Origin: Phaeocystidibacter luteus
GTDB lineage: Bacteria; Bacteroidota; Bacteroidia; Flavobacteriales; Schleiferiaceae
Direction of reading: 5' to 3'
Length of the DNA stretch: 64,000 bases
NCBI RefSeq assembly: GCF_008933115.1
Contig: NZ_WBVO01000001.1
Coordinates: 558,001 to 622,000 of the forward strand
Positions 1-64,000 of this stretch are shown in pieces. Below the pieces are notes generated by a model. It did not search any database and had not been told where the DNA came from. It worked only from the letters and a program-made list of their open reading frames with translations. How positions within the stretch are numbered: position 1 is the first letter of the stretch; the number at the start of each line of letters is the position of its first letter. The position numbers and the translations under genes were made by a program.

Positions 1-9
1 ACAATTCTG

Positions 10-354
10 ATGGGCACCACAGATATTCATAATTTCTTCGAATCAGAACTACATGTGGGAACGATTACTCAAGTTGAGCCGTTGCCAAAAGCGCATGTTC
101 CGGCTTGGGTACTCACCATTGACTTTGGCCCTTTGGGAATCAAGAAAAGCTCTGCACGAATCACGCGATTGTACAATGCGGAAGACCTTATTGGACAGCA
201 GATTATAGCCGTGACAAACCTACCTCCACGACAGGTGGGCAAGGTAATATCGGAATGCCTGGTACTTGGCCTACCCTCGTCAGACGACGCCGATACAGAA
301 GTCGTACTTCTCCAACCAGAGCGCCCGGTTGATAACGGAACACGGGTATCTTAA
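10..354 (+). CDS. csaA: CsaA-like tRNA-binding-domain protein
   Basis: The 114-residue protein consists of a single tRNA-binding OB-fold domain of the CsaA/MetRS C-terminal (EMAP-II) type. The family trait is visible across the length: an early ELHVGTI strand, the central [13 protein letters not shown] stretch, then [17 protein letters not shown] and SECLVLGLP. CsaA proteins are small dimers, about 110 residues, that bind tRNA and have been described as export-related chaperones. The cellular role is unsettled, so only the fold is firm. The stop codon overlaps the convergent YbjQ-like gene by 4 bp, leaving no room for a terminator between them. Too little upstream sequence is present to see a promoter. 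Confidence 0.9.
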
Positions 355-674
355 AACTCGAGTTTTACTGCTGTTCCAGAGGCGCTGACCATCAACATAC
401 TTCCATTCGCTCCGATTACTTCATAGTCGATATCTACGCCTACGACCGCATCTGCTCCAAGTTGCGCCGCTCGCTGTTCCAACTCCCTAAGTGCTGTAGT
501 TCGAGCTTCGAGAAGTACTTTTTCATAGGAACCAGATCGGCCGCCTACGAAATCGCGAATACCTGCGAAAATGTCTTTGAAGAAGTTGGCGCCGATGATG
601 GTTTCACCTGCTACAACGCCTCTGTATTCCGAAATCTTCCGGCCTTCTACTGAGTTTGTTGTGGTTACAATCAT
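351..674 (-). CDS. YbjQ/UPF0145 heavy-metal-binding-domain family protein
   Basis: The 107-residue protein belongs to the YbjQ/UPF0145 family. It shows the typical start [14 protein letters not shown], the [19 protein letters not shown] segment, and a C-terminal half with [15 protein letters not shown] followed by a hydrophobic strand. Family members form pentameric rings. The 'heavy-metal-binding' name is by homology and no substrate is established. I start the gene at the ATG at 672-674, because that gives the family N-terminus and an exact ATGA overlap with the stop of the upstream ion-channel gene. A longer reading would add 16 residues without family similarity. Translation is therefore probably coupled to the channel. 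Confidence 0.85.
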
Positions 675-1501
675 GAGTCTTTGGTTGATTCTATTTTGAG
701 GCTTGCTCCGCAATTGAAGCAATGATTTGCATCTTCAACGTGCCCTTCGGCCCCACAATTGGAACAAATGGGCCCCTTGAGGTCTTTCTTTTCGTCTCGC
801 CTAGCATAGACGAACTCAGAGGTTACAATGCCAGTTGGAACGGCAATGATTCCATATCCCAAAAGCATGATGACAGAGGCGAGCATTTTACCCAGTGGAG
901 TTTCAGGTGAGATATCGCCATACCCCACAGTTGAAAGGGTTACGATTGCCCAGTAAATAGAATTGGGGATATCCTGAAATCCACTTTCCTCCCCTTCTAT
1001 CACATACATCAGGGAACCAAGAATGGTCACTAGAATGAGAATGCTCAGAATAAACACGCTAATCTTACGGCTGCTGGAAATGAGTGCGCGCATCATTAGC
1101 ATGCCATCGCGACTGTAATGGTACAGCTTCATGACACGGAAGACGCGTAAAATTCGCAGACCACGAATCACGATCAAATACTGTGGTCCTGCTACGAGCA
1201 ACGATAAATACGTTGGAAGAACCGAAATCAAATCAATTACACCGAGAAAGGAAAAGACATAACCTTTGGGTTTCTCTGAAATGGCCACGCGCAGAATATA
1301 TTCAATGGTGAAGAGCGCTGTGAACACCCATTCCAGAATTAGGAAGAGGTCGTGATACTTTTCGTTCAGACTTTGAACGCTATCGAGCAGTACGACTAGG
1401 ATACTGGCCACAATGGCCCAAATGAGGATTACGTCAAATGCTTTTCCAGAGGGAGTATCGGACTCGAAAATTATCCGTTCCAGTTTAGCTTTCATGGTCA
1501 T
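671..1501 (-). CDS. Voltage-gated-type potassium channel with C-terminal zinc ribbon
   Basis: The 276-residue integral membrane protein is a six-helix Kv-type ion channel (Ion_trans family). It has a voltage-sensor S4 with regularly spaced arginines ([13 protein letters not shown], about residues 113-125), a pore loop with the K+ selectivity filter TVGYGD at residues 191-196, and S6 behind it. After S6 the cytoplasmic tail carries two CXXC pairs (C246/C249 and C261/C264) typical of a double-zinc-ribbon or zinc-ribbon domain; this is less usual than an RCK domain. The downstream YbjQ-like gene starts inside its stop codon (ATGA), so the two are probably made together. The start could be ATG 1501 or the ATG two codons later; the function call does not change. 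Confidence 0.92.
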
Positions 1502-1560
1502 AGAACGAATATAGTGAAATAGCGGTGAGAGAATTAGTGGCTGAGGGTGGTGTTTCTACT

Positions 1561-1608
1561 GGCGGATGGCTGGCAAGCTGCATAATCGCAAAACGCAAAT
1601 TGGAAATT
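1561..1608 (+). repeat. REP-like dispersed element, copy A
   Basis: The block reads GGCAAGCTGCATAATCGC followed by AAAACGCAAATTGG. The same core appears at 50206-50250 (GGGCAAGCTGCAAAACGCC) and, on the opposite strand, at 52221-52272 (GGGCAGGCTGTATAATCGC). A shorter relative lies at 50146-50192. All four are intergenic. It lies directly before the heptamer and octamer arrays upstream of the WYL regulator gene. Confidence 0.55.
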
Positions 1609-1630
1609 AATGCGTGATTTATCGTGGCGG

Positions 1631-1728
1631 GAGGCTACAGGCGTCAGGCTTGAGGCGTCAGGCGTCAGGCTTCAGGCTTCAGGCTTCAGGCGTCAGGCTT
1701 CAGGCTTCAGGCTTGAGGCTTGAGGCTG
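1631..1728 (+). repeat. CAGGCNN heptamer tandem array (14 units)
   Basis: Fourteen consecutive 7-bp units of the form (C/G)AGGC(G/T)T, with minor end variation, run without a break in period. The intergenic region 1502-1859 (358 bp) contains no convincing gene; it holds REP-like copy A, this array, and then the octamer array. Shorter runs of the same heptamer class (CAGGCGC, CAGGCGG) occur at 51700-51713 and 52021-52055. Confidence 0.8.
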
Positions 1729-1769
1729 GCTTAGCGTCACTCTATTTCAGGAAAGGTCAAGCTCTGCGT

Positions 1770-1825
1770 CCAACCCTCTAACCCTCTAACCCTCTAACCC
1801 TCCAACCCTCCAACCCTCTAACCTT
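1770..1825 (+). repeat. CYAACCCT octamer tandem array (7 units)
   Basis: Seven 8-bp units alternate between CCAACCCT and CTAACCCT, the last ending CTAACCTT. The array ends 34 bp before the ATG of the WYL regulator, so it would lie in or near that gene's promoter or leader. A two-unit relative is present in reverse orientation at 51522-51566. The unit is 8 bp, not the 6 bp of eukaryotic telomere repeats. Confidence 0.8.
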
Positions 1826-1859
1826 CCATACGCCTCTCCAAATTCCCTACTTTTACCCC

Positions 1860-2759
1860 ATGAACCTCAACGCTTCCCTTCCACGCTACGCCGTGATCAT
1901 AGAAACCATCGTTAACCTTGAGTTTGCGACTGGCATTCAAATAAGTCGGAAACTGGTTGACCGTGGATTTGAGGCCACGGTGAAGTCGCTTCAAAAGGAT
2001 ATTACCGACATCCGTGACACCTTCGATATTGATATCCTCTTTCACAAAGGAAAGGATGCCTACTTCATTTCAGAGGGAGGTAAAGAAGCCACAGATCGTT
2101 TCCTTGAATTCATCGGAGTTTCGCGCGTTTCGGAGATTGTGGGTCAAGCTCTGCAAGAGCAAAAAGAGGTTTCGCCCTATCTCAGTTTTGAGCACGAAGG
2201 CCAGTGGGCCGGTACGCGCTGGCTTCCAGAACTTGTGAAGGCCGTGAAGTCTCATAAATGGGTTGGATTCGATTACCGAAAGTTTGAAACCGATCAGGTG
2301 AAGCATTATTCACTAATGCCCCTTCTTCTCAAACAGTATCAAGGAAGATGGTATCTGATTGGTCAGCAACAGAACGGCGAAGACCGAACCTTCGGAATCG
2401 ATCGAATCGAAGAACTGAAGGTGCGCGATCAGTCTTTCACCCCTCCAGAAGGAGATCCTCGTGATCGATTTAGAAATGTGGTTGGATTAAACCACAGCAG
2501 AGATAAGGTGGAAACTGTGCGCTTCTCTTGCGAACCGGTGCAAGCGCAATACCTGAAGACACTTCCGCTTCATCGAAGCCAGAAAATCATTCGCGATGGT
2601 AAACTAGAAACCGTATTCGAGGTAAAGGTGATTCCAAATTATGAGTTCGTCCAGCGAATTCTCATGATGGGCGCCAAGGTGAAGGTAATTCAGCCAACCT
2701 CATTGGCAACTGAAATCTACAGTCACCTTCGCGAAGCCGCCAAGCAATACGAGTCTTGA
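1860..2759 (+). CDS. WYL-domain transcriptional regulator
   Basis: The 299-residue protein has an N-terminal winged-helix region (about residues 10-70, including the recognition-helix-like stretch ATGIQISRKLVDRGF) and a WYL ligand-sensing domain (about 125-200) with GRWYLIGQQQ and the trailing IDRIEELKV segment. It ends in a WCX-type C-terminal extension (about 215-299). Proteins with this layout (PafC/DriD-like) are DNA-binding regulators whose WYL domain senses nucleic acid or small ligands. The gene is preceded by the heptamer and octamer arrays. Its TGA overlaps the TTG start of the pseudouridine synthase gene (TTGA), which suggests co-translation. The regulated genes cannot be told from the sequence. 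Confidence 0.9.
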   Translation: MNLNASLPRYAVIIETIVNLEFATGIQISRKLVDRGFEATVKSLQKDITDIRDTFDIDILFHKGKDAYFISEGGKEATDRFLEFIGVSRVSEIVGQALQEQKEVSPYLSFEHEGQWAGTRWLPELVKAVKSHKWVGFDYRKFETDQVKHYSLMPLLLKQYQGRWYLIGQQQNGEDRTFGIDRIEELKVRDQSFTPPEGDPRDRFRNVVGLNHSRDKVETVRFSCEPVQAQYLKTLPLHRSQKIIRDGKLETVFEVKVIPNYEFVQRILMMGAKVKVIQPTSLATEIYSHLREAAKQYES

Positions 2760-3424
2760 ACAGCATATCAAAAGCAGATATCCTCTATGAGGACCCTTAC
2801 CTCATAGCAGTAAATAAGCCTGCTGGTTTAATGGTGGAGCCCGACAAATTTGGGAATCCCAGCGTGGTGCGTCAAACTGAACTCTTGCTCGAAAAGAAGC
2901 CAAAGATGAAAACCGGCTTAGGCGTCGTTCATCGACTGGATCGTCCGGTTTCTGGTGTTCTCGTTTTTGCCAAGACCCCAATGGCTCTCAAATCGCTGAA
3001 CGAGCAAATAAGAAATAGGTCTGTTCAAAAGGAATACATGGCCCTAGTCAGTGGCCAACTGACTGGGTCTGGAAAGTGGACCCAATCATTGCGTAGATCG
3101 ACCGATAGAAAGCGTGCCGAAATCTGTAAAGACGCGGGAAAAGACTGTCAGAGTGCGGAAACCAGATGGAAGGTCAGTGCTCATTTATCGGATCAAACGC
3201 TCCTTACCATTCAGCTTAAAACTGGCCGTTTTCACCAAATTCGAATGCATGCAAGTGCGAATGGACATCCCATTTTTGGCGATGAAATCTATGGTGGGCA
3301 TTCATGGAAAAATACTGGCATCGCATTGCATTCAAGTCGATACTCTTTCGAACATCCAAAGACTGGAAGTCTCATTTCCATCGAATCTCCTCCTCCGTTT
3401 CTTTTGAGCCCTGCTGACCTTTAG
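2756..3424 (+). CDS. RluA-family RNA pseudouridine synthase
   Basis: The 222-residue protein is a RluA-family pseudouridine synthase, which isomerises uridine to pseudouridine in rRNA or tRNA. It opens with the family N-terminus (ILYEDPYLIAVNKPAGL). The catalytic motif VVHRLDRPVSGVLVFAK supplies the active-site Asp of HRLD. The later RFHQIRMHASANGHPIFGDEIYG segment is also characteristic. It has no S4 domain, so it is a short form resembling RluA or TruC. The start is a TTG sharing a TTGA with the stop of the WYL gene; no ATG in a sensible position would preserve the N-terminal motif. The exact RNA target is not deducible. Confidence 0.9.
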   Translation: MNSISKADILYEDPYLIAVNKPAGLMVEPDKFGNPSVVRQTELLLEKKPKMKTGLGVVHRLDRPVSGVLVFAKTPMALKSLNEQIRNRSVQKEYMALVSGQLTGSGKWTQSLRRSTDRKRAEICKDAGKDCQSAETRWKVSAHLSDQTLLTIQLKTGRFHQIRMHASANGHPIFGDEIYGGHSWKNTGIALHSSRYSFEHPKTGSLISIESPPPFLLSPADL

Positions 3425-3456
3425 TAATTTTGATTTCGCTCTAAACTCATTCGACT

Positions 3457-3681
3457 ATGGATTTTGTGGTCTCAGGTACTGGTGTCATCATGACAATCAT
3501 TCTAGTTCTCGCTTACTTTGCCGTATTTTACACGATATATGATGTAAACAAGCAGAAGCAGTTCAGTGGAACGCAAAGATTTATGTGGGTTTTCTTTCTG
3601 CTTTTCTTCAGTTTGATAAGTCTATTCATATACTGGACAGCCGGTAGACCTAGAAACACATCAACCTATAATCGAGATTAG
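3457..3681 (+). CDS. Small two-helix membrane protein (PLDc_N-like)
   Basis: The 74-residue protein has two hydrophobic helices (about residues 8-27 and 43-63) separated by a short polar loop (YDVNKQKQFSGTQR) and a polar C-terminus. This resembles the small PLDc_N family ('phospholipase_D-nuclease N-terminal' membrane proteins), which are of unknown function. The gene lies 32 bp after the pseudouridine synthase and one base before the DUF1801 gene, so it may share their transcript. The family assignment is tentative; the membrane topology is clear. Confidence 0.7.
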   Translation: MDFVVSGTGVIMTIILVLAYFAVFYTIYDVNKQKQFSGTQRFMWVFFLLFFSLISLFIYWTAGRPRNTSTYNRD

Positions 3682-3682
3682 A

Positions 3683-4138
3683 ATGAATTATAAAGTAAGT
3701 TCCATCGAAGAGTATATGGAGGCCATTCCAGAAGAGCGCAAAGCCGCCATGGAAAAGCTCCGCGAAGTAATCAACCAAAACATCCCTGCCGGTTTCGAGG
3801 AAACCTTATCGTACGGGATGCCAGGATGGGTAGTTCCTCACAGTTTATATCCCGCTGGTTATCATTGCGATACAAAGCTACCTCTCCCCTTCTTGAGCAT
3901 TGCATCCCAAAAGAACTTTATCGCCGTGTATCACATGGGGGTCTATGCAGATCCAAAACTGATCAAGTGGTTTCAAGAGGAATATACCAAGCGCGTTCCT
4001 ACTAAGCTCGATATGGGGAAAAGCTGTGTCCGACTCAAAAAAACCGAGCACATTCCATACGACCTCTTTGGAGAACTGTGCACCAAAATGACTCCACAAG
4101 ATTGGATTGACCTCTACGAAGCGAACATCAAGCGATAG
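3683..4138 (+). CDS. DUF1801 (YdhG-like) domain protein
   Basis: The 151-residue soluble protein shows the DUF1801 fold: the N-terminal IEEYMEAIPEERKAAMEKLR helix, the AGFEETLSYGMPGW turn, and the FLSIASQKNFIAVYHMGVY core. The domain has a frataxin-like architecture in solved structures. Its biochemical role is unknown. The ATG follows the stop of the preceding small membrane gene by one base. The next gene, menB, has its own promoter-like box, so this is probably the end of the short operon. Confidence 0.82.
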   Translation: MNYKVSSIEEYMEAIPEERKAAMEKLREVINQNIPAGFEETLSYGMPGWVVPHSLYPAGYHCDTKLPLPFLSIASQKNFIAVYHMGVYADPKLIKWFQEEYTKRVPTKLDMGKSCVRLKKTEHIPYDLFGELCTKMTPQDWIDLYEANIKR

Positions 4139-4158
4139 GCCACGTTATCTATCTAATT

Positions 4159-4166
4159 TATCTTTG
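4159..4166 (+). promoter_or_regulatory. Candidate -7 box (TATCTTTG) for menB
   Basis: TATCTTTG matches the Bacteroidetes TANNTTTG element 47 bp upstream of the menB ATG. I do not see a clear -33 TTG at the usual spacing. Confidence 0.45.
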
Positions 4167-4213
4167 ACACCACTCCGCCCACGCGGGTTTCCACAGAATA
4201 GAACAAACCGAAT

Positions 4214-5056
4214 ATGAGCAAGGCAAATTGGACCACCGTCCGAGAATTTGAAGACATCACGTACAAAAAGTCTGGTAAGGTTGCTAGAATCGCATTCAAC
4301 CGCCCCGAAGTACGCAATGCATTTCGACCAAAGACTGTAGCAGAACTGTATCAAGCTTTTCTTGATGCACGCGAAGACACCAACATTGGCGTCGTGCTCT
4401 TCAGCGCTGAAGGTCCTTCCCCGAAGGATGGTGTATACAGCTTCTGTTCCGGAGGCGATCAAAATGCCCGTGGGCATCAGGGGTATGTAGACGATGACGG
4501 AATGCCACGCTTGAATATCCTCGAGGTTCAACGCCTTATTCGCTTCATGCCGAAGGTCGTTATCGCCGTTGTTCCTGGTTGGTCAGTTGGTGGTGGACAT
4601 AGCCTCCACGTCGTTTGCGACCTTACACTTGCGAGTAAAGAGCACGCTATCTTTAAGCAAACGGACGCAGACGTCACCAGTTTCGACGGTGGGTATGGTT
4701 CTGCATACCTCGCCAAAATGGTTGGGCAAAAGAAAGCGCGCGAGATTTTCTTCTTGGGCAGAAACTACTCGGCCGATGATGCGGTTGCTATGGGAATGGC
4801 CAATGCCTCAATTCCGCATGACGAACTAGAAGACACAGCGTACGAATGGGCACAAGAGATCCTCGAAAAGTCTCCAACTTCCATCAAAATGCTCAAGTTC
4901 GCCTTCAACCTTACCGACGATGGAATGGTTGGTCAACAAGTATTCGCTGGGGAGGCAACTCGTTTGGCTTATATGACAGATGAGGCCAAGGAAGGAAGAA
5001 ACGCCTTCCTCGAAAAGAGAAAACCAGACTTTTCCGATATCAAGTGGATTCCTTGA
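4214..5056 (+). CDS. menB: 1,4-dihydroxy-2-naphthoyl-CoA synthase MenB
   Basis: The 280-residue crotonase-fold enzyme closes the second ring of menaquinone by converting o-succinylbenzoyl-CoA to 1,4-dihydroxy-2-naphthoyl-CoA. MenB-specific signatures are present: CSGGDQ at residues 78-83, VGGGHSLH at 125-132 (oxyanion loop), and SFDGGYGS at 156-163, which separates MenB from other crotonases. The C-terminus ends with the typical EGRNAFLEKRKPDFS segment. Length fits the family. It is the only menaquinone gene in the window. A strong bidirectional terminator follows. Confidence 0.97.
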   Translation: MSKANWTTVREFEDITYKKSGKVARIAFNRPEVRNAFRPKTVAELYQAFLDAREDTNIGVVLFSAEGPSPKDGVYSFCSGGDQNARGHQGYVDDDGMPRLNILEVQRLIRFMPKVVIAVVPGWSVGGGHSLHVVCDLTLASKEHAIFKQTDADVTSFDGGYGSAYLAKMVGQKKAREIFFLGRNYSADDAVAMGMANASIPHDELEDTAYEWAQEILEKSPTSIKMLKFAFNLTDDGMVGQQVFAGEATRLAYMTDEAKEGRNAFLEKRKPDFSDIKWIP

Positions 5057-5074
5057 TTTTGGAAAATTAGACAT

Positions 5075-5105
5075 AAAAAAAGGCGCTCAATCGAGCGCCT
5101 TTTCT
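5075..5105. terminator. Bidirectional intrinsic terminator
   Basis: A perfect 8-bp stem AGGCGCTC/GAGCGCCT (5081-5088 with 5093-5100) and a 4-nt loop are flanked by an A-run on the left and a T-run on the right. It lies between the convergent menB and FKBP genes and can serve both. Confidence 0.9.
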
Positions 5106-5123
5106 ATTTCGAAAACTGCGAGA

Positions 5124-5552
5124 TTAGAGAATCTCTACAATTTGAATGTCGAATGTAAGATCCTTACCAGCCAATGGGTGGTTAGCATCGATAGTGATAG
5201 TCTCTTCTTCTACTTCTTGAACTGTCACCTGCATTTCACGTCCGTCTGGTGAACCCGCAACCAAAATCTGGCCTACTTCAGGCTTGAGATCTTCTGGAAG
5301 CTGTGAACGCTCAACCTTGTGGAACAAATCTTTATTTACTTCGCCGTACGCGTCTTCAGGCTTAAGAGTAACCGTTTTCTTCTCGTTTACCTCCATACCT
5401 TCAACCGCCTTGTCAAACCCAGGAATCATCATTCCAGTGCCAACTGTGAACTCCAATGGCTCACGGTCTACGCTTGAATCGAAGATCTGACCGTCGTTCA
5501 ATTTGCCGGTGTAGTGTACGCGTACTTTGTCGTTTGCTTTTACTGTGGACAT
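5124..5552 (-). CDS. SlyD-like FKBP-type peptidyl-prolyl cis-trans isomerase
   Basis: The 142-residue protein is an FKBP-type prolyl isomerase and chaperone of the SlyD/FkpB group. The FKBP core shows VRVHYTGKLNDGQIFDSS near the N-terminus, then VGTGMMIPGFDKAVEGM. An insert-in-flap chaperone domain follows (about residues 68-125), before the closing NHPLAGKDLTFDIQIVEI strand that is typical of SlyD. It lacks the His-rich metal-binding tail of E. coli SlyD. The start is the ATG at 5550-5552, because the residues before it do not fit the family. A candidate -7 box lies 30 bp upstream. Confidence 0.93.
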   Translation of the reverse strand: MSTVKANDKVRVHYTGKLNDGQIFDSSVDREPLEFTVGTGMMIPGFDKAVEGMEVNEKKTVTLKPEDAYGEVNKDLFHKVERSQLPEDLKPEVGQILVAGSPDGREMQVTVQEVEEETITIDANHPLAGKDLTFDIQIVEIL

Positions 5553-5582
5553 AATCCGTTTTCTTTTTTCAAATAAGAGCGG

Positions 5583-5590
5583 CAAAGGTA
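5583..5590 (-). promoter_or_regulatory. Candidate -7 box (TACCTTTG) for the FKBP gene
   Basis: Read on the minus strand the sequence is TACCTTTG, an exact TANNTTTG match, 30 bp upstream of the FKBP ATG. No well-spaced TTG -33 element is evident. Confidence 0.4.
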
Positions 5591-5655
5591 AGGCCAATGA
5601 GAGGAAATGCCATGGAAATCAAGCAATTCCGACAAAGAGGCAGAATGGTGATGCA

Positions 5656-6537
5656 TTATGACATGCCCAACTGCTCGATTTGAATGATGTCGGTAAACTT
5701 GTCACGCTTGCCCTTCTTCTCGCTCTCAGACTTCAAGGCGTCTTTAATGGCATCGATTTCCGAGCAACCAGCCTCGTAGCCAATGTCGAAGAGCTCTTTC
5801 AATTTCACCTTGTCGAAATCCAACGTTCCATAAGATCTCGCCTTTGGCGGATCTATTAGCGCGTCACATAAATCCATTCGGTAACGAACGTTCTGAAAGA
5901 TGGCTAAGCGAAAAACTCTATCAGCCAATGCAGCTGTTCCATCAATCTCGTCAACCGCGCCCATGTGGTTCGCGTGCGATCCAATAATGTGAGAGCAAGA
6001 AGCTATCAATGGATCCACCGGAAAGTTGTTGAATAGTCCACCATCCACGAATACCTTCCCATCCATCTCATAGGGATGAAAAATGATGGGAATGGTCGCA
6101 CTTGCCAGAGCCGCATGAATGGCATCCCCGCTCGTAAAAATAACCGGTTGGCCGCCCTTCACATCGCTAGCGGTAAGCGAACATGGTATCTTCAGTTCTT
6201 CAAAGTTGCATACGCCCACGGTCTCATGAAGTCTTTCATAGAGTCCTCCTAATCCTTTGCTGAATACGGTTCTGAGCAATTCAAACTTCGAAATCCGACT
6301 TTCAATATGGAGGTTGATGAATGCTTCAAGCATGTCGTCCGATTTCATTCCCGAAGCATGCATGACCGCAACAATAGCCCCCATACTCGTTCCAGAAACA
6401 GCATGAATGGGCACTTTGTGCTCCTCTAGAGCCTTCAACAAGCCAATGTGAACGACACCTCTGGCGCCTCCTCCCGAAAGACATAGTCCCACGGTTGGCT
6501 CTTCCTTACCTTTCCACAATTCTGTAAACCAGCTCAC
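5656..6537 (-). CDS. Patatin-like phospholipase (RssA/YlbK type)
   Basis: The 293-residue protein is a patatin-family serine lipid acyl hydrolase. Its glycine-rich oxyanion loop is GLCLSGGGARG, the nucleophile elbow is GTSMG and the catalytic Asp lies in VDGG (VDGGLFNNFPVDPL), giving the Ser-Asp dyad. No signal peptide is seen, so it should act on the cytoplasmic side of the membrane, like RssA. The start is GTG, with GTGA overlapping the TGA of the symporter gene, so translation is coupled to a four-gene chain. Its substrate is unknown; the context suggests a link with imported or deacetylated metabolites, but that is inference. Confidence 0.9.
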   Translation of the reverse strand: MSWFTELWKGKEEPTVGLCLSGGGARGVVHIGLLKALEEHKVPIHAVSGTSMGAIVAVMHASGMKSDDMLEAFINLHIESRISKFELLRTVFSKGLGGLYERLHETVGVCNFEELKIPCSLTASDVKGGQPVIFTSGDAIHAALASATIPIIFHPYEMDGKVFVDGGLFNNFPVDPLIASCSHIIGSHANHMGAVDEIDGTAALADRVFRLAIFQNVRYRMDLCDALIDPPKARSYGTLDFDKVKLKELFDIGYEAGCSEIDAIKDALKSESEKKGKRDKFTDIIQIEQLGMS

Positions 6538-8261
6538 TCTTCGATCGGATCATTTAGTTCTGAACTAATGGTCATGTGCAGTAAGATTGCCAAACCAATC
6601 ACAACCCCACAACCTATCACATTGTACATGAGGTATCCCAATTCGATTACGTCCATCACATTGAGGATGTGCACCGTAAGTACCGTCAGCTCCGCAATAA
6701 CAGCTGCAGGGAAAAGCGCTTTTGCCTTTATCTTCTTAAAGAAGAAAGCGATTAGGAAGATTCCCAAGATGGTTCCATAGAACAGGGATCCAAGAATGTT
6801 AACCAACTCAATTAAGTTGTCTACCAATTGTGCCGAAAGTGCAATAACTATGGCAAGCATTCCCCAAAGAGCTGTGAACAGCTTCGATACGCTTAACGTA
6901 GCAGCTTCATTGATTTCTTCCTCTTCCTCATCTTCTGATTTAGGGGATCGAAGCCGGTTGTAGAAGTCCACGACCGTTGTGCTCGCAAGCGCATTTAATT
7001 CTCCTGCGGTTGATGACATCGCCGCCGAAAGAATCACCGCCAGCAATAGCCCAACGATGCCAATCGGCATATGGTCCATGATAAACGTGAGAAAGATGTA
7101 GTCGCTGTCCTCCGTTTCAATATCCTCATCAACCCTTTCCAAGAAGCGCTTCATCTCACGGCGCTCAATTTCTGCTGCATGGTCGAAGTGAAGGATGTCC
7201 TCTTCATATTCCATCCTATGCGCTGCGTCAGCATTGAGCCATTTAGCCACGGCTTCTTGCTTCTGCATCTGTATATCTCGGAATCGTTCTTCGTGTATCT
7301 CAACTTGACCTCCAAAACCCATTTCTTCGGCCTTCTCAATACCGGCCGTGTTGAATACTACGGGCGGAATATTCACTTGATAGAAAATGAAAACCATCAC
7401 CCCCACCAAGAGAATAAAGAACTGCATTGGGACTTTAAAGAGCCCGTTAAAAATCAACCCTATCCTACTTTCCTTCAAGGATTTACCACCAAGATAGCGC
7501 TGAACCTGACTCTGATCCGTACCGAAATAGCTCAGGGCCAGGAAGAGTCCTCCTGTCAAGCCAGACCATATCGTATACCGGTTTTCAAAGTCTAAATCTG
7601 TATTGATGATTTCCATCTTTCCCAACACACCCGCTAAATCAATACTGTCGGTGAAACTCATCGAGTCCGGAAGTTTCCAAACAATGATTCCGAAGGCCAA
7701 GACCATACCCGCGAGGATAATGGTCATCTGCCAGCGTTGCGTCATGCTCACCGCTTTCGTACCGCCGCTTACGGTGTACAGAACCACAAGAATGCCCACA
7801 ATCAAGATGGTCATCTGAAGGTTCCACTGCATAATCTTGGAAAGAATAATTGCCGGAGCATAAATCGTAATTCCAGCCGCAAGCCCTCTAGATACCAAGA
7901 ACAACAACGCGGTTAGAAGTCGGGTACGAAGATCGAATCTCCCCTCTAGATATTCATAGGCCGTGTAGACCTTCAACTTATAATATATGGGGAGGAAAAA
8001 GGCGCAAATAATGACAATTGCTATGGGCAAGCCGAAGTAGAATTGGACGAAGCCCATGCCGTCCTCGTAGGCTTGTCCAGGCGTACTCAAAAAGGTAATT
8101 GCCGATGCCTGAGTGGCCATGATGGAAAGGCCAATGGTCGACCATGACATCTCTTCGCCACGAAGGAATCCATTCAAGTTTTGATTCCTGCTCTTGTAAA
8201 TTCCAAAGAGCACGATCAGTACAAGTGTTCCGCCTAGAACTAACCAGTCAACTAAATGCAT
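6534..8261 (-). CDS. Sodium:solute symporter (SSS family) with internal soluble insertion
   Basis: The 575-residue protein is a multi-spanning SSS-family Na+-coupled transporter. It has the N-terminal MSWSTIGLSIMATQASAITF helix and the Na2-site region SAAMSSTAGELNALAS. Between two membrane segments it carries a charged soluble insertion (about residues 305-388) rich in Glu, Lys and Arg and probably helical; this makes it longer than the usual ~500 residues. Its ATG overlaps the stop of a 35-residue membrane protein gene (ATGA) and its TGA overlaps the GTG of the patatin gene. Upstream lies a secreted PIG-L deacetylase, so a deacetylated sugar-like product is a reasonable but unproven substrate. 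Confidence 0.93.
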   Translation of the reverse strand: MHLVDWLVLGGTLVLIVLFGIYKSRNQNLNGFLRGEEMSWSTIGLSIMATQASAITFLSTPGQAYEDGMGFVQFYFGLPIAIVIICAFFLPIYYKLKVYTAYEYLEGRFDLRTRLLTALLFLVSRGLAAGITIYAPAIILSKIMQWNLQMTILIVGILVVLYTVSGGTKAVSMTQRWQMTIILAGMVLAFGIIVWKLPDSMSFTDSIDLAGVLGKMEIINTDLDFENRYTIWSGLTGGLFLALSYFGTDQSQVQRYLGGKSLKESRIGLIFNGLFKVPMQFFILLVGVMVFIFYQVNIPPVVFNTAGIEKAEEMGFGGQVEIHEERFRDIQMQKQEAVAKWLNADAAHRMEYEEDILHFDHAAEIERREMKRFLERVDEDIETEDSDYIFLTFIMDHMPIGIVGLLLAVILSAAMSSTAGELNALASTTVVDFYNRLRSPKSEDEEEEEINEAATLSVSKLFTALWGMLAIVIALSAQLVDNLIELVNILGSLFYGTILGIFLIAFFFKKIKAKALFPAAVIAELTVLTVHILNVMDVIELGYLMYNVIGCGVVIGLAILLHMTISSELNDPIEE

Positions 8262-8368
8262 CAGTTATAGAAATAGGTTAGAAAGCCGAATAATGCGATT
8301 TCTACCAGTAGTGCGACGAGCACTAGAGCGTAGACCTGGCTCCATTGTTTGAATAGTGGTTTACTCAT
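8261..8368 (-). CDS. Unannotated 35-residue single-helix membrane protein
   Basis: Reading the minus strand from ATG 8368 gives a 35-codon frame: polar N-terminus MSKPLFKQWSQVY, then one hydrophobic helix of about 18-20 residues with a single central Glu (LVALLVEIALFGF), ending LTYFYN. The start lies within the last codons of the PIG-L gene (8-bp overlap). The stop TGA shares ATGA with the symporter start. An open frame fitting exactly between two coupled genes, with a transmembrane composition, is unlikely to be chance. It may be a small transporter partner or a regulatory micro-subunit; no family is recognised. Confidence 0.7.
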   Translation of the reverse strand: MSKPLFKQWSQVYALVLVALLVEIALFGFLTYFYN

Positions 8369-10838
8369 AGGACAAAATATTGGCTAGTAGTCGGAATGCT
8401 CCAGGAACACCTGCGGGCAGCTCTCTAAAGAAACTAATTCCCGTGTAGGTAAATGTTCCTTCGCCGAACTCCGCAAATAGCAAGCCACCGATTTGATCAT
8501 CTTCACCTGTGTCGTGCCATGAAATTAGCGGAGTATACTTAGCGTCCCATTCACCTGCGAAATAAAGTCCCCTTTCCTGAACCCAGCCTTCAAAATCGTC
8601 AAAGCTAATCTCGTTTGGCGTGGTAAAGTATGGGTGGTCCTCTACTAGAATCTCAACTTCGGCATCTTCCTCTGTTACTCGGCTTCTGCTCAATGCAAAT
8701 GGATATGGACCGAGATCAGAGGTGAGCAAGTCTCTCGTGGCCGTGTTGTATTGAACAATGAGGTTTCCGCCTCCGCTAACATAGTTCATCAAGGATTCGC
8801 GATAATTCAACAGCCAAGGATGAACATTGTACGCCCTAATCCCAATCACGATGGCCTTGTATTCACTTAGAGATGATTTGGAGGCCAAATCGGATTCCGA
8901 CAAACGCTCGACCGTGAATCCCATCTGCTCAATGGCAATATCTACCTCATCGCCGGCTCCTTGAATGTATCCTATATTTCCAGCATTGATGTCGAGGGAA
9001 AGACGCACTACGCGTACTGAAGCGTCTCCAAAAACAGACTGAGTAGGTATATGCGTGTATTCTATTTCTGAATACTCTTGAACAGGCGATTTCACGCGAT
9101 CCATAAGCGGTCTGATTTCCCCTTCACTTGCATTGGCAGGTGGAGTAACCTCAAAGGCCACAACCTTCTCTTCATACAGGTTTGTGAGCGAAAGCGGGAT
9201 GCTAGAAGGGGTATACGTCCATCCTTCAGGTACATCGAGTTTCACGGATGTACTGAAATTTGGATCAAATGCTTTTACTCTTACCCGTACGGTCTTCGAT
9301 TCGGAGTTCGCAAAAATCTCAACATCTTTATCGAAAGTTGCCGTGGCCATAGGAGATGCGATATACGGACGTCGCTGCTCTCCATCTACTCTATCGCTCC
9401 AACGGTAATCCACAGGAACCACAACTTCAAAAGGCATATTCTGATACTCAAGCATCAAGTGCATCACAATTGTGGGCGGATTCTCAGGAAGTCCAATCAA
9501 CTCTTGATTATCAACTTCATAGGTAGTTCCAAAAGGCGCTCTAAGCCAGTAGGGTTGGGATATTTTTTGTGGATTTGACGGTGTCACATCCATTTCCCAA
9601 TACTCATTTTGTGGCAGTGGCTGTGGTTGCTTAAGATATGCAGACCCCATGCCATCAATCACTTTGAAATTCACTTGGGTAAGCACCATTTCATCCGTAG
9701 TACGCGGCATGAACCTCAGTTTTATTTGAGGAACCCCACCCGTTGGCAGAACGTATTCATGCGCAACGGCTTCAACAAATAGTCCGCCGCACATGGCGAT
9801 CAACTCATCCAACTCGCGCATCTTTATGCTTTTCCAATGGTCTTCAATATCAGAGGAAGCCACTTCATTTCTCAAGGTTACCAACGCCGGTAAACTCGCA
9901 GCGGGATCAGCAGGGTTGAACTGCTCTTGAATTGCCTTACTCATCAATATGATCTTCTCCGAAGCTCCTATGGTTTCCCATGAAGTTTCAATATGGCTTA
10001 GAAGATCACCTTCTAGGACCTCACCGTCGAGGTGCTGAAAGTATTCGAAAGTTTCGCCGCGCATAATGCTCACCCCAAACCCTTGGCATCTGTGCTGACT
10101 TCTTGCTAGTGAGCCAATCTCGTTATACGAAACGCCCATGATCGGATCGTATCCGCCGATGTCAGATTTGAAATAATTGGGGTCGTGCGTTGCGAGTGAA
10201 TCCAAATTCGGATCCCAGCGCCAGCTGTACGTATTCCAATAAATGGAAGTAGGCTGCCATGGCTCTACCCATTCTAACTGATTCATAAATGCGGTATCAC
10301 TTCCGGCAAGTCCGAATGCCTCTATAGCAAGCATAGCCGAGGCGGTGTGATGCCCGTGTCCGCCTCTTGCGTCTGGTGGGAAACGCGTAACAATCACATC
10401 AGGACGAAATTTACGTATGGCCCAAACTACATCGCCTAGGACGAGACGCTTGTCCCACTTTTCAATGGTTTCATCCGCTGTTTTTGAGTAGCCGAAGTCC
10501 ACAGCTCTGGAGAAGGCTTGTGTTCCACCGTCGATAGACCTTGCGGCAAGAAGTTCTTGGGTTCGAAGAATACCGAGGTGTGGACCAAGTTCGGTACCTA
10601 TCATGTTCTGCCCTCCATCACCTCGAGTTAGCGACAAGTAGCGCACGTACGCATTCTCGCCGTTGCTCAACCAAGCAATCACCCTGGTGTTCTCATCATC
10701 GGGATGAGCCGCTACATAGAGAACCTTTTTGAAACTGTTAAGGCGTTGAAACTTCTTCTGAATTTCTGCAGATGACTGAGCCTGAAGCACAAACGTGAAA
10801 AGCAGTGCAGACGCGGTCAGCGTGAATTTAATGCGCAT
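8361..10838 (-). CDS. Secreted multidomain PIG-L deacetylase with ThuA-like C-terminus
   Basis: The 825-residue exported protein has a signal peptide (MRIKFTLTASALLFTFVLQAQ) and an N-terminal PIG-L/LmbE zinc deacetylase domain with the metal motif AHPDDE (residues 44-49) and a downstream HGHHTAS. This family removes N-acetyl groups from GlcNAc-like sugars. The middle region looks like NEW3/Ig-type beta domains. The C-terminal part (about 600-825) has a ThuA/glutamine-amidotransferase-like Rossmann pattern (YKAIVIGIRAYNVHP, then YVSGGGNLIVQYNT). I start at ATG 10838, which gives the signal peptide. It heads a coupled chain with a small membrane protein, a symporter and a patatin. Confidence 0.9.
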   Translation of the reverse strand: MRIKFTLTASALLFTFVLQAQSSAEIQKKFQRLNSFKKVLYVAAHPDDENTRVIAWLSNGENAYVRYLSLTRGDGGQNMIGTELGPHLGILRTQELLAARSIDGGTQAFSRAVDFGYSKTADETIEKWDKRLVLGDVVWAIRKFRPDVIVTRFPPDARGGHGHHTASAMLAIEAFGLAGSDTAFMNQLEWVEPWQPTSIYWNTYSWRWDPNLDSLATHDPNYFKSDIGGYDPIMGVSYNEIGSLARSQHRCQGFGVSIMRGETFEYFQHLDGEVLEGDLLSHIETSWETIGASEKIILMSKAIQEQFNPADPAASLPALVTLRNEVASSDIEDHWKSIKMRELDELIAMCGGLFVEAVAHEYVLPTGGVPQIKLRFMPRTTDEMVLTQVNFKVIDGMGSAYLKQPQPLPQNEYWEMDVTPSNPQKISQPYWLRAPFGTTYEVDNQELIGLPENPPTIVMHLMLEYQNMPFEVVVPVDYRWSDRVDGEQRRPYIASPMATATFDKDVEIFANSESKTVRVRVKAFDPNFSTSVKLDVPEGWTYTPSSIPLSLTNLYEEKVVAFEVTPPANASEGEIRPLMDRVKSPVQEYSEIEYTHIPTQSVFGDASVRVVRLSLDINAGNIGYIQGAGDEVDIAIEQMGFTVERLSESDLASKSSLSEYKAIVIGIRAYNVHPWLLNYRESLMNYVSGGGNLIVQYNTATRDLLTSDLGPYPFALSRSRVTEEDAEVEILVEDHPYFTTPNEISFDDFEGWVQERGLYFAGEWDAKYTPLISWHDTGEDDQIGGLLFAEFGEGTFTYTGISFFRELPAGVPGAFRLLANILSYE

Positions 10839-10914
10839 AAAATTTCCCCTGATTAAGTGGTGAAGATACCAAACACAACCACAAAGTGAATGTAATTTCG
10901 AACATGTCATGCCG

Positions 10915-10922
10915 TATATTCG
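10915..10922 (+). promoter_or_regulatory. Candidate -7 box (TATATTCG) for the secreted subtilisin
   Basis: TATATTCG, a one-mismatch TANNTTTG, lies 47 bp before the ATG in the 131-bp gap between divergent genes. A perfect inverted repeat ATCTAT-TGT-ATAGAT (10957-10971) also overlaps the start codon and may affect initiation. Confidence 0.35.
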
Positions 10923-10969
10923 TTAACTTAGCCGAAACACTCGCACGTTTAACTATATCTATTGTATAG

Positions 10970-13900
10970 ATGAAGAAGCTTTACACGTACTCGCTATTGG
11001 CCTTAGGCCTAGCGGCTCAGCCTGCATTTGGGCAAAATGAGCCTAGGTTACTCCTGAATAGCGGTACTTATTCCCTAAATCCTCAGCAATCCTCTGTTTC
11101 GCTTTCTGCTACTCAAGAGGAATCGATGACCATGCTGCGCATTGTGCAGTTTAGCCGACCTCTCATTCAGGAAGAACGCGAATGGTTAGAAAACAATGTT
11201 GGTGAAATCATCAACTACCTTCCCATCAACGCTTACTCCATGCTATTGCCAAATGGAACAGAGCTAAACGATTTTGGTTCTCTTCCACTTCACGCAGTCG
11301 AGAAGTTCTCAGCGGAAATGAAGATATCCGACAGATTGAGAGAATTAAATGTTCCAGATTATGTTTGGCGCGGAGATCGACAAATTGAAGTTGTAGCCGG
11401 ACTCGTAAAGTACTCGAACACTAGCGCCATCGCACAGCGCATGAGTTCTGAGGGCGTTTCTGTGGTCTCGTATGACCCTGAAAACAACACGATTACGCTC
11501 ATCATCGATATCGACGATCGTCTGACTATCGCAGCAGACCCTTCCGTAGCCTTTTTGCATGAAGGTGAAGATCCCGGATCTCCAGAAAACTTCAACGCAA
11601 CAAGATCTGCACGCTCTAGAGCAGTAAATACAAGATACTCGGGTGGTCGAGCTTACGACGGCTCTGGTGTTGTTGTAGGTTTAGGTGACGACGGAGACAT
11701 TGGTCCACACGTCGATTACTCTGGACGTATCATCGCAAGAAATACGAATGCCAGTTCGGGTGACCACGGTGACCACGTGGCTGGAACAATCTTCGGAGCG
11801 GGTAACATTGATCCACTTGCCGCCGGTATGGCCCCAGGTGCAGACATGTTCTACTATCGCTATCCGAGAAACTTGAACAATGTAGATGCCGACTATGCAT
11901 CACATGCGGTGCGTATCACAAACTCAAGCTACTCAAACGGATGTAATGCTGGATATACCGCGTTCACGCAGCAAATGGATGAGGACATCATCCAAAACCC
12001 GAAGCTGATGCACGTATTCAGCGCCGGAAACAGCGGGTCTAGTAACTGTGGTTACGGCGCAGGTGCTGGTTGGGGTAACGTTACAGGTGGACATAAAATC
12101 GGTAAAAACGTTATTGCAACGGCAAACATCACTTCTACTGACGCGATTGCGCCTTCTAGCTCACGCGGTCCATCAGCCGATGGTCGCCTGAAGCCCGATA
12201 TCGCAAGTGTAGGTACCTCGGTTTACTCCACAACCGACCCAGACGATTACACATTTAAGACGGGTACGAGTATGTCAGCCCCTGGTATTGCCGGTGGTAT
12301 GGCACAAATGTTTGAAGCTTTTGTCTCCTCTCATGGCTCAGAGCCAGACGGTGGATTGCAGAAAGCTTTCTTGATGAACTCTGCTGATGACCTTGGCAAC
12401 CCTGGTCCAGATTTCATCTACGGTTACGGCCGAATGAACTTGCTTCGTTCTATTCGCGATATCGAAACTGGAAACTTCTTCACAGATTCGGTAACGACTG
12501 GACAAGCAGACAGCTTTCAAATCAACGTTCCTGCGAATACAGCAGAAGTACGTGTAATGCTTTACTGGACCGATCCTGCCGCGACACCAGCTGCGGCGCG
12601 TGCACTTGTCAACGATCTTGATGCTACACTACGAGCGCCGGGTTCAACGGTATATCAGCCATGGGTACTTGATCCAACTCCAAATGCTACACTGCTCAAC
12701 GAAAATGCAGTTCGCGCAACGGATACCATGAATAATGCAGAGCAGGTAACAGTAGCGTCTCCTTCTGCAGGGTCATACTGGTTCGTTGTAAACGGAACCA
12801 ATGTACCACTAGGTCCACAAAAATATTATGTGGTGTACAGCTTCGTACCTGACGCAGTAGAATTGACTTATCCATTTGGAGGAGAAGCTATTGACGCTTC
12901 GAACCCAACCACAATTTACTGGGACGCCTCAGTAGGTTCGACTAGCTTTACTCTTGAATACAGTACCGACAACGGCACTTCATGGAGCACGATTGGCACA
13001 GCGGGCGCAAATGCGCGTCAGTTGGATTGGAATAACCTTCCAAATGTCGCCACGAATGATCTACTCGTGAGAATCACTCGAGGAACACAAACGGACATGG
13101 TTGACTCTCCTGTTACTCTAATTGACGTTCCGAATCGCCTTGGATTAGTGCAGGCTTGTCCAGATAGCTTTATTGTGAGTTGGAACCCAGTAGCCGGAGC
13201 TGCTGAATACGAGGTTTACGCGCTTGGACAGAAGTACATGGACAGTATCAACAGAACAACGGATACCTTCCAGATTTTCACGGGCATCCCTCCTACTCAA
13301 GAAGTTTGGTGGTCAGTGGCAGCAGTCCCAACTGCAGGTCAACCTGCCGGACAGCGCGCAATTGCTCGCAAGAAAGAATCTGGTTTACAAGGATGCTTGG
13401 TGAATACTGACGTAGCCATCGAGTTCGTATCTCCTCAAAGCGGGGTGATTGGTGATTGCCACAACTTGAATACAATTCAGGCAACGGTTGCAATTTCAAA
13501 CCCTGGTCTCACGGCGATCGATTCAATTCCATTGGCCATTAGCTTTAATGGCGGAACTGCCATGTGGGATACCGTTTATACGCAGATTCCTTCTGGAGGA
13601 ACGATCAACCACACCTTTACGACGACGTACAATACATCGAGCATCGGTTCATACACCTTTGAGGCTTGGAACTTTATTGCAGACGATGGCAACCGTTATA
13701 ACGACTCTGCCTTCGTTTCATACGATGTAAACAACGGCGGCACAACTAAATCAGCGCCATACACCCAGAACTTTGATGCATGGACTTCATGTGCCACAAC
13801 GACGAACTGCGAGGCGGGAGTTTGTAACCTCTTCGACGATTGGAATAACCTTACGAATGGTGGGTTTGATGATATTGATTTCCGCACAAACAACGGAAGC

Positions 13901-15865
13901 ACACCATCGAGCGGTACAGGTCCGTCTTTCGACAATACGCAAGGAAACAATACGGGTAAATACCTATACCTAGAAGCCAGTGGAGGCTGTAGCTTCAAAT
14001 GGGCATATCTCGTTTCACCTTGTATCGACCTCTCTACGATCACCCTTCCTGAGTTGGAATTCTTCTACCATATGAATGGTGGTGATATCGGTGAACTTCA
14101 CGTGGATATCTTCAGCAATGGGGTTTGGCATCTGGATGTGGTTACGCCGATTATCGGAAACCAAGGAAACCAATGGATTGGTGAAAACTTGAGCCTAGTC
14201 CCTTGGCAGGGACAAATCGTTTCTGTTCGCTTTAGAGCCTCAACAGCGGGCGATTATCAAGGTGACTTGGCAATTGACGATTTCTCTATCACTCAAGCTG
14301 CTGGCGCTCCTGTTGCTGCATTCAGTGTGAGCAACCCTACGCCATGCTCTGGAGAGGTGGTTCAAATTACAGATCAAAGCACGAACGTGCCTGCGGGATG
14401 GGCATGGACGATCACACCAGGTACACACAGCTTTGTGAATGGAACAAGCGCGACAAGCCAGAACCCAGAAGTTGTATTTAGTGCTTTGGGCAATTACGAC
14501 ATCAAGCTTGTTGCAAGTAATGTGAATGGCGCAGATTCAGTGATTGCTCAGTCTGCCGTAATCGTAGGCAATGGCTTACCTCTTCCTTACGTGGAAGATT
14601 TCCAGGGACCATTCCTTCCTGCAGGATGGCAACTCGAAAACCCAGATGGCCTGACCACCTGGGAAGGTCAGAGCTGCATTGGATATGATGGAAATGCTAC
14701 GATGGCAGTGCGCGTAAACAACTTCGTGTATGGTTCAAATGGTCAGCAGGATAGAATCATTTCACCTTCCATCGATTTGGGAACGGTAACCTCTCCTGCG
14801 CTCGTTTACGACCTATCGTACATCGGTACTACCACGAATAAAAACGACCGTCTGCAGATTCAGATTTCTTCAGATTGCGGCAATACGTGGGATGCACCCG
14901 TGTTTGATGCGACAGGTACTGCATTAACAACGTTCAATTTCAACACCAACACCGAATTTATTCCTACGGGAAGTGGATTCTGGAAGAGAGATACAATTGA
15001 CCTATCAAGTTATGTTGGAAACAGTGTCAAGATTAGGTTTATCAACATTACAGATGGTGGTAACGCTCTATATCTTGATAATATCCAGTTGTACGACTTG
15101 AGTGTAACTCCACCTAGTTCTGCTTTTACAGCTAACTTGGTAGATAGCTGTTTGGCTAGAACCTACAGCTTCTCGTATAACACGACAGCGGGTACGTCCG
15201 TATCTTGGGACTTTGGATCTGGAGCTACACCTGCCACGGCCGTAGGTGCTGGTCCGCATAATGTGACCTACAGCTTCGGTGGTTCTAAGTTGGTTGAAAT
15301 GACAGCTACCAATGCTGGTGGAACGGTTAGTTCGAATGTCGTTTGGCCAATCAATCAGAAGCCAACGGCTGACTACACCTACGCTTTCGTAACAAATACG
15401 AATGGACTAGACGTACAGTTCTCGTCCAACATCAGTAGCGGACAGATTGATACGTACTACTGGGACTTCGGCGATGGGGACACCTCATCTGCTGCAAACC
15501 CACTTCATTCCTACACTGTGGGAGGCTCGTACAACATCATGTTGATTACTGAAAACGACTGCGGTCCTGATACGGTTGTGAAGAACATACCTAATGTAAG
15601 TGTGATTGAAAACACGCCGACAGATTGGATACTCGCTCCGAACCCAGCAAACAATCAGATTGCTTTGTATGCAACGAATGGCGACCTTGGTGTAGATCAT
15701 GCGAGCATTTACGACATTTCTGGAAAGGAGTTGATCAGTGAATCAATCCGTGTGAATGAATCAGAAATTCTATTTGATATCTCAACATTGCCAGCTGGAG
15801 TTTATCTCCTTCGTGCTCAGACAGAGAATCAAATGCATAGCATGAGATTTGTCGTGCAGCGATAG
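10970..15865 (+). CDS. Giant T9SS-exported subtilisin-like (S8) protease
   Basis: The 1631-residue protein starts with a signal peptide (about residues 1-21). A propeptide-like region precedes an S8 peptidase domain: catalytic Asp in VVVGLGDDGDIG (about 240), His in GDHGDHVAGTI (about 268) and Ser in GTSMSAPGIAGG (about 433). Behind it come a beta-sandwich P-like domain, an Ig/fibronectin-like domain, two MAM-like jelly rolls and PKD domains (YYWDFGDGDTSS). The last ~75 residues form a type A T9SS sorting domain (APNPANNQ, then ISTLPAGVYLLRAQ). It should be exported by T9SS to the surface or medium to degrade protein. A clear terminator follows. Confidence 0.95.
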   Translation: MKKLYTYSLLALGLAAQPAFGQNEPRLLLNSGTYSLNPQQSSVSLSATQEESMTMLRIVQFSRPLIQEEREWLENNVGEIINYLPINAYSMLLPNGTELNDFGSLPLHAVEKFSAEMKISDRLRELNVPDYVWRGDRQIEVVAGLVKYSNTSAIAQRMSSEGVSVVSYDPENNTITLIIDIDDRLTIAADPSVAFLHEGEDPGSPENFNATRSARSRAVNTRYSGGRAYDGSGVVVGLGDDGDIGPHVDYSGRIIARNTNASSGDHGDHVAGTIFGAGNIDPLAAGMAPGADMFYYRYPRNLNNVDADYASHAVRITNSSYSNGCNAGYTAFTQQMDEDIIQNPKLMHVFSAGNSGSSNCGYGAGAGWGNVTGGHKIGKNVIATANITSTDAIAPSSSRGPSADGRLKPDIASVGTSVYSTTDPDDYTFKTGTSMSAPGIAGGMAQMFEAFVSSHGSEPDGGLQKAFLMNSADDLGNPGPDFIYGYGRMNLLRSIRDIETGNFFTDSVTTGQADSFQINVPANTAEVRVMLYWTDPAATPAAARALVNDLDATLRAPGSTVYQPWVLDPTPNATLLNENAVRATDTMNNAEQVTVASPSAGSYWFVVNGTNVPLGPQKYYVVYSFVPDAVELTYPFGGEAIDASNPTTIYWDASVGSTSFTLEYSTDNGTSWSTIGTAGANARQLDWNNLPNVATNDLLVRITRGTQTDMVDSPVTLIDVPNRLGLVQACPDSFIVSWNPVAGAAEYEVYALGQKYMDSINRTTDTFQIFTGIPPTQEVWWSVAAVPTAGQPAGQRAIARKKESGLQGCLVNTDVAIEFVSPQSGVIGDCHNLNTIQATVAISNPGLTAIDSIPLAISFNGGTAMWDTVYTQIPSGGTINHTFTTTYNTSSIGSYTFEAWNFIADDGNRYNDSAFVSYDVNNGGTTKSAPYTQNFDAWTSCATTTNCEAGVCNLFDDWNNLTNGGFDDIDFRTNNGSTPSSGTGPSFDNTQGNNTGKYLYLEASGGCSFKWAYLVSPCIDLSTITLPELEFFYHMNGGDIGELHVDIFSNGVWHLDVVTPIIGNQGNQWIGENLSLVPWQGQIVSVRFRASTAGDYQGDLAIDDFSITQAAGAPVAAFSVSNPTPCSGEVVQITDQSTNVPAGWAWTITPGTHSFVNGTSATSQNPEVVFSALGNYDIKLVASNVNGADSVIAQSAVIVGNGLPLPYVEDFQGPFLPAGWQLENPDGLTTWEGQSCIGYDGNATMAVRVNNFVYGSNGQQDRIISPSIDLGTVTSPALVYDLSYIGTTTNKNDRLQIQISSDCGNTWDAPVFDATGTALTTFNFNTNTEFIPTGSGFWKRDTIDLSSYVGNSVKIRFINITDGGNALYLDNIQLYDLSVTPPSSAFTANLVDSCLARTYSFSYNTTAGTSVSWDFGSGATPATAVGAGPHNVTYSFGGSKLVEMTATNAGGTVSSNVVWPINQKPTADYTYAFVTNTNGLDVQFSSNISSGQIDTYYWDFGDGDTSSAANPLHSYTVGGSYNIMLITENDCGPDTVVKNIPNVSVIENTPTDWILAPNPANNQIALYATNGDLGVDHASIYDISGKELISESIRVNESEILFDISTLPAGVYLLRAQTENQMHSMRFVVQR

Positions 15866-15888
15866 TATCTCATACTGAGAATAGAATG

Positions 15889-15919
15889 AAGCCGCTTCAG
15901 AAATGAGGCGGCTTTTTTT
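15889..15919 (+). terminator. Intrinsic terminator after the S8 protease
   Basis: The stem AAGCCGC (15889-15895) pairs with GCGGCTT (15908-15914) and is followed by a run of seven T. Confidence 0.9.
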
Positions 15920-15963
15920 ATTCGGTTTATTTGAATCACACTCCTTTTTTGCAATTTCGCAGT

Positions 15964-16599
15964 ATGGATGGAACACTTAGCTACGCATTGCTCGTTTTCA
16001 CATCGTTCTTCACGCTGATTAACCCGTTGGGAACGATGCCGATTTTCATGACCATGACCAAAGATTTGGATGTGGCCAACCGAACGAAAACGGCTCGTAA
16101 GGCCACTATTGTAGCCTTCTTCACCATTGTAGCTTTTGCATTTAGCGGACAATTGCTCTTTAGCTTTTTTGGTATTTCGGTGAACAGTTTCAGAGTTGTT
16201 GGCGGTATTATCTTCTTCCTCATGGGCATGGACATGCTTCAAGCTAGATTGGCCAGAGTGAAGGTTCAGGATGAAGAAGTAAAGAGCTATGTAAACGACA
16301 TTTCCATCACTCCCCTAGCCATCCCTATGATTTGCGGCCCAGGTGCTATGACCAACGCCATTGTGATGATGGAAGATGCGGATACCACGATCAAAAAGGT
16401 CGCATTAATCGCAGTTATAGCAGGTGTAATGCTCCTCACCTACATCATTTTATTCTCTTCAAGTAAGATCATCAAGCTTCTTGGAGAAACGGGTAACACA
16501 GTGATGATGCGTCTGATGGGCCTCATCGTGATGGTTATTGCTGTAGAATTCTTCTTCTCCGGTTTAGGTCCAATTCTTCAAGGTATTTTCCCGCAATAG
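15964..16599 (+). CDS. MarC/UPF0056 family integral membrane protein
   Basis: The 211-residue protein has six hydrophobic helices and the MarC signatures: FTLINPLGTMPIF near the N-terminus and ITPLAIPMICGPGAMTNAI in the middle. The family was once linked to multiple antibiotic resistance, but that link has been withdrawn and the transported substrate is unknown. I start at ATG 15964, which gives the family N-terminus; an upstream in-frame ATG would run back into the spacer behind the terminator. The next gene begins one base after its stop, so the two are probably cotranscribed. Confidence 0.92.
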   Translation: MDGTLSYALLVFTSFFTLINPLGTMPIFMTMTKDLDVANRTKTARKATIVAFFTIVAFAFSGQLLFSFFGISVNSFRVVGGIIFFLMGMDMLQARLARVKVQDEEVKSYVNDISITPLAIPMICGPGAMTNAIVMMEDADTTIKKVALIAVIAGVMLLTYIILFSSSKIIKLLGETGNTVMMRLMGLIVMVIAVEFFFSGLGPILQGIFPQ

Positions 16600-16600
16600 G

Positions 16601-16987
16601 ATGTCGGGTAAAACTATAGTCACCATCGCCTTAGGACTACTGTTCGGCGTTGCTATTTTCTATAGCCTGGGCCCCAGTGATCACCCAAGTATTACAGACT
16701 GCACTGTGAATACTCACCATCTGGATTCTACGTGGCACGTTGAATCTACAGGTGACCTGTGGCTGTTCACCGACTTCAATTCCGCACCAAATGTTCGCTA
16801 TTTGGTTCACGACGCTGATAGCATGGAAATTCTAGCTATTTCTAAGGCTGAGCAAGTAGACATCTGGGAGGTCAACCACTTCTCGCTTCTTGACCCGATG
16901 GGCAGCATCAGGTATGTGGCTGGAATTGTGGAGGGAGGAGATACGGTGTACTGGAAAGTGAAAGGATTGAAAGGATCATTTGACTGA
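16601..16987 (+). CDS. Small membrane-anchored or exported protein of unknown function
   Basis: The 128-residue protein has one N-terminal hydrophobic helix (IVTIALGLLFGVAIFYSLG, about residues 5-23) and a soluble remainder rich in beta-prone segments (WHVESTGDLWLFTDF, VRYLVHDADSMEIL, VYWKVKGLKG). I recognise no family. It begins one base after marC. The last codons (AAAGGATTGAAAGGATC and onward) are already part of the downstream hairpin array: the stop TGA is the loop of the first hairpin. The C-terminus may therefore have been set by the repeat. Confidence 0.7.
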   Translation: MSGKTIVTIALGLLFGVAIFYSLGPSDHPSITDCTVNTHHLDSTWHVESTGDLWLFTDFNSAPNVRYLVHDADSMEILAISKAEQVDIWEVNHFSLLDPMGSIRYVAGIVEGGDTVYWKVKGLKGSFD

Positions 16988-17757
16988 AGTCAAATGAAAG
17001 GATTACAGCCTATCGGCTGTAAAAGGATCCGCCTATCGGCGGAAAGGATCCCCGCTTGCAGCGGGGAAAGACGTAAAGTCGAAGGTTTAGGAAGAGTATA
17101 TCTATCTGAAGAGTTTGGAATACTACCATATAGGTAGCAAGGTCCTTCCGCCGATAGCCGAATCCTTTCCACCAGCAGATGGGTCCTTTCCGTCGATAGC
17201 CTGACCCTTTCCGCCAACGGGTGGCTTCTTTCCGCCGGCAGGCGGATCCTTTAGCCTGACAACAGGAAGGCTATCCTTTTACCCGACGAAGGAGGGTAAC
17301 CCTTTTACTAGCAGTCCAATACATCTTCTCTTAGCCTCCCCTTTCCGCCGGCAGGCGGACCCTTTAGCCTGACGACAGGAAGGCTACCCTTTTACCCGAC
17401 GAAGGAGGGTAACCCTTTCAATACCAACCCAATACATCTTCTCTTAGCGTCGCCTTTCCGCCGATAGGCGGATCCTTTAGCCTGACGATAGGAAGGTTAT
17501 CCTTTTACCCGACGAAGGAGGGTGACCCTTTCATTCCAAACCAATACATCTTCGATTAGCCTCGCCTTTCCGCCGACAGGCGGACCCTTTAGCCTGACGA
17601 CAGGAAGGCTATCCTTTTACCCGACGAAGGAGGGTAACCCTTTCATTCCAAACCAATACATCTTCTTTTAGCCTCATCTTTCCGCCGGCAGGCGGATCCT
17701 TTAGCCTGACGACAGGAAGGCTACCCTTTTACCCGACGAAGGAGGGTGACCCTTTCA
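16977..17757. repeat. Array of small hairpins filling a convergent intergenic region
   Basis: From stop codon to stop codon the region is built from short perfect or near-perfect palindromes separated by AAAGGAT (left half) or its complement ATCCTTT (right half). Examples are CATTTGAC/GTCAAATG (16977-16996), TTACAGCC/GGCTGTAA (17003-17022), TCCGCC/GGCGGA (17028-17043) and CCCCGC/GCGGGG (17050-17066). In the right half come CCGCC/GGCGG beads with loops TATC, GGCA, GATA or GACA. Stem sequences differ while bead architecture and spacer stay constant. Neither strand has a credible gene. The array may be REP/MITE-like or may serve as a transcription barrier between convergent genes; no known family is recognised. 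Confidence 0.85.
17228..17754. repeat. Tandem amplification of a 112-113-bp three-hairpin unit (5 copies)
   Basis: The motif CTTTCCGCC recurs at 17228, 17341, 17454, 17566 and 17678, giving spacings of 113, 113, 112 and 112 bp. Each unit contains three palindromes (CCGCC..GGCGG, AGCCT..AGGCT, TACCC..GGGTA) and an ~35-bp tail. In copies 3 and 4 the tail (CATTCCAAACCAATACATC) resembles the 3' end of the adjacent symporter gene, and the fifth unit's tail coincides with that gene end. Confidence 0.85.
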
Positions 17758-19269
17758 TTCCAAGTCCAACACTTCCTCATTTCGCCCAAGCTCCCCAATC
17801 TTCCCAAGGCTCAACAGCCAAAGCAAGAACATCATAAATGCGCCATTGAGCAGCAGCAATTCGAAGCCAAAAGTGTAATTGAACCAACGTTCGGAGTTCT
17901 CGTACATCACATAGGCGAGTGTCGGACTGGCTATTGCGGCGATTGGGACGAGTTGATCGCGAACGGGCCGCTTATTCATGAGTCCGAAAGCATAAAGGCC
18001 GAGCAAAGGTCCATAGGTGTATGTGGCTACGCGGAACAGATCACTAATTACATTCTTAGGTGCGGTGTACTTAAACAGAATGATGACCACGAAGATGACG
18101 AGTGACATACCGATGTGCACCTTTCTTCTCAGTGCCTTCACTTCACGGTCATTCGAACTCGTATCCACTTCGAGGATGTCCACAGAGAATGAGGTTGTCA
18201 ATGAGGTAAGCGCACTATCCGCACTAGAATAAGCCGAGGCGATCAATCCGATAATGAAGAACACCGTCACCACAGCTGGTAGGCCTTCTGTCAAAGCAAT
18301 GGCAGGATACAGGTCGTCGTTCGCAGCATCGATTCCTATTTTTGCGGCGTAGTCATACAGCAGAATACCGAGCGACAGAAATAGAAGATTGACAAAAATC
18401 AACGAAATGCTAAAGCCATACATGTTCTTCTGTGCATCTTTCAGAGAGCGACAAGTAAGGTTCTTCTGCATCATGTCTTGATCCAAACCCGTCATACAAA
18501 TGGTAATGAACATACCACCGAGAAACTGCTTGAGGAAATGCTGTCCAGAAGCACCGTTAAAGAGAGAGTTCCAAAAGCCACCCTTTTCTTCTCCAAAGAA
18601 CCAAACCTGTGAATCAGGATGAGCAGAGATATAATCCACCAGAGAGGTGCCCTCAGGAATTAAGGCATCCGACAAATAGTAAACAGTAAGTCCGACTGCC
18701 AAAAGCATGAAAAGTGTCTGAAGCGTATCGGTATAGACAATCGTTTTGATGCCGCCTCTAAAGGTATAAACCCAAATCAGCAATATGGTACCAAACACCG
18801 TTGCCGCAAAAGGAACTCCAAGAGCATCGAATACCGCCAATTGCAGAACGTTCGCGACCAAGAATAGTCTGAAACTTGCGCCGACTATTCTGGAAATCAA
18901 GAAGAAAACAGCACCCGTTTTATAGGTCGAATTTCCGAACCGATCTCTCAGATACGTGTAAATCGAAGTTAGATTCAATCGGTAATACAGTGGCAGTAGA
19001 ACATGCGCAATAACCACATAGCCAGCGAAATAGCCAAGAACCATCTGCATGTATGCGAACTTGGAATCAGCCACCCATCCCGGTACGGAAATGAATGTAA
19101 CACCGCTCAAGGATGCTCCGATCATTCCGAAAGCCACCACGAACCATGGTGAGTTTCTATTTCCGGTAAAGAAAGTCTCGTTGCTGTCGTTCTTCCCAGT
19201 GATCCTTGCAATCAACAGTAGGATAGCAAAGTAGCCCAGAACGAGAAACAAAATACTCAGTGGTGACAT
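17755..19269 (-). CDS. Sodium:solute symporter (SSS family)
   Basis: The 504-residue protein is a multi-spanning SSS-family Na+ symporter of standard length, a different paralogue from the one at 6.5-8.3 kb and without its soluble insertion. Visible features are GASLSGVTFISVPGW in the first helices, the central TFRGGIKTIVYTDTLQ segment and the sodium-site helix SAYSSADSALTSL. Substrates of this subgroup (sugars, sialic acid, amino acids) cannot be told apart here. It stands alone on the minus strand. Its last codons (EEVLDLE, then TGA) sit at the edge of the tandem array, and degenerate copies of this end recur within the array. Confidence 0.92.
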   Translation of the reverse strand: MSPLSILFLVLGYFAILLLIARITGKNDSNETFFTGNRNSPWFVVAFGMIGASLSGVTFISVPGWVADSKFAYMQMVLGYFAGYVVIAHVLLPLYYRLNLTSIYTYLRDRFGNSTYKTGAVFFLISRIVGASFRLFLVANVLQLAVFDALGVPFAATVFGTILLIWVYTFRGGIKTIVYTDTLQTLFMLLAVGLTVYYLSDALIPEGTSLVDYISAHPDSQVWFFGEEKGGFWNSLFNGASGQHFLKQFLGGMFITICMTGLDQDMMQKNLTCRSLKDAQKNMYGFSISLIFVNLLFLSLGILLYDYAAKIGIDAANDDLYPAIALTEGLPAVVTVFFIIGLIASAYSSADSALTSLTTSFSVDILEVDTSSNDREVKALRRKVHIGMSLVIFVVIILFKYTAPKNVISDLFRVATYTYGPLLGLYAFGLMNKRPVRDQLVPIAAIASPTLAYVMYENSERWFNYTFGFELLLLNGAFMMFLLWLLSLGKIGELGRNEEVLDLE

Positions 19270-19345
19270 ATAGTGCGCTTATGAGGTCAAATATAGGAAA
19301 GCAGATGAGTGTAATTCAGTTAACATTGAGATCCAACCTTTCTAC

Positions 19346-19417
19346 ATGAAACTCTCATTCACTCTCTTAATCATCACTCTGCTCCCTATTTTATCTAAAG
19401 CCGAGCTCATATCATGA
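19346..19417 (+). pseudogene. Orphan signal-peptide remnant
   Basis: A 23-codon frame from ATG 19346 reads as a clean signal peptide (MKLSFTLLIITLLPILSKAE) and stops at once with TGA. It looks like the 5' stub of a lost exported-protein gene. It sits in the 433-bp gap 19270-19702, which is AT-rich and otherwise shows no credible gene; a 69-codon frame at 19452-19661 lacks any support. Confidence 0.35.
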
Positions 19418-19702
19418 AAATTCAATCTGTTAGCGACGATCCACTAGAAAGATGCATGTGATCGGGTTCGAGAATATGGAGGTTGATGCGAAGGAGAAGA
19501 TTGGGAGCATTGAAAAGAAACATTTCACGGTTCACAAACTACCTGAAATCATACGTGCTAATACGTATTTTGATTATAACCTATTATTAAATCTGATTAT
19601 TCGATGTAATTTACTTATCAAATCCCTTCCATATTTTCGAATCGAATGGAATCAACTCTGAAATAACGCTTTCTCACTCTCGAATCAAACACACCAATAA
19701 CC

Positions 19703-20308
19703 ATGAAACAAGTTCTTCTCTTTCTCTTCACCCTAGGTCTGCTTGCATCGTGTAACAGTGACCACGTCACCTCAGCAACAGGACGCGTGTACAACATCAA
19801 CACGAATATTCCAGTTCCAGGTGCCAAGGTTAAAATAGCCAAACGAATTAGCTCAACATTCAATGTTAGGTATATCGATTTGGACTCTACAACGGCCGAT
19901 TCACAAGGAAGATTCGACTTGACGGTTACTCAGGATGTATCCAAAAGCCTCATTGTATATGCCGAAAAAGAAGGATACTTCAGCATGCTTTTAGGAAGTC
20001 CGAATAGCAATTTAAATGACGATGAGGCAAACTCAATAAATCTATATCCAGTTCCACACGCGTGGGTGAAGATTAACTATGATCAATTGGACCCGAATCA
20101 TGGGATAGTCGTTGCAAAACCATCAGGATCTGAACGACTTTACAGCATGAGCCTTGCTAGTGATACCTTTGCGATTTCAAGAATATATGGTAGTGGGACA
20201 GAAGACATAGATGTATTTTACAATGTCAGTGGAACCCAAATCAAGCATGAACTCATTCCTGTTCAGACAGGGATACATGACACCGTAGAGGTGAATATCG
20301 CTTTCTAA
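19703..20308 (+). CDS. Lipoprotein with carboxypeptidase-regulatory-like beta domain
   Basis: The 201-residue protein has a lipoprotein signal peptide ending in the lipobox LLASC (Cys 16). The next segment, ATGRVYNINTNIPVPGAKVKI, followed by DSQGRFDLTV, is the pattern of a CarboxypepD_reg-like/transthyretin-like beta sandwich, common in Bacteroidetes surface proteins. The remaining ~90 residues are beta-rich with no family I can name. It lies alone in an AT-rich patch between gene remnants, which suggests variable accessory DNA. It is similar in style, but not in sequence, to the lipoprotein at 52380-53039. Confidence 0.75.
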   Translation: MKQVLLFLFTLGLLASCNSDHVTSATGRVYNINTNIPVPGAKVKIAKRISSTFNVRYIDLDSTTADSQGRFDLTVTQDVSKSLIVYAEKEGYFSMLLGSPNSNLNDDEANSINLYPVPHAWVKINYDQLDPNHGIVVAKPSGSERLYSMSLASDTFAISRIYGSGTEDIDVFYNVSGTQIKHELIPVQTGIHDTVEVNIAF

Positions 20309-20334
20309 TTTTTTAATCAAACCTTAATTTACCT

Positions 20335-20581
20335 ATGAAAAGGATTACTTTTCTGTGGTTGGTGCTCTTTGCACTGACTCAGACTTCTTATGCCCAGATC
20401 TCACATGTTCTGGATCAAGTTCCGGACAGTGTACTCCGAGAAAATGCGTTCGATGAACTCGACACAAGTTCTCTTCTCACAACCCAGTTCTTATGGGATA
20501 GAGACTATCCCGAACACTGTACTTCCCAAACAGCTTGACAATCCATGCCTGTTCGAATTTCTCCCGCTCATTGGAGGTTAA
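20335..20581 (+). pseudogene. Truncated exported-protein gene, probably frameshifted
   Basis: An ATG 26 bp after the lipoprotein gene opens a signal peptide (MKRITFLWLVLFALTQTSYAQ) and about 45 further residues, stopping at 20538. Another reading frame then continues with a plausible peptide (NTVLPKQLDNPCLFEFLP) to 20581. This is best read as the 5' part of a secreted-protein gene that has been truncated and frameshifted. It could instead be a genuine 67-residue exported peptide. Confidence 0.4.
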
Positions 20582-20603
20582 ATCCCCCACTCGCCTATCT
20601 TTG
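20571..20603 (+). promoter_or_regulatory. Candidate promoter for recR
   Basis: TTG at 20571-20573 is followed after 22 nt by TATCTTTG (20596-20603), which matches TANNTTTG. The box ends 5 bp before the recR ATG, so the transcript would be leaderless or nearly so. Confidence 0.4.
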
Positions 20604-20608
20604 CTTCA

Positions 20609-21229
20609 ATGCAGTATTCCTCTAAAGTTCTAGAATCCGCTATTCGCGAAATCGCCAAGCTCCCCGGCATCGGGCAACGTACCGCCCTTCGCCTGGCTCT
20701 TCACATGCTTCGGCAGGACCCAGAAGAAATGCATCAGCTTTCGGAATCATTAAGACACTTAGTTGACGATGTGGTTTATTGCAAAAAGTGCCACAACATC
20801 AGCGATACCGAAATCTGTAACATTTGCGCTGATACCAAACGACAAGAAAACCTCATCTGCGTCGTTGAAGATATCCGTGATGTGATGGCTATCGAACAGA
20901 CAAGCCAGTATCGAGGCCTTTACCACGTTCTAGGTGGGTTAATCTCGCCCATGGAAGGAATTGGACCAGCCGAACTGAACATCACCTCACTTGTGGAAAG
21001 GATTGATAATGAGAATATTGAAGAGGTTATCTTTGCCTTAAGCTCGAACATGGAAGGCGATACCACCACCTTCTACATTTACAAGAGGTTGAGCGAAAAA
21101 GAGATTTCCGTATCGACCATTGCTCGTGGCCTAGCCGTTGGCGATGCCCTAGAATATGCAGATGAAATCACCCTTGGAAGATCTCTTCAACACAGGGTTC
21201 CCTACGAACAAAGTCTGCGCTCAAAGTGA
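20609..21229 (+). CDS. recR: Recombination mediator RecR
   Basis: The 206-residue protein matches RecR in length and layout. It has an N-terminal helix-hairpin-helix (IAKLPGIGQRTALRLALH), a four-cysteine zinc finger (CKKCHNISDTEICNIC), a Toprim domain opening with ICVVEDIRDVMAIEQ, and the C-terminal Walker-B-like ISVSTIARGLAVG and DALEYADEITLGRSLQHR. RecR with RecO/RecF loads RecA on gapped DNA during repair. Its TGA shares GTGA with the start of the downstream membrane glycosyltransferase-like gene, an odd functional pairing. Confidence 0.96.
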   Translation: MQYSSKVLESAIREIAKLPGIGQRTALRLALHMLRQDPEEMHQLSESLRHLVDDVVYCKKCHNISDTEICNICADTKRQENLICVVEDIRDVMAIEQTSQYRGLYHVLGGLISPMEGIGPAELNITSLVERIDNENIEEVIFALSSNMEGDTTTFYIYKRLSEKEISVSTIARGLAVGDALEYADEITLGRSLQHRVPYEQSLRSK

Positions 21230-22599
21230 AAGCCTACGCCCGCATCTACATCTATATCGTAGCCGTTTGGATTGCACTCATTCTAGCGCTCAAACCTTGG
21301 TATGGTGTGGAGGAAGACAGCTACACCGCTGCTCATACGGCATACCTCGCGTATGAGTCGGACACCTACCAACTCTCACGTCTACCCGGACATCCAATAT
21401 TTGAATATGCGCTGAGGTATACTTGGAGTGTGCGCGATATATTTTGGCCCTTCCTCATCGGTATTGGGCTGTTTGTTTCTGCCATATTCACCAAACGAGT
21501 CTTTGAAAAGTATTGCGACGATAAGTTCAAGGGTATTCTGCTCGCTGGATTGTTTTTAACTCCGGCTACGGCAATTGCACTTGGAGAAACCATGGAATAC
21601 ACTCTAGCACTGGGCACTTTGACCATGAGCTGGTACTATGGCGATTCCAAGCGGTGGTTCCTGGCCGCCTTACTATTGGCGATTTCGGCCGGACTCCGAC
21701 TTCCAAACCTCGTTTTTGGTCTGCCCCTTTTCTTCATGATTTGGCTCGGCAGGGATTGGAAACAAGCGGTTGCATTCGCCATATCATCCTTCCTACTTAC
21801 GGGATTGTTCTACTACCCTGTTTGGAATGAATACGGATTGGCTTTCTTTGACACGTACGACTTGCTGTATCCACCACTGCTTAAAGTCCTATACAAAGGA
21901 ACTGTAGGAACATGGGGCATCTTAGGAAGCTTCGGTTTGTTAATCGCCATCGCTGGCTTGAACATCAAAAATGCAATCAAATGGCTACGCGAACCATCTC
22001 AGTTCCCTTATGCCATTGCCTTGGCCTTTAGTCTCGGACTCTTCCTCTTTCTTCCTGAAAAAAGTGTATTTCTCCTTCCGTTTACGATTCTCTTGGGGGC
22101 AACCGTCTTGCGTTTCAGCAAAAAGGCCTTCGCGTACATTGGTTTTGGATTGATGTTGATAAACCCACTCTTTCTTGGAACCGATTTGGTGGATGACCTA
22201 CGCGGCATTCCTGAGTCAAGAGCCGATGTGGTTGTAAGCGCAGGAAGTCAACAAATGGGAATACAGTTGTTCTTACCAAACCCGCAACTTAAGGCTGAGA
22301 ATAAAGTGGAAACAACGCTCTTCTTAGCGAGTGAAATCGGACAGATTCAAGAACCCACCCTCGTCATTACCGGATGGTGGTTCCCATTTCTCCAAATGCA
22401 CTATCTAGAGAATGAGAATCCAAAGCTTCCAGAAGGCGTAGAATTCGTCTACTATGCCGACGCGGAAACGATTCAAAAGGCGATAAGTGAGGGAAAGTCC
22501 ATACTTTTCACCCCCGAAGCAGAAGTTTATAACGAACAGAGATACGGTCACGACCTAGTCTCCCGTTATGGAAACCCACTACTAAAAGCCTATCCTTGA
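21226..22599 (+). CDS. Multi-spanning GT-C-like glycosyltransferase
   Basis: The 457-residue protein has roughly ten hydrophobic helices. An acidic motif lies in the first exterior loop (GVEEDSYTAAHTAYLAYESD), as in GT-C enzymes (mannosyltransferase/ArnT-like) that use a lipid-linked sugar and an acidic catalytic residue. SRLPGHPIFEYALRY follows, and a soluble C-terminal part of about 100 residues closes the protein. The start is GTG overlapping the recR stop (GTGA) and the end overlaps the TTG of the GT2 gene (TTGA). Work on envelope glycans is likely because of the neighbour; donor and acceptor are unknown. Confidence 0.7.
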   Translation: MKAYARIYIYIVAVWIALILALKPWYGVEEDSYTAAHTAYLAYESDTYQLSRLPGHPIFEYALRYTWSVRDIFWPFLIGIGLFVSAIFTKRVFEKYCDDKFKGILLAGLFLTPATAIALGETMEYTLALGTLTMSWYYGDSKRWFLAALLLAISAGLRLPNLVFGLPLFFMIWLGRDWKQAVAFAISSFLLTGLFYYPVWNEYGLAFFDTYDLLYPPLLKVLYKGTVGTWGILGSFGLLIAIAGLNIKNAIKWLREPSQFPYAIALAFSLGLFLFLPEKSVFLLPFTILLGATVLRFSKKAFAYIGFGLMLINPLFLGTDLVDDLRGIPESRADVVVSAGSQQMGIQLFLPNPQLKAENKVETTLFLASEIGQIQEPTLVITGWWFPFLQMHYLENENPKLPEGVEFVYYADAETIQKAISEGKSILFTPEAEVYNEQRYGHDLVSRYGNPLLKAYP

Positions 22600-24485
22600 A
22601 GCTTTCGATCGTCATTGTAAACTACAACGTTCGTCACTTTCTAGAGCAATGTCTACGTTCCGTAGAACGCGCCATGGAAGGATTAGACGTTGATGTTTGG
22701 GTGGTTGACAACGACTCGCGTGATGATTCTATGAAGATGGTTTCCGACAAGTTCCCTTGGGTTCATCGGATTGAGAATAAAGAGAATGTAGGTTTTGCGG
22801 TCGCCAACAATCAAGCTGCAAATCAAAGCAAGGGCGATTATATCTTGCTTTTGAATCCAGACACCATCCTTCCCGAGGACAATTTGCGCCAAGCGCTCGA
22901 ATACATGTCGGATCACCCAAAATGCGGCGCATTGGGCATACGGATGTTCGATGGAGCTGGCATCTTCTTACCTGAATCAAAACGCGGACTCCCCACACCA
23001 TGGGTGGCTTTTTACAAGATCTTTGGGTTGAGTTCCATCTTCCCAAAGTCGAAGAAATTCGCGCGTTATCACCTGGGCCATCTGTCCAATGATGAAAACC
23101 ACCGCGTTGAAATTCTAGCCGGCGCTTACATGTTGATGTCACGCGAAGCTTGGAACAAGGCGGGAGGGCTCGACGAAACGTACTTCATGTACGGAGAAGA
23201 TATCGACCTCAGCTATTCCATTGAAAAGTCAGGATTTGAGGTTCACTATATGGCCGAACCTTCGATTATCCACTACAAAGGAGAGAGCACTAAAAAGGGA
23301 AGTCTGAACTACGTATTCCTCTTCTACAATGCCATGCTCATTTTCGCCCGAAAGCATCTGTCAAAGGGCTATGCGCGCATGTTTAGCCTGCTTATTCGAT
23401 TGGCGATTTACCTCCGTGCAGGCGTGAGCGTTGCAAAACGAATTGTCCAAAGGATTAGTCTTCCCATCATCGACCTGCTCGTCTTCACGGGAGGAATGCA
23501 GGTCATCATTAAATATTGGGAATCCAACCACAGATTTATCGAAGGAGGAAGTTATCCAGATTACTATAAATGGGGCATTACTCCGCTGTATGGAGCGCTC
23601 TGGATAATCGGTCTGCTCTTTTTGGGCGGGTACCGAAAACCCATTCAATTAAACCGAATCTTGATGGGCCTTGTGCTCGGAACTGGACTCATATTCGGTA
23701 TGTATGCCCTAAGCCCTGACGACGTGCGATTTTCAAGAGCGCTCATTCTCTTGGGCGCAGCATGGATGGCATTTGGAGTGCTTTTCTTGAGATTCGGATT
23801 GAGCCTTTTCCCTTCACTCGGACTTGGCTTTTGGAAAACTGGACAAACCAGAGCAGGTTTCGTTGGAAAGTCCGAATCCTTTGGAGTGATTAAGTCGATT
23901 CTCAGCCATTCAGGAAGACGAGTTGATTTGCTGAAAAGCATTGATGAAAATGAGCTAGATCAGATGCTAGAAGCCTTTGATTTGAACGAGGTGATATTTG
24001 ATGCTGAACACCTCTCCTATTCTCGGATCATCGAATTGATTCGGAAGTATTCGAGTCGGGGGTATCATTTTCAAATCGCCTATCCGAGTGAGGGCTGGAT
24101 TATTGGAAGTAACAGTATTCATACTCAAGGCGAAACGGTGGGCTTGAAAAAGTATGCCCTTGCATCGGCGGATTCACGCAGAAGCAAGCGTACGTTTGAC
24201 TTATCCATTGTTGTATTTCTGTGGATATTGACACCCGTAGCCATCTGGATGCCTAGATTGAGCAAGCTTTGGTGGAATAGTTTTGCGGTGTTGATACATG
24301 CAAAAACGTGGGTTGGATATGCCGGAAATGGCGAGGGACTTCCTACGTTGAAGATGGGCGTTATCCCCATCAAACAACTCAACAACAACGGCTTAGAAAA
24401 AGAGGTGGATGAAGCATATGCTTCCACGGCTGATATCAATACAGATGCTAGAACGCTTGTTCGGTTCATTCGAACGGGTGCTTGA
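22596..24485 (+). CDS. GT2 glycosyltransferase fused to a degenerate sugar-phosphotransferase-like C-terminus
   Basis: The 629-residue protein begins with a GT2 GT-A domain (about residues 1-230): SIVIVNYNVRHFLEQCL, the VVDNDSRDDS nucleotide site, LLLNPDTIL as DXD-equivalent and the GEDIDLSYSIEKSGF acceptor motif, resembling rhamnosyl/dTDP-sugar transferases. Several membrane helices follow (about 250-410). Residues ~420-515 resemble the nucleotide-binding-like domain in front of WbaP/WcaJ-type polyprenyl-phosphate sugar transferases. Residues ~528-629 begin with the matching RSKRTFDLSIVVFLWILTP helix but lack the catalytic core, so this half looks non-catalytic. The start is TTG in a TTGA overlap. 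Confidence 0.85.
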   Translation: MKLSIVIVNYNVRHFLEQCLRSVERAMEGLDVDVWVVDNDSRDDSMKMVSDKFPWVHRIENKENVGFAVANNQAANQSKGDYILLLNPDTILPEDNLRQALEYMSDHPKCGALGIRMFDGAGIFLPESKRGLPTPWVAFYKIFGLSSIFPKSKKFARYHLGHLSNDENHRVEILAGAYMLMSREAWNKAGGLDETYFMYGEDIDLSYSIEKSGFEVHYMAEPSIIHYKGESTKKGSLNYVFLFYNAMLIFARKHLSKGYARMFSLLIRLAIYLRAGVSVAKRIVQRISLPIIDLLVFTGGMQVIIKYWESNHRFIEGGSYPDYYKWGITPLYGALWIIGLLFLGGYRKPIQLNRILMGLVLGTGLIFGMYALSPDDVRFSRALILLGAAWMAFGVLFLRFGLSLFPSLGLGFWKTGQTRAGFVGKSESFGVIKSILSHSGRRVDLLKSIDENELDQMLEAFDLNEVIFDAEHLSYSRIIELIRKYSSRGYHFQIAYPSEGWIIGSNSIHTQGETVGLKKYALASADSRRSKRTFDLSIVVFLWILTPVAIWMPRLSKLWWNSFAVLIHAKTWVGYAGNGEGLPTLKMGVIPIKQLNNNGLEKEVDEAYASTADINTDARTLVRFIRTGA

Positions 24486-24575
24486 TACGGAACATTCCGT
24501 CTATGCTTGAAGGAAAATCCCTCTTTCTCCCCTTCCTTTTTCTTACCTTCGCAGTCGCGAAAAATAACGCATCCT

Positions 24576-25922
24576 ATGGCTCAGTATGAATTGATCATGC
24601 CCAAAATGGGCGAAAGTGTAGCAGAAGCTACCATCATCAATTGGCTAAAAGAAGTAGGTGAATCGATTGATATCGAGGAATCTGTACTTGAAATTGCCAC
24701 GGATAAAGTGGACAGCGAAGTCCCTTCTCCAGTAGAGGGAAAACTCGTTGAGAAGAAATTTGAGGAGAACGACGTCGTTCAAGTTGGTGAGGTTATTGCC
24801 ATTATTGAAACTGACGGCGCCGATGCACCTGCATCAGAAGCTCCGAAAACCGAAACCAAGACCGACGCATCTAACGAAGTAAAGGAAGCCGCAGCACAAG
24901 CTGAAGCCCGCGTAAGCGAGGCTCAAGAAGTGACCGGTTCTATTGCTCGCGAAAGCAATGGTCGTTTCTACTCCCCACTTGTTCGCAGCATTGCCGAAAA
25001 AGAAGGTATTCCACAATCTGAACTCGATTCTATCGAAGGTTCAGGTTCAGAAGGTCGTGTAACCAAGCACGATATTCTCACGTATATCGACAATCGCGGT
25101 TCAGCTCCTGCTCCTGCAGCTGCTCCGGCTCCAGCTAAATCTGCTCCTGCAGCAGCTCCTGCTAAGGGTGGTGGCCAAATGCCGAAGTACGAGGGAACTA
25201 TTCCAGTATTCCCTGGCGACGAGATTGTTGAAATGGATCGCATGCGCAAACTTATCTCCGAACACATGGTGATGAGTAAGCACGTTTCTCCACACGTTAC
25301 AAGCTTTGTTGAAGCCGACGTGACGAACATTGTGAATTGGAGAAATAAGGTGAAGAAAGAGTTTGAGCAAAGAGAAGGTGAGAAAATTACCTTCACTCCA
25401 ATCTTCATCGAAGCGCTTGTGAAGGCTATCAAAGACTTCCCGAACATCAACGTTTCTGTAGACGGAGATAAACTCGTGAAGCACAAGCCTATCAACATCG
25501 GTATGGCGGCTGCTCTACCTACAGGAAACTTGATCGTTCCTGTAATCAAGAATGCAGATCAGCTCAATCTTGTTGGTCTTACAAAGCAAGTAAATGACTT
25601 GGCCGCCAGAGCTCGTGCCGGCAAGTTGTCACCAGACGAAATAAAGGATGGTACGTACACCTTGACAAACGTAGGTTCATTTGGAAACGTGATGGGTACG
25701 CCTATCATCAACCAACCACAAGTTGCCATTATGGCCGTGGGTGCAATCCAGAAGAAGCCTTCAGTTATCGAAACTCCAGAAGGAGATATGATCGCTATTC
25801 GTCACAAGATGTTCCTATCCCACTCTTACGACCACCGCGTGGTTGATGGAGCCCTAGGCGGAATGTTTGTTCGCAGAGTAGCCGACTATCTCGAACAATG
25901 GGATCCAAATCGCGAATTGTAA
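24576..25922 (+). CDS. 2-oxo acid dehydrogenase E2 (dihydrolipoamide acyltransferase)
   Basis: The 448-residue E2 has an N-terminal lipoyl domain with the lipoylated Lys in EIATDKVDSEV (about residues 1-76), an Ala/Glu-rich linker, a peripheral-subunit-binding domain (FYSPLVRSIAEKEGIPQSEL), an Ala/Pro linker and a catalytic domain ending in SHSYDHRVVDGALGG with the active-site His and Asp. The domain pattern best fits branched-chain or related 2-oxo acid complexes. E1 and E3 are not adjacent. I start at ATG 24576, which gives the canonical MAQYELIMPKMGESV; a TACCTTCG box lies about 25 bp upstream. A strong terminator follows. Confidence 0.93.
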   Translation: MAQYELIMPKMGESVAEATIINWLKEVGESIDIEESVLEIATDKVDSEVPSPVEGKLVEKKFEENDVVQVGEVIAIIETDGADAPASEAPKTETKTDASNEVKEAAAQAEARVSEAQEVTGSIARESNGRFYSPLVRSIAEKEGIPQSELDSIEGSGSEGRVTKHDILTYIDNRGSAPAPAAAPAPAKSAPAAAPAKGGGQMPKYEGTIPVFPGDEIVEMDRMRKLISEHMVMSKHVSPHVTSFVEADVTNIVNWRNKVKKEFEQREGEKITFTPIFIEALVKAIKDFPNINVSVDGDKLVKHKPINIGMAAALPTGNLIVPVIKNADQLNLVGLTKQVNDLAARARAGKLSPDEIKDGTYTLTNVGSFGNVMGTPIINQPQVAIMAVGAIQKKPSVIETPEGDMIAIRHKMFLSHSYDHRVVDGALGGMFVRRVADYLEQWDPNREL

Positions 25923-25944
25923 GTAGTGGTTTTAATATATTAGA

Positions 25945-25971
25945 GGTGCGCCTTCCAGCGCACCTTTTTTT
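25945..25971 (+). terminator. Intrinsic terminator after the E2 gene
   Basis: The stem AGGTGCGC/GCGCACCT (25945-25952 with 25959-25966) has a 6-nt loop and is followed by a T-run. It separates the E2 gene from the efflux operon. Confidence 0.92.
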
Positions 25972-25982
25972 ATGCCCTTATC

Positions 25983-27134
25983 ATGACCAAACTTTCCTAC
26001 TTGAGTGGCACTATTGCCGCCACGGCCATCTTGTTACTCACAGCCTGCAAGTCCGATGAACAGCAAGGTCCGCCACCAAAACCCGTTCCTGTAATCACCG
26101 TCTCGGAAGTTGACATTCCATTCGTTACCGAGTTTCCAGGTCAGGTCTACGGCATCAACGATATTCCTATTCGAGCCCGTGTGGAAGGCTTTCTTGAAGA
26201 GATTTCGTTTTCAGAAGGTACAGTAGTTCAAAAAGGGCAGCCACTCTACTCTATTGACCCACTTCCTTATCAAGCCCGACTCAACTCTGCGAAAAGTAGG
26301 CTCGCACAAGCAGAAGTTGAAGGCGTAAGGGCCAAAAACGATCTCGATAGAATTCGCCCACTTGCAGAGCGCAGTGCCGTGAGTAAGAGCGACCTCGATG
26401 CCGCCGTTGCGGGTTACGATGCCTCACAAGCTCAGATTCAAGCTGCTAAAGCAGAGGTTGACCTAGCTGAAATCGAATTGGGATATGCACAAATCTCTGC
26501 TCCAATCACCGGCATCATAGGAAAAACTCAAGCTCGCGTTGGCGAATACGTAGGACGCTCTCCAAATCCAGTTATTCTCAACACTGTAAGCGAAATCGAT
26601 TCTTTCCGTGTTGAATTTTTTGTGCCCGAATCTCAATATTTGATTCTAGCACGTCGCCGCCAAGAAATTCAAAACTCGGGATATGAAGACCGAGTTACCT
26701 ATAGCATCATTCTTTCGGACGGTGAAGCCCTCGACGTTCAAGGGCGATTTGATTTCCTTGATCGCGCCGTGGAGAGAACCACCGGCGCCATCCGTGCTCA
26801 AGTCATCTTCCCTAACAAAGACGAAATTGTTCGTCCAGGTCAGTTTGTACGTCTACGTGTGACCGAGCAGCGAATCAACAAAGTTGTAGCAATTCCTTCT
26901 CGCGCAGTTGCCGATCTTCAAGGTCAAAAGTTCGTATATGTAATTAATGATGAGGGACATAGCGAACGAAGGATTGTCGAGTTGGGTTCAGAATGGGACG
27001 ATCTCGTAACTATTCGAAGCGGACTTGAGAAAGGCGAACGCATTATTCTCGAGGGAATCCAAGCCGCACAGCGCGGTGCTGCGCTTGTTCCAAAGGATAC
27101 CACTTTCACATCCGTTAACGGCGTGGAGTTATGA
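25983..27134 (+). CDS. RND efflux periplasmic adaptor (membrane fusion protein, AcrA/MexA type)
   Basis: The 383-residue lipoprotein has the lipobox LLTAC, a split lipoyl/barrel-sandwich domain (RARVEGFLEEISFSEGTVV and the later GYAQISAPITGIIGKTQ), an alpha-helical hairpin between them (about residues 100-155), a beta-barrel domain and a membrane-proximal domain. It would bridge the inner-membrane pump and the outer-membrane channel. The stop overlaps the pump start (ATGA), and adaptor, pump and channel form a complete tripartite operon. No regulator gene sits beside it. Confidence 0.95.
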   Translation: MTKLSYLSGTIAATAILLLTACKSDEQQGPPPKPVPVITVSEVDIPFVTEFPGQVYGINDIPIRARVEGFLEEISFSEGTVVQKGQPLYSIDPLPYQARLNSAKSRLAQAEVEGVRAKNDLDRIRPLAERSAVSKSDLDAAVAGYDASQAQIQAAKAEVDLAEIELGYAQISAPITGIIGKTQARVGEYVGRSPNPVILNTVSEIDSFRVEFFVPESQYLILARRRQEIQNSGYEDRVTYSIILSDGEALDVQGRFDFLDRAVERTTGAIRAQVIFPNKDEIVRPGQFVRLRVTEQRINKVVAIPSRAVADLQGQKFVYVINDEGHSERRIVELGSEWDDLVTIRSGLEKGERIILEGIQAAQRGAALVPKDTTFTSVNGVEL

Positions 27135-30100
27135 GCGAGAAGAAAAAGCACCACTTTTTTGTCCAACGCCCCATTATGGCGATGGTCATTGCCATCGTGA
27201 TGACGGTGGTCGGCGCCGTGAGTATTCTTGGCTTGCCGATTGAGCAATATCCAAACATCACCCCACCTATTGTACAGGTACGTGCCAATTACACTGGCGC
27301 CAACGCCGTAAGCATCGAGCAAAGTGTGGCCGCTCCCGTAGAAGAACAAGTGAATGGCGTTGACAACATGATTTACATGAAGTCCGTGAACTCCAATGAT
27401 GGAACCATGGCGCTTGATGTAAGCTTTGACATCGGTACAGACCCAGATATGAACACGGTGTTCGTTCAGAACCGTGTGTCCTCAGCAACCGCCAAACTCC
27501 CAGAGGAGGTGAAGCGCCTTGGCGTTACGACTCAAAAGTCGATGCCCAACATCCTCATGCTTATTGGTCTCACGTCTTCGGATGCATCTATGGACCAAAA
27601 CTTCTTGGGCAACTATGCGCTCATCAACATCAAAGATGAGCTTTCGCGTATCCGAGGTATTGGTCGAGTTGACGTACTGGGTGCGAGTAACTATTCCATG
27701 CGCATCTGGGTTCGTCCCGATAAGCTCGCCGCACTCGGCATTACTATACAGGAAATTCAATCTGCTATCAGAGCGCAGAACGTGATTGTACCAGGTGGTA
27801 AGTTCGGCGCTGAGCCAGCACCTCCCGGAACGGAGTTCACGTATACTGTGCGCTTACCTGACCGTCTTCAAACCGAAGAAGAATTCGGAGAAATCGTTGT
27901 TCGTACAAATGCAGATGGATCACAGGTTAAACTGAAACACATCTCGAGAATTGCACTCGAAGTAGAAAGCTACAATGCAGTTTCAAGACTAAATGGCGAT
28001 GCCTGTGCAGCCATTGCGGTTTATCAGGCTCCTGGAACGAATGCAGTTGAACTTGCTGAAAAGGTGACCGAAGCTATGAACCGCATGTCGGCCAGCTTCC
28101 CTCCAGGCGTGTCTCATACCATCGCACTCGATTCAACTGCTCCAATTACCGCGGGTATTCAAGAGATTATCATCACGCTAATCGTAGCACTCATTCTCGT
28201 AGTACTCGTTGTATACCTGTTTATTCAGGATGCACGCGCCACGTTAATTCCAACCCTGGCGATTCCGGTTTCACTTATGGCCGCCTTCGCTTTCTTCCCG
28301 CTGCTTGGATTCTCCATAAACACACTGTCTTTGCTCGGACTTGTACTGGCGATTGGTATCGTGGTAGATGACGCAATTGTAGTAGTAGAAGCCGTTCAGG
28401 TGAATATGGGCAAAGGAATGGACCCGAAAGAGGCCACCTCTCAAGCGATGAAGGAAGTTACCGTTCCGGTCATTGCAACCACACTCGTGCTAGTCGCGGT
28501 ATTCTTACCTGTTTCATTTATTGCTGGAATCACGGGTCAATTGTATCAACAGTTTGCCATAACCGTGGCTGTATCCACGGTCTTCTCTAGTATCAATGCA
28601 CTTTCACTCTCCCCGGCCCTATGTTCCATCATTCTCAAAAAGCCAGAAGAACCGAAAGGACTGTTAGCTCCGTTCTTTAGAGGATTCAATAATTGGTTTG
28701 ATAAGAGCACAGACGGATACACGAGCATCGCGAGTGCATTTACCAAAAAGTTCAAGCGCAGCTTGCTCTACACGGGCGTTGTGCTAGTTGCTGCGGTGAT
28801 TCTAGGAGGACAAATTCCCGGTGGATTTATTCCAGAGGAAGATCAAGGATACATCTTCGTCAACCTTCAACTTCCAATGGCTTCATCGCTTCAAAGAACG
28901 GATGCCACGATGGCGGAAATTGAAGATGTTCTCGCCGAAATCCCTGCCGTTGAACACGTTACCGCTGTGAGTGGTTTTAGTATGTTGTCCGGTACCATGG
29001 CACCAAACTCAGGCTTTGTATTTGTAAAGCTGAAAGATTGGGGAGACCGACCGGTTACCGCGCTGCGCTTGTCGCGCGGACTTAACGGAAAATTATTCTT
29101 CGCTATTGATGACGGACAGGGATACGCCTTCGGCCCACCTCCCATTCCTGGCCTTGGTAATGGCAGTGGTTATTCCATCATGCTACAAGACCGATCAGGC
29201 AATACGCCAGAGTATCTAGGGGCGAATGTGAACAACTTCATCAAGGCCGCTATCGCTCGACCGGAGATTGAATCGGCCGTTTCGATGTATCAGGCCTCCG
29301 TTCCGCAGAAGAAAATCACCATTGATAGAGACAAGGTACTACAAGCGGGTGTGCGGCTTGAAGATGTTCAGAACACCTTTGCAGCCTTCTTAGGTGGTGC
29401 TTATGTGAACGACTTCAACAGGTTTGGTCGCCTCTACCGAACCTACGTGCAGGCGGAAGCCGAGTACCGACAAAACGCAGATGGGCTCAACCTCTTCTTC
29501 GTGAAGAATGCCACCGGTGAGGATGTGCCACTATCGGCGCTCGTCAAGGTGGGTGAAGTGTACGGCCCAGATTACACCAATCGTTTCAACCTCTTCCGGT
29601 CTGCAGAAGTTACAGGGCAGCCGGCTGAGGGATATTCTTCAGCACAAGCTATGGATGCGCTGATGGAGGTTGCGGACGAAGTGCTTCCACCTGACATGTC
29701 CACTTCTTGGAACGGGATGAGTTATCAAGAGGCAAAGGCCGCGGGATCTACTGCCGTAATCTTCGCCTTCTCACTCTTCTTCGTATTCCTCATTTTGAGT
29801 GCTCAATACGAATCGTGGAGCATGCCCTTGAGTATTTTGATGGGAACACCATTCGCGATTATGGGCGCCATGCTATTCCTTTATCTTGGAAGACTAATCA
29901 CTGGCGCGTATGACTTTAATGTCTTCGCCCAAATCAGTCTGGTGATGCTCATCGCCATGGCAGCGAAAAATGCCATCCTGATTATTGAGTTTGCCAAAAT
30001 CAAATTTGACGAAGGTCTGTCACTTATTGAAGCGGCTATCGAAGCGGCTCGACTTAGATTTAGACCAATCTTGATGACAGCGGCTTCCTTTATTCTCGGT

Positions 30101-30289
30101 ATTCTGCCGTTGGTTATTGCAAGCGGGGCAGGCGCCGAAGCGAGAAAAGTGATGGGGCTAGCGCTCTTGGGAGGTATGGTTTTGGCCACGGCTTTGGGAG
30201 TCCTCTTCTATCCTGCGTTCTTTGTGCTCATCGGCAAAGCGTTCAAATACGAGCAAAAGCGTGATCAACAAAAAGCCAAGGAAGCATGA
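27131..30289 (+). CDS. RND efflux pump permease (AcrB/HAE1 type)
   Basis: The 1052-residue inner-membrane pump has the HAE1 N-terminus (FFVQRPIMAMVIAIVMT, then GLPIEQYPNITPPIV), two large periplasmic loops and twelve membrane helices. The proton-relay residues are present: the adjacent Asp pair in GIVVDDAIVVVEAV (TM4) and the Lys in AMAAKNAILIIEFAK (TM10). Length is right for AcrB/MexB. It should expel hydrophobic or amphiphilic compounds by proton motive force. It overlaps its neighbours by 4 bp on each side. Confidence 0.97.
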   Translation: MSEKKKHHFFVQRPIMAMVIAIVMTVVGAVSILGLPIEQYPNITPPIVQVRANYTGANAVSIEQSVAAPVEEQVNGVDNMIYMKSVNSNDGTMALDVSFDIGTDPDMNTVFVQNRVSSATAKLPEEVKRLGVTTQKSMPNILMLIGLTSSDASMDQNFLGNYALINIKDELSRIRGIGRVDVLGASNYSMRIWVRPDKLAALGITIQEIQSAIRAQNVIVPGGKFGAEPAPPGTEFTYTVRLPDRLQTEEEFGEIVVRTNADGSQVKLKHISRIALEVESYNAVSRLNGDACAAIAVYQAPGTNAVELAEKVTEAMNRMSASFPPGVSHTIALDSTAPITAGIQEIIITLIVALILVVLVVYLFIQDARATLIPTLAIPVSLMAAFAFFPLLGFSINTLSLLGLVLAIGIVVDDAIVVVEAVQVNMGKGMDPKEATSQAMKEVTVPVIATTLVLVAVFLPVSFIAGITGQLYQQFAITVAVSTVFSSINALSLSPALCSIILKKPEEPKGLLAPFFRGFNNWFDKSTDGYTSIASAFTKKFKRSLLYTGVVLVAAVILGGQIPGGFIPEEDQGYIFVNLQLPMASSLQRTDATMAEIEDVLAEIPAVEHVTAVSGFSMLSGTMAPNSGFVFVKLKDWGDRPVTALRLSRGLNGKLFFAIDDGQGYAFGPPPIPGLGNGSGYSIMLQDRSGNTPEYLGANVNNFIKAAIARPEIESAVSMYQASVPQKKITIDRDKVLQAGVRLEDVQNTFAAFLGGAYVNDFNRFGRLYRTYVQAEAEYRQNADGLNLFFVKNATGEDVPLSALVKVGEVYGPDYTNRFNLFRSAEVTGQPAEGYSSAQAMDALMEVADEVLPPDMSTSWNGMSYQEAKAAGSTAVIFAFSLFFVFLILSAQYESWSMPLSILMGTPFAIMGAMLFLYLGRLITGAYDFNVFAQISLVMLIAMAAKNAILIIEFAKIKFDEGLSLIEAAIEAARLRFRPILMTAASFILGILPLVIASGAGAEARKVMGLALLGGMVLATALGVLFYPAFFVLIGKAFKYEQKRDQQKAKEA

Positions 30290-31701
30290 GAAACATGAAA
30301 AACATACTCCTTCTGCTTTTGACGCTGGTGATTGTCCAATGCAAGGTTGGTCCGGATTATGAGCAACCCGAAATGGATGTTCCGGTAGACTGGCAAGTCG
30401 TTGACCAAAGCTTTACAATAGACTCCACGGCCGTTCCTCGCGAATGGTGGACCTACTTCAACGATCCAGTTCTGGACAGCCTGATTCGCCTTTCACTCGT
30501 GAACAATAGAAGTGCTCTCATCGCAGCTGAACGCGTAGAACGGGCACGAAATGTACTGGGAATTCAGAAGGCAGAACTACTGCCAAAATTTAATTATTTC
30601 GGTCAGGCTACACGTGGCAATTTCGCAAACGGACAAGTTCTCGGCAATGAAATAACGGTGTTGTCTACAGGAGCAAGTATGAGTTGGGAACTCGACTTTT
30701 GGGGAAAATACCGTCGCTTGAACGAGTCGGCTCGTGCCCAAATGATGTCCGACATATTCGCCCAGCGCGCACTTCAAATCTCATTGATTTACGAGGTATC
30801 CGCAACCTACTTCCAATTGTTAGAGTACCGCAAGAGGCTTGAAATTGCAAAGAGTACAACGCAATTGCGCGATAGCACTTTAGATTTGATTACGGATAGA
30901 TTTGAGGGTGGCATCATTCCCGAAATTGATGTGAATCAGGCTCAAATTCAATATGCAATTAGTGCGAGCTCCATTCCTCTATACAAGCGTTTGAGTCAGC
31001 AAACTGAACAGGTACTATCCGTTTTGGTGGGTGTTCCACCGCAGGAGATTCCATCGGGCTTACCGCTAAAAGACCAGAACTTCGAACAAGAGGTACACAT
31101 TGCAATCCCTAGTGAAATGCTCCGCTACAGACCTGATGTGTTGCAGGCGGAACAAGACCTCATCTCGGCCAATGCGATTATTGGTGTTCGCGTGGCAGAA
31201 TTGTTTCCGAGCATTTCCCTCACAGGTACGCTGGCAGCAGCTGGAGACCCTACAACCTTTGGCTCGGGTGCAGCATGGAACCTTGGTGCCGGATTGGCAG
31301 GGCCATTATTCTACTGGCAACAGAATTTGCGTCGTGTGGATGTTGCAGAAAATGACACCAAAATCGCGCTCCTTAATTACGAACAAACTGTACTAGACGC
31401 CATCCGAGAGGTCGAAAAATCGTTAGTAGACATTCAAACATTAAGGGAAGAAGTCGTTGCCCGACAGCTTCACGTAGACGCCGCGCAGGCCGCTCAAGAT
31501 CTATCCTACATGCGATACGACCAAGGAGTGACAAGTTACTTGGAATACCTTGAAACCCAGAGACAACTCTTTGAGGCTCAAAACTTCTTGGCAACCACTC
31601 AAGCTCAATTACTCAGTGCGTATCTCGACCTGTATCGCGCCGCTGGAGGGGGCTGGATAGATGAAGATGAGAAGAACGAAGCTGCAAATCAAGAAGAATA
31701 A
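30286..31701 (+). CDS. RND efflux outer-membrane channel lipoprotein (OprM/NodT family)
   Basis: The 471-residue TolC-like channel has an N-terminal signal followed by CKVGPDYEQPEMDVP, the family start of OprM/NodT proteins, and two outer-membrane-efflux repeats (about residues 60-250 and 275-455) containing the long periplasmic helices. The lipid-anchor site is in LVIVQC, with Gln before the Cys where Gly/Ala/Ser is more usual. The start ATG overlaps the pump stop (ATGA); another ATG three codons later is possible. An exonuclease gene follows after 15 bp. Confidence 0.93.
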   Translation: MRNMKNILLLLLTLVIVQCKVGPDYEQPEMDVPVDWQVVDQSFTIDSTAVPREWWTYFNDPVLDSLIRLSLVNNRSALIAAERVERARNVLGIQKAELLPKFNYFGQATRGNFANGQVLGNEITVLSTGASMSWELDFWGKYRRLNESARAQMMSDIFAQRALQISLIYEVSATYFQLLEYRKRLEIAKSTTQLRDSTLDLITDRFEGGIIPEIDVNQAQIQYAISASSIPLYKRLSQQTEQVLSVLVGVPPQEIPSGLPLKDQNFEQEVHIAIPSEMLRYRPDVLQAEQDLISANAIIGVRVAELFPSISLTGTLAAAGDPTTFGSGAAWNLGAGLAGPLFYWQQNLRRVDVAENDTKIALLNYEQTVLDAIREVEKSLVDIQTLREEVVARQLHVDAAQAAQDLSYMRYDQGVTSYLEYLETQRQLFEAQNFLATTQAQLLSAYLDLYRAAGGGWIDEDEKNEAANQEE

Positions 31702-31716
31702 TTACCACACACATTT

Positions 31717-32484
31717 ATGGAGTTAAAACTCAACAGACCCATCTGCTTTTTTGATTTAGAAACAACGGGAACTAACGTTGTAAAGGATAGGATTGTAGAG
31801 ATTTCCATTCTGAAGATTTATCCGAATGGTGAAAGGGAGAGCAGGACTTGGCTTGTTAATCCGGAAATGAAGATTCCTGCAGAAAGTGCAGAAATACATG
31901 GCATTACGGATGAAAAGGTGAATGACTCCCCGACCTTCAAAGAGCTGGCCCATCGTGTTCACGATATGATCAAGGACAGTGACTTGGCAGGATACAACTC
32001 CAACAAGTTTGATATTCCGTTGCTGGCTGAAGAATTCTTGAGAAGCGACATTGACTTCGAGATGCAGAAGCGTGTTGCGGTGGACGTGCAGAACATTTTT
32101 CACCGGATGGAGCAGCGCACATTGAGTGCGGCATACAAATTCTATTGTGGGAAAAGCTTAGAGAACGCGCACAGTGCGGAGGCCGACGTGACGGCTACTT
32201 ACGAAGTACTAAAGTCGCAACTCGACAAATATGAAGAGTTAGAGAACGACATGAATTGGTTGAGCGAATTCTCTAACCGACAGAAGGTTGCAGACTTTGC
32301 TGGATTCATTGCATTTGATGAAAACAACAAGGAAAAATTCACTTTTGGAAAATATAAAGGTCAGCTTGTTGACGATGTACTCGATAGAGATCCGGGATAC
32401 TTTGGATGGATATTGAACTCTGACTTCCCGCTATACACCAAGAAAATCCTCACGAACATAAAGCTTCGCAGAATGAGTAAGTGA
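31717..32484 (+). CDS. DnaQ-like 3'-5' exonuclease with ExoX-type C-terminus
   Basis: The 255-residue protein has a DEDDh exonuclease domain: ExoI FFDLETTGTN (Asp and Glu), ExoII AGYNSNKFDIPLL (Asp) and ExoIII AHSAEADVTATYEV (His and Asp). The C-terminal ~60 residues (FTFGKYKGQLVDDVLDRDPGYFGWIL) form the small putative quorum/ExoX-type domain common in Bacteroidetes DnaQ-like proteins. It probably trims DNA 3' ends in repair rather than serving as the replicase proofreading subunit, since there is no polymerase context. It lies 15 bp behind the efflux operon and may be read through from it. Confidence 0.9.
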   Translation: MELKLNRPICFFDLETTGTNVVKDRIVEISILKIYPNGERESRTWLVNPEMKIPAESAEIHGITDEKVNDSPTFKELAHRVHDMIKDSDLAGYNSNKFDIPLLAEEFLRSDIDFEMQKRVAVDVQNIFHRMEQRTLSAAYKFYCGKSLENAHSAEADVTATYEVLKSQLDKYEELENDMNWLSEFSNRQKVADFAGFIAFDENNKEKFTFGKYKGQLVDDVLDRDPGYFGWILNSDFPLYTKKILTNIKLRRMSK

Positions 32485-32526
32485 GCGTGAATCGCTATAT
32501 TCCCGCCGCAAAACTGACGTTGCTTT

Positions 32527-33141
32527 ATGAAGATACTGTGTATTGGCCGGAATTACGCCGATCATGCCGCTGAGCTTAAGAATGAAGTCCCTAAAGAACC
32601 GGTAGTATTTGGCAAACCCGACTCTGCCATACTACAGAAAGGTCGTGACTTCTACCTCCCCGACTTCAGTCAAGACGTCCACCACGAACTCGAAGTTGTT
32701 ATTAAAATGAGCAAAATGGGTAAGCATGTCGCTCCCAAGTTTGCACATAAGTACTTTACTCAAGTTACGGTTGGAATAGACTTTACGGCTAGAGATTTAC
32801 AATCCGAATTGAAATCCAAAGGACTGCCTTGGGAGAAGGCCAAAGGCTTTGATGGAAGCGCGGTAATAGGGGAATTCTTTGAATTAGAAGAGCTCGGTGG
32901 AGATATACAGAATCTGAATATTCGACTGGAAGTCAATGGGGTTACACGTCAAGAAGGAAATACCAGTCAAATGATTTTCCCGGTTGATGTCCTCATTTCT
33001 CATCTTTCGACGTACTACACGTGGAGACATGGAGATCTCCTATTTACTGGCACTCCTGCTGGAGTCGGTAAGGTTGAAACAGGTGATATCCTTTCGGGAT
33101 ATATCAACGACAAAAAGGCCTTTGAGGTCGCCGTTAAATAA
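32527..33141 (+). CDS. Fumarylacetoacetate hydrolase (FAH) family protein
   Basis: The 204-residue enzyme opens with KILCIGRNYADHAAEL and VVFGKPDSAIL, the pattern of short FAH proteins such as acylpyruvate hydrolase/oxaloacetate decarboxylase. Metal-binding acids are visible in HHELEVVIKM (two Glu) and VGIDFTARDLQ (Asp), and the closing GDLLFTGTPAGVGKVETGD loop is typical. The product may be an acylpyruvate hydrolase acting on a C-C bond next to a ketone; substrate is unproven. A small gap with no terminator precedes it. Confidence 0.9.
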   Translation: MKILCIGRNYADHAAELKNEVPKEPVVFGKPDSAILQKGRDFYLPDFSQDVHHELEVVIKMSKMGKHVAPKFAHKYFTQVTVGIDFTARDLQSELKSKGLPWEKAKGFDGSAVIGEFFELEELGGDIQNLNIRLEVNGVTRQEGNTSQMIFPVDVLISHLSTYYTWRHGDLLFTGTPAGVGKVETGDILSGYINDKKAFEVAVK

Positions 33142-33191
33142 TCTGTTATTAACTGTCGATAAAAGCAATGTGTCAGACTAAATGAGATGAC

Positions 33192-33199
33192 TATATTTG
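33192..33199 (+). promoter_or_regulatory. Candidate -7 box (TATATTTG) for the large T9SS protein
   Basis: TATATTTG exactly matches TANNTTTG and ends 36 bp before the ATG at 33236. The -33 region has no convincing TTG. A GTTATTAAC motif at about 33144-33152 recurs upstream of the T9SS gene at 40870 (about 40770). Confidence 0.5.
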
Positions 33200-33235
33200 T
33201 TAGCTGTGGTGTACACTCGCATTAAATCGCTTAGT

Positions 33236-36200
33236 ATGAAAAAATGGTTACCCCTCCTGGGGCTGCTGCTGTTAGGAACAACTTCGCACGCTCAGTTCGT
33301 AACACTCTTTCAGGAAAACTTTGACTCTACCACTGTAACAACTACGACCGAGACGGAAGACAACCTTTCGGGAGCAGTGACTACAGGTGGCTGGAGTTTG
33401 AATTCAACTCTTCAGGTTTCGTCGCCGAACAGCATGAAGGGACAGAGAACTGTAAACAAGACAAAGTACTTGTATACGGCTGTGTTCTCTACTGCAAACT
33501 TGACGAACGCTCGTCTTGAATTCGATCAAATATGTAAGTTGAACTTCCTTCAACAAGGTCGTGTAGAATACACGGTTGATGGAGGTACTACTTGGACGCT
33601 CCTTCCAGGCTCTGCCTACCTTGGGAACAGTCCGGGTTATCCTTCAACGTTGTATTTTAACGGAGCTTCTTACGCAAACCCTGGCGCTCAGCCATATTGG
33701 GATCCGTTCAACAACACCACACCTACCAACAACTGGTGGGCGCACGAAATCTTCGACCTTACCAACATCATGGTGAGCACGGGTACACCTTACACCCAGT
33801 GTCAGATCCGTTGGTCACTCGTAGATGTGAACCCGAATGCCACAAGCTACAACGGTTGGTATGTTGACAACATTGAAATTATCGGTTCTACCTGCGAATT
33901 GCAGCCACCGGTTCTAGACTGGACGACCACTGGCTCTCGCCAGCCTATTGGTCCAAGATACCAAGCTAACCAAGAGATTGAAGTGAACGTTAGCGACGCC
34001 GGTGCTGGTGTTGACAGCGTATTGCTTACATACAGAATCAATGGTTCAGCTGACACCACAGTACTTATGACAGGTGCATCTAACTGCCCTGCTGCTTCTC
34101 AGTACACCTACACAATCATGGGTCTGACCGTAGGCGATACGGTTGAATGGAAATTGTACGCGGAGGATTGCGCTTGTCCGAACACGGCGATTTTCCCTGA
34201 TCAAGCCGCTGCTAACCCATATGCTAAGTTTTGGATTGATCCAGCTCCACCGTTGAAGTGTGGTACTACGACTTCTAACAGCTTCCCATATATCGTTGCT
34301 AACTTTCCTTTCACAGAAAGCTTTGAAAACCCAGCGCTTTGGGCTCCGGGTTCTGGTACAGGTTCAACCGGATCTGCACACAGAGGTACTTGGCCAACCG
34401 GACCACCTCCAGGTGGACGTAACTGGCAGGTTTCTCCTACTCCAAACCTAGCGCAATACGCTTGGAGTGTACGTTCAGGTTCAACTGGTACTGCCAACAC
34501 AGGTCCTGATGGCGATGGTACAACGGGGTCTGGTAACTACCTATACACAGAGGCCTCTTCTCCAAAAGCAGGTGGTGCAGCAGTGGGTATTACTTCCGTA
34601 GTTACCCCTTGTTTCGACCTTCCACCTAACTCATGCTCTGTACTTGAGTTCAAGTACCACATGTACGGATCTGACCTCAATGTAGGTCTGCGTGGTGTAC
34701 TTCGTGTTGACGTGGATACATCAACCGGAATGAACACTCAACAATACGTAAATGCTGTAGGCATCCTAGTAGGTCAGCAAAACGCTAGCTCTACTAGCCC
34801 TTGGCAAACAGCCATCATTCCACTTGAACAGTTCGCTGGTCAGACAATCAACTTCCGTTTCCTCGGTGTAAACCGTTCTTCTGGCGACAAGCAGGATATC
34901 GCAATTGATGACATCAGCGTTTACGAACCAGATCCGATTGATTTCGAAATGATGACGTTCGGAGAGCCTACTAATGGCCTCTGTTCATACTCAAATGCTG
35001 AAGATGTAGAGATTACGCTACGCTCTAGAGGTTGTCTAGAAGAGGACAGCATTCCTATCGGATTTAGCGTAAGCCTTAACGGTGGTACTCCGGTTATTCA
35101 CAATGATGTGATTACGGATACCATGGCATTGGGTGACATCCTTACTCATATCTATACACCAAAGGCTGACCTTAGTGGGTACGGCAACTTTGAAATCTAC
35201 GCTTGGGTTAACGTTCCAGGTGACGTTGACGGAACCAACGATACTATTGGACCACTCTTCATCGAGCACGTTCAACCAATCAACACTTTCCCTTATACGA
35301 TCGACTTCGATGGTGGTGGATGGCAGTACGGTGGAGGTACAATTTCCAACCCTGGTACCTATGGTAACCCAGATTGGTTAGTTCTCCCTCCTACTACAAG
35401 CGCGAACCTTGCCTTTGTTGTTGGAAATCAGGTGACTGAAGACTTCAACACAGGTCCTAGATACGACATGTCGGGTGACGGGAATTACCTCTACACCGAT
35501 GTTAGAACTCCAGGTACGCACTTTGCGCGCTACGAGCTTGATCGTTGTATCGATATGACGAACATGACGAACCCAAGCTTCTCATTCTGGTACCATATGT
35601 ATGGTGCTAACGTGAACTTCCTCAAGGTTCAATATCAGCTCGATGGAAGCACGCAGTGGTTCGACGCACCGGGTGGTGTGGTGAACGGTACACAGCAAAC
35701 GGATGAGAATGATGATTGGAGATTCCATCAAGTTGACCTTACCACATTTGCAGGTGGTCTCGTGCGCTTGAGATTCATTGTACAATCTACCGGTACAGGC
35801 AGTCAGACCGACGTTGCAATTGACAACGTACTCCTTTGGGATGAAGATGGCCAAACCGATGTAGGTGCCTCAATCATTTCATCTCCAGGATACCAGGCTG
35901 TAAACTTAGCCGCTGCGACTAAGCCTGATCTCAAAGTGAAGGTTACAAACTTTGGAGAGTCTCCAGTGAGTAACGTACCAGTTACAGTAATTGTAACTGA
36001 CCTTTGTGACCCGAGCAAGACGAACACTGTGAACCTCACGGTTCCTGGTCCACTTGCAGCACACTCAGTAACCGAAGTAACTATGCCTCAACCGACCTAC
36101 TATTTCGGTGGGTTTGATATGTTGGCGTACACTTCAATGACGGGTGATGCCAACTCATTCAACGATACTTCATATCGTCACGGTGTAGGATTCCGCCCTA

Positions 36201-37993
36201 TTCCGATTCCATACAGCGACAATTTCGATAGCTGTACATACAACACTAAAGGTTGGTTCTCTCAAGGCGGTCTATTCGCTTGGGAACACGGAACGCCACA
36301 GAAAGGTAGCTGGAACAGCGCTTACTCTGGTGCTAACTCTTGGAACCTAGCCAATGAATTCGACTACCAGAACCAAACGGAAGTACTTCGTGTACCGCCA
36401 TTGGTTGAGTTCGATACGGTTGTAGGAGCCATCCTTCGTATGCGTCACCGTTACAACTTCTCAAGTGGAGATGCTGGTCGAATGGAGTACTTCTTCCTCG
36501 GTCAGTGGAACGTATTCGGATTCTCATCTACTCAAGTAGGTTTGAACTGGTACGGTGACGGTTCAGTTCCATCATTTGGTGGTGGAGAGGCATGGACTGG
36601 CTCTCAGCCTTGGACACTTGCTGAATTCCCATTGAGCATCTGGAACTTCCGCAGCAACCCACTCTACTTGCGTTACATCATGAAGAATGATGCGAACACG
36701 AACGGTGGTACGGGTTGGAGTATCGATGACTTTGATGTAATCGTTCCTCCTCAGAACTCGGTAAGTCCGATTTGGGCAGATACGAAAGAGTATCTGGTAG
36801 TTCCTAATCAGCCTGCAACGATTGTAACACGTATCAAGAACACGGGTGAGAAAGTTCTACAAGGATGTCTTGTGCGCTTCAACATCAATAATTTAGGATG
36901 GTCGCAGTGGGATACTGTACCTCAAGCGAACTGGTTCAAAGGTCGCGTGGTGAACCACGAGTTCAGTTTCCAAACTCCGGCAATGGCTCCTGGCGTGTAT
37001 ACCATCGAAGTAGAAACTTCACGTCCAGTGTCCGACTACGATAGCCTACCTAAAGCAGATAACCGTCCTGCAGATGACTTGTACTCTTTCCAAGTAACTG
37101 TTCTAGACGAGGTTGTACCTACAGCTGACTCTTCTTCTTACTGTAACGATTTTGAAGACCCTAGCAAGACACCACTTGTTGCGCTACACTCCTTCAACAA
37201 ACAGCTAGATCAAGAGTGGGAAGAAGGAAACCCTACGAATCCGAACTTGCCTGGCGCATACTCTGGTTCAAACGCTTGGTCAACCGATCTAGATTCGAAC
37301 TACAACTTCCTGACAGAAAGCTCGTTGCATACGCCATTCTTCGTTCTTACACCAGACACGACGTACAAGTTTAGCTTCTGGCACCAAATGAACGGCGAAC
37401 AGTACCACGATGGTGGTGGCATTGAATTCAGTTTCAATGGAGGTATTACATGGTATGCCCTAGGTAGTGTGAATCCTAACGGAACCTGGTACAATACGAA
37501 CCACGTTACATCGCTAGACAGATTGAACGGCGGTTGGTCTGGACAGTTCTCATGGATTCGCTCAGAAGCAACATTCCAGGTTGACACTCCTGGAACAGTA
37601 GTATTCCGTTGGAGATTCGCTGCTGACTACACCATTCAGGGTGCTGGTTGGACAATCGATGACTTCTGTTTCAATACAACTACTGACGCTCCTTCAACAG
37701 GTCCAATCAGTATTGATGAAAACGATGCTCCAGTATTTACGGATGTTAGCCTCTACCCTAACCCAGCTGACAATTACACCTTCGTTGATGTAATTACCTC
37801 AATTGGCGGTGAAGCTAAAATCAGTGTGAACAACCTCGTTGGACAAACGCTCTATGAAAGCACGGAGCAGTTCAGCATGGGTAAGAACACATTGGACATT
37901 GATACAGAACAATACACCAGTGGTGTATACATCTTGACCATCGATATGAACGGTGTTCAATCGAATGTCAAGTTTATCGTAACTCACGAATAA
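33236..37993 (+). CDS. Giant T9SS-exported MAM-domain protein
   Basis: The 1585-residue protein has a signal peptide (MKKWLPLLGLLLLGTTSHAQ) and at least five similar jelly-roll/MAM-like domains. Each has a phrase like FDLTN or CIDMTN, a FWYHMYG-type strand, VRLRFIVQ and a closing IDDI-type strand (VAIDNVLLW, WSIDDFDV, WTIDDFCF). CARDB/Ig-like spacers lie between. No protease or glycosidase active site is seen, so it is probably adhesive or binding. The last ~75 residues form a type A T9SS sorting domain (LYPNPADN, then YTSGVYILTIDMNG). The start at ATG 33236 gives the signal peptide. A strong terminator follows. Confidence 0.92.
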   Translation: MKKWLPLLGLLLLGTTSHAQFVTLFQENFDSTTVTTTTETEDNLSGAVTTGGWSLNSTLQVSSPNSMKGQRTVNKTKYLYTAVFSTANLTNARLEFDQICKLNFLQQGRVEYTVDGGTTWTLLPGSAYLGNSPGYPSTLYFNGASYANPGAQPYWDPFNNTTPTNNWWAHEIFDLTNIMVSTGTPYTQCQIRWSLVDVNPNATSYNGWYVDNIEIIGSTCELQPPVLDWTTTGSRQPIGPRYQANQEIEVNVSDAGAGVDSVLLTYRINGSADTTVLMTGASNCPAASQYTYTIMGLTVGDTVEWKLYAEDCACPNTAIFPDQAAANPYAKFWIDPAPPLKCGTTTSNSFPYIVANFPFTESFENPALWAPGSGTGSTGSAHRGTWPTGPPPGGRNWQVSPTPNLAQYAWSVRSGSTGTANTGPDGDGTTGSGNYLYTEASSPKAGGAAVGITSVVTPCFDLPPNSCSVLEFKYHMYGSDLNVGLRGVLRVDVDTSTGMNTQQYVNAVGILVGQQNASSTSPWQTAIIPLEQFAGQTINFRFLGVNRSSGDKQDIAIDDISVYEPDPIDFEMMTFGEPTNGLCSYSNAEDVEITLRSRGCLEEDSIPIGFSVSLNGGTPVIHNDVITDTMALGDILTHIYTPKADLSGYGNFEIYAWVNVPGDVDGTNDTIGPLFIEHVQPINTFPYTIDFDGGGWQYGGGTISNPGTYGNPDWLVLPPTTSANLAFVVGNQVTEDFNTGPRYDMSGDGNYLYTDVRTPGTHFARYELDRCIDMTNMTNPSFSFWYHMYGANVNFLKVQYQLDGSTQWFDAPGGVVNGTQQTDENDDWRFHQVDLTTFAGGLVRLRFIVQSTGTGSQTDVAIDNVLLWDEDGQTDVGASIISSPGYQAVNLAAATKPDLKVKVTNFGESPVSNVPVTVIVTDLCDPSKTNTVNLTVPGPLAAHSVTEVTMPQPTYYFGGFDMLAYTSMTGDANSFNDTSYRHGVGFRPIPIPYSDNFDSCTYNTKGWFSQGGLFAWEHGTPQKGSWNSAYSGANSWNLANEFDYQNQTEVLRVPPLVEFDTVVGAILRMRHRYNFSSGDAGRMEYFFLGQWNVFGFSSTQVGLNWYGDGSVPSFGGGEAWTGSQPWTLAEFPLSIWNFRSNPLYLRYIMKNDANTNGGTGWSIDDFDVIVPPQNSVSPIWADTKEYLVVPNQPATIVTRIKNTGEKVLQGCLVRFNINNLGWSQWDTVPQANWFKGRVVNHEFSFQTPAMAPGVYTIEVETSRPVSDYDSLPKADNRPADDLYSFQVTVLDEVVPTADSSSYCNDFEDPSKTPLVALHSFNKQLDQEWEEGNPTNPNLPGAYSGSNAWSTDLDSNYNFLTESSLHTPFFVLTPDTTYKFSFWHQMNGEQYHDGGGIEFSFNGGITWYALGSVNPNGTWYNTNHVTSLDRLNGGWSGQFSWIRSEATFQVDTPGTVVFRWRFAADYTIQGAGWTIDDFCFNTTTDAPSTGPISIDENDAPVFTDVSLYPNPADNYTFVDVITSIGGEAKISVNNLVGQTLYESTEQFSMGKNTLDIDTEQYTSGVYILTIDMNGVQSNVKFIVTHE

Positions 37994-38014
37994 GAGTTTC
38001 CATTTTCAACACTA

Positions 38015-38041
38015 AAGGGCGCCAAATTGGCGCCCTTTTTT
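38015..38041 (+). terminator. Intrinsic terminator after the large T9SS gene
   Basis: The perfect 9-bp stem AAGGGCGCC/GGCGCCCTT (38015-38023 with 38029-38037) has a 5-nt loop and a run of T behind it. Confidence 0.93.
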
Positions 38042-38104
38042 ATTTTCATATGCCTATAAGACACTCAACAACAGTGGGCTAAGACAAAAAGTCGGATTAT
38101 TGAA

Positions 38105-38120
38105 CCAATTCTTCAATTGG
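38105..38120. promoter_or_regulatory. Inverted repeat upstream of clpB
   Basis: The sequence CCAATT-CTTC-AATTGG lies 41 bp before the clpB ATG and could be an operator or a short leader hairpin. It does not match the CIRCE element of HrcA. Confidence 0.25.
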
Positions 38121-38160
38121 AACTTGAATTGATGTGCACTCCGTACAATTCAGTACACAA

Positions 38161-40755
38161 ATGAAACTAGATAAATTCACAATTAAGTCTCAGGAGGCCA
38201 TCCAAGCTGCACAAGCTCTAGCGACGGATAAAGGTCATCAGAGTATCACAGATCTACACCTCTTTGAAGGTATTCACGAGGTTGACGAACAAGTACTCCC
38301 CTTCCTATTCAAGAAGATGGGCGTATCTATTGATCCCATTGTTCAGGCCGTGCGCGCTCAATTGGAAGGAATTCCCCGCGTAGAAGGAGGTCAACTCTAC
38401 CTTTCCCGCGAAGCCAATGAAATCATTCAAAAGGCACAAAAGCACGCTCAGAAGAACGGAGATGACTTCGTATCAATTGAGCACCTATTCTCTGGAATTG
38501 TCGCCACTTCCAGCCAGGTTTCTCGAATGCTAAAGGATGCGGGTATCACCGAAAAGAACCTCGATAAATCCATTGAGGAATTGCGCAAGGGCGATAAAGC
38601 TACAACTGCTTCCGCAGAGAACAGTTACAACGCAATGGGCAAGTATGCACTGAATCTTAACGAACTCGCGGATTCAGGCAAACTAGATCCGGTTATTGGG
38701 CGAGATGAGGAAATCAGAAGAGTTCTTCAGATTCTCTCGCGCCGAACCAAAAACAATCCAATTCTTGTTGGTGAACCAGGCGTAGGTAAAACTGCCATCG
38801 CGGAGGGTCTCGCTCACAGAATCGTAAGTGGGGATGTCCCTGAGAATCTAAAATCGAAAGTTCTACACTCGCTTGACATGGCTTCGCTCATTGCTGGAGC
38901 AAAGTATAAAGGTGAATTTGAGGAGAGACTTAAAGCCGTAGTGAAAGAAGTTTCACAAAGCGATGGCGAAATCGTCCTCTTCATAGATGAAATCCACACC
39001 CTAGTTGGTGCCGGAGGCGGCGAAGGTGCCATGGACGCGGCCAACATACTAAAGCCAGCCTTGGCGAGAGGAGAGCTGCGAGCCATAGGTGCAACCACGC
39101 TCAATGAGTATCAGAAATACTTCGAAAAAGACAAGGCTTTAGAAAGACGATTCCAGAAGGTTATGGTTGAAGAGCCAGATACAGAAAGCTCTATCTCCAT
39201 TCTTCGTGGAATTAAAGACAAATACGAAACTCACCACAAGGTGAGAATAAAGGACGAAGCCATTATTTCTGCTGTCGAGCTATCTCAGCGATATATTACA
39301 GATCGGTTCTTGCCCGATAAAGCCATTGACCTTATCGATGAATCGGCTTCGAAACTTCGCATGGAAATCAACTCCAAGCCAGAGGAAATCGATGTTCTCG
39401 ATCGAAAAATAATGCAACTTGAAATTGAGCAAGAGGCCATAAAACGCGAGGATGACAAGAAGAAACTTGCCGTCATCAAAGAAGAGCTGGCCAACCTGCG
39501 TGAAGAGCGCAACGCACTTGCTGCCAAATGGGAAGGCGAAGTTGAAATCGTAGAGCGAATACAGAAAGCAAAGGAGGATATCGAGAAGTTCAAGCTTGCG
39601 GCTGAGCAGGCCGAACGTGCTGGCGACTACGGCAAAGTGGCCGAAATCCGATACGGAAGGATTCAAGAAGCGGAGAAAACGCTGAAAGAAAGTGAAACCG
39701 AACTCGAGGCTCGTTCCACTCAGGATACTCTGATTAAAGAAGAGGTGACTTCCGAAGATATTGCCGAAGTAGTCTCCAAATGGACCGGCATTCCCGTGAG
39801 CAAAATGCTAGAAAGCGAACGCTCCAAACTTCTTCGTCTCGAGGATGAACTTCACAAGAGCGTTGTGGGGCAAGATGAGGCAATTCAAGCCGTATCAGAC
39901 GCCATTCGGAGAAGCAGAGCGGGCTTGGGTGATGACAAGCGTCCAATCGGTTCTTTCATTTTTACAGGTCCGACTGGAATTGGCAAAACAGAGCTTGCAA
40001 AAACGCTCGCCTCCTTCCTATTCGATGATGAAAATTCTCTCGAAAGGATTGACATGAGCGAATATCAAGAACGCCATGCCGTAAGTCGACTCATCGGCGC
40101 GCCTCCAGGATACGTGGGCTACGACGAAGGTGGTCAGCTTACCGAAGCCGTTCGCAGGAGGCCGTACAGCGTGATTTTGCTGGATGAAATAGAAAAGGCG
40201 CATCCTGACGTTTTCAACATTCTATTGCAAGTGCTAGATGATGGCCGTCTTACCGACAACAAGGGCCGCACGGTCAATTTTAAGAATACGATCATCATCA
40301 TGACATCCAACCTTGGCTCACAGTTGATACAAGAGCGGATTGCGAACTACCAATCTGAGAATTCGGAAGAAGTGATGCTGAGTTTAAAAGCCGAGATTCT
40401 GGACCTCCTAAAAGGACATATGCGTCCAGAGTTCCTGAACAGAGTGGATGAAATCGTGACGTTTACTCCACTTAATGAAAACGAAATCGAGGGTATTGTC
40501 AAAATTCAATTGGACGGACTAAAGCGAATGCTTGCAAAGAAGGATGTTACACTTGACTTTTCAGCGGAGGCCATTCAACATATTGCCAGAATTGGGTTCG
40601 ATCCGCAGTTTGGTGCGCGTCCGGTTAAACGAGTGATTCAACGAGAAGTGCTCAATCCATTGTCAAAAAGCATCATTTCACAAGAAATCACAAATGATAG
40701 CGTAATCTTAGTGGATGAATTTGAAGGAAATATCGTTTTCCGAAACATTGACTAA
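38161..40755 (+). CDS. clpB: ATP-dependent disaggregase ClpB
   Basis: The 864-residue protein has the complete ClpB layout: an N-terminal Clp-N domain (about residues 1-145), AAA-1 with Walker A GEPGVGKTA and the IDEIHTLVGAG Walker B segment, the coiled-coil middle domain (about 400-520), AAA-2 with GPTGIGKTE and LLDEIEKAHP, and the D2-small domain. ClpB pulls apart protein aggregates with DnaK. I start at ATG 38161 because MKLDKFTIKSQEAIQ is the family N-terminus; residues upstream do not fit. No CIRCE site is seen. Transcription is single-gene as far as visible. Confidence 0.97.
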   Translation: MKLDKFTIKSQEAIQAAQALATDKGHQSITDLHLFEGIHEVDEQVLPFLFKKMGVSIDPIVQAVRAQLEGIPRVEGGQLYLSREANEIIQKAQKHAQKNGDDFVSIEHLFSGIVATSSQVSRMLKDAGITEKNLDKSIEELRKGDKATTASAENSYNAMGKYALNLNELADSGKLDPVIGRDEEIRRVLQILSRRTKNNPILVGEPGVGKTAIAEGLAHRIVSGDVPENLKSKVLHSLDMASLIAGAKYKGEFEERLKAVVKEVSQSDGEIVLFIDEIHTLVGAGGGEGAMDAANILKPALARGELRAIGATTLNEYQKYFEKDKALERRFQKVMVEEPDTESSISILRGIKDKYETHHKVRIKDEAIISAVELSQRYITDRFLPDKAIDLIDESASKLRMEINSKPEEIDVLDRKIMQLEIEQEAIKREDDKKKLAVIKEELANLREERNALAAKWEGEVEIVERIQKAKEDIEKFKLAAEQAERAGDYGKVAEIRYGRIQEAEKTLKESETELEARSTQDTLIKEEVTSEDIAEVVSKWTGIPVSKMLESERSKLLRLEDELHKSVVGQDEAIQAVSDAIRRSRAGLGDDKRPIGSFIFTGPTGIGKTELAKTLASFLFDDENSLERIDMSEYQERHAVSRLIGAPPGYVGYDEGGQLTEAVRRRPYSVILLDEIEKAHPDVFNILLQVLDDGRLTDNKGRTVNFKNTIIIMTSNLGSQLIQERIANYQSENSEEVMLSLKAEILDLLKGHMRPEFLNRVDEIVTFTPLNENEIEGIVKIQLDGLKRMLAKKDVTLDFSAEAIQHIARIGFDPQFGARPVKRVIQREVLNPLSKSIISQEITNDSVILVDEFEGNIVFRNID

Positions 40756-40869
40756 CAGTCGGTTACAGACGTTATTAACAATGTAAGTGTGTGTGACTTC
40801 TACATACGAGGCTAGTGGAAAAAGATTTTATTTGTAACTTTCTGTTCCAAAGCCTAATACCACATTCGT

Positions 40870-41679
40870 ATGAAGAAGTCGCACACCTTCACAATACGAG
40901 GCGTAGTAACTGCCCTTGCTTTGGCAATTACGCCTTTTCTGATAAAAGCTCAAGACGCTGGTACACGCGTTGATTATAACCTGTATCCAGAATCATCATC
41001 TACCATTGATGCCGAAGTTACCGGCACTTTCGAAATGAACTTTACCTGGACCGGTTCTCCGAGCAAAATACACAACATCAATTGGGATAACTCAGCTTCC
41101 AACAGTGCGAACGGAAGTGCATATCTCAAAATCTACGATGCAGAAGGAACAATGCTTTGGAGCGGATATCCGAACGAGTTAACCGCTAGCACACATGCCT
41201 TTGAAGCGGTTGGTGTGATACTCGAAACTGGGCACTCTTATCGTTTGTCTTTCGACCTTTCACAGGTGGATGTTAGCCTTTATTCGAATAGCTCGTTCCC
41301 TTGGAACCCAAATGGCAACGGCCCTATTGAAATCAACAGCACAGAGTTGACTGGCATGATTGACAATCCAGTTGATCCTGACCTCATCTTCCCGTATTTC
41401 ACAGTAAACATGGAATATGGCGTGAGTATCGATGAAGAACTACTCGAAAACTGGTCTCCATCGCCTAACCCTGCTACATCCTTCATTACACTTCCAGAGC
41501 TTACGGAAGAGTATGAAGTTCGTTTGATGAATATCGCCGGTCAGACCGTGGCCGATTTGGAAGTAGCTGAGAATACCCAGACACGTTTGAATGTGTCAGA
41601 CCTTCCAGCAGGAGTTTACATGCTACAAATCCTTTCCAACGGTGCTTCGATTGCCACCGAAAGAGTTATTGTCGAGTAG
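40870..41679 (+). CDS. Small T9SS-exported protein with type A sorting domain
   Basis: The 269-residue protein has a signal peptide (about residues 1-28, ending LIKAQ), one beta-sandwich domain of unknown family (about 30-190, with ITPFLIKAQ behind it and IHNINWDNSASN inside), and a type A T9SS sorting domain at the C-terminus (WSPSPNPATS, then VSDLPAGVYMLQILSNG). No enzymatic motif is visible. It should reach the cell surface or medium through T9SS. Downstream, the minus-strand gene ends only 14 bp away with no clear terminator. Confidence 0.85.
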   Translation: MKKSHTFTIRGVVTALALAITPFLIKAQDAGTRVDYNLYPESSSTIDAEVTGTFEMNFTWTGSPSKIHNINWDNSASNSANGSAYLKIYDAEGTMLWSGYPNELTASTHAFEAVGVILETGHSYRLSFDLSQVDVSLYSNSSFPWNPNGNGPIEINSTELTGMIDNPVDPDLIFPYFTVNMEYGVSIDEELLENWSPSPNPATSFITLPELTEEYEVRLMNIAGQTVADLEVAENTQTRLNVSDLPAGVYMLQILSNGASIATERVIVE

Positions 41680-41693
41680 CACTCAATCCTAGT

Positions 41694-42608
41694 TTAGAAG
41701 TAAATCGGGTGGAAATAGAAGTTTCCATCTGACGTTCTGTACTCCAGAGTTGGAGCGGGAATCTTGATGATGCTTACCACTCGGAACACGCCTTTCCAGA
41801 AATCACTTTTGACCTTAATTTTCGTGAGGTCCACGTCTAAGCTCAAATAGTATTGCGATCCGCGCGTATACTGAGGAATGGGATTGCCATTAGGATCAAA
41901 CATTGCATTTGTAGAACCTCCCGTCATTCCTGTTGCACCGTACCCCCCGGCGACATTCAACCAAGTAGGCCACCAGCCATCTTCGCTATCTGAGAAGCTT
42001 CGTGGGTTAACGGACAACCAATAGGTTTGACCGTTGTAGTCCTTCAACCATTCTTCTGTCCAACCATTACCCAGCAATTCTGGTCTATACTGCGAAAATT
42101 CGGTTGGGTGATAGCTGAATTTCAACATCATTCTTTGTTCACCCCATCCCAATTGCTGTCCGATAAACAAGCCGGCGCCAAGCGTATTGAAGGCGAAATC
42201 ACCTGTTGAGAATCCCCATTCATCAGAGAACCCATCCATCACCTCAACAGCCGCCAGGTATGTCCAGCCTGTTAAACCTCCATACCAAATCGCTTCCTTT
42301 TCACTTACGCCAGACCAACGCAAGGCGGCATAACTGTTATGTCCAATGGCATAGGTGGTCATAGCGTGACCTAGCTTGTCCATCCCTCTCCAGTTTCCAA
42401 AGTCATTCACACCGTGAAAACCAGATTGCGGATAATCTGCATACCAGGTAGAATAAAGTGCTGCAAGTGAACCGATTGCCAGCCCACCTCCTACTCCAAC
42501 GAGCGTGTATAAGCGAGGCTTGTTAAGCGTGTCGGAAGGTGTCCAAAAACTTTGAGCTTGACCTCCTAAGCTGCATAAAATCAATGATATGGCTATGATT
42601 TTCCTCAT
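41694..42608 (-). CDS. DUF2279 (YfiM-like) outer-membrane/periplasmic protein
   Basis: The 304-residue exported protein has a signal peptide (MRKIIAISLILCSLGGQAQ) and the DUF2279 pattern: DFGNWRGMDKLGHAMTTYAIG, YGGLTGWTYLAAVEVMDGFSDEWGFS and GDFAFNTLGAGLFIGQQL. The domain is common in Bacteroidetes and its function is unknown. Its ATG overlaps the mltG stop (ATGA), making it the last gene of a run that begins at dapF and suggesting a cell-envelope role. Confidence 0.85.
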   Translation of the reverse strand: MRKIIAISLILCSLGGQAQSFWTPSDTLNKPRLYTLVGVGGGLAIGSLAALYSTWYADYPQSGFHGVNDFGNWRGMDKLGHAMTTYAIGHNSYAALRWSGVSEKEAIWYGGLTGWTYLAAVEVMDGFSDEWGFSTGDFAFNTLGAGLFIGQQLGWGEQRMMLKFSYHPTEFSQYRPELLGNGWTEEWLKDYNGQTYWLSVNPRSFSDSEDGWWPTWLNVAGGYGATGMTGGSTNAMFDPNGNPIPQYTRGSQYYLSLDVDLTKIKVKSDFWKGVFRVVSIIKIPAPTLEYRTSDGNFYFHPIYF

Positions 42609-43627
42609 CGGCCGCGCGCCTTGCGATAATCGCGAATGTTTCTTTCGTGCTGAGCGAGCGTTTTGGCAAATCGATGGTAGCCTGGTCGATCTAAGTCGGC
42701 CATCATGAAGATAAATTCATTTTTGTCGGCATTGAGGACAGCCTCAATTGCTACAATCTCTGGGATTGAAATTGGCCCTGGAGGAAGTCCATCAATCAGG
42801 TATGTGTTATATGGATGGTCGTATTCAGTCATCTTGTTGAGTACACGTCTAACCGGATAATCCTCTGGGTGGTCTTGCTCCCAAGCAAACTTGGAGGTCG
42901 CGTCACACTGCAGTCGAATTCCCTTTCTCAATCTATTGAGGTACAAGCCGGCCACAATTGGCATCTCGTCCTCCATATACGTTTCTCCTTGAACTATGGA
43001 TGCTAGGATGGACACTTCAATTGGTGTAAGTCCTTTGCTTTGAGCTAATTCCTCTCTTTCATCGGTCCAATACTTTCCATGCTCCACCAACAGTCTAGAA
43101 ACGACCTCTTCCGCGGATGCAGTCCAATACACCTCATATGTGTTGGGTAGAATATACGCCATCCTATGCGCCTTATCTTCTACTCCGTTGGCAATCCAAA
43201 GTGAATCGTTGGTGAGTGCTTCGAGAAAATCGGCTTTGCTCGGTTGCAGATCTCTGTCTAAAGCCGAGGCCAACTGATTCATATTCTTCACATTGTGAAA
43301 CTGCAGTCGAGAAGGAGTCTGAAGCCCGCCGATAAGTCGGTTTACCATTTCACGGTTTGACATCCCCTCTTCGAAAACGTAACGACCATATTTGAGGTGA
43401 GTGCCGAGTTCTTTGAAAGTCGCCCATTCTTTGAAAGTCTCAGGGTCAACTAATCCACTATCTATAGCGTGTACGATGTCTATGAGTTCCGTGTTCTCAT
43501 CCACAATAAACTCAATGGGATGGCCTACGAAGTTCGACTTCATAGTGAGACGGTATCCGAACCAAGCAACAACGCTACCTCCTAGGAGGAGGAATATGAA
43601 TAGAAAGAGGAATATTCTTTTTCGCAT
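42605..43627 (-). CDS. mltG: Endolytic transglycosylase MltG
   Basis: The 340-residue protein has a short cytoplasmic start (MRKRI), one membrane helix and the YceG/MltG periplasmic domain. The catalytic Glu lies in ASIVQGETYMEDEMP, followed by VAGLYLNRLRKGIRLQCDAT and the YNTYLIDGLPPGPISIPE motif. MltG cuts growing glycan strands and is held to set their length. I start at ATG 43627; an upstream TTG would add seven residues without family fit. It sits in a minus-strand run behind dapF, GNAT and the cytochrome gene. Confidence 0.95.
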   Translation of the reverse strand: MRKRIFLFLFIFLLLGGSVVAWFGYRLTMKSNFVGHPIEFIVDENTELIDIVHAIDSGLVDPETFKEWATFKELGTHLKYGRYVFEEGMSNREMVNRLIGGLQTPSRLQFHNVKNMNQLASALDRDLQPSKADFLEALTNDSLWIANGVEDKAHRMAYILPNTYEVYWTASAEEVVSRLLVEHGKYWTDEREELAQSKGLTPIEVSILASIVQGETYMEDEMPIVAGLYLNRLRKGIRLQCDATSKFAWEQDHPEDYPVRRVLNKMTEYDHPYNTYLIDGLPPGPISIPEIVAIEAVLNADKNEFIFMMADLDRPGYHRFAKTLAQHERNIRDYRKARGR

Positions 43628-43654
43628 ACGGCTAATTGTAGCCCGCAAATTAAC

Positions 43655-45622
43655 TCATTCTTTGCGGTTGATGTCCTCCCAAACGGCTAGATATTGCTGA
43701 TTATTTGGATAGGCCTCGATTAATGGTTTCAAGGCCCGCTTTGCCTCATCATACCTACCGAGAGCATAATATGCAGAAACGGCATTAAGGCGTGCCGGTT
43801 CATAGTCTGGATCCAGATTTAACGCGTACTCGAAGTACTCAAGTGCTATGGTGGTATCACCATAAATTAACTGAACATAGCCGTAGTTGCTGTTTGCATC
43901 AGATAAGTACGGGTTCAGATCAATGATGTACTTGAATTGCTTTTCTGCCTCCTCTACGTCTCCCAGCTTGAGGGAAACTGCACCAAGTTTATTTCGAATC
44001 TCAAGCACATCTGGAGCTAGTGCCACTGCTTTTCGGTAGAACATCCGGGCGAAATCCGCCTGATTTACGGAGTTGTATGCTTCGCCTATTCTATAAGCCG
44101 TCCAAGCATGGCGGTTGTCGTACGTCTGTTGATTTAACTGTCCAAGTACGATTTGAGGGCCCCTTCTCTCAACTTCTTGAACTAACAATCCCGAAGTACC
44201 CCGAAGATGGTATAAGTGAACAAGCTCAGTAATAGCCGCTGAATCTTCCAACTCCCGAATATAGGTCCAGGCTGAATCGAGCAATGACACCTCACCACCA
44301 AATTGCTCGTATTGCTGTAAGAAGGCCCTTGCTTTACTTCGGTTTGATGGTTGCGAATTGTTGATGGCAACCAAGGCGAGCAACGTACGCTCCATCTGAT
44401 CTTCTATTTGAATTTCTACGCCGGCATCTGGAACCTTAATCCAATGATCATGCACGCTTACATGCGGAATGTCCTCCGAACTACTCGAAGGCATGTGACA
44501 TTGAACGCAATTGTCGTCAACCTTCAAACGCTCTAGCTCTGATTCCGTACACAAATTCGACTTCTCAGATGTATGGCAAGAATTACACGTCTTGTTGAAC
44601 TGAAGCGTATTCGTTTCAGCAATTGAAACGTGGGGATTATGACAAGAAATGCAATTGAAGGAGCCGTCGCCTGCTTTGTAGCAATCAGACAACTTCAATC
44701 GATCGGCGTGACTTGCCATGATGAAGGAGTGCTCACTGTTGTCATACCGAGGTAGATAGACATCCATGACCTCCGACAAGCGCATTCCTGGGCGGAAATC
44801 AAAAAATGACTTCCCTTCGGCCAGAACTGCATTTCCTTGCAGGTGGCAACGCTGGCAAAGCTCCATTTGAAGATCGGCAGAAAGTCTTCTGGGATTTACG
44901 ATGGTATAATCAGGACCTTGTGAAGTGTCTACGATGTTTCCTGCGAGCTTTTCGGCTACGTGCAACTCACCCGGACCATGACATCTTTCGCAGTTGATTC
45001 CTGTTGGGACTGCATTAAACCGATTATTAGAACCGAGGACAAACTCCGTTGGCATCGCATTGTGGCAGCTCATGCATTCAAGTCCGATGATTCGAGTAAA
45101 TCGCGTGTTATTGCCGTTTTCAAATCCTGGCGGCAAATCGGCTCTTCCCTCTTGTGTGTAGTAGGTAAAAGGAGCCTGATAAAGGAAACCATTTGAATTC
45201 CAAATGTGGCTATTGGTGTGCTGACCACTTCCGATGATATAGTCGACCCGCTGTCTTCTTTTGTGGACGGTGTCTCCACCTTCTGTTCTAAACTCCAGCA
45301 CAAACAGTGTACTATCGACGAAATAGGGTTGATATGAATAGCCAGAATGAGGGTCGACAATCACTTCAGAGCCGTCCCAATCAAAAAAGGCCTTTCCGGG
45401 AGTAGCATGGTCGAATGACTTTCCCATTCCGGTATGCACAAAAGTGTGTCGTACATCACCGTGGCAACCGGAGCAGGCATCCATGCCGACATAGGATACG
45501 GTATCGTGATGGTTTAGCCAGATCAAATCACTCACTTCCGGCTTTTCTTCCGGAGAGTTACACTGATATAAGGTGAGGGTTAGAACTAGGATTAACCCAA
45601 GAACAAGACCGGTTCGCCTCAT
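43655..45622 (-). CDS. Heptaheme cytochrome c with C-terminal TPR repeats
   Basis: The 655-residue exported protein begins with a hydrophobic signal and a Cys in LTLYQC (atypical lipobox). Seven CXXCH heme sites follow: CSGCH, CMSCH, CERCH, CQRCH, CISCH, CNSCH and CVQCH, with further His that could be distal ligands. From about residue 500 it turns into TPR repeats (for example ALEYFEYALNLDPDYEPARL). It resembles the cytochrome c554/HAO-like multiheme-TPR proteins found in Bacteroidetes and Planctomycetes; redox partner unknown. I start at ATG 45622, in an ATGA overlap with the GNAT gene. Confidence 0.88.
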   Translation of the reverse strand: MRRTGLVLGLILVLTLTLYQCNSPEEKPEVSDLIWLNHHDTVSYVGMDACSGCHGDVRHTFVHTGMGKSFDHATPGKAFFDWDGSEVIVDPHSGYSYQPYFVDSTLFVLEFRTEGGDTVHKRRQRVDYIIGSGQHTNSHIWNSNGFLYQAPFTYYTQEGRADLPPGFENGNNTRFTRIIGLECMSCHNAMPTEFVLGSNNRFNAVPTGINCERCHGPGELHVAEKLAGNIVDTSQGPDYTIVNPRRLSADLQMELCQRCHLQGNAVLAEGKSFFDFRPGMRLSEVMDVYLPRYDNSEHSFIMASHADRLKLSDCYKAGDGSFNCISCHNPHVSIAETNTLQFNKTCNSCHTSEKSNLCTESELERLKVDDNCVQCHMPSSSSEDIPHVSVHDHWIKVPDAGVEIQIEDQMERTLLALVAINNSQPSNRSKARAFLQQYEQFGGEVSLLDSAWTYIRELEDSAAITELVHLYHLRGTSGLLVQEVERRGPQIVLGQLNQQTYDNRHAWTAYRIGEAYNSVNQADFARMFYRKAVALAPDVLEIRNKLGAVSLKLGDVEEAEKQFKYIIDLNPYLSDANSNYGYVQLIYGDTTIALEYFEYALNLDPDYEPARLNAVSAYYALGRYDEAKRALKPLIEAYPNNQQYLAVWEDINRKE

Positions 45623-46152
45623 AGGATAAGTTGCATTTGAACGACATCCACGAATGCATTGCGCCTTCTCAGCCAATCTTTTAGAACTCCGGTCTTAGCA
45701 TAGCCTGCATTCGTAAAGAGGTCTATAGAGTGTTCGTTATCTGACTGAATTTCGGCATACAATTGATGCAGAAAGGCTACTTCCCTAGCATAGTCTGATA
45801 ACCAATTCAGGGCTTCCTTTGCGTATCCTTTGTTTCGGTGATCGAGATGCACTAAAACACCAACTGCGGAACGTTGATTACGCTCAGAGTAATTGTACAG
45901 ATCTAGCAATCCAATTGGAGTATTGCTTTCGCGAAGTTCTATAACCCAGCGAAACTGACCAGCCTCTTGGAGTGTTTCGGAGGCATTTTCGATGTAGGCT
46001 TTAAAGGTGGATCTAGAAAGTGGAAGCTGGCGCTCACCGACGAGCCAATGTGCTGGATCATTCTCCAACAACATGAGCCATGAAAGATCTTCTGGCTCTA
46101 ATGCTCTGAATGCCAATCGTTCCGATGTACTAGTGAGATTCAGCTTGTCCAA
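45619..46152 (-). CDS. GNAT-family N-acetyltransferase
   Basis: The 177-residue protein fits the RimJ/RimL-like GNAT group: the opening TSTSERLAFRALEPEDLSWL, the central IGLLDLYNYSERNQRSAVG strand and the acetyl-CoA loop HRNKGYAKEALNWLSDYA. Acceptor unknown (protein N-termini or small molecules). It overlaps dapF by 13 bp and the cytochrome gene by 4 bp (ATGA), so it is co-expressed with both. Confidence 0.9.
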   Translation of the reverse strand: MDKLNLTSTSERLAFRALEPEDLSWLMLLENDPAHWLVGERQLPLSRSTFKAYIENASETLQEAGQFRWVIELRESNTPIGLLDLYNYSERNQRSAVGVLVHLDHRNKGYAKEALNWLSDYAREVAFLHQLYAEIQSDNEHSIDLFTNAGYAKTGVLKDWLRRRNAFVDVVQMQLIL

Positions 46153-46916
46153 GATCCTTCGAATACTTTTTGAGCGGGTCCTGCTAGAATCACCTTTGAA
46201 TAGACCCCGTTGTTGAACTCAAAAGATACACGTAATTCGCCACCTGGTGTGGAAACCTCAATTGAATCTTTCTGGGCAATTCCAAGGTGATGTAATGCTA
46301 TCGCCGAAGCCGTCACCCCTGTACCACAACTGTAAGTCTCCGCTTCTACCCCCCTTTCATAGGTTCGAACTTTGAGCTTTTGATCATTCCATTCGATGAA
46401 ATTCACGTTTGAGCCTTCTACTCCATAAATCTCATTTCGGATGATTCGGCCCTTCTTGTGCACGGGGTAATCGTCGACATCATCAACGACCTCCACGTGA
46501 TGTGGCGAACCTGTGTCCATCCAAATTCCACGAATCTTTTCTGAAATGGATGAAACATCGTTCATACCTAGGTGGACAATATCGCCTTCGATACTAGCGT
46601 GATGCAATCCATCTATAGCGCGGAAAACAATATCCTCAGTTCCAACAATGCCCAGCGTATGCGCGAACATTACGGAACATCGTCCGCCGTTACCACACAT
46701 CGTCGACTCTCGTCCGTCACTGTTGAAATAGACCATCTTGAAGTCTACTTCATCGTCCTCTTCAATTAGAATGAAACCATCTGCGCCGATGCCAAAGCGG
46801 CGATGGCAAATATGTGCGATTTGCTCAGTAGTCAGGTCAACGAGAAAGGGCTTTCGATGATCGATCATCACAAAATCATTTCCCGTACCTTGATATTTTT
46901 CGAACTGAAATTTCAT
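46140..46916 (-). CDS. dapF: Diaminopimelate epimerase DapF
   Basis: The 258-residue enzyme converts LL- to meso-diaminopimelate for peptidoglycan and lysine. It shows KYQGTGNDFVMIDHR at the N-terminus and the two catalytic cysteines in STMCGNGGRC and AETYSCGTGVTASA. Length fits the family. It heads a minus-strand run (GNAT, cytochrome, mltG, DUF2279). A TAACTTCG box, a one-mismatch TANNTTTG, lies about 5-15 bp before its ATG on the minus strand. Confidence 0.96.
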   Translation of the reverse strand: MKFQFEKYQGTGNDFVMIDHRKPFLVDLTTEQIAHICHRRFGIGADGFILIEEDDEVDFKMVYFNSDGRESTMCGNGGRCSVMFAHTLGIVGTEDIVFRAIDGLHHASIEGDIVHLGMNDVSSISEKIRGIWMDTGSPHHVEVVDDVDDYPVHKKGRIIRNEIYGVEGSNVNFIEWNDQKLKVRTYERGVEAETYSCGTGVTASAIALHHLGIAQKDSIEVSTPGGELRVSFEFNNGVYSKVILAGPAQKVFEGSWTS

Positions 46917-47041
46917 AATGCGAAGTTACGGAATAGAATCCGAGGTTAAAATCTTGTTAATCCACAATCCATGGGGGCTAAGAGTTGTTAACTTGGTGTG
47001 AGATTTGAGAAAATAGACAACATCAACAATAGAGATAGAAT

Positions 47042-48478
47042 ATGAAGATGAAGCAAACACTCAGCACTCTTGCCGTAGCCATTGCGGGCGGAGCTGCAGC
47101 GGTAGTAGGATATACTCAGCTTGTCGATTCTCCACAACAAGTAGTTATCCAGCAAAATCAAACGCCATCTGTTATAAGAACTGCCAATGGAGCACCCATC
47201 CAATGGGACAGTTTTTCAGAAGCGGCAGAAATGGCAGTAAACAGTGTAGTACACGTCAAAACTGCCGTAGAACAAGGCTACTATGTGAGTCCATTTAGAG
47301 GATTTGGTTTTGGTCAGGGCAACATGACCCCGCGCATTGTAGAAGGTACAGGATCTGGCGTAATCATATCGGAAAACGGATACATCGTTACCAACAACCA
47401 CGTTATTGCCAATGCTCAATCGGTTGAAGTGATGCTTAACGATAACCGTGAATATGAGGCAGAGGTAATTGGTACGGATCCTACAACAGATATTGCCGTA
47501 CTAAAAATCGCGGCCGAAGGACTTCAACCATTGACCATTGCGAATTCGGACGACCTACGACTTGGGCAATGGGTGCTCGCAGTGGGCAACCCATTTAATC
47601 TAAACAGTACAGTCACCGCGGGAATTGTTTCAGCAAAAGGCCGAAGCATTAATATTATCGATGAACAGAGTGCGATTGAATCTTTCATTCAAACCGACGC
47701 AGCGGTGAACCCGGGAAATTCAGGTGGAGCACTCGTAAACCTCAATGGAGATTTGGTTGGAATTAATACCGCCATTAGCACGCATACCGGCTCCTTTGAG
47801 GGATACTCATTCGCTGTGCCGAGTAATCTGGCACGAAAAGTTGTAGATGACATCATTGAATATGGCCAGGTGCAACGCGCATATTTAGGGGTGAATATCA
47901 CAAACGTGACCCCTGAGCTTTCCGAACAATTCGATCTAGACCTCAATACAGGCGTTTATATTGCTGATGTAGTCGAAGGATCTGCAGCGGAAGACGCTGG
48001 GTTGGAGCGCGGAGATGTGATTACCCAGATTAACAACAGACCAGTAACTCGTACGAGTGAGCTCCTAGAAGTGATTGGAAGTAAACGTCCCGGTGATGCG
48101 GTACAAGTTACCGTTGATCGCGGTGGAAATTCCAGATCATTGAACCTTACGCTGACAAACAGCAGTGGAAACACCGATTTAGTTCGTGCCGAGCCTGAGA
48201 CAGGCAATGAACTTGGTGGCACATTCAGAGGTTTGAGTGAAGCGGATAAGCGTCAGCTTAAGCTTAGAAATGGAGTTGTTGTAACGGATCCAGGTACTGG
48301 TGAACTCGCCAAGGCAGGAGTGCCAAGGGGATTTGTCATTACCAAAGTAAACAACCAGAGAGTTGATTCAGAAGAAGATATACTCGCAGTAGTGGCAGAA
48401 ATTAAACCTGGAGATGGACTCTTGATTCAGGGATATCATCCGAACGGCAAACCAGACTTCTTTGCGTTTGGAATGTAA
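47042..48478 (+). CDS. DegP/DegQ-type periplasmic serine protease (two PDZ domains)
   Basis: The 478-residue protein has an N-terminal hydrophobic anchor or signal (LAVAIAGGAAAVVGYTQ) and a trypsin-like domain with the triad His in VTNNHVIANA, Asp in TTDIAVLKI and Ser in VNPGNSGGAL, followed by two PDZ domains (about residues 275-370 and 395-478). Do-like proteases degrade or refold damaged envelope proteins. The gene stands alone between the divergent dapF promoter region and a strong terminator. ATG 47042 or the ATG two codons on are both possible starts. Confidence 0.95.
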   Translation: MKMKQTLSTLAVAIAGGAAAVVGYTQLVDSPQQVVIQQNQTPSVIRTANGAPIQWDSFSEAAEMAVNSVVHVKTAVEQGYYVSPFRGFGFGQGNMTPRIVEGTGSGVIISENGYIVTNNHVIANAQSVEVMLNDNREYEAEVIGTDPTTDIAVLKIAAEGLQPLTIANSDDLRLGQWVLAVGNPFNLNSTVTAGIVSAKGRSINIIDEQSAIESFIQTDAAVNPGNSGGALVNLNGDLVGINTAISTHTGSFEGYSFAVPSNLARKVVDDIIEYGQVQRAYLGVNITNVTPELSEQFDLDLNTGVYIADVVEGSAAEDAGLERGDVITQINNRPVTRTSELLEVIGSKRPGDAVQVTVDRGGNSRSLNLTLTNSSGNTDLVRAEPETGNELGGTFRGLSEADKRQLKLRNGVVVTDPGTGELAKAGVPRGFVITKVNNQRVDSEEDILAVVAEIKPGDGLLIQGYHPNGKPDFFAFGM

Positions 48479-48519
48479 AACCGGACTAAGTGTAAATTTT
48501 ACACCTTATAATTGATTTT

Positions 48520-48550
48520 AAACCCCTCATTTTGAGGGGTTTATTTATTT
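48520..48550 (+). terminator. Intrinsic terminator after the Do-like protease
   Basis: The 9-bp stem AACCCCTCA/TGAGGGGTT (48521-48529 with 48533-48541) has a 3-nt loop and a T-rich tail (TTATTTATTT). Confidence 0.92.
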
Positions 48551-48558
48551 ACACAAAA

Positions 48559-48589
48559 TTGCCCGAACCGAATTAGCGAAGTATTTTTG
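48559..48589 (+). promoter_or_regulatory. Bacteroidetes-type promoter for gap
   Basis: TTG (48559-48561) and TATTTTTG (48582-48589) are separated by 20 nt, the best -33/-7 pair in the window. The gap ATG follows 34 bp downstream. Confidence 0.65.
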
Positions 48590-48622
48590 CGCCAGTTTTT
48601 CGTGCCATTTAAACCCATTAGC

Positions 48623-50068
48623 ATGTCACGCGCATACGAAACCGCCGTTCAAGAAAGAATCGGCATGGAGAAATCCGCAACTGAATTTATTAAGGTTATC
48701 AGTGACCTTTTCTACGACAAAGGTGTTGAGACTGTACTCTTCCGCAACCAGCTTATCGATAAGCGTCCGAGTGAGATCTTGAATCTCCACGACTACGCAA
48801 AGAAGGTTGTTGGCAAAAACATCACACTTACCGACACATTGGAGCTTGCAACAGCGGTTCTCAATGCAAACATTTGCCCAGCACGTTTCGACATTGGTCG
48901 CCTTGCTGCAGAATGGGTTGAGGAAGGTTCATCTTTTGATTCAAAAGACGCATTTGTTGCCAACAAAATGGGAGACTTCATCGGCGAAGATGCCTCTGAA
49001 GTTCAACCGAAGGATGTGGTTCTTTACGGATTTGGCCGTATTGGTCGTCTTGCCGCTCGTGAGCTCATCGCTCAAGAGGGACGCGGTCAGCAGCTTCGTC
49101 TACGCGCCATCGTTACTCGTGGCGAAACTCCTGAATCACTTGAAAAGCGTGCTTCATTGCTCCGTGTAGACTCTGTTCACGGTACTTTCCCAGGTACAGT
49201 TGAGGCTGACGTTGAGAATATGGCTTTGATCATCAACGGTCGCATGGTGAATATGATTTCTGCCAATGCTCCTGAGGACATCGATTATACAGCCTATGGC
49301 ATTAACGATGCATTGATTGTGGACAACACCGGCGCATTCCGCGACGAAGTTGCTCTTGGTCGTCACCTTAAGGCGAAGGGAGCATCAAAAGTTCTCCTTA
49401 CTGCACCAGGTAAAGGTGTTCCGAACATTGTACACGGAATTAACCAGAAGGATCACGATCCGAATAACGTAGACATTTTCTCGGCAGCATCCTGTACTAC
49501 CAATGCAATTGCGCCAGTATTGAAGGTGATCAACGACAAGTTGGGAATTGAAAAAGGTCACATTGAAACCATTCACGCTTACACCAACGACCAAAACTTG
49601 GTGGACAACATGCACAGCAAGTATCGTAGAGGTCGCGCTGCTGGCGTGAATATGGTTATTACTGAAACAGGCGCTGGTAAGGCGGTTGACAAGGCCATCC
49701 CTGGTCTTGGTTCGAAGCTTACTTCAAACGCTATTCGCGTTCCAGTTCCAGACGGTTCATTGGCAATTTTGAACCTCACCGTTTCGAAGGATACATCAGT
49801 AGAAGACGTAAACGAAATCATGCGTGATGCGGCTTTGAAAGGTGACTTGGTTGAGCAAATCAACTACAGCATTTCAAACGAACTCGTATCTAGCGATATC
49901 ATCGGAAACTCTTGTCCGTCTATTTACGACAGTAAAGCGACCATCGTTCATAGCGATAACCGCTCAATGGTGTTGTACGTATGGTACGATAACGAGTACG
50001 GATACACTCGTCAGGTGATTCGCCTCAGCAAGTACATTGCGCAGGTTCGTCGCAAGCGTTACTATTAA
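48623..50068 (+). CDS. gap: Glyceraldehyde-3-phosphate dehydrogenase, long form
   Basis: The 481-residue enzyme has an N-terminal extension of about 130 residues before the NAD-binding Rossmann start (DVVLYGFGRIGRLAARE). The catalytic Cys lies in SAASCTTNAIAP, the substrate-binding segment is IHAYTNDQNLVD, and the end YVWYDNEYGYTRQVIRL is canonical. The extension is a known variant in Bacteroidetes; its purpose is unclear. I start at ATG 48623, since the preceding in-frame codon start is a TTG inside the -7 promoter box. A terminator follows. Confidence 0.95.
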   Translation: MSRAYETAVQERIGMEKSATEFIKVISDLFYDKGVETVLFRNQLIDKRPSEILNLHDYAKKVVGKNITLTDTLELATAVLNANICPARFDIGRLAAEWVEEGSSFDSKDAFVANKMGDFIGEDASEVQPKDVVLYGFGRIGRLAARELIAQEGRGQQLRLRAIVTRGETPESLEKRASLLRVDSVHGTFPGTVEADVENMALIINGRMVNMISANAPEDIDYTAYGINDALIVDNTGAFRDEVALGRHLKAKGASKVLLTAPGKGVPNIVHGINQKDHDPNNVDIFSAASCTTNAIAPVLKVINDKLGIEKGHIETIHAYTNDQNLVDNMHSKYRRGRAAGVNMVITETGAGKAVDKAIPGLGSKLTSNAIRVPVPDGSLAILNLTVSKDTSVEDVNEIMRDAALKGDLVEQINYSISNELVSSDIIGNSCPSIYDSKATIVHSDNRSMVLYVWYDNEYGYTRQVIRLSKYIAQVRRKRYY

Positions 50069-50102
50069 GCATAGAAGAAAGGCTTTTATAGCCCAGGCTC
50101 AG

Positions 50103-50132
50103 AAGTCCCTGCCGCGAGGTGGGGACTTTTTT
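50103..50132 (+). terminator. Intrinsic terminator after gap
   Basis: AAGTCCC (50103-50109) pairs with GGGACTT (50122-50128), with a 12-nt loop and a T-run. It opens the 411-bp gap 50069-50479, which otherwise holds two REP-like copies and a low-complexity stretch and no gene I can support. Confidence 0.75.
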
Positions 50133-50145
50133 ATGCGATGTGTTT

Positions 50146-50192
50146 CTCCCGCACCGGCAGGCGGGTAAGCCGCTAAAACGCAAGAGTTATTA
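50146..50192 (+). repeat. REP-like dispersed element, copy B (partial)
   Basis: CCCGCACCGGCAGGCGGG is an imperfect palindrome, followed by TAAGCCGCTAAAACGC. It shares the GGG-AAGC-GC-AAAACGC frame with copies A and C but lacks the TAATCGC segment. Confidence 0.45.
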
Positions 50193-50205
50193 TCGGCATG
50201 CTGTA

Positions 50206-50250
50206 GTTCTCGCGCCGGTAGTCGGGCAAGCTGCAAAACGCCAATTGAAA
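50206..50250 (+). repeat. REP-like dispersed element, copy C
   Basis: GCGCCGGTAGTCGGGCAAGC, then TGCAAAACGCCAATTG, closely matches copy D in its CCGGT(A/G)GTCGGGCA(A/G)GCTG segment and copy A in its AAGCTGC...AAAACGC-AATTG segment. It lies 14 bp after copy B. Confidence 0.6.
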
Positions 50251-50339
50251 TCACGACTATGTCGCTTGGCGCTTTATTCCTCACAAGCCGCACTATTATT
50301 CTTAGAGCATGGGCAAACAGCCTAGCAGCGGGTAAACCA

Positions 50340-50440
50340 AACCACGTCCATCAGTCCAAGAGTCCATTTGTCCATAAGTCTATTAATCCATAAGTCTGTT
50401 AGTCTGTCACTCTATTAGTCCTCCCACCTATCAATCCACC
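50340..50440 (+). repeat. Low-complexity (A)GTCYAT-type stretch
   Basis: Degenerate short phrases such as AGTCCA, AGTCTA, GTCCAT and AGTCTGT recur about every 8-10 bp up to 50420. A pyrimidine-rich segment then runs to the ATG of the DUF481 gene. Confidence 0.55.
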
Positions 50441-50479
50441 CAACCATTTTCCCTAACTTCTCCTCCAAACCACCCAATT

Positions 50480-51499
50480 ATGAAGTACCTAGCCGCACTT
50501 GGATGCATTTTCTACTCTATTATTTCCGTAGCTCAAACCGATTCACTTGTTCTCAACAACAACGATGTGATTGTCGGTGAAGTAAAAAGTATGGATCGTG
50601 GAGTTGTTGTGATTGAAACCGACTATTCTGACAGTGATTTTAAGATTGAATGGGAGAAGATCAAGCGAATCAAGACCTCAGAGCGCTACCTCATCATGTT
50701 GAGCGATGGTCGACGAGTGAGTGGATACTTCATGTCGGCTCCTGACGGCTCTATTTCTATACGTGATATCGAAGGTGGGACCTATGTCGTAAAGCCTGAA
50801 GAGATTGTCTATATCAACAACCTAGACGATGGCTTCTTGAGTAGGCTGTATGCCAATATTGACTTTGGATATAGTCTAACGAAAGCAAACAACCAGAATC
50901 AAACAACACTGAACAGTCGCGTTGGATACATCCAAGATTACTGGTCGGTAGACTTCTACTACAATGCCCTTCTCTCCCGACAGGACTCTACGCCTGACAT
51001 CCGACGAAACGATGCAGGTGCTGGGTTTAGATACTATTTACCTTCGGATTGGTTCCTATCCGCCGACATCACCTTTCTAGCGAATACGGAACAGGCGATT
51101 GACTTGCGAACGAATAGTAAGATTGGTGTGGGTAATTACTTTATCCGATCAAATCACGCGTATTGGGGAGCAAGCGTTGGTGCGGCATCTATACGTGAGC
51201 GCTTCGCGGAGAGCAGCGGTGCGGCAGATCGAAATTCTTGGGAAGCATTCATTGGTACGGAGTTAAACCTGTACGACATAGGCGACCTCAACTTATTTAC
51301 AAACGTGATAGTCTACCCTAGCATCACGGAAAGCGGTCGCTTACGTACAGACTTTCGTTTCGATGCCAAATACGACGACCTCTTCTTGGATGACTTGTAC
51401 ATTCGAGCGGGCATTACGGTCAACTATGACAATCAGCCGGCGGTAGCAGGTAATGAAACGGATTATGTCTTTACGACGGGGATTGGTTGGAAGTGGTGA
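50480..51499 (+). CDS. DUF481 outer-membrane beta-barrel protein
   Basis: The 339-residue exported protein has a signal peptide (MKYLAALGCIFYSIISVAQ), a small beta N-domain (about residues 20-120) and then DUF481-type alternating amphipathic strands to the end (for example YWSVDFYYNALLSRQD, YWGASVGAASIRER and a terminal aromatic WKW). E. coli YdiY belongs to this family ('salt-induced outer membrane protein'); function is unknown. The closing aromatic residue fits an outer-membrane barrel. It follows a repeat-rich gap and is single-gene. Confidence 0.85.
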   Translation: MKYLAALGCIFYSIISVAQTDSLVLNNNDVIVGEVKSMDRGVVVIETDYSDSDFKIEWEKIKRIKTSERYLIMLSDGRRVSGYFMSAPDGSISIRDIEGGTYVVKPEEIVYINNLDDGFLSRLYANIDFGYSLTKANNQNQTTLNSRVGYIQDYWSVDFYYNALLSRQDSTPDIRRNDAGAGFRYYLPSDWFLSADITFLANTEQAIDLRTNSKIGVGNYFIRSNHAYWGASVGAASIRERFAESSGAADRNSWEAFIGTELNLYDIGDLNLFTNVIVYPSITESGRLRTDFRFDAKYDDLFLDDLYIRAGITVNYDNQPAVAGNETDYVFTTGIGWKW

Positions 51500-51521
51500 A
51501 GCGGCGGATCTATTGGACTTT

Positions 51522-51566
51522 TTGAGGGTTAGATTTTTAGATGTTCGGAGGGTTAGAGGGTTGGAC
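51522..51566 (-). repeat. CYAACCCT octamer relative (reverse orientation)
   Basis: On the minus strand it reads CCAACCCTCTAACCCTCC, then a degenerate CTAACCCTC. It lies just after the DUF481 gene and is the same octamer class as 1770-1825. Confidence 0.6.
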
Positions 51567-52020
51567 AGGAGATGGTTTCAGGCTTAAGGCAGAGTGAGTC
51601 AATTTCTGAATGGTTATCACCAAGTTCTTTTCATTAAAGCCTCTTGAAACAATTGGGCCAGCATTCACCTTTTGCCGTTACTAAGGCAGCATCGGGCTTC
51701 AGGCGCCAGGCGGTACACGTCATGGGAATAACTTGAGGTATTGGGCTTGAGACGTTGGGTCAAGGAAGCATGTCGCTGGGTGACTTTATTCAGGGGGCTG
51801 TTTAGCCCCTCCCCGTTCTCAAGCTACAGCACCTTTCCAGATATAGTCGTGTTGTAAACGTTTACATTCGGCTAATTATCCTCCTTATTGCGGTGTCTAC
51901 GATTTGTCCACCGTGTGTCCCCTATTTGTCCAACTGAGAATCATTCTCCATTCGATAAAAGTTTGAAACTTCGCCACAGGGGTGGGGTTAGGGGCCCCAG
52001 CTAAGACGGCAAGCGTCCAA

Positions 52021-52055
52021 CGGCAGGCGGCAGGCGGCAGGCGGCAGACGGCAGA
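52021..52055 (+). repeat. CGGCAGG heptamer array (5 units)
   Basis: Five consecutive 7-bp units (CGGCAGG, with two ending CAGA) are in the same CAGGCNN heptamer class as 1631-1728. Degenerate units continue to about 52066. Confidence 0.75.
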
Positions 52056-52220
52056 AGGCCAGCGTCAGGATTGACTCCCAATCTCGTTCCTTACCCCTGC
52101 ATGCGCCCCATAACTTGCATGTCATCATGATGTTTCGAGCAGTACTCCACTTAATGGCACACCTAGGGAATTCCAGCACCTGTTTATGTGCTTTTTACGC
52201 ACTCCGCTGATTTTAGTATT

Positions 52221-52272
52221 GCGGTTTTACTTTTCGCGATTATACAGCCTGCCCGACCACCGGCCGGTGAAC
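52221..52272 (-). repeat. REP-like dispersed element, copy D (reverse)
   Basis: Read on the minus strand it contains CCGGTGGTCGGGCAGGCTG followed by TATAATCGCGAAAAG, matching copy C in the first part and copy A (GCTGCATAATCGCAAAAC) in the second. Copy D therefore links the family. Confidence 0.6.
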
Positions 52273-52379
52273 TCCAACGCGTTCATCCGCTAAGCTCATC
52301 CTCCGCGAACTCTCTCCACCTCGTACTCCTCTGCATCTCTGCGAGAGACCTCTACCCCTATGAAATTCGGGGTAAAGCC

Positions 52380-53039
52380 TCAAGGCTCCAAATACTCCAT
52401 CCTCATCAAGATCGGCTCATCGAAACATCTCAATCCTATCTCTTCGAAATCTAGGTCTCCAAGAAAAACAACCTGTGACGTGCTCGCATCCAGACAGTAG
52501 ATTGTGAGCGTCAGCACCCCGGGTTGCAGCCTCACGAGGTATGGAGGCGTTATGTACCCATTTGATATACTATTCACATCAACCGGGAAGACGTTCGCAT
52601 TAGAATGAACGCTATTTACTGCTATATAAACGCTGTCAAATTGCTGTAAATCGACCGAATCTGGAATTCCTGTAAACTCTAGAGCAACCTCCTCGTAGTG
52701 ATTCAAGTAGATCTTGCCATAGTCGTACGTATCTGATTCTGGAACTTGAAATCTGCCATAAGTCGAATCCGTGGTGTACTTAATTTGTGGTAAGCTCCCA
52801 CCCCAAATATTGAAATCGCTCCGATCAACCGTGAATTGAAAGTGAAATCGACCATTGGCATCAGTCGTTGCCTCTTCCCTGCCATCCCCATGCTCGAATT
52901 CTAAGTGGATACCCTCAACACCAACCGGGTTCTCACACGATTCTAGAATTTGCCCCTCGATATCGATATCGCGAGTGCATTGGCATGACGTACAAAGTAC
53001 TGTAAACAGAAGGGCTAAGAGAGAGAAGCGATAGGTCAT
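52380..53039 (-). CDS. Lipoprotein of unknown function
   Basis: The 219-residue protein has a lipoprotein signal with the lipobox LCTSC, then a beta-sandwich start (IDIEGQILESCENPVGVEGI, TDANGRFHFQF) like a CarboxypepD_reg/transthyretin-type domain. The rest is beta-rich (VALEFTGIPDSVDLQQFDS, GVLTLTIYCLDAST) without a family I recognise. It should be tethered to a membrane facing the periplasm or cell surface. It is separated from gcvT by a terminator, so it is transcribed alone. Confidence 0.75.
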   Translation of the reverse strand: MTYRFSLLALLFTVLCTSCQCTRDIDIEGQILESCENPVGVEGIHLEFEHGDGREEATTDANGRFHFQFTVDRSDFNIWGGSLPQIKYTTDSTYGRFQVPESDTYDYGKIYLNHYEEVALEFTGIPDSVDLQQFDSVYIAVNSVHSNANVFPVDVNSISNGYITPPYLVRLQPGVLTLTIYCLDASTSQVVFLGDLDFEEIGLRCFDEPILMRMEYLEP

Positions 53040-53054
53040 AATGATCTAAAATAA

Positions 53055-53080
53055 AGAAACCCGTCCGAAGACAGGTTTCT
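53055..53080 (-). terminator. Intrinsic terminator after gcvT
   Basis: On the minus strand AGAAACC pairs with GGTTTCT (53055-53061 with 53074-53080) plus an inner GTC/GAC, and the sequence that follows is TTATTTTAG. It lies 21 bp behind the gcvT stop. Confidence 0.65.
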
Positions 53081-53100
53081 CAAATGTTAAGTTGATTCGT

Positions 53101-54183
53101 TTAGCCCTTGTAGAACGGCAGTTTAACCACCTTTGCTTTAAGGACCTTGTTGCGAACCGCAATACCAATCTCTGTATCTGGAGCAGCCGCCGTGGTCGGG
53201 ACGTACCCCATACCAATGGCTTTACCTGTGCTTGGCGACATCGTCCCAGAGGTTACAATGCCCATTTCGTTTCCATTGCCGTCAACAATTGCATAACCCT
53301 GACGTGGAACGCCACGGTCAACAAGCTCAAATCCGACAAGCTTGCGCGTAACACCTTCCTCTTTCTGCGCTTTCAAGGCATCTGAATTGATAAAGTCTTT
53401 CGTGAACTTCGTAATCCAACCTAGTCCCGCTTCGATTGGAGAAGTGGTTTCGTCGATATCATTCCCGTAAAGGCAAAATCCCATTTCAAGTCTGAGCGTA
53501 TCGCGCGCAGCCAATCCAATAGGCTTGATGTTTTGCGAAGCACCAGCCTCAAACACAGCATTCCAGATTTTCTCAGCATCAGCATTCGAGAAGTAGATTT
53601 CAAAACCTCCAGCTCCAGTATATCCGGTTGCTGATACGATAACGTTGTCAACCCCAGCAAATACACCCTTTTCAAAAGTGTAGTATTTCATATCAGCCAA
53701 GTTGATGTCGGTAAGCGACTGGAGTGCTGCCACCGCCTTTGGACCTTGAACGGCTAGTAGCGAGATATCATCTGACGTATTCTCCATTACACAATCGAAA
53801 TCGTTGTGTTTGGAGATCCAATTCCAATCTTTCTCGATGTTTGAAGCATTGACAACAAGCATGAAGTTCTGCTCATCTTCGCAGTATACAAGCAGGTCGT
53901 CTACGATACCTCCCTTGTCGTTTGGCAAACAGCTGTATTGAATCTTCCCAGGAACGAGCTTGGCCGCGTCGTTTGAGGTTACTTTCTGGATAAGATCGAG
54001 GGCTTGAGGGCCACGAACCCAGAATTCGCCCATATGACTCACATCGAAAACTCCTACGTGCTCTCTAACATTGTTGTGCTCGGCAATTACACCTTCGTAT
54101 TGAACCGGCATGTTGTATCCAGCGAATGGGACCATCTTGGCGCCCAATTTTTCGTGAACAGCGGTTAGTGCTGTATTCTTCAT
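53101..54183 (-). CDS. gcvT: Glycine cleavage system aminomethyltransferase (T protein)
   Basis: The 360-residue enzyme transfers the methylene group from the glycine-cleavage H protein to tetrahydrofolate and releases ammonia. Family features are [45 protein letters not shown] and the C-terminal [11 protein letters not shown] and VKLPFYKG. The other gcv genes are not nearby. It follows miaE after 27 bp on the same strand and may share the uspA-sulP-miaE transcript. Confidence 0.96.
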
Positions 54184-54210
54184 GGTTATGCAATTATGGG
54201 TTGTGGCGTG

Positions 54211-54798
54211 TTAGCCGTGAATCGTTTCTTTCTTTCCAAGCTTTGACATCACCTCGGCTTCATACTCCAAGAGGCTGTTCCACTTCGGGTCTACACTCTC
54301 TCTTCCACCGATATCGCGTGCAAATTTCAGAAACATCGTATAATGGTTGGCTTCGCTAATCATCAATTTGCGATAGAACTCCGCCAAATCCGTGTCTTCT
54401 ATGTTTTCGGATAACACCTTAAATCTTTCGCATGAACGCGCCTCAATTAAGGCAGCAATTAGCAGACGATTGACGAGGCGCTGTCTTCTATCTCCTGTTT
54501 TTGGAAAGAACTCCATTATTTGATGGACATACTCATCCTTACGCTCGCGACCTAAATCCAATCCACGCTCCACAATCTTTTTGTGAACCATTTCAAAGTG
54601 GCTCATTTCCTCCCTAGCAAGAGCCGCCATAGCGCTTACAAGCTCGGGGTAATCAGGATATCCAATAATGAGTGAGATGGCCGTAGATGCCGCCTTTTGC
54701 TCGCAATAAGCGTGGTCGGTGAGGATTTCTTCTACGTTCTTTTCTGCAATGTTGGCCCAACGCGGATCCGTTGGTAGCTTAAGTCCTAACATGCTCAT
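54211..54798 (-). CDS. miaE: tRNA-(ms2io6A37) hydroxylase MiaE
   Basis: The 195-residue ferritin-like diiron oxygenase hydroxylates 2-methylthio-N6-isopentenyl-A37 in tRNA. Iron ligands are visible in DHAYCEQKAAS, REEMSHFEMVHKK, EARSCERF and SEANHY, in the order typical of MiaE. The family N-terminus LGLKLPTDPRWANIAEKN is present. Its ATG overlaps the sulP stop (ATGA), so it is coupled to a transporter with no obvious functional link. Confidence 0.95.
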   Translation of the reverse strand: MSMLGLKLPTDPRWANIAEKNVEEILTDHAYCEQKAASTAISLIIGYPDYPELVSAMAALAREEMSHFEMVHKKIVERGLDLGRERKDEYVHQIMEFFPKTGDRRQRLVNRLLIAALIEARSCERFKVLSENIEDTDLAEFYRKLMISEANHYTMFLKFARDIGGRESVDPKWNSLLEYEAEVMSKLGKKETIHG

Positions 54799-57002
54799 TC
54801 TTCCGACTTTTTGAGGAATGCTGCTAATTCGGACGCAAAGCTAATTAATCCTTTTATCTCATTAGCCCCAGCCAAACGCTCTTTCTCAAAAATCAAGATT
54901 TGTTGCCCCCTTGCCTCTATGTGATAATAAGGGGTTTCATTGAGCATATCAATTAAATCGTCAGAGAAGAATTTCCGGATTGCAGGCTCATTTGCGCCTT
55001 GCAAGTGGAACTTCGCACTAAACTTCGGATGATTTTCAAAGTTGATGTCACTGAATCCAGCAAGTGATGCCACTCTATCCAAGAGTCTCTCTCTATCCAA
55101 AACGAATTGAGGAACCTTGCACTTTACTTCCATCGACATCATCGTGGAATGGGATGTCCCCCGAGCAATAAACTCACCTTCGTGATAATCTACATCGGCC
55201 AACACAAACGGTGTTCCGTCCAACTCTCCTTCAACTCTATTGCGTTGCCCTTCAATCTGAACCGACCTGAAATACTGGAAGGCATAGAACGGCTGACCAC
55301 TGTACAATACTTGTGGTCGGTACTTGAAGCCAGCTTCTTGCGCGAGCTCTGCAAGGGCTTCTTGGCGGTTTGAAAGTGGCCCTTCATCTGTTGGAGCGGC
55401 TCCAAACGGCATCCATGAGGCGAAAGGATGATGCACGGTAGTTCGCAAGTCATCTACTCCCACAATTTCGAAGCGTCCTCCCCTTCTCAAGAAAATCTCC
55501 TCATAATACTCAAGCTGTCGAAGTACATTCTCATCGACAAATTCAGCGAGAGAAAAGTCGACAATCATTTCAGATGAAGATGGAACACTATCAATCTTCT
55601 CACGTATGCGCCCTAGATTCAAGAAGTTGCCATAATGCTTGATACTCAAAAGGTATCCGGCATCAGATTCCTGATACAACAGCGTGTTAGGCCTGAAGGC
55701 AAAACGGAGTATCAGACCCGCTTTGCCCGAAGTGATGAGTTGTAGGATGAAAATCAAGATAATACCTGCTAACAGGCCATAGAAGATTCCATAAATCCAT
55801 CCTACAACAAAGGCTACGGTTAATCCGAGCAGGTCTTCCCATCCAATATCCGCGATAGCGCGAAGGTGAGACGGCGCAGCCATACGATATCCCACATAGA
55901 GCATCATGGCTGAAACAAATGGAAGTAACAGGTTTTCAAGATAACCGCCAATAGCAACTACCAAAACGAGAAGCCCAATGGCATTGAGCACATTGCTCCA
56001 TCTCGACATGGCCTTCAGTTGAATATTCGTTGAGCTTTGAACGATGGTAGCTGTTACATTCAATCCGCCAATGGCGCAACTCAAAACACTAGCCAATCCG
56101 AGCGCTGTTATTTCCGAGTTAATATCGCTACGTCTGTGTAGTAAATCCAGTCGGTCAGTACTTCGAAGATTTGTTACCGATTCATTCAACGTAACCATCA
56201 ATAAGCCCAATGTAACTGCCCAAAACTTAAACTGTCCAATCATGGCCCAATCGGGTGAATGAATCCAATCTAAGCCAATTTGATTCAGATGAACTTGCTG
56301 ATTCAAATGGTCCAAGAAGGCATTTCCTTCAATGATTTGTAGGTAGAAAGAGAATATCACACCACCAATCAACAACCACAAGGGAGCAGGTAGCATGCGA
56401 ATGAGTCTATTTTGATAGGAGCTGTAAAAGATCATGAACATCAAGGCTATCAACCCGACACCCGATATCCAGTAATCCATGTTTCCATTCACTGCCTTGT
56501 CGAGCAACTCTGGATATGTAGCTAAAATGGCGCCTAACGAATCATAGGATAAATAGGCATTTTCTCCCAGTAGCGGCGGAATCTGGCTAATCAGAATCCA
56601 AACCCCAAGCATAGAAATAATTCCGCGTCTTACGCTAATAGGGATAATGTCCAAACGTTGTGTCTGTCGCAAAAGGCCGATGACTATCATCAATAGACCG
56701 ACTATCACACCTGAGGCGAGCATCAATTTGTAACCATGTCCAAACTCTCCGTTGCCTAACACGATGGCACCCATCATCCAAACGGCTGCCGAATGGATTC
56801 CCGCTCCGGAGATATTTACAAATGAGCCACCAAAAATTGAAGTGATAATTCCACCGACTACCAGCGCTATGATGGCAGACTCGGTAGGTGCATGGGCCAC
56901 GGTTGAGAGTCCGAGCGCAATCATTAATGAAACAGGCACAACGAGAATCGACGCAAATGCATCTTTCTTGAAGTATTTCCAAATGCTTGTTCCTGCGCTC
57001 AT
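54795..57002 (-). CDS. SulP-family anion transporter with STAS and ~200-residue C-terminal extension
   Basis: The 735-residue protein has the SulP/SLC26 membrane domain (about residues 1-430; GGIITSIFGGSFVNISGAGIH early, then the SulP-typical GLNVTATIVQSSTNIQ). A STAS domain (about 455-525) shows IVDFSLAEFVDENVLRQLE. Members carry sulfate, bicarbonate or similar anions. After the STAS domain about 200 residues remain (about 530-735) with no domain I can name, though parts (YAFQYFRSVQ, FHLQGANEPAIRKFFSDDL) have a folded look. It overlaps uspA and miaE by 4 bp each. Confidence 0.9.
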   Translation of the reverse strand: MSAGTSIWKYFKKDAFASILVVPVSLMIALGLSTVAHAPTESAIIALVVGGIITSIFGGSFVNISGAGIHSAAVWMMGAIVLGNGEFGHGYKLMLASGVIVGLLMIVIGLLRQTQRLDIIPISVRRGIISMLGVWILISQIPPLLGENAYLSYDSLGAILATYPELLDKAVNGNMDYWISGVGLIALMFMIFYSSYQNRLIRMLPAPLWLLIGGVIFSFYLQIIEGNAFLDHLNQQVHLNQIGLDWIHSPDWAMIGQFKFWAVTLGLLMVTLNESVTNLRSTDRLDLLHRRSDINSEITALGLASVLSCAIGGLNVTATIVQSSTNIQLKAMSRWSNVLNAIGLLVLVVAIGGYLENLLLPFVSAMMLYVGYRMAAPSHLRAIADIGWEDLLGLTVAFVVGWIYGIFYGLLAGIILIFILQLITSGKAGLILRFAFRPNTLLYQESDAGYLLSIKHYGNFLNLGRIREKIDSVPSSSEMIVDFSLAEFVDENVLRQLEYYEEIFLRRGGRFEIVGVDDLRTTVHHPFASWMPFGAAPTDEGPLSNRQEALAELAQEAGFKYRPQVLYSGQPFYAFQYFRSVQIEGQRNRVEGELDGTPFVLADVDYHEGEFIARGTSHSTMMSMEVKCKVPQFVLDRERLLDRVASLAGFSDINFENHPKFSAKFHLQGANEPAIRKFFSDDLIDMLNETPYYHIEARGQQILIFEKERLAGANEIKGLISFASELAAFLKKSEE

Positions 57003-57907
57003 GAATTATGCTTTTCGGTCATGCTTTTTGTGGTATGAACGATGAGCAAATCGCATGGCAAATCGCTCAAAACATACTCAATATCATGTGTTAGGATTCT
57101 ATCGAGAAGGCCCAATGTAGAGTCTGGAGAATTCATCACAAGCATATCCACGCCTTGATCTGCCGCAAAGTGACCGATGCTGTAGCCGGGCTTTCCGTAT
57201 AACACGCGCTGTTCTATTTCTAAGCCTTTTGGAATTTCAACTTCACGAAGCGCTTTTGCCAATCTCTTTCTCTCCTCCCTTACAATAAGGCGACGCTGAC
57301 GTTCAGCTCTGATCAAGCCCCTATCATCATTCACCCTCACACGAACTTCATGTGTAGGCACCTCATCCGCAATGATGATTTCATTCGCCTGAAGTTTACC
57401 CGCAACATAAATCGCCGTCTTTACTGAATCCGGAGTTTTCGGATGTGCGATGCCATTTACCAATATCTTAGAGCATGGTTCACTCTCCTTTTTAGGATTG
57501 GTAATTAATAGAATGGAACACGAAGTCTCTCGCACAAGTCGTCGTGCAATAGATCCGCGGAAGTAACGCATCAAATTCTCCTTGAGTAGCGCGCCCGCTA
57601 GAAGCAGCTCAACCTTTTCATCTTTACAGGCTTGAAGGATTACCTCTACAGGCTTTCCGCTCTTCGCTACAAACTTCGGAGCAACTTCCTGACCGCCAGC
57701 TCTGGTAACCAAATCATCTAACTTCTGCTTGGTATCCGAACTCAATTCACCTACGTGGATTAGAACGAGCTGAGCCTCCAGCATCTTTACAATTCGAACT
57801 GCTTCAAACAGCAGTGCTTCTGCCCTAGGAGAAAGAGCAATGGCAAGTGCCACCTTCTTAAAGTGAAGAGGGAAACCGGTCTTGTTGGTCGTTTCTGGCT
57901 CGGTCAT
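56999..57907 (-). CDS. Tandem universal stress protein (UspA family)
   Basis: The 302-residue cytoplasmic protein has two Usp folds. The first opens with KKVALAIALSPRAEALLFEAVRI and ends with an RLVRETSCSILLITN motif; the second runs from about residue 150 to LSDLPCDLLIVH. The ATP-binding G-2X-G-9X-G(S/T) pattern is only partly kept (GSIARRLVRETSC), so nucleotide binding is uncertain. It leads the sulP-miaE run and its TGA overlaps the sulP ATG, suggesting it senses stress for, or regulates, the transporter; this is inference from context. Confidence 0.88.
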   Translation of the reverse strand: MTEPETTNKTGFPLHFKKVALAIALSPRAEALLFEAVRIVKMLEAQLVLIHVGELSSDTKQKLDDLVTRAGGQEVAPKFVAKSGKPVEVILQACKDEKVELLLAGALLKENLMRYFRGSIARRLVRETSCSILLITNPKKESEPCSKILVNGIAHPKTPDSVKTAIYVAGKLQANEIIIADEVPTHEVRVRVNDDRGLIRAERQRRLIVREERKRLAKALREVEIPKGLEIEQRVLYGKPGYSIGHFAADQGVDMLVMNSPDSTLGLLDRILTHDIEYVLSDLPCDLLIVHTTKSMTEKHNS

Positions 57908-58021
57908 TCCGTGAAGATAAAGTTTTGATTTGACCTGAGATAGCGAGGTTATTCACTATGCATTGTTTAAAAGACGGAACATTCTGACGTTCAATGTGAA
58001 ACGGTCTTTGTTATATTGGGT

Positions 58022-59566
58022 ATGATGCAAAAAACATCACTACCATACCTAATCGTAATAAGCGCAATTGCGACGATTTCCTTTTGGGGATGTACCGAGA
58101 AGCCCTCGGACGATGCCGTCGTTTTAGCCGATAATTCAGGAGATTCGATTCAACAGCCGCTGACCCAGGTGCCTGGAACGTTGACCGTTCTAATGGATAA
58201 CAACATGGCGAGCTACTACATCATGAAAGGTCAGCCTCGCGGTTTCGATTACGACATCCTCACCTGGTATTGCAAGGACCACGGCTTGTCGCTAGACGTG
58301 AAAATCATACCCGACTTCGACTATATTTTGGACAGCCTGTTGGCTGGAAACGGTGATCTCGCTGCAGGAAACCTGACCATTACAGGAGAAAGGTTGAGAA
58401 GAGTTCAGTTCTCCTCTCCCCTGCATTACACGCGACAAGTACTCGTTCAACGTCTTACTCCCGAAGCTCGACGCTCAAGAGCGGCGCGCAAAGAATGGCT
58501 AGTGGACCACATACTCGAACTCGAAGGTCGACAAGTACATGTGAATCGCACGACGAGTTTCGCTGAAAGACTTTACAACATCATTCGAGAAAACGGCATT
58601 CAGGTAGAAGTTGTGGAAGTAGCTTCAGATGTAGGTTACAGCAGGCTTATTGAAATGGTTGCCGAAGAGGAAATCGACCTCACCGTGGCCGATGAGAACA
58701 TCGCTCGCATGCACAAAGCATTCTATCCAAATCTAGATATCAACACGCCAATCTCATTGACTCAAGCCATTGCTTGGGCAGTACCACCAGGCAATGACAC
58801 ACTTCTCACCTCACTCAACACATGGTTGGAGTCTAAGGTGAACAGTTCGAAGTACAACATCATCTATAACCGCTACTTCTCCAACAATCCACGTCGAAAC
58901 GAAAGCATCCGAGAAATTCGAAATGGTAGAATATCGGCATTCGATAAAATGATTCAGTCTGAAGCCGAGAAAATGGGATGGGATTGGAGAATGCTCGCTG
59001 CATTGATTCATCAAGAATCAAGATTTAATCCTGATGCTCAGTCACCTTTTGGAGCCACTGGCCTCATGCAGGTGATGCCAAATACAGGAAAACGATTTGG
59101 TGTTGAACCCCATGAATTGAAAACGCCTTCTCGCAATCTTGAGGCTGGCACAGGATTCCTTTTGTGGCTTGAGAAGTATTGGAGGAGAAAGATGACGGAT
59201 ACAACCGATATCAAGAAGTTCATCCTCGCATCATACAACGTTGGCCTTGGTCATGTTATCGACGCTCGAAATCTAGCTGAAAAGTATGAGCTGGAAACTG
59301 ATGTGTGGTACGATAACGTTGAGGTGATGCTCGAAAACAAGATGCTTCCTAAGTACTACAATGACCCTGTAGTTGAACATGGATATTGTCGAGGAAAGGA
59401 GCCAGTAAATTACGTTCGAGGAATTCTTAGGACCTACAACTACTACGTAGAGTTCACGGATAACAACCAAGCCATCGAGGAAATTGCAGGCATCTCCCTG
59501 CGCCCACCTCAAATCCTACCTCCCCACGAGGCGATTCTAGAAGGCGAAGTAAATAAAGGGTTGTAA
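58022..59566 (+). CDS. MltF-like membrane-bound lytic transglycosylase
   Basis: The 514-residue lipoprotein (FWGCTEK lipobox-like Cys) has a periplasmic solute-binding domain (about residues 45-285, GFDYDILTWYCKDHG, LAAGNLTITGERL) followed by an SLT lytic transglycosylase domain (about 305-440) with the catalytic Glu in IHQESRFNPDA and GATGLMQVMPNTG. This is the MltF layout: the first domain regulates and the second cuts peptidoglycan. I start at ATG 58022; an earlier TTG is unlikely. It converges on and overlaps the MBOAT gene by 30 bp. Confidence 0.92.
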   Translation: MMQKTSLPYLIVISAIATISFWGCTEKPSDDAVVLADNSGDSIQQPLTQVPGTLTVLMDNNMASYYIMKGQPRGFDYDILTWYCKDHGLSLDVKIIPDFDYILDSLLAGNGDLAAGNLTITGERLRRVQFSSPLHYTRQVLVQRLTPEARRSRAARKEWLVDHILELEGRQVHVNRTTSFAERLYNIIRENGIQVEVVEVASDVGYSRLIEMVAEEEIDLTVADENIARMHKAFYPNLDINTPISLTQAIAWAVPPGNDTLLTSLNTWLESKVNSSKYNIIYNRYFSNNPRRNESIREIRNGRISAFDKMIQSEAEKMGWDWRMLAALIHQESRFNPDAQSPFGATGLMQVMPNTGKRFGVEPHELKTPSRNLEAGTGFLLWLEKYWRRKMTDTTDIKKFILASYNVGLGHVIDARNLAEKYELETDVWYDNVEVMLENKMLPKYYNDPVVEHGYCRGKEPVNYVRGILRTYNYYVEFTDNNQAIEEIAGISLRPPQILPPHEAILEGEVNKGL

Positions 59567-61198
59567 GTCGGCCGACAGCACCTGATAAGCGGCAATACAA
59601 GCGAAGAAGCTCACAAAGATTTGAATTGCCCAATGGCTCTTCACAAACAGTTCTCTGTAATAAAGCTTGAAACTAGAAGGGAACCAGTGAATAATCATCC
59701 CAATGCCCATCACCAAGAACACGTTCCAAAATCCGCTTAAGATTTCTGGAACAAGCGCCAAATTGAACGATCCGCCAATCTGATTCAGCATAATCAAGGC
59801 ATTGTCGAAACTCTCATTTCTAAACCACGTACGCGTGAATGTGATGAAGACAAAAGTGAGTACAATTCCCCAAGCACGGAAGTACCATTTCGACTTGTCT
59901 CCCCAAGGGCTAATCTTCTTCCAAAGTTTATAAACCACGAGGCCTAGTCCGTTTAGACCGCCCCAAATCACAAAGTTCCAACTCGACCCATGCCACAACC
60001 CTCCCAAGAGCATAGTTAGCATGATATTGATGTTGTTCTCCATCCAATGGCGGAACTTCTGACTAACCTGAGACAGAACCGCTGCCGTAGCAACAACAGC
60101 CGCACAAACAACAGGCACTACCCACGAAGACGCCAAAAGACTAACCGTAAATAATATGGTAAACATGCTCGAATACGAGAAAATACTTCCCTTTCGATTA
60201 CCGCCAATCGGTATGTACAAGTAGTCTCTCAACCAAGTACTCAATGAAATATGCCAGCGCTTCCAGAATTCAGCTACACTCGAAGCTTTGTAGGGTGAAT
60301 TGAAGTTAACTGGGAGCTGGAATCCAAGCAGCAAGGCTATGCCTATGGCAATGTCAGTGTAACCAGAGAAATCGGCGTATACCTGAAGTGAATACCCAAA
60401 GAGCGCCATCATATTCTCGAATCCTGTGTACATAGTTGGATTCTCGAAAATTCGGTCCACAAAGTTTACGGCGATGTAATCCGCCAGCAAGACCTTCTTC
60501 AATAGGCCATTCAGAATCCAGAATACGCCCGTCCCAAACTGGGCTCTAGTCAATTTATATTCCTGATATAGCTGAGGAATAAATTCACTAGCTCTCACGA
60601 TTGGTCCCGCTACAAGTTGCGGGAAGAATGAAACGTAGAACCCAAAATCAAGGGGGTTCTTGACTGGTTTTATGAGTCCGCGATAGATATCTACACTGTA
60701 GCTGATGGTCTGAAATGTGAAGAAACTAATCCCCACAGGAAGAAGGATCTTCTTCTCGACGAAATCAGTTCCAAACCACGAATTCGCTGTACTTGCGAAG
60801 AAATTCGAAACCTCAAGGCTTGTCCCAAAACTGGAATTGATGAAGTCTACCACGAAGTAGGAATACTTGAAATAGCCCAACACCAAAAGATTCACAGTAA
60901 CACTCAAGGCTACCCATAACTGCTTGTGCAACTTCTTATTGGCACCGTATATAGCGTGGCCTATAAAGAAGTCTACAGCGGTGGAGAACAAGAGGATGGT
61001 GAAGAAGAATCCGCTGGTTTTATAGTAGAAGTATAAACTCGCCAGGAAGAGAAACGCATTGCGCAGGGCCCGCTCCTTGTGTACGAAAGAATATATCGTA
61101 AGCACCACTGCAAAGAATACCCAAAACACGATATCCGTGAAGAGTAGTGGACGACCATCGTTGTAGGTCAAGTATTCTAAAATGCTATCCCAAGCCAT
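59537..61198 (-). CDS. MBOAT-family O-acyltransferase (AlgI/PatA/DltB-like)
   Basis: The 553-residue multi-spanning protein has the MBOAT signatures: FPQLVAGPIVRASEFIPQL, EFWKRWHISLSTWLRDYLYIPIGGNRKG and the active-site His in LGGLWHGSSWNFVIWGG. Relative to typical AlgI there is an extra ~50-residue loop (about residues 350-395) before the active-site His. It would carry acyl groups across the membrane for glycan O-acylation. It is coupled (TGATG) to two SGNH hydrolase-like genes, matching the AlgI/AlgJ-X or PatA/PatB pairing; the substrate glycan is unproven. Confidence 0.93.
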   Translation of the reverse strand: MAWDSILEYLTYNDGRPLLFTDIVFWVFFAVVLTIYSFVHKERALRNAFLFLASLYFYYKTSGFFFTILLFSTAVDFFIGHAIYGANKKLHKQLWVALSVTVNLLVLGYFKYSYFVVDFINSSFGTSLEVSNFFASTANSWFGTDFVEKKILLPVGISFFTFQTISYSVDIYRGLIKPVKNPLDFGFYVSFFPQLVAGPIVRASEFIPQLYQEYKLTRAQFGTGVFWILNGLLKKVLLADYIAVNFVDRIFENPTMYTGFENMMALFGYSLQVYADFSGYTDIAIGIALLLGFQLPVNFNSPYKASSVAEFWKRWHISLSTWLRDYLYIPIGGNRKGSIFSYSSMFTILFTVSLLASSWVVPVVCAAVVATAAVLSQVSQKFRHWMENNINIMLTMLLGGLWHGSSWNFVIWGGLNGLGLVVYKLWKKISPWGDKSKWYFRAWGIVLTFVFITFTRTWFRNESFDNALIMLNQIGGSFNLALVPEILSGFWNVFLVMGIGMIIHWFPSSFKLYYRELFVKSHWAIQIFVSFFACIAAYQVLSADLQPFIYFAF

Positions 61199-62421
61199 CA
61201 ATCCTCGCGTAAGTGTTCAAGCCATTTCTGTTCAATGGCATATACTAAGAGCTCCGCTTGAAGCTCGTATCCTTCTCTAGATAAGTGAATTCTGTCACCT
61301 CGTGCCAATCCTTGATCTACCCATAGGTCAATACTTCCCAATCCGCCCATTACTTCGAAGAGATCCCAATAAATGGCATCTCTTTCTTCAGCCAACTCGA
61401 GCATGACATCACGCACAGCCAATGCATTTGGATTCGGATAGCGGCGGCGGTAATAACTGTCATTGTTCGTGAGGAAGAGGAACAATACTTCGGGATTTGA
61501 AGCCTCGATGGCATCCATTATAGAATCGTACCGAGCTTTGAAGACCTCCGGTTCGAACCTTTCCTCACTCATGTAGGCATCATTGATTCCTATTCCAAAG
61601 ACAACTAAATCGGGCGCGATTGCCTTCATCTGCTTGTTGAAATCAACGCATCGCAAATAACTCTTCGTGCTTGCTCCATTTACACCAAGTGCGTGATAAC
61701 TGATTCCTGGCCAATCATCGACGAACTGAACTCCCTGCCAGATGAACTCTGTAGCCTCTTCCTTTCCGGCCAGGGTAAATGTGAATGAACGATAATCACC
61801 GATCAAACTGAACTCGGTGAATCCGCGCTCATCATAGAAGATGGTATCCACCTTAAATTTCTGAGAATCAACAACCGGGTAGAAAAGCGAATCGCCAGAC
61901 GGATGATAAATTCGAACCTTAGAGAATCTGTATCGACCAGTATCACCATCAAAAGCAAGAATATCAACCCTTGCATTTCTTCGGGTGGTAGACGCAACAA
62001 TACCGCTCATGCCCCATCTCGCCTCGTGATTATTCACGGAACATCTGAAACCTTCCCACTCCACATTCGATTGAATGCTGAAGTTTCTAGGCTCATTCGT
62101 TTTTGCCAGACGGAATGGAAAGAAAAAACCTCTACTCCCCTTTAAACCCGGACTCATGGCATGCAAACCTGTCCGCATTGCATCTGAAAGCATACCGGCT
62201 TGCACGTGAGAACCGCCCATGTGTAGTACGTCAATCTGCCCTTCACCTTCGAAAGCAAGCTGATCTAATTTCTCAAAAAAGGCCTCAAGCTTATCGTCAT
62301 CACCCGGTGTGAGAATCACATTGTTCTCCAAGTGCATGAACGGATATTTGGCTTGGGTAACCGACTGAGCTAGGCAAGCGAGGCTTAGCAAACAAGAAAG
62401 CGCTATCAGTCTAATTCTCAT
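61198..62421 (-). CDS. SGNH/GDSL-fold exported protein (GGSH variant)
   Basis: The 407-residue protein has a signal peptide (MRIRLIALSCLLSLACLAQS) and SGNH-type blocks: LHMGGSHVQAG (block I, GDS changed to GGS but Ser kept), VNGAS, GIGINDAY (Asn) and GDRIHLS (Asp-His). The Asp-His pair and Ser suggest an intact catalytic set. Related proteins work with MBOAT enzymes to place O-acyl groups on exported glycans. Its stop overlaps the MBOAT start by one base and its start overlaps the next SGNH gene by 11 bp. Confidence 0.88.
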   Translation of the reverse strand: MRIRLIALSCLLSLACLAQSVTQAKYPFMHLENNVILTPGDDDKLEAFFEKLDQLAFEGEGQIDVLHMGGSHVQAGMLSDAMRTGLHAMSPGLKGSRGFFFPFRLAKTNEPRNFSIQSNVEWEGFRCSVNNHEARWGMSGIVASTTRRNARVDILAFDGDTGRYRFSKVRIYHPSGDSLFYPVVDSQKFKVDTIFYDERGFTEFSLIGDYRSFTFTLAGKEEATEFIWQGVQFVDDWPGISYHALGVNGASTKSYLRCVDFNKQMKAIAPDLVVFGIGINDAYMSEERFEPEVFKARYDSIMDAIEASNPEVLFLFLTNNDSYYRRRYPNPNALAVRDVMLELAEERDAIYWDLFEVMGGLGSIDLWVDQGLARGDRIHLSREGYELQAELLVYAIEQKWLEHLRED

Positions 62422-63904
62422 CTACTTGTGTTCCTGGAATTAATACTGAATCGGCTGGATTCTCGACATGGTTTGGAAAGAGTTCGCGACTCAAAGCTGT
62501 GGTCAGCCACTCTCCCACCTGTCTCGCACCTTTTGGCGTAAAGTGAACGTGGTCAGGTCCTGCTAATGGTGGATTGGTTCCAACCCAAGCTGGCATAGAG
62601 TTTAAACCTCCCATTGCCCCAAAGATGTCCCAGAATGGAACGTTCTCGGCCATGGCTACAGCTTTTAACTCGTCTCTAACCCATGGAACCGCTTCGTAGG
62701 TCACAAAAGAAGTTCCCGATTTCGTGCTCATGTCGCTCGGCCCAATCATCAAGATCGTTGCGTCAGGAGCTAATTGCTTCAATCGTTGAATCTGTCTTCG
62801 TACTCTGCGCGCGTATGTCGCCGCTTGTTCTTTTGACTTGATATACGGAACCGTATTCCCTCCGTATTGATAGATAATCAACTCTACGGGCTCAAGACTC
62901 AGAACTTTATTGAGGTGACTTCTACTCATCCGCGTGAAGATGACGCCGGAAGCTCCGCGCATTGGAATGTTGTCGACTACAATACCCGAATTACCTTCAA
63001 GTGAAACGCCGTAAACGTCAGGCGAAACCTTGCCTTTAAACTCTACTCTCAGCTTTTCGGGAGTTTTAGAGAATGTCCAACTTCGCACCCTCGCCTCCGC
63101 TCCAGGCTGAATAATTTGTTCTGTGAGCAGCGTGTCATTGGCATAGACCGTCAAACGGAAAGCAGCATCTGGATTGCGGTAATGCAAGCGCATCTGGTGA
63201 TAGGTTCTCGCTCGTGAATACGCCATGTTTGACGGCTTGAATTCCAACCATCCCATGGTGGTATCAGTGGCTGTACTGTCGCCTTGAGGTGGCGTGTACC
63301 GACACAATACCGCTCGTAATCCAAAACTAGTATGGGTGATGTTCGTATCGCGCTTTCCGAACGCTGCGTACCTGGCCCAATTATCAGAATGAGTTTGATT
63401 CACTGAGAAAGTTGGCGCTAAAGGCATTGCATCCAACATGCCTGGCCCTTCACCGCCATAAGCTTTTGTCCATTCGTTTCGGATCAAGCTTGTAATTCGA
63501 TCCCCTTCTATTTGAGAATCCCCGAAGTGTAAGACACGCAGTTTTCCTCCATTATCACGTATTTCTTCTAGAGCGGCACGAAGCTTTGAAAGACGAATCG
63601 TATCTGTACTCGCGAACTGAATTTTTCTCAGTTCGAGTGTCTTCATTAGATGTTCGCGCGCTTTTTTCTCTTCTTCAGATTTAGCCTGACCCGCGGTATC
63701 GATTCTAGTCATGTGGCTCGCCCGAATAATCGCTTCCACATCCACTCTTTGCGTGGTGTCTTGTTGAACAAACTCGTCCCACGTCGGATATCGGACAGTT
63801 ACGCCTGCCACTTTCACACCTCCTTCGGGCACAATAAACATCAACCCAAAGCAGAGCATCCCTACAGCTATCAAAAAAAGAAGTGTGATGTGAGGACGAA
63901 TCAT
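62411..63904 (-). CDS. SGNH/GDSL-fold exported protein (second copy)
   Basis: The 497-residue protein starts with a membrane helix or signal anchor (ITLLFLIAVGMLCFGLMF), a helical, charged segment (about residues 50-110) and an SGNH domain: VLHFGDSQIEGDR (block I), VDNIPMRGASG, YQYGGNTV (Asn) and GPDHVHFTPKGARQV (Asp-His). It probably acts in the periplasm with the MBOAT protein as acyl donor or acceptor. Its ATG overlaps the stop of a LysM-domain gene that begins outside the window (ATGA). Confidence 0.88.
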   Translation of the reverse strand: MIRPHITLLFLIAVGMLCFGLMFIVPEGGVKVAGVTVRYPTWDEFVQQDTTQRVDVEAIIRASHMTRIDTAGQAKSEEEKKAREHLMKTLELRKIQFASTDTIRLSKLRAALEEIRDNGGKLRVLHFGDSQIEGDRITSLIRNEWTKAYGGEGPGMLDAMPLAPTFSVNQTHSDNWARYAAFGKRDTNITHTSFGLRAVLCRYTPPQGDSTATDTTMGWLEFKPSNMAYSRARTYHQMRLHYRNPDAAFRLTVYANDTLLTEQIIQPGAEARVRSWTFSKTPEKLRVEFKGKVSPDVYGVSLEGNSGIVVDNIPMRGASGVIFTRMSRSHLNKVLSLEPVELIIYQYGGNTVPYIKSKEQAATYARRVRRQIQRLKQLAPDATILMIGPSDMSTKSGTSFVTYEAVPWVRDELKAVAMAENVPFWDIFGAMGGLNSMPAWVGTNPPLAGPDHVHFTPKGARQVGEWLTTALSRELFPNHVENPADSVLIPGTQVDEN

Positions 63905-64000
63905 TGGGCGGTACTGCTTTTTACGAGAATCAACAACACTTGACCTTCGCGAATTCCTTCATCAATGCCATTCCATCTCATGATATCATCAGCGCTAATT
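63901..64000 (-). CDS. C-terminal end of a LysM-domain protein (cut by window edge)
   Basis: Only the last 32 codons and the TGA are present. They read ISADDIMRWNGIDEG, then IREGQVLLIL, the second half of a LysM peptidoglycan-binding repeat, and a short tail. It is the upstream neighbour of the SGNH pair, so the cluster includes a cell-wall-binding protein; its other domains lie outside this window. Confidence 0.7.
   Translation of the reverse strand, partial: ISADDIMRWNGIDEGIREGQVLLILVKSSTAQ

Follow-up and report, generated by a model that had tools for sequence, protein, structure and literature searches.

Hairpin arrays at gene borders of Phaeocystidibacter luteus as probable expansions of a foot-tagged palindromic repeat

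The 767-bp gap between two convergent genes of Phaeocystidibacter luteus (positions 16988-17754 of the window) is occupied by a chain of about 20 hairpins, linked by AAAGGAT in the left half and by its complement in the right half. The window is the whole stretch of DNA analysed, 64,000 nucleotides corresponding to C1:558001-622000 of a 3.21-Mb draft genome. The repeating element, termed here a bead, consists of a foot, AA(A)GG[AG]T, at its 5′ end and a stem in which any sequence is allowed as long as it pairs; often there is also a fixed inner core, GCCTnn(n)GGC. Copies are dispersed through the genome, their stems are compensated, and in most gaps the foot points to the nearer gene. Some gains and losses of beads fall precisely at AAGG feet, a unit of three beads has been amplified in tandem in the window, and the arrays are absent from the sampled stretches of two congeners. 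We consider it probable, by a modest measure, that a species-private, foot-tagged palindromic repeat has expanded in this intergenic gap, with new copies made as folded single-stranded DNA and tandem beads produced by slippage.

A greedy scan of the array recovered 18 perfect hairpins with stems of 5-9 bp, spanning 16976-17723, and a foot-based scan found 16 beads, four on the + strand (16970-17067) and 12 on the − strand (17231-17729), so that the hairpin array of the original prediction is real. AAAGGAT feet number five (16961-17043), ATCCTTT feet seven (17162-17696) and ACCCTTT feet ten (17204-17749). In the left half (16961-17067, foot strand +) the AAAGGAT feet start at 16961, 16970, 16997, 17022 and 17043, and the + strand hairpins lie at 16976-16997 (9 bp), 17003-17022 (8 bp), 17028-17043 (6 bp) and 17049-17067 (8 bp). 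The polarity switches in a degenerate middle part (17068-17140) without foot-based beads. It is followed on the − strand by degenerate beads with a 21/42-bp period and ATCCTTT/ACCCTTT feet (17141-17227), and then by 4.8 copies of a 112-bp unit at 91% matches (17228-17763, − strand). Each copy holds three hairpins with the stems TCCGCC/GGCGGA, TAGCCT/AGGCTA and TTACCC/GGGTAA; between the hairpins, the − strand reads AAAGGAT or AAAGGGT. About two dozen variable stems had been predicted; this description suits the left half and not the right, which repeats three stem types, and the variety of stems comes mostly from the left half and from other gaps of the genome. Folding, proposed as a check, likewise gave a divided answer: the left-half RNA is far more stable than its shuffles (z −6.03, equalled by 0 of 200), whereas the right-half RNA on the − strand is not (z −0.79, equalled by 5 of 20).

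The left flanking gene (16601-16987, + strand) encodes 128 aa with no Pfam family, and the array begins within it, at 16961. Its last eight codons (KGLKGSFD, 16961-16984) and its stop are bead sequence, falling within the first feet and the first hairpin. At 16961-16987 the array thus supplies a protein gene with its final codons and stop, with KG read from AAAGGA. The predicted extent from stop codon to stop codon is correct in that the gap is filled, and incorrect at this left boundary. The right flanking gene (17755-19269, − strand) encodes a sodium:solute symporter (PF00474) whose TGA stop overlaps a foot, with AAGGGT immediately after it (TGAAAGGGT); the best 80 of its 587 relatives, at 53-62% identity, come from Flavobacteriales and other Bacteroidota. 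Homologues of the left gene were found in both congeners, at 39% (E 5e-25) in G001 and 29% (E 5e-10) in G002, and their tails differ beyond a common DTV. At the counterpart junction of G002 (L116 2985-3018) the two genes also converge, but there their 3′ ends overlap and no DNA separates them, and in G001 the gene order is different. Given this overlap and this other order, the array would have been gained after the split from the two lineages or lost in them, with two genomes being compatible with either course.

Searching the genome for further footed palindromes, as had been proposed, did return other copies. With the array as query, a DNA search found 26 places in its own genome and none in 39 relatives. 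The 12-mer AAAGGATCCGCC occurs at 11 exact genome sites versus 0 for the reversed pattern, and the 17-base bead AAGGATCCGCC-n4-GGCGGA, allowing up to three mismatches, at 95 sites versus 5. A foot-based scan of 0.84 Mb of the genome (the window and 40 stretches, part of them selected for containing arrays) identified 143 beads, with 32 arrays made up of two or more. By the gene calls of our own script, 108 of these beads are intergenic, 24 lie within called genes and 11 are unassignable. The less selected 0.63 Mb, window included, holds 74 beads (118 per Mb) versus 22 (35 per Mb) in reversed sequence, and the same scan of the sampled congener stretches gave 10 versus 10 in G001 and 8 versus 6 in G002. 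Clusters of at least three hairpins of any kind, not all of them beads, number 16 in the 0.84 Mb, four of them in the window, versus 1 in a shuffled control; in the congeners, 220 kb of G001 contain none and 180 kb of G002 contain one, which lies within a long open frame. A general inflation of gaps was considered and discarded: the intergenic share is 0.118 here versus 0.115 in G001 and 0.089 in G002 (sampled), with no clear enlargement of the genome.

The AAAGGAT foot also fills other gaps with other stems, and several of these arrays have a layout of their own. At C24:10208-10984 (L075), AAGGATTCGCYTTKGGGCGAA-like beads on the − strand follow one another at 54-bp spacing for nearly 800 bp. 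At C22:62325-63213 (L114 12325-13213), a strong terminator-like site is followed by about six repeats of a multi-bead unit with 123-bp spacing, and the two ends of this gap carry identical first two bead types, inverted relative to each other. The gap centres in L095, L107 and L013 contain short GGTTAGA-like tandem runs, and a CCCGAATCGGCTTCGCCTCTCGGGATTCC hairpin recurs in the inner parts.

Outside the species, the 22-base bead pattern AAAGGATCCGCC-n4-GGCGGAAAGG has no exact match among 84,980 species, in a collection that may omit this genome. An 18-base pattern with one mismatch allowed hits 23 places here versus 1 across 87 other genomes of the family. No conserved array was found among the 39 relatives, the 87 family genomes or the sampled stretches of G001 and G002. 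As far as these foot and stem patterns reach, the beads appear to be private to the species.

Pairing, rather than sequence, is supported as the property kept in bead stems, as originally proposed. When intervals were picked only by their flanking AAAGGAT, ignoring pairing, a perfect terminal stem of 4 bp or more was present in 14 of 32 here versus 1 of 113 in the 39 related genomes, and folding at −6 kcal/mol or better in 23 of 32 versus 13 of 113. Across 30 of these AAAGGAT-flanked units, 63-83% of the residues pair at a given position versus 40-54% after shuffling (G-T allowed), with three or four Watson-Crick types at each position; for positions 1-6, shuffles as high numbered 0, 0, 0, 1, 4 and 11 of 2000. 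A second test used beads with a GCCTnn(n)GGC core, AAGG upstream and AAG downstream, whose arms were taken as found (103 beads, 66 of them distinct, giving 49 distinct arm pairs). Adjoining the core, the pair matches in 45 of the 49 (CG 30, TA 9, AT 4, GC 2), against a mean of 22.8 and a maximum of 32 in 5000 shuffles, none of which reach 45. The third arm pair matches in 37 of 49 (0 of 5000 shuffles); 26 of these are T-A, most of which the foot itself probably supplies. Covariation is weak at arm pairs 2, 4 and 5, where 309, 110 and 496 of 5000 shuffles equal it. Beads of this core type are absent from 400 kb of the two congeners. The types of change are illustrated by 19 hand-picked beads, a set biased towards hairpins, with 24 two-sided changes versus 7.2 in shuffles and 2-6 with the partner slid.

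The arrays also follow a rule of polarity. Each bead was oriented by its foot and the nearer called gene edge was noted. For arrays of at least two beads, the foot faces the nearer gene in 22 of 24 gaps (76 of 93 beads), a count that leaves out seven beads in called genes and those at the end of a stretch that lack one of their flanking genes. One exception in this count (L107 14885-15654) apparently has a short uncalled gene just to its right, and the count was left as is. Once single beads are added, 26 of 33 gaps agree, six disagree and one is a tie (one-sided sign test, 0.0003). Most of the 33 gaps carry one polarity only, and in all seven that hold both, the + beads stand to the left of the − beads. 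Beads near a stop obey the rule in 46 of 57 cases and those near a start in 30 of 36, and polarity is therefore not tied to the direction of transcription.

How such arrays grow may be read from the modules that they share. Among the matches listed, gaps beside different genes have modules of 200-360 bp in common at approximately 75-95% identity, in the same orientation once this is set by the foot; arrays that share modules are non-independent. Several gene edges used in this comparison (e.g. L107_4672-, L107_15018- and L109_14168+) are wrong, apparently because the gene caller missed short genes. Palindromes flanked by short direct repeats are readily lost via slippage. In pairwise comparison of nine related modules, 10 of 51 indels of at least 15 nt (7 of 40 distinct) run precisely from foot to foot, versus 0.3% for random placement, and the other 41 of 51 are without bead precision. 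These indels, together with the 112-bp tandem of the window and the bead tandems at 54-bp and 123-bp spacing (C24:10208-10984 and C22:62372-63007), are what would be expected if the arrays grew in place without a transposase: template switching across a hairpin would perfect near-palindromes and so yield compensated stems, slippage between AAGG feet would multiply beads, and gene conversion would spread modules. As a complete account we regard this as unlikely, since growth in place alone leaves unexplained why unlike stems have one foot in common, why modules of 200-360 bp stand beside different genes and why feet face the nearer gene. A still poorer candidate is that the array binds a nucleoid, gyrase or repair protein, with selection keeping the AAAGGAT linker. 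The linker is indeed the most constant part and arrays occur at many gene borders, but a protein that reads duplex AAAGGAT has no need of compensated stems and no such array was found in the other species searched, which makes this explanation very improbable.

The remaining alternative places the function in RNA, as a transcription barrier or related device in which a hairpin followed by TCCTTT stops read-through from the opposite gene, or from upstream, short of the gene edge. The foot-to-gene polarity would suit it, as would the folding of the left half (z −6.03). A transcript leaving its own gene meets hairpins followed by AAAGG instead of U, whereas for one heading towards a gene edge TCCTTT comes after each hairpin. 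The bidirectional barrier of the original prediction is accordingly weakened for a gene's own transcript and keeps some ground for an arriving one: a pattern scan of 16900-17820 found three weak terminator-like sites, where shuffles average 1.3 (sd 1.2). Two are left-half beads in right-to-left reading and the third is a right-half site in left-to-right reading; none is in the sense of the gene adjoining its half. Since the T-runs are short, reaching TTT or TTTT after CC, and the excess of sites is small, we list a barrier among the rivals instead of adopting it. Further points speak against it. In two other gaps the left gene is already followed by a strong terminator-like site (12 and 13 pairs) ahead of the array, which would then add little; the right-half RNA is no more stable than its shuffles; and the arrays are private to one species among those searched. 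Rfam 15 gave no match up to E 1 in 16500-18300, and a CsrA/Rsm sponge, considered for the AGGA in the linkers, was rejected with no CsrA gene at E 0.001. A barrier or RNA-level device is quite unlikely on this evidence, and the predicted RNA-processing array is further disfavoured by a polarity that follows the nearer gene edge and not transcription.

Among known systems, the beads most resemble REP sequences, which are likewise short palindromes in many, mostly intergenic copies. The available text of PMC3733652 describes REPs as palindromes that bear a fixed tag on one side, with stems of mainly 6-9 bp and alternative complementary residues, much as in beads; it groups them by a GTAG or CGTC tag and has some families confined to one species. 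The bead tag, AA(A)GG[AG]T (AAAGGAT/AAAGGGT), differs from GTAG/GTRG and from CGTC. Beads also form head-to-tail chains with feet towards the nearer gene, and, judged from the descriptions in that text, their stems look more varied per genome than those of REPs. The REPINs and tandem REP clusters of Pseudomonas fluorescens SBW25 (PMC3116915, as far as its available text goes) share with beads an inverted arrangement and ordered extragenic tandem clusters; there, an inverted doublet is the proposed unit and clusters adjoin RAYT genes. Here, the seven two-polarity gaps are all + left and − right, but most of the 33 gaps have one polarity. None of the three IS200-like Y1 transposase (Y1_Tnp) genes of this genome has a foot-based bead within 2.5 kb; one such gene is present in G002 and none in G001. 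With the wrong tag and with no bead beside these genes, the beads are not filed as REP/RAYT elements, though they are REP-like in behaviour.

The Y1 genes have palindromes of another kind around them. Two of the three sit amid palindromes with GCTTTAGC/GCTAAAGC cores, with 17 and 16 cores within 2.5 kb, and the nearest of four isolated beads to a Y1 gene is 2,980 bp away. The Y1 genes in L033, L034 and L257 (C11:6444, C1:16766) stand in long arrays of these palindromes, with a spacing of about 113 bp at C11. Of the 32 bead arrays, 11 have a GCTTTAGC/GCTAAAGC core within 500 bp, versus 6% of random windows, an exact 35-nt copy of a Y1-associated palindrome lies by a bead array (L113 11425-11459), and in related modules such palindromes are placed inward of the AAGG beads. 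These associations are suggestive of a link between bead arrays and the Y1-transposase palindromes, although some of the arrays have modules in common and do not count as independent. TnpA-Y1 genes of Bacteroidetes have been associated with 'atypical secondary structures' in the accessible portion of PMC6006769, and the three genes here with their palindromes recall that description; AAGG-footed beads were not found beside them. By eye, their motifs (DHIH, WQ, YVRDQ; EHVH, WQ, YVKNQ) are like those of subclass 1.2, which the same portion lists as REP-free.

Other systems match the beads in single respects. CRISPR was rejected, in line with the original prediction, for a constant part that is a 7-nt linker and variable parts that are largely self-complementary. 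Short palindromic repeats of the Volvox carteri organelle genomes (PMC2670323, from its available sections) are hairpins called selfish that fill intergenic DNA, as beads do, with frequent loop sequences and stems of variable length; those sections mention neither a constant linker nor an edge-facing polarity, which are features of the beads here. The TAACTGA heptamer of Beggiatoaceae, Cyanobacteria and five Bacteroidetes (PMC4679880) is, like the foot, a repeated intergenic heptamer of patchy occurrence; in the part of that paper available it forms direct repeats, mostly directly before start codons in the Orange Guaymas genome, with no intervening hairpins described. Two Flavobacterium genomes are included in REP surveys according to the available text of PMC12306157. 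Searches of the openly accessible literature, at the level of titles and abstract openings, brought up neither AAGG-footed beads nor an edge-facing polarity.

Of the three roles first suggested for the array, a self-propagating palindromic element fits best, given its dispersed copies, its absence from the G002 junction and the lack of finds in the other species searched. In the expansion that we favour, the bead would act at the DNA level. New copies would spread as folded single-stranded DNA, with foot and hairpin recognised as in REP/IS200-type elements, and would persist where harmless, at gene edges with feet gene-ward. Replication slippage between the AAGG feet that flank a hairpin would then add or remove whole beads. 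No host function needs to be assumed beyond the filling of gaps, and effects on transcription would be secondary. The beads are most likely selfish or neutral intergenic DNA under structural constraint.

A more specific possibility, which we put forward tentatively and consider doubtful, is a single-strand-mobile hairpin family that is read by its foot, its loop core and its pairing, with the stem left free. Such a family would grow or insert outward from gene edges with feet gene-ward, and its mirror-image chains may also stop arriving transcripts. If recognition does run through foot, loop and pairing, one lineage can carry dozens of unlike stems. Linker and loop core are constant while stems vary in matched pairs, so that foot, loop and pairing are separable and may be tested individually. 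Additionally, the edge-facing polarity offers a simple rule for any model of landing, growth or action, and one that can be counted in other genomes.
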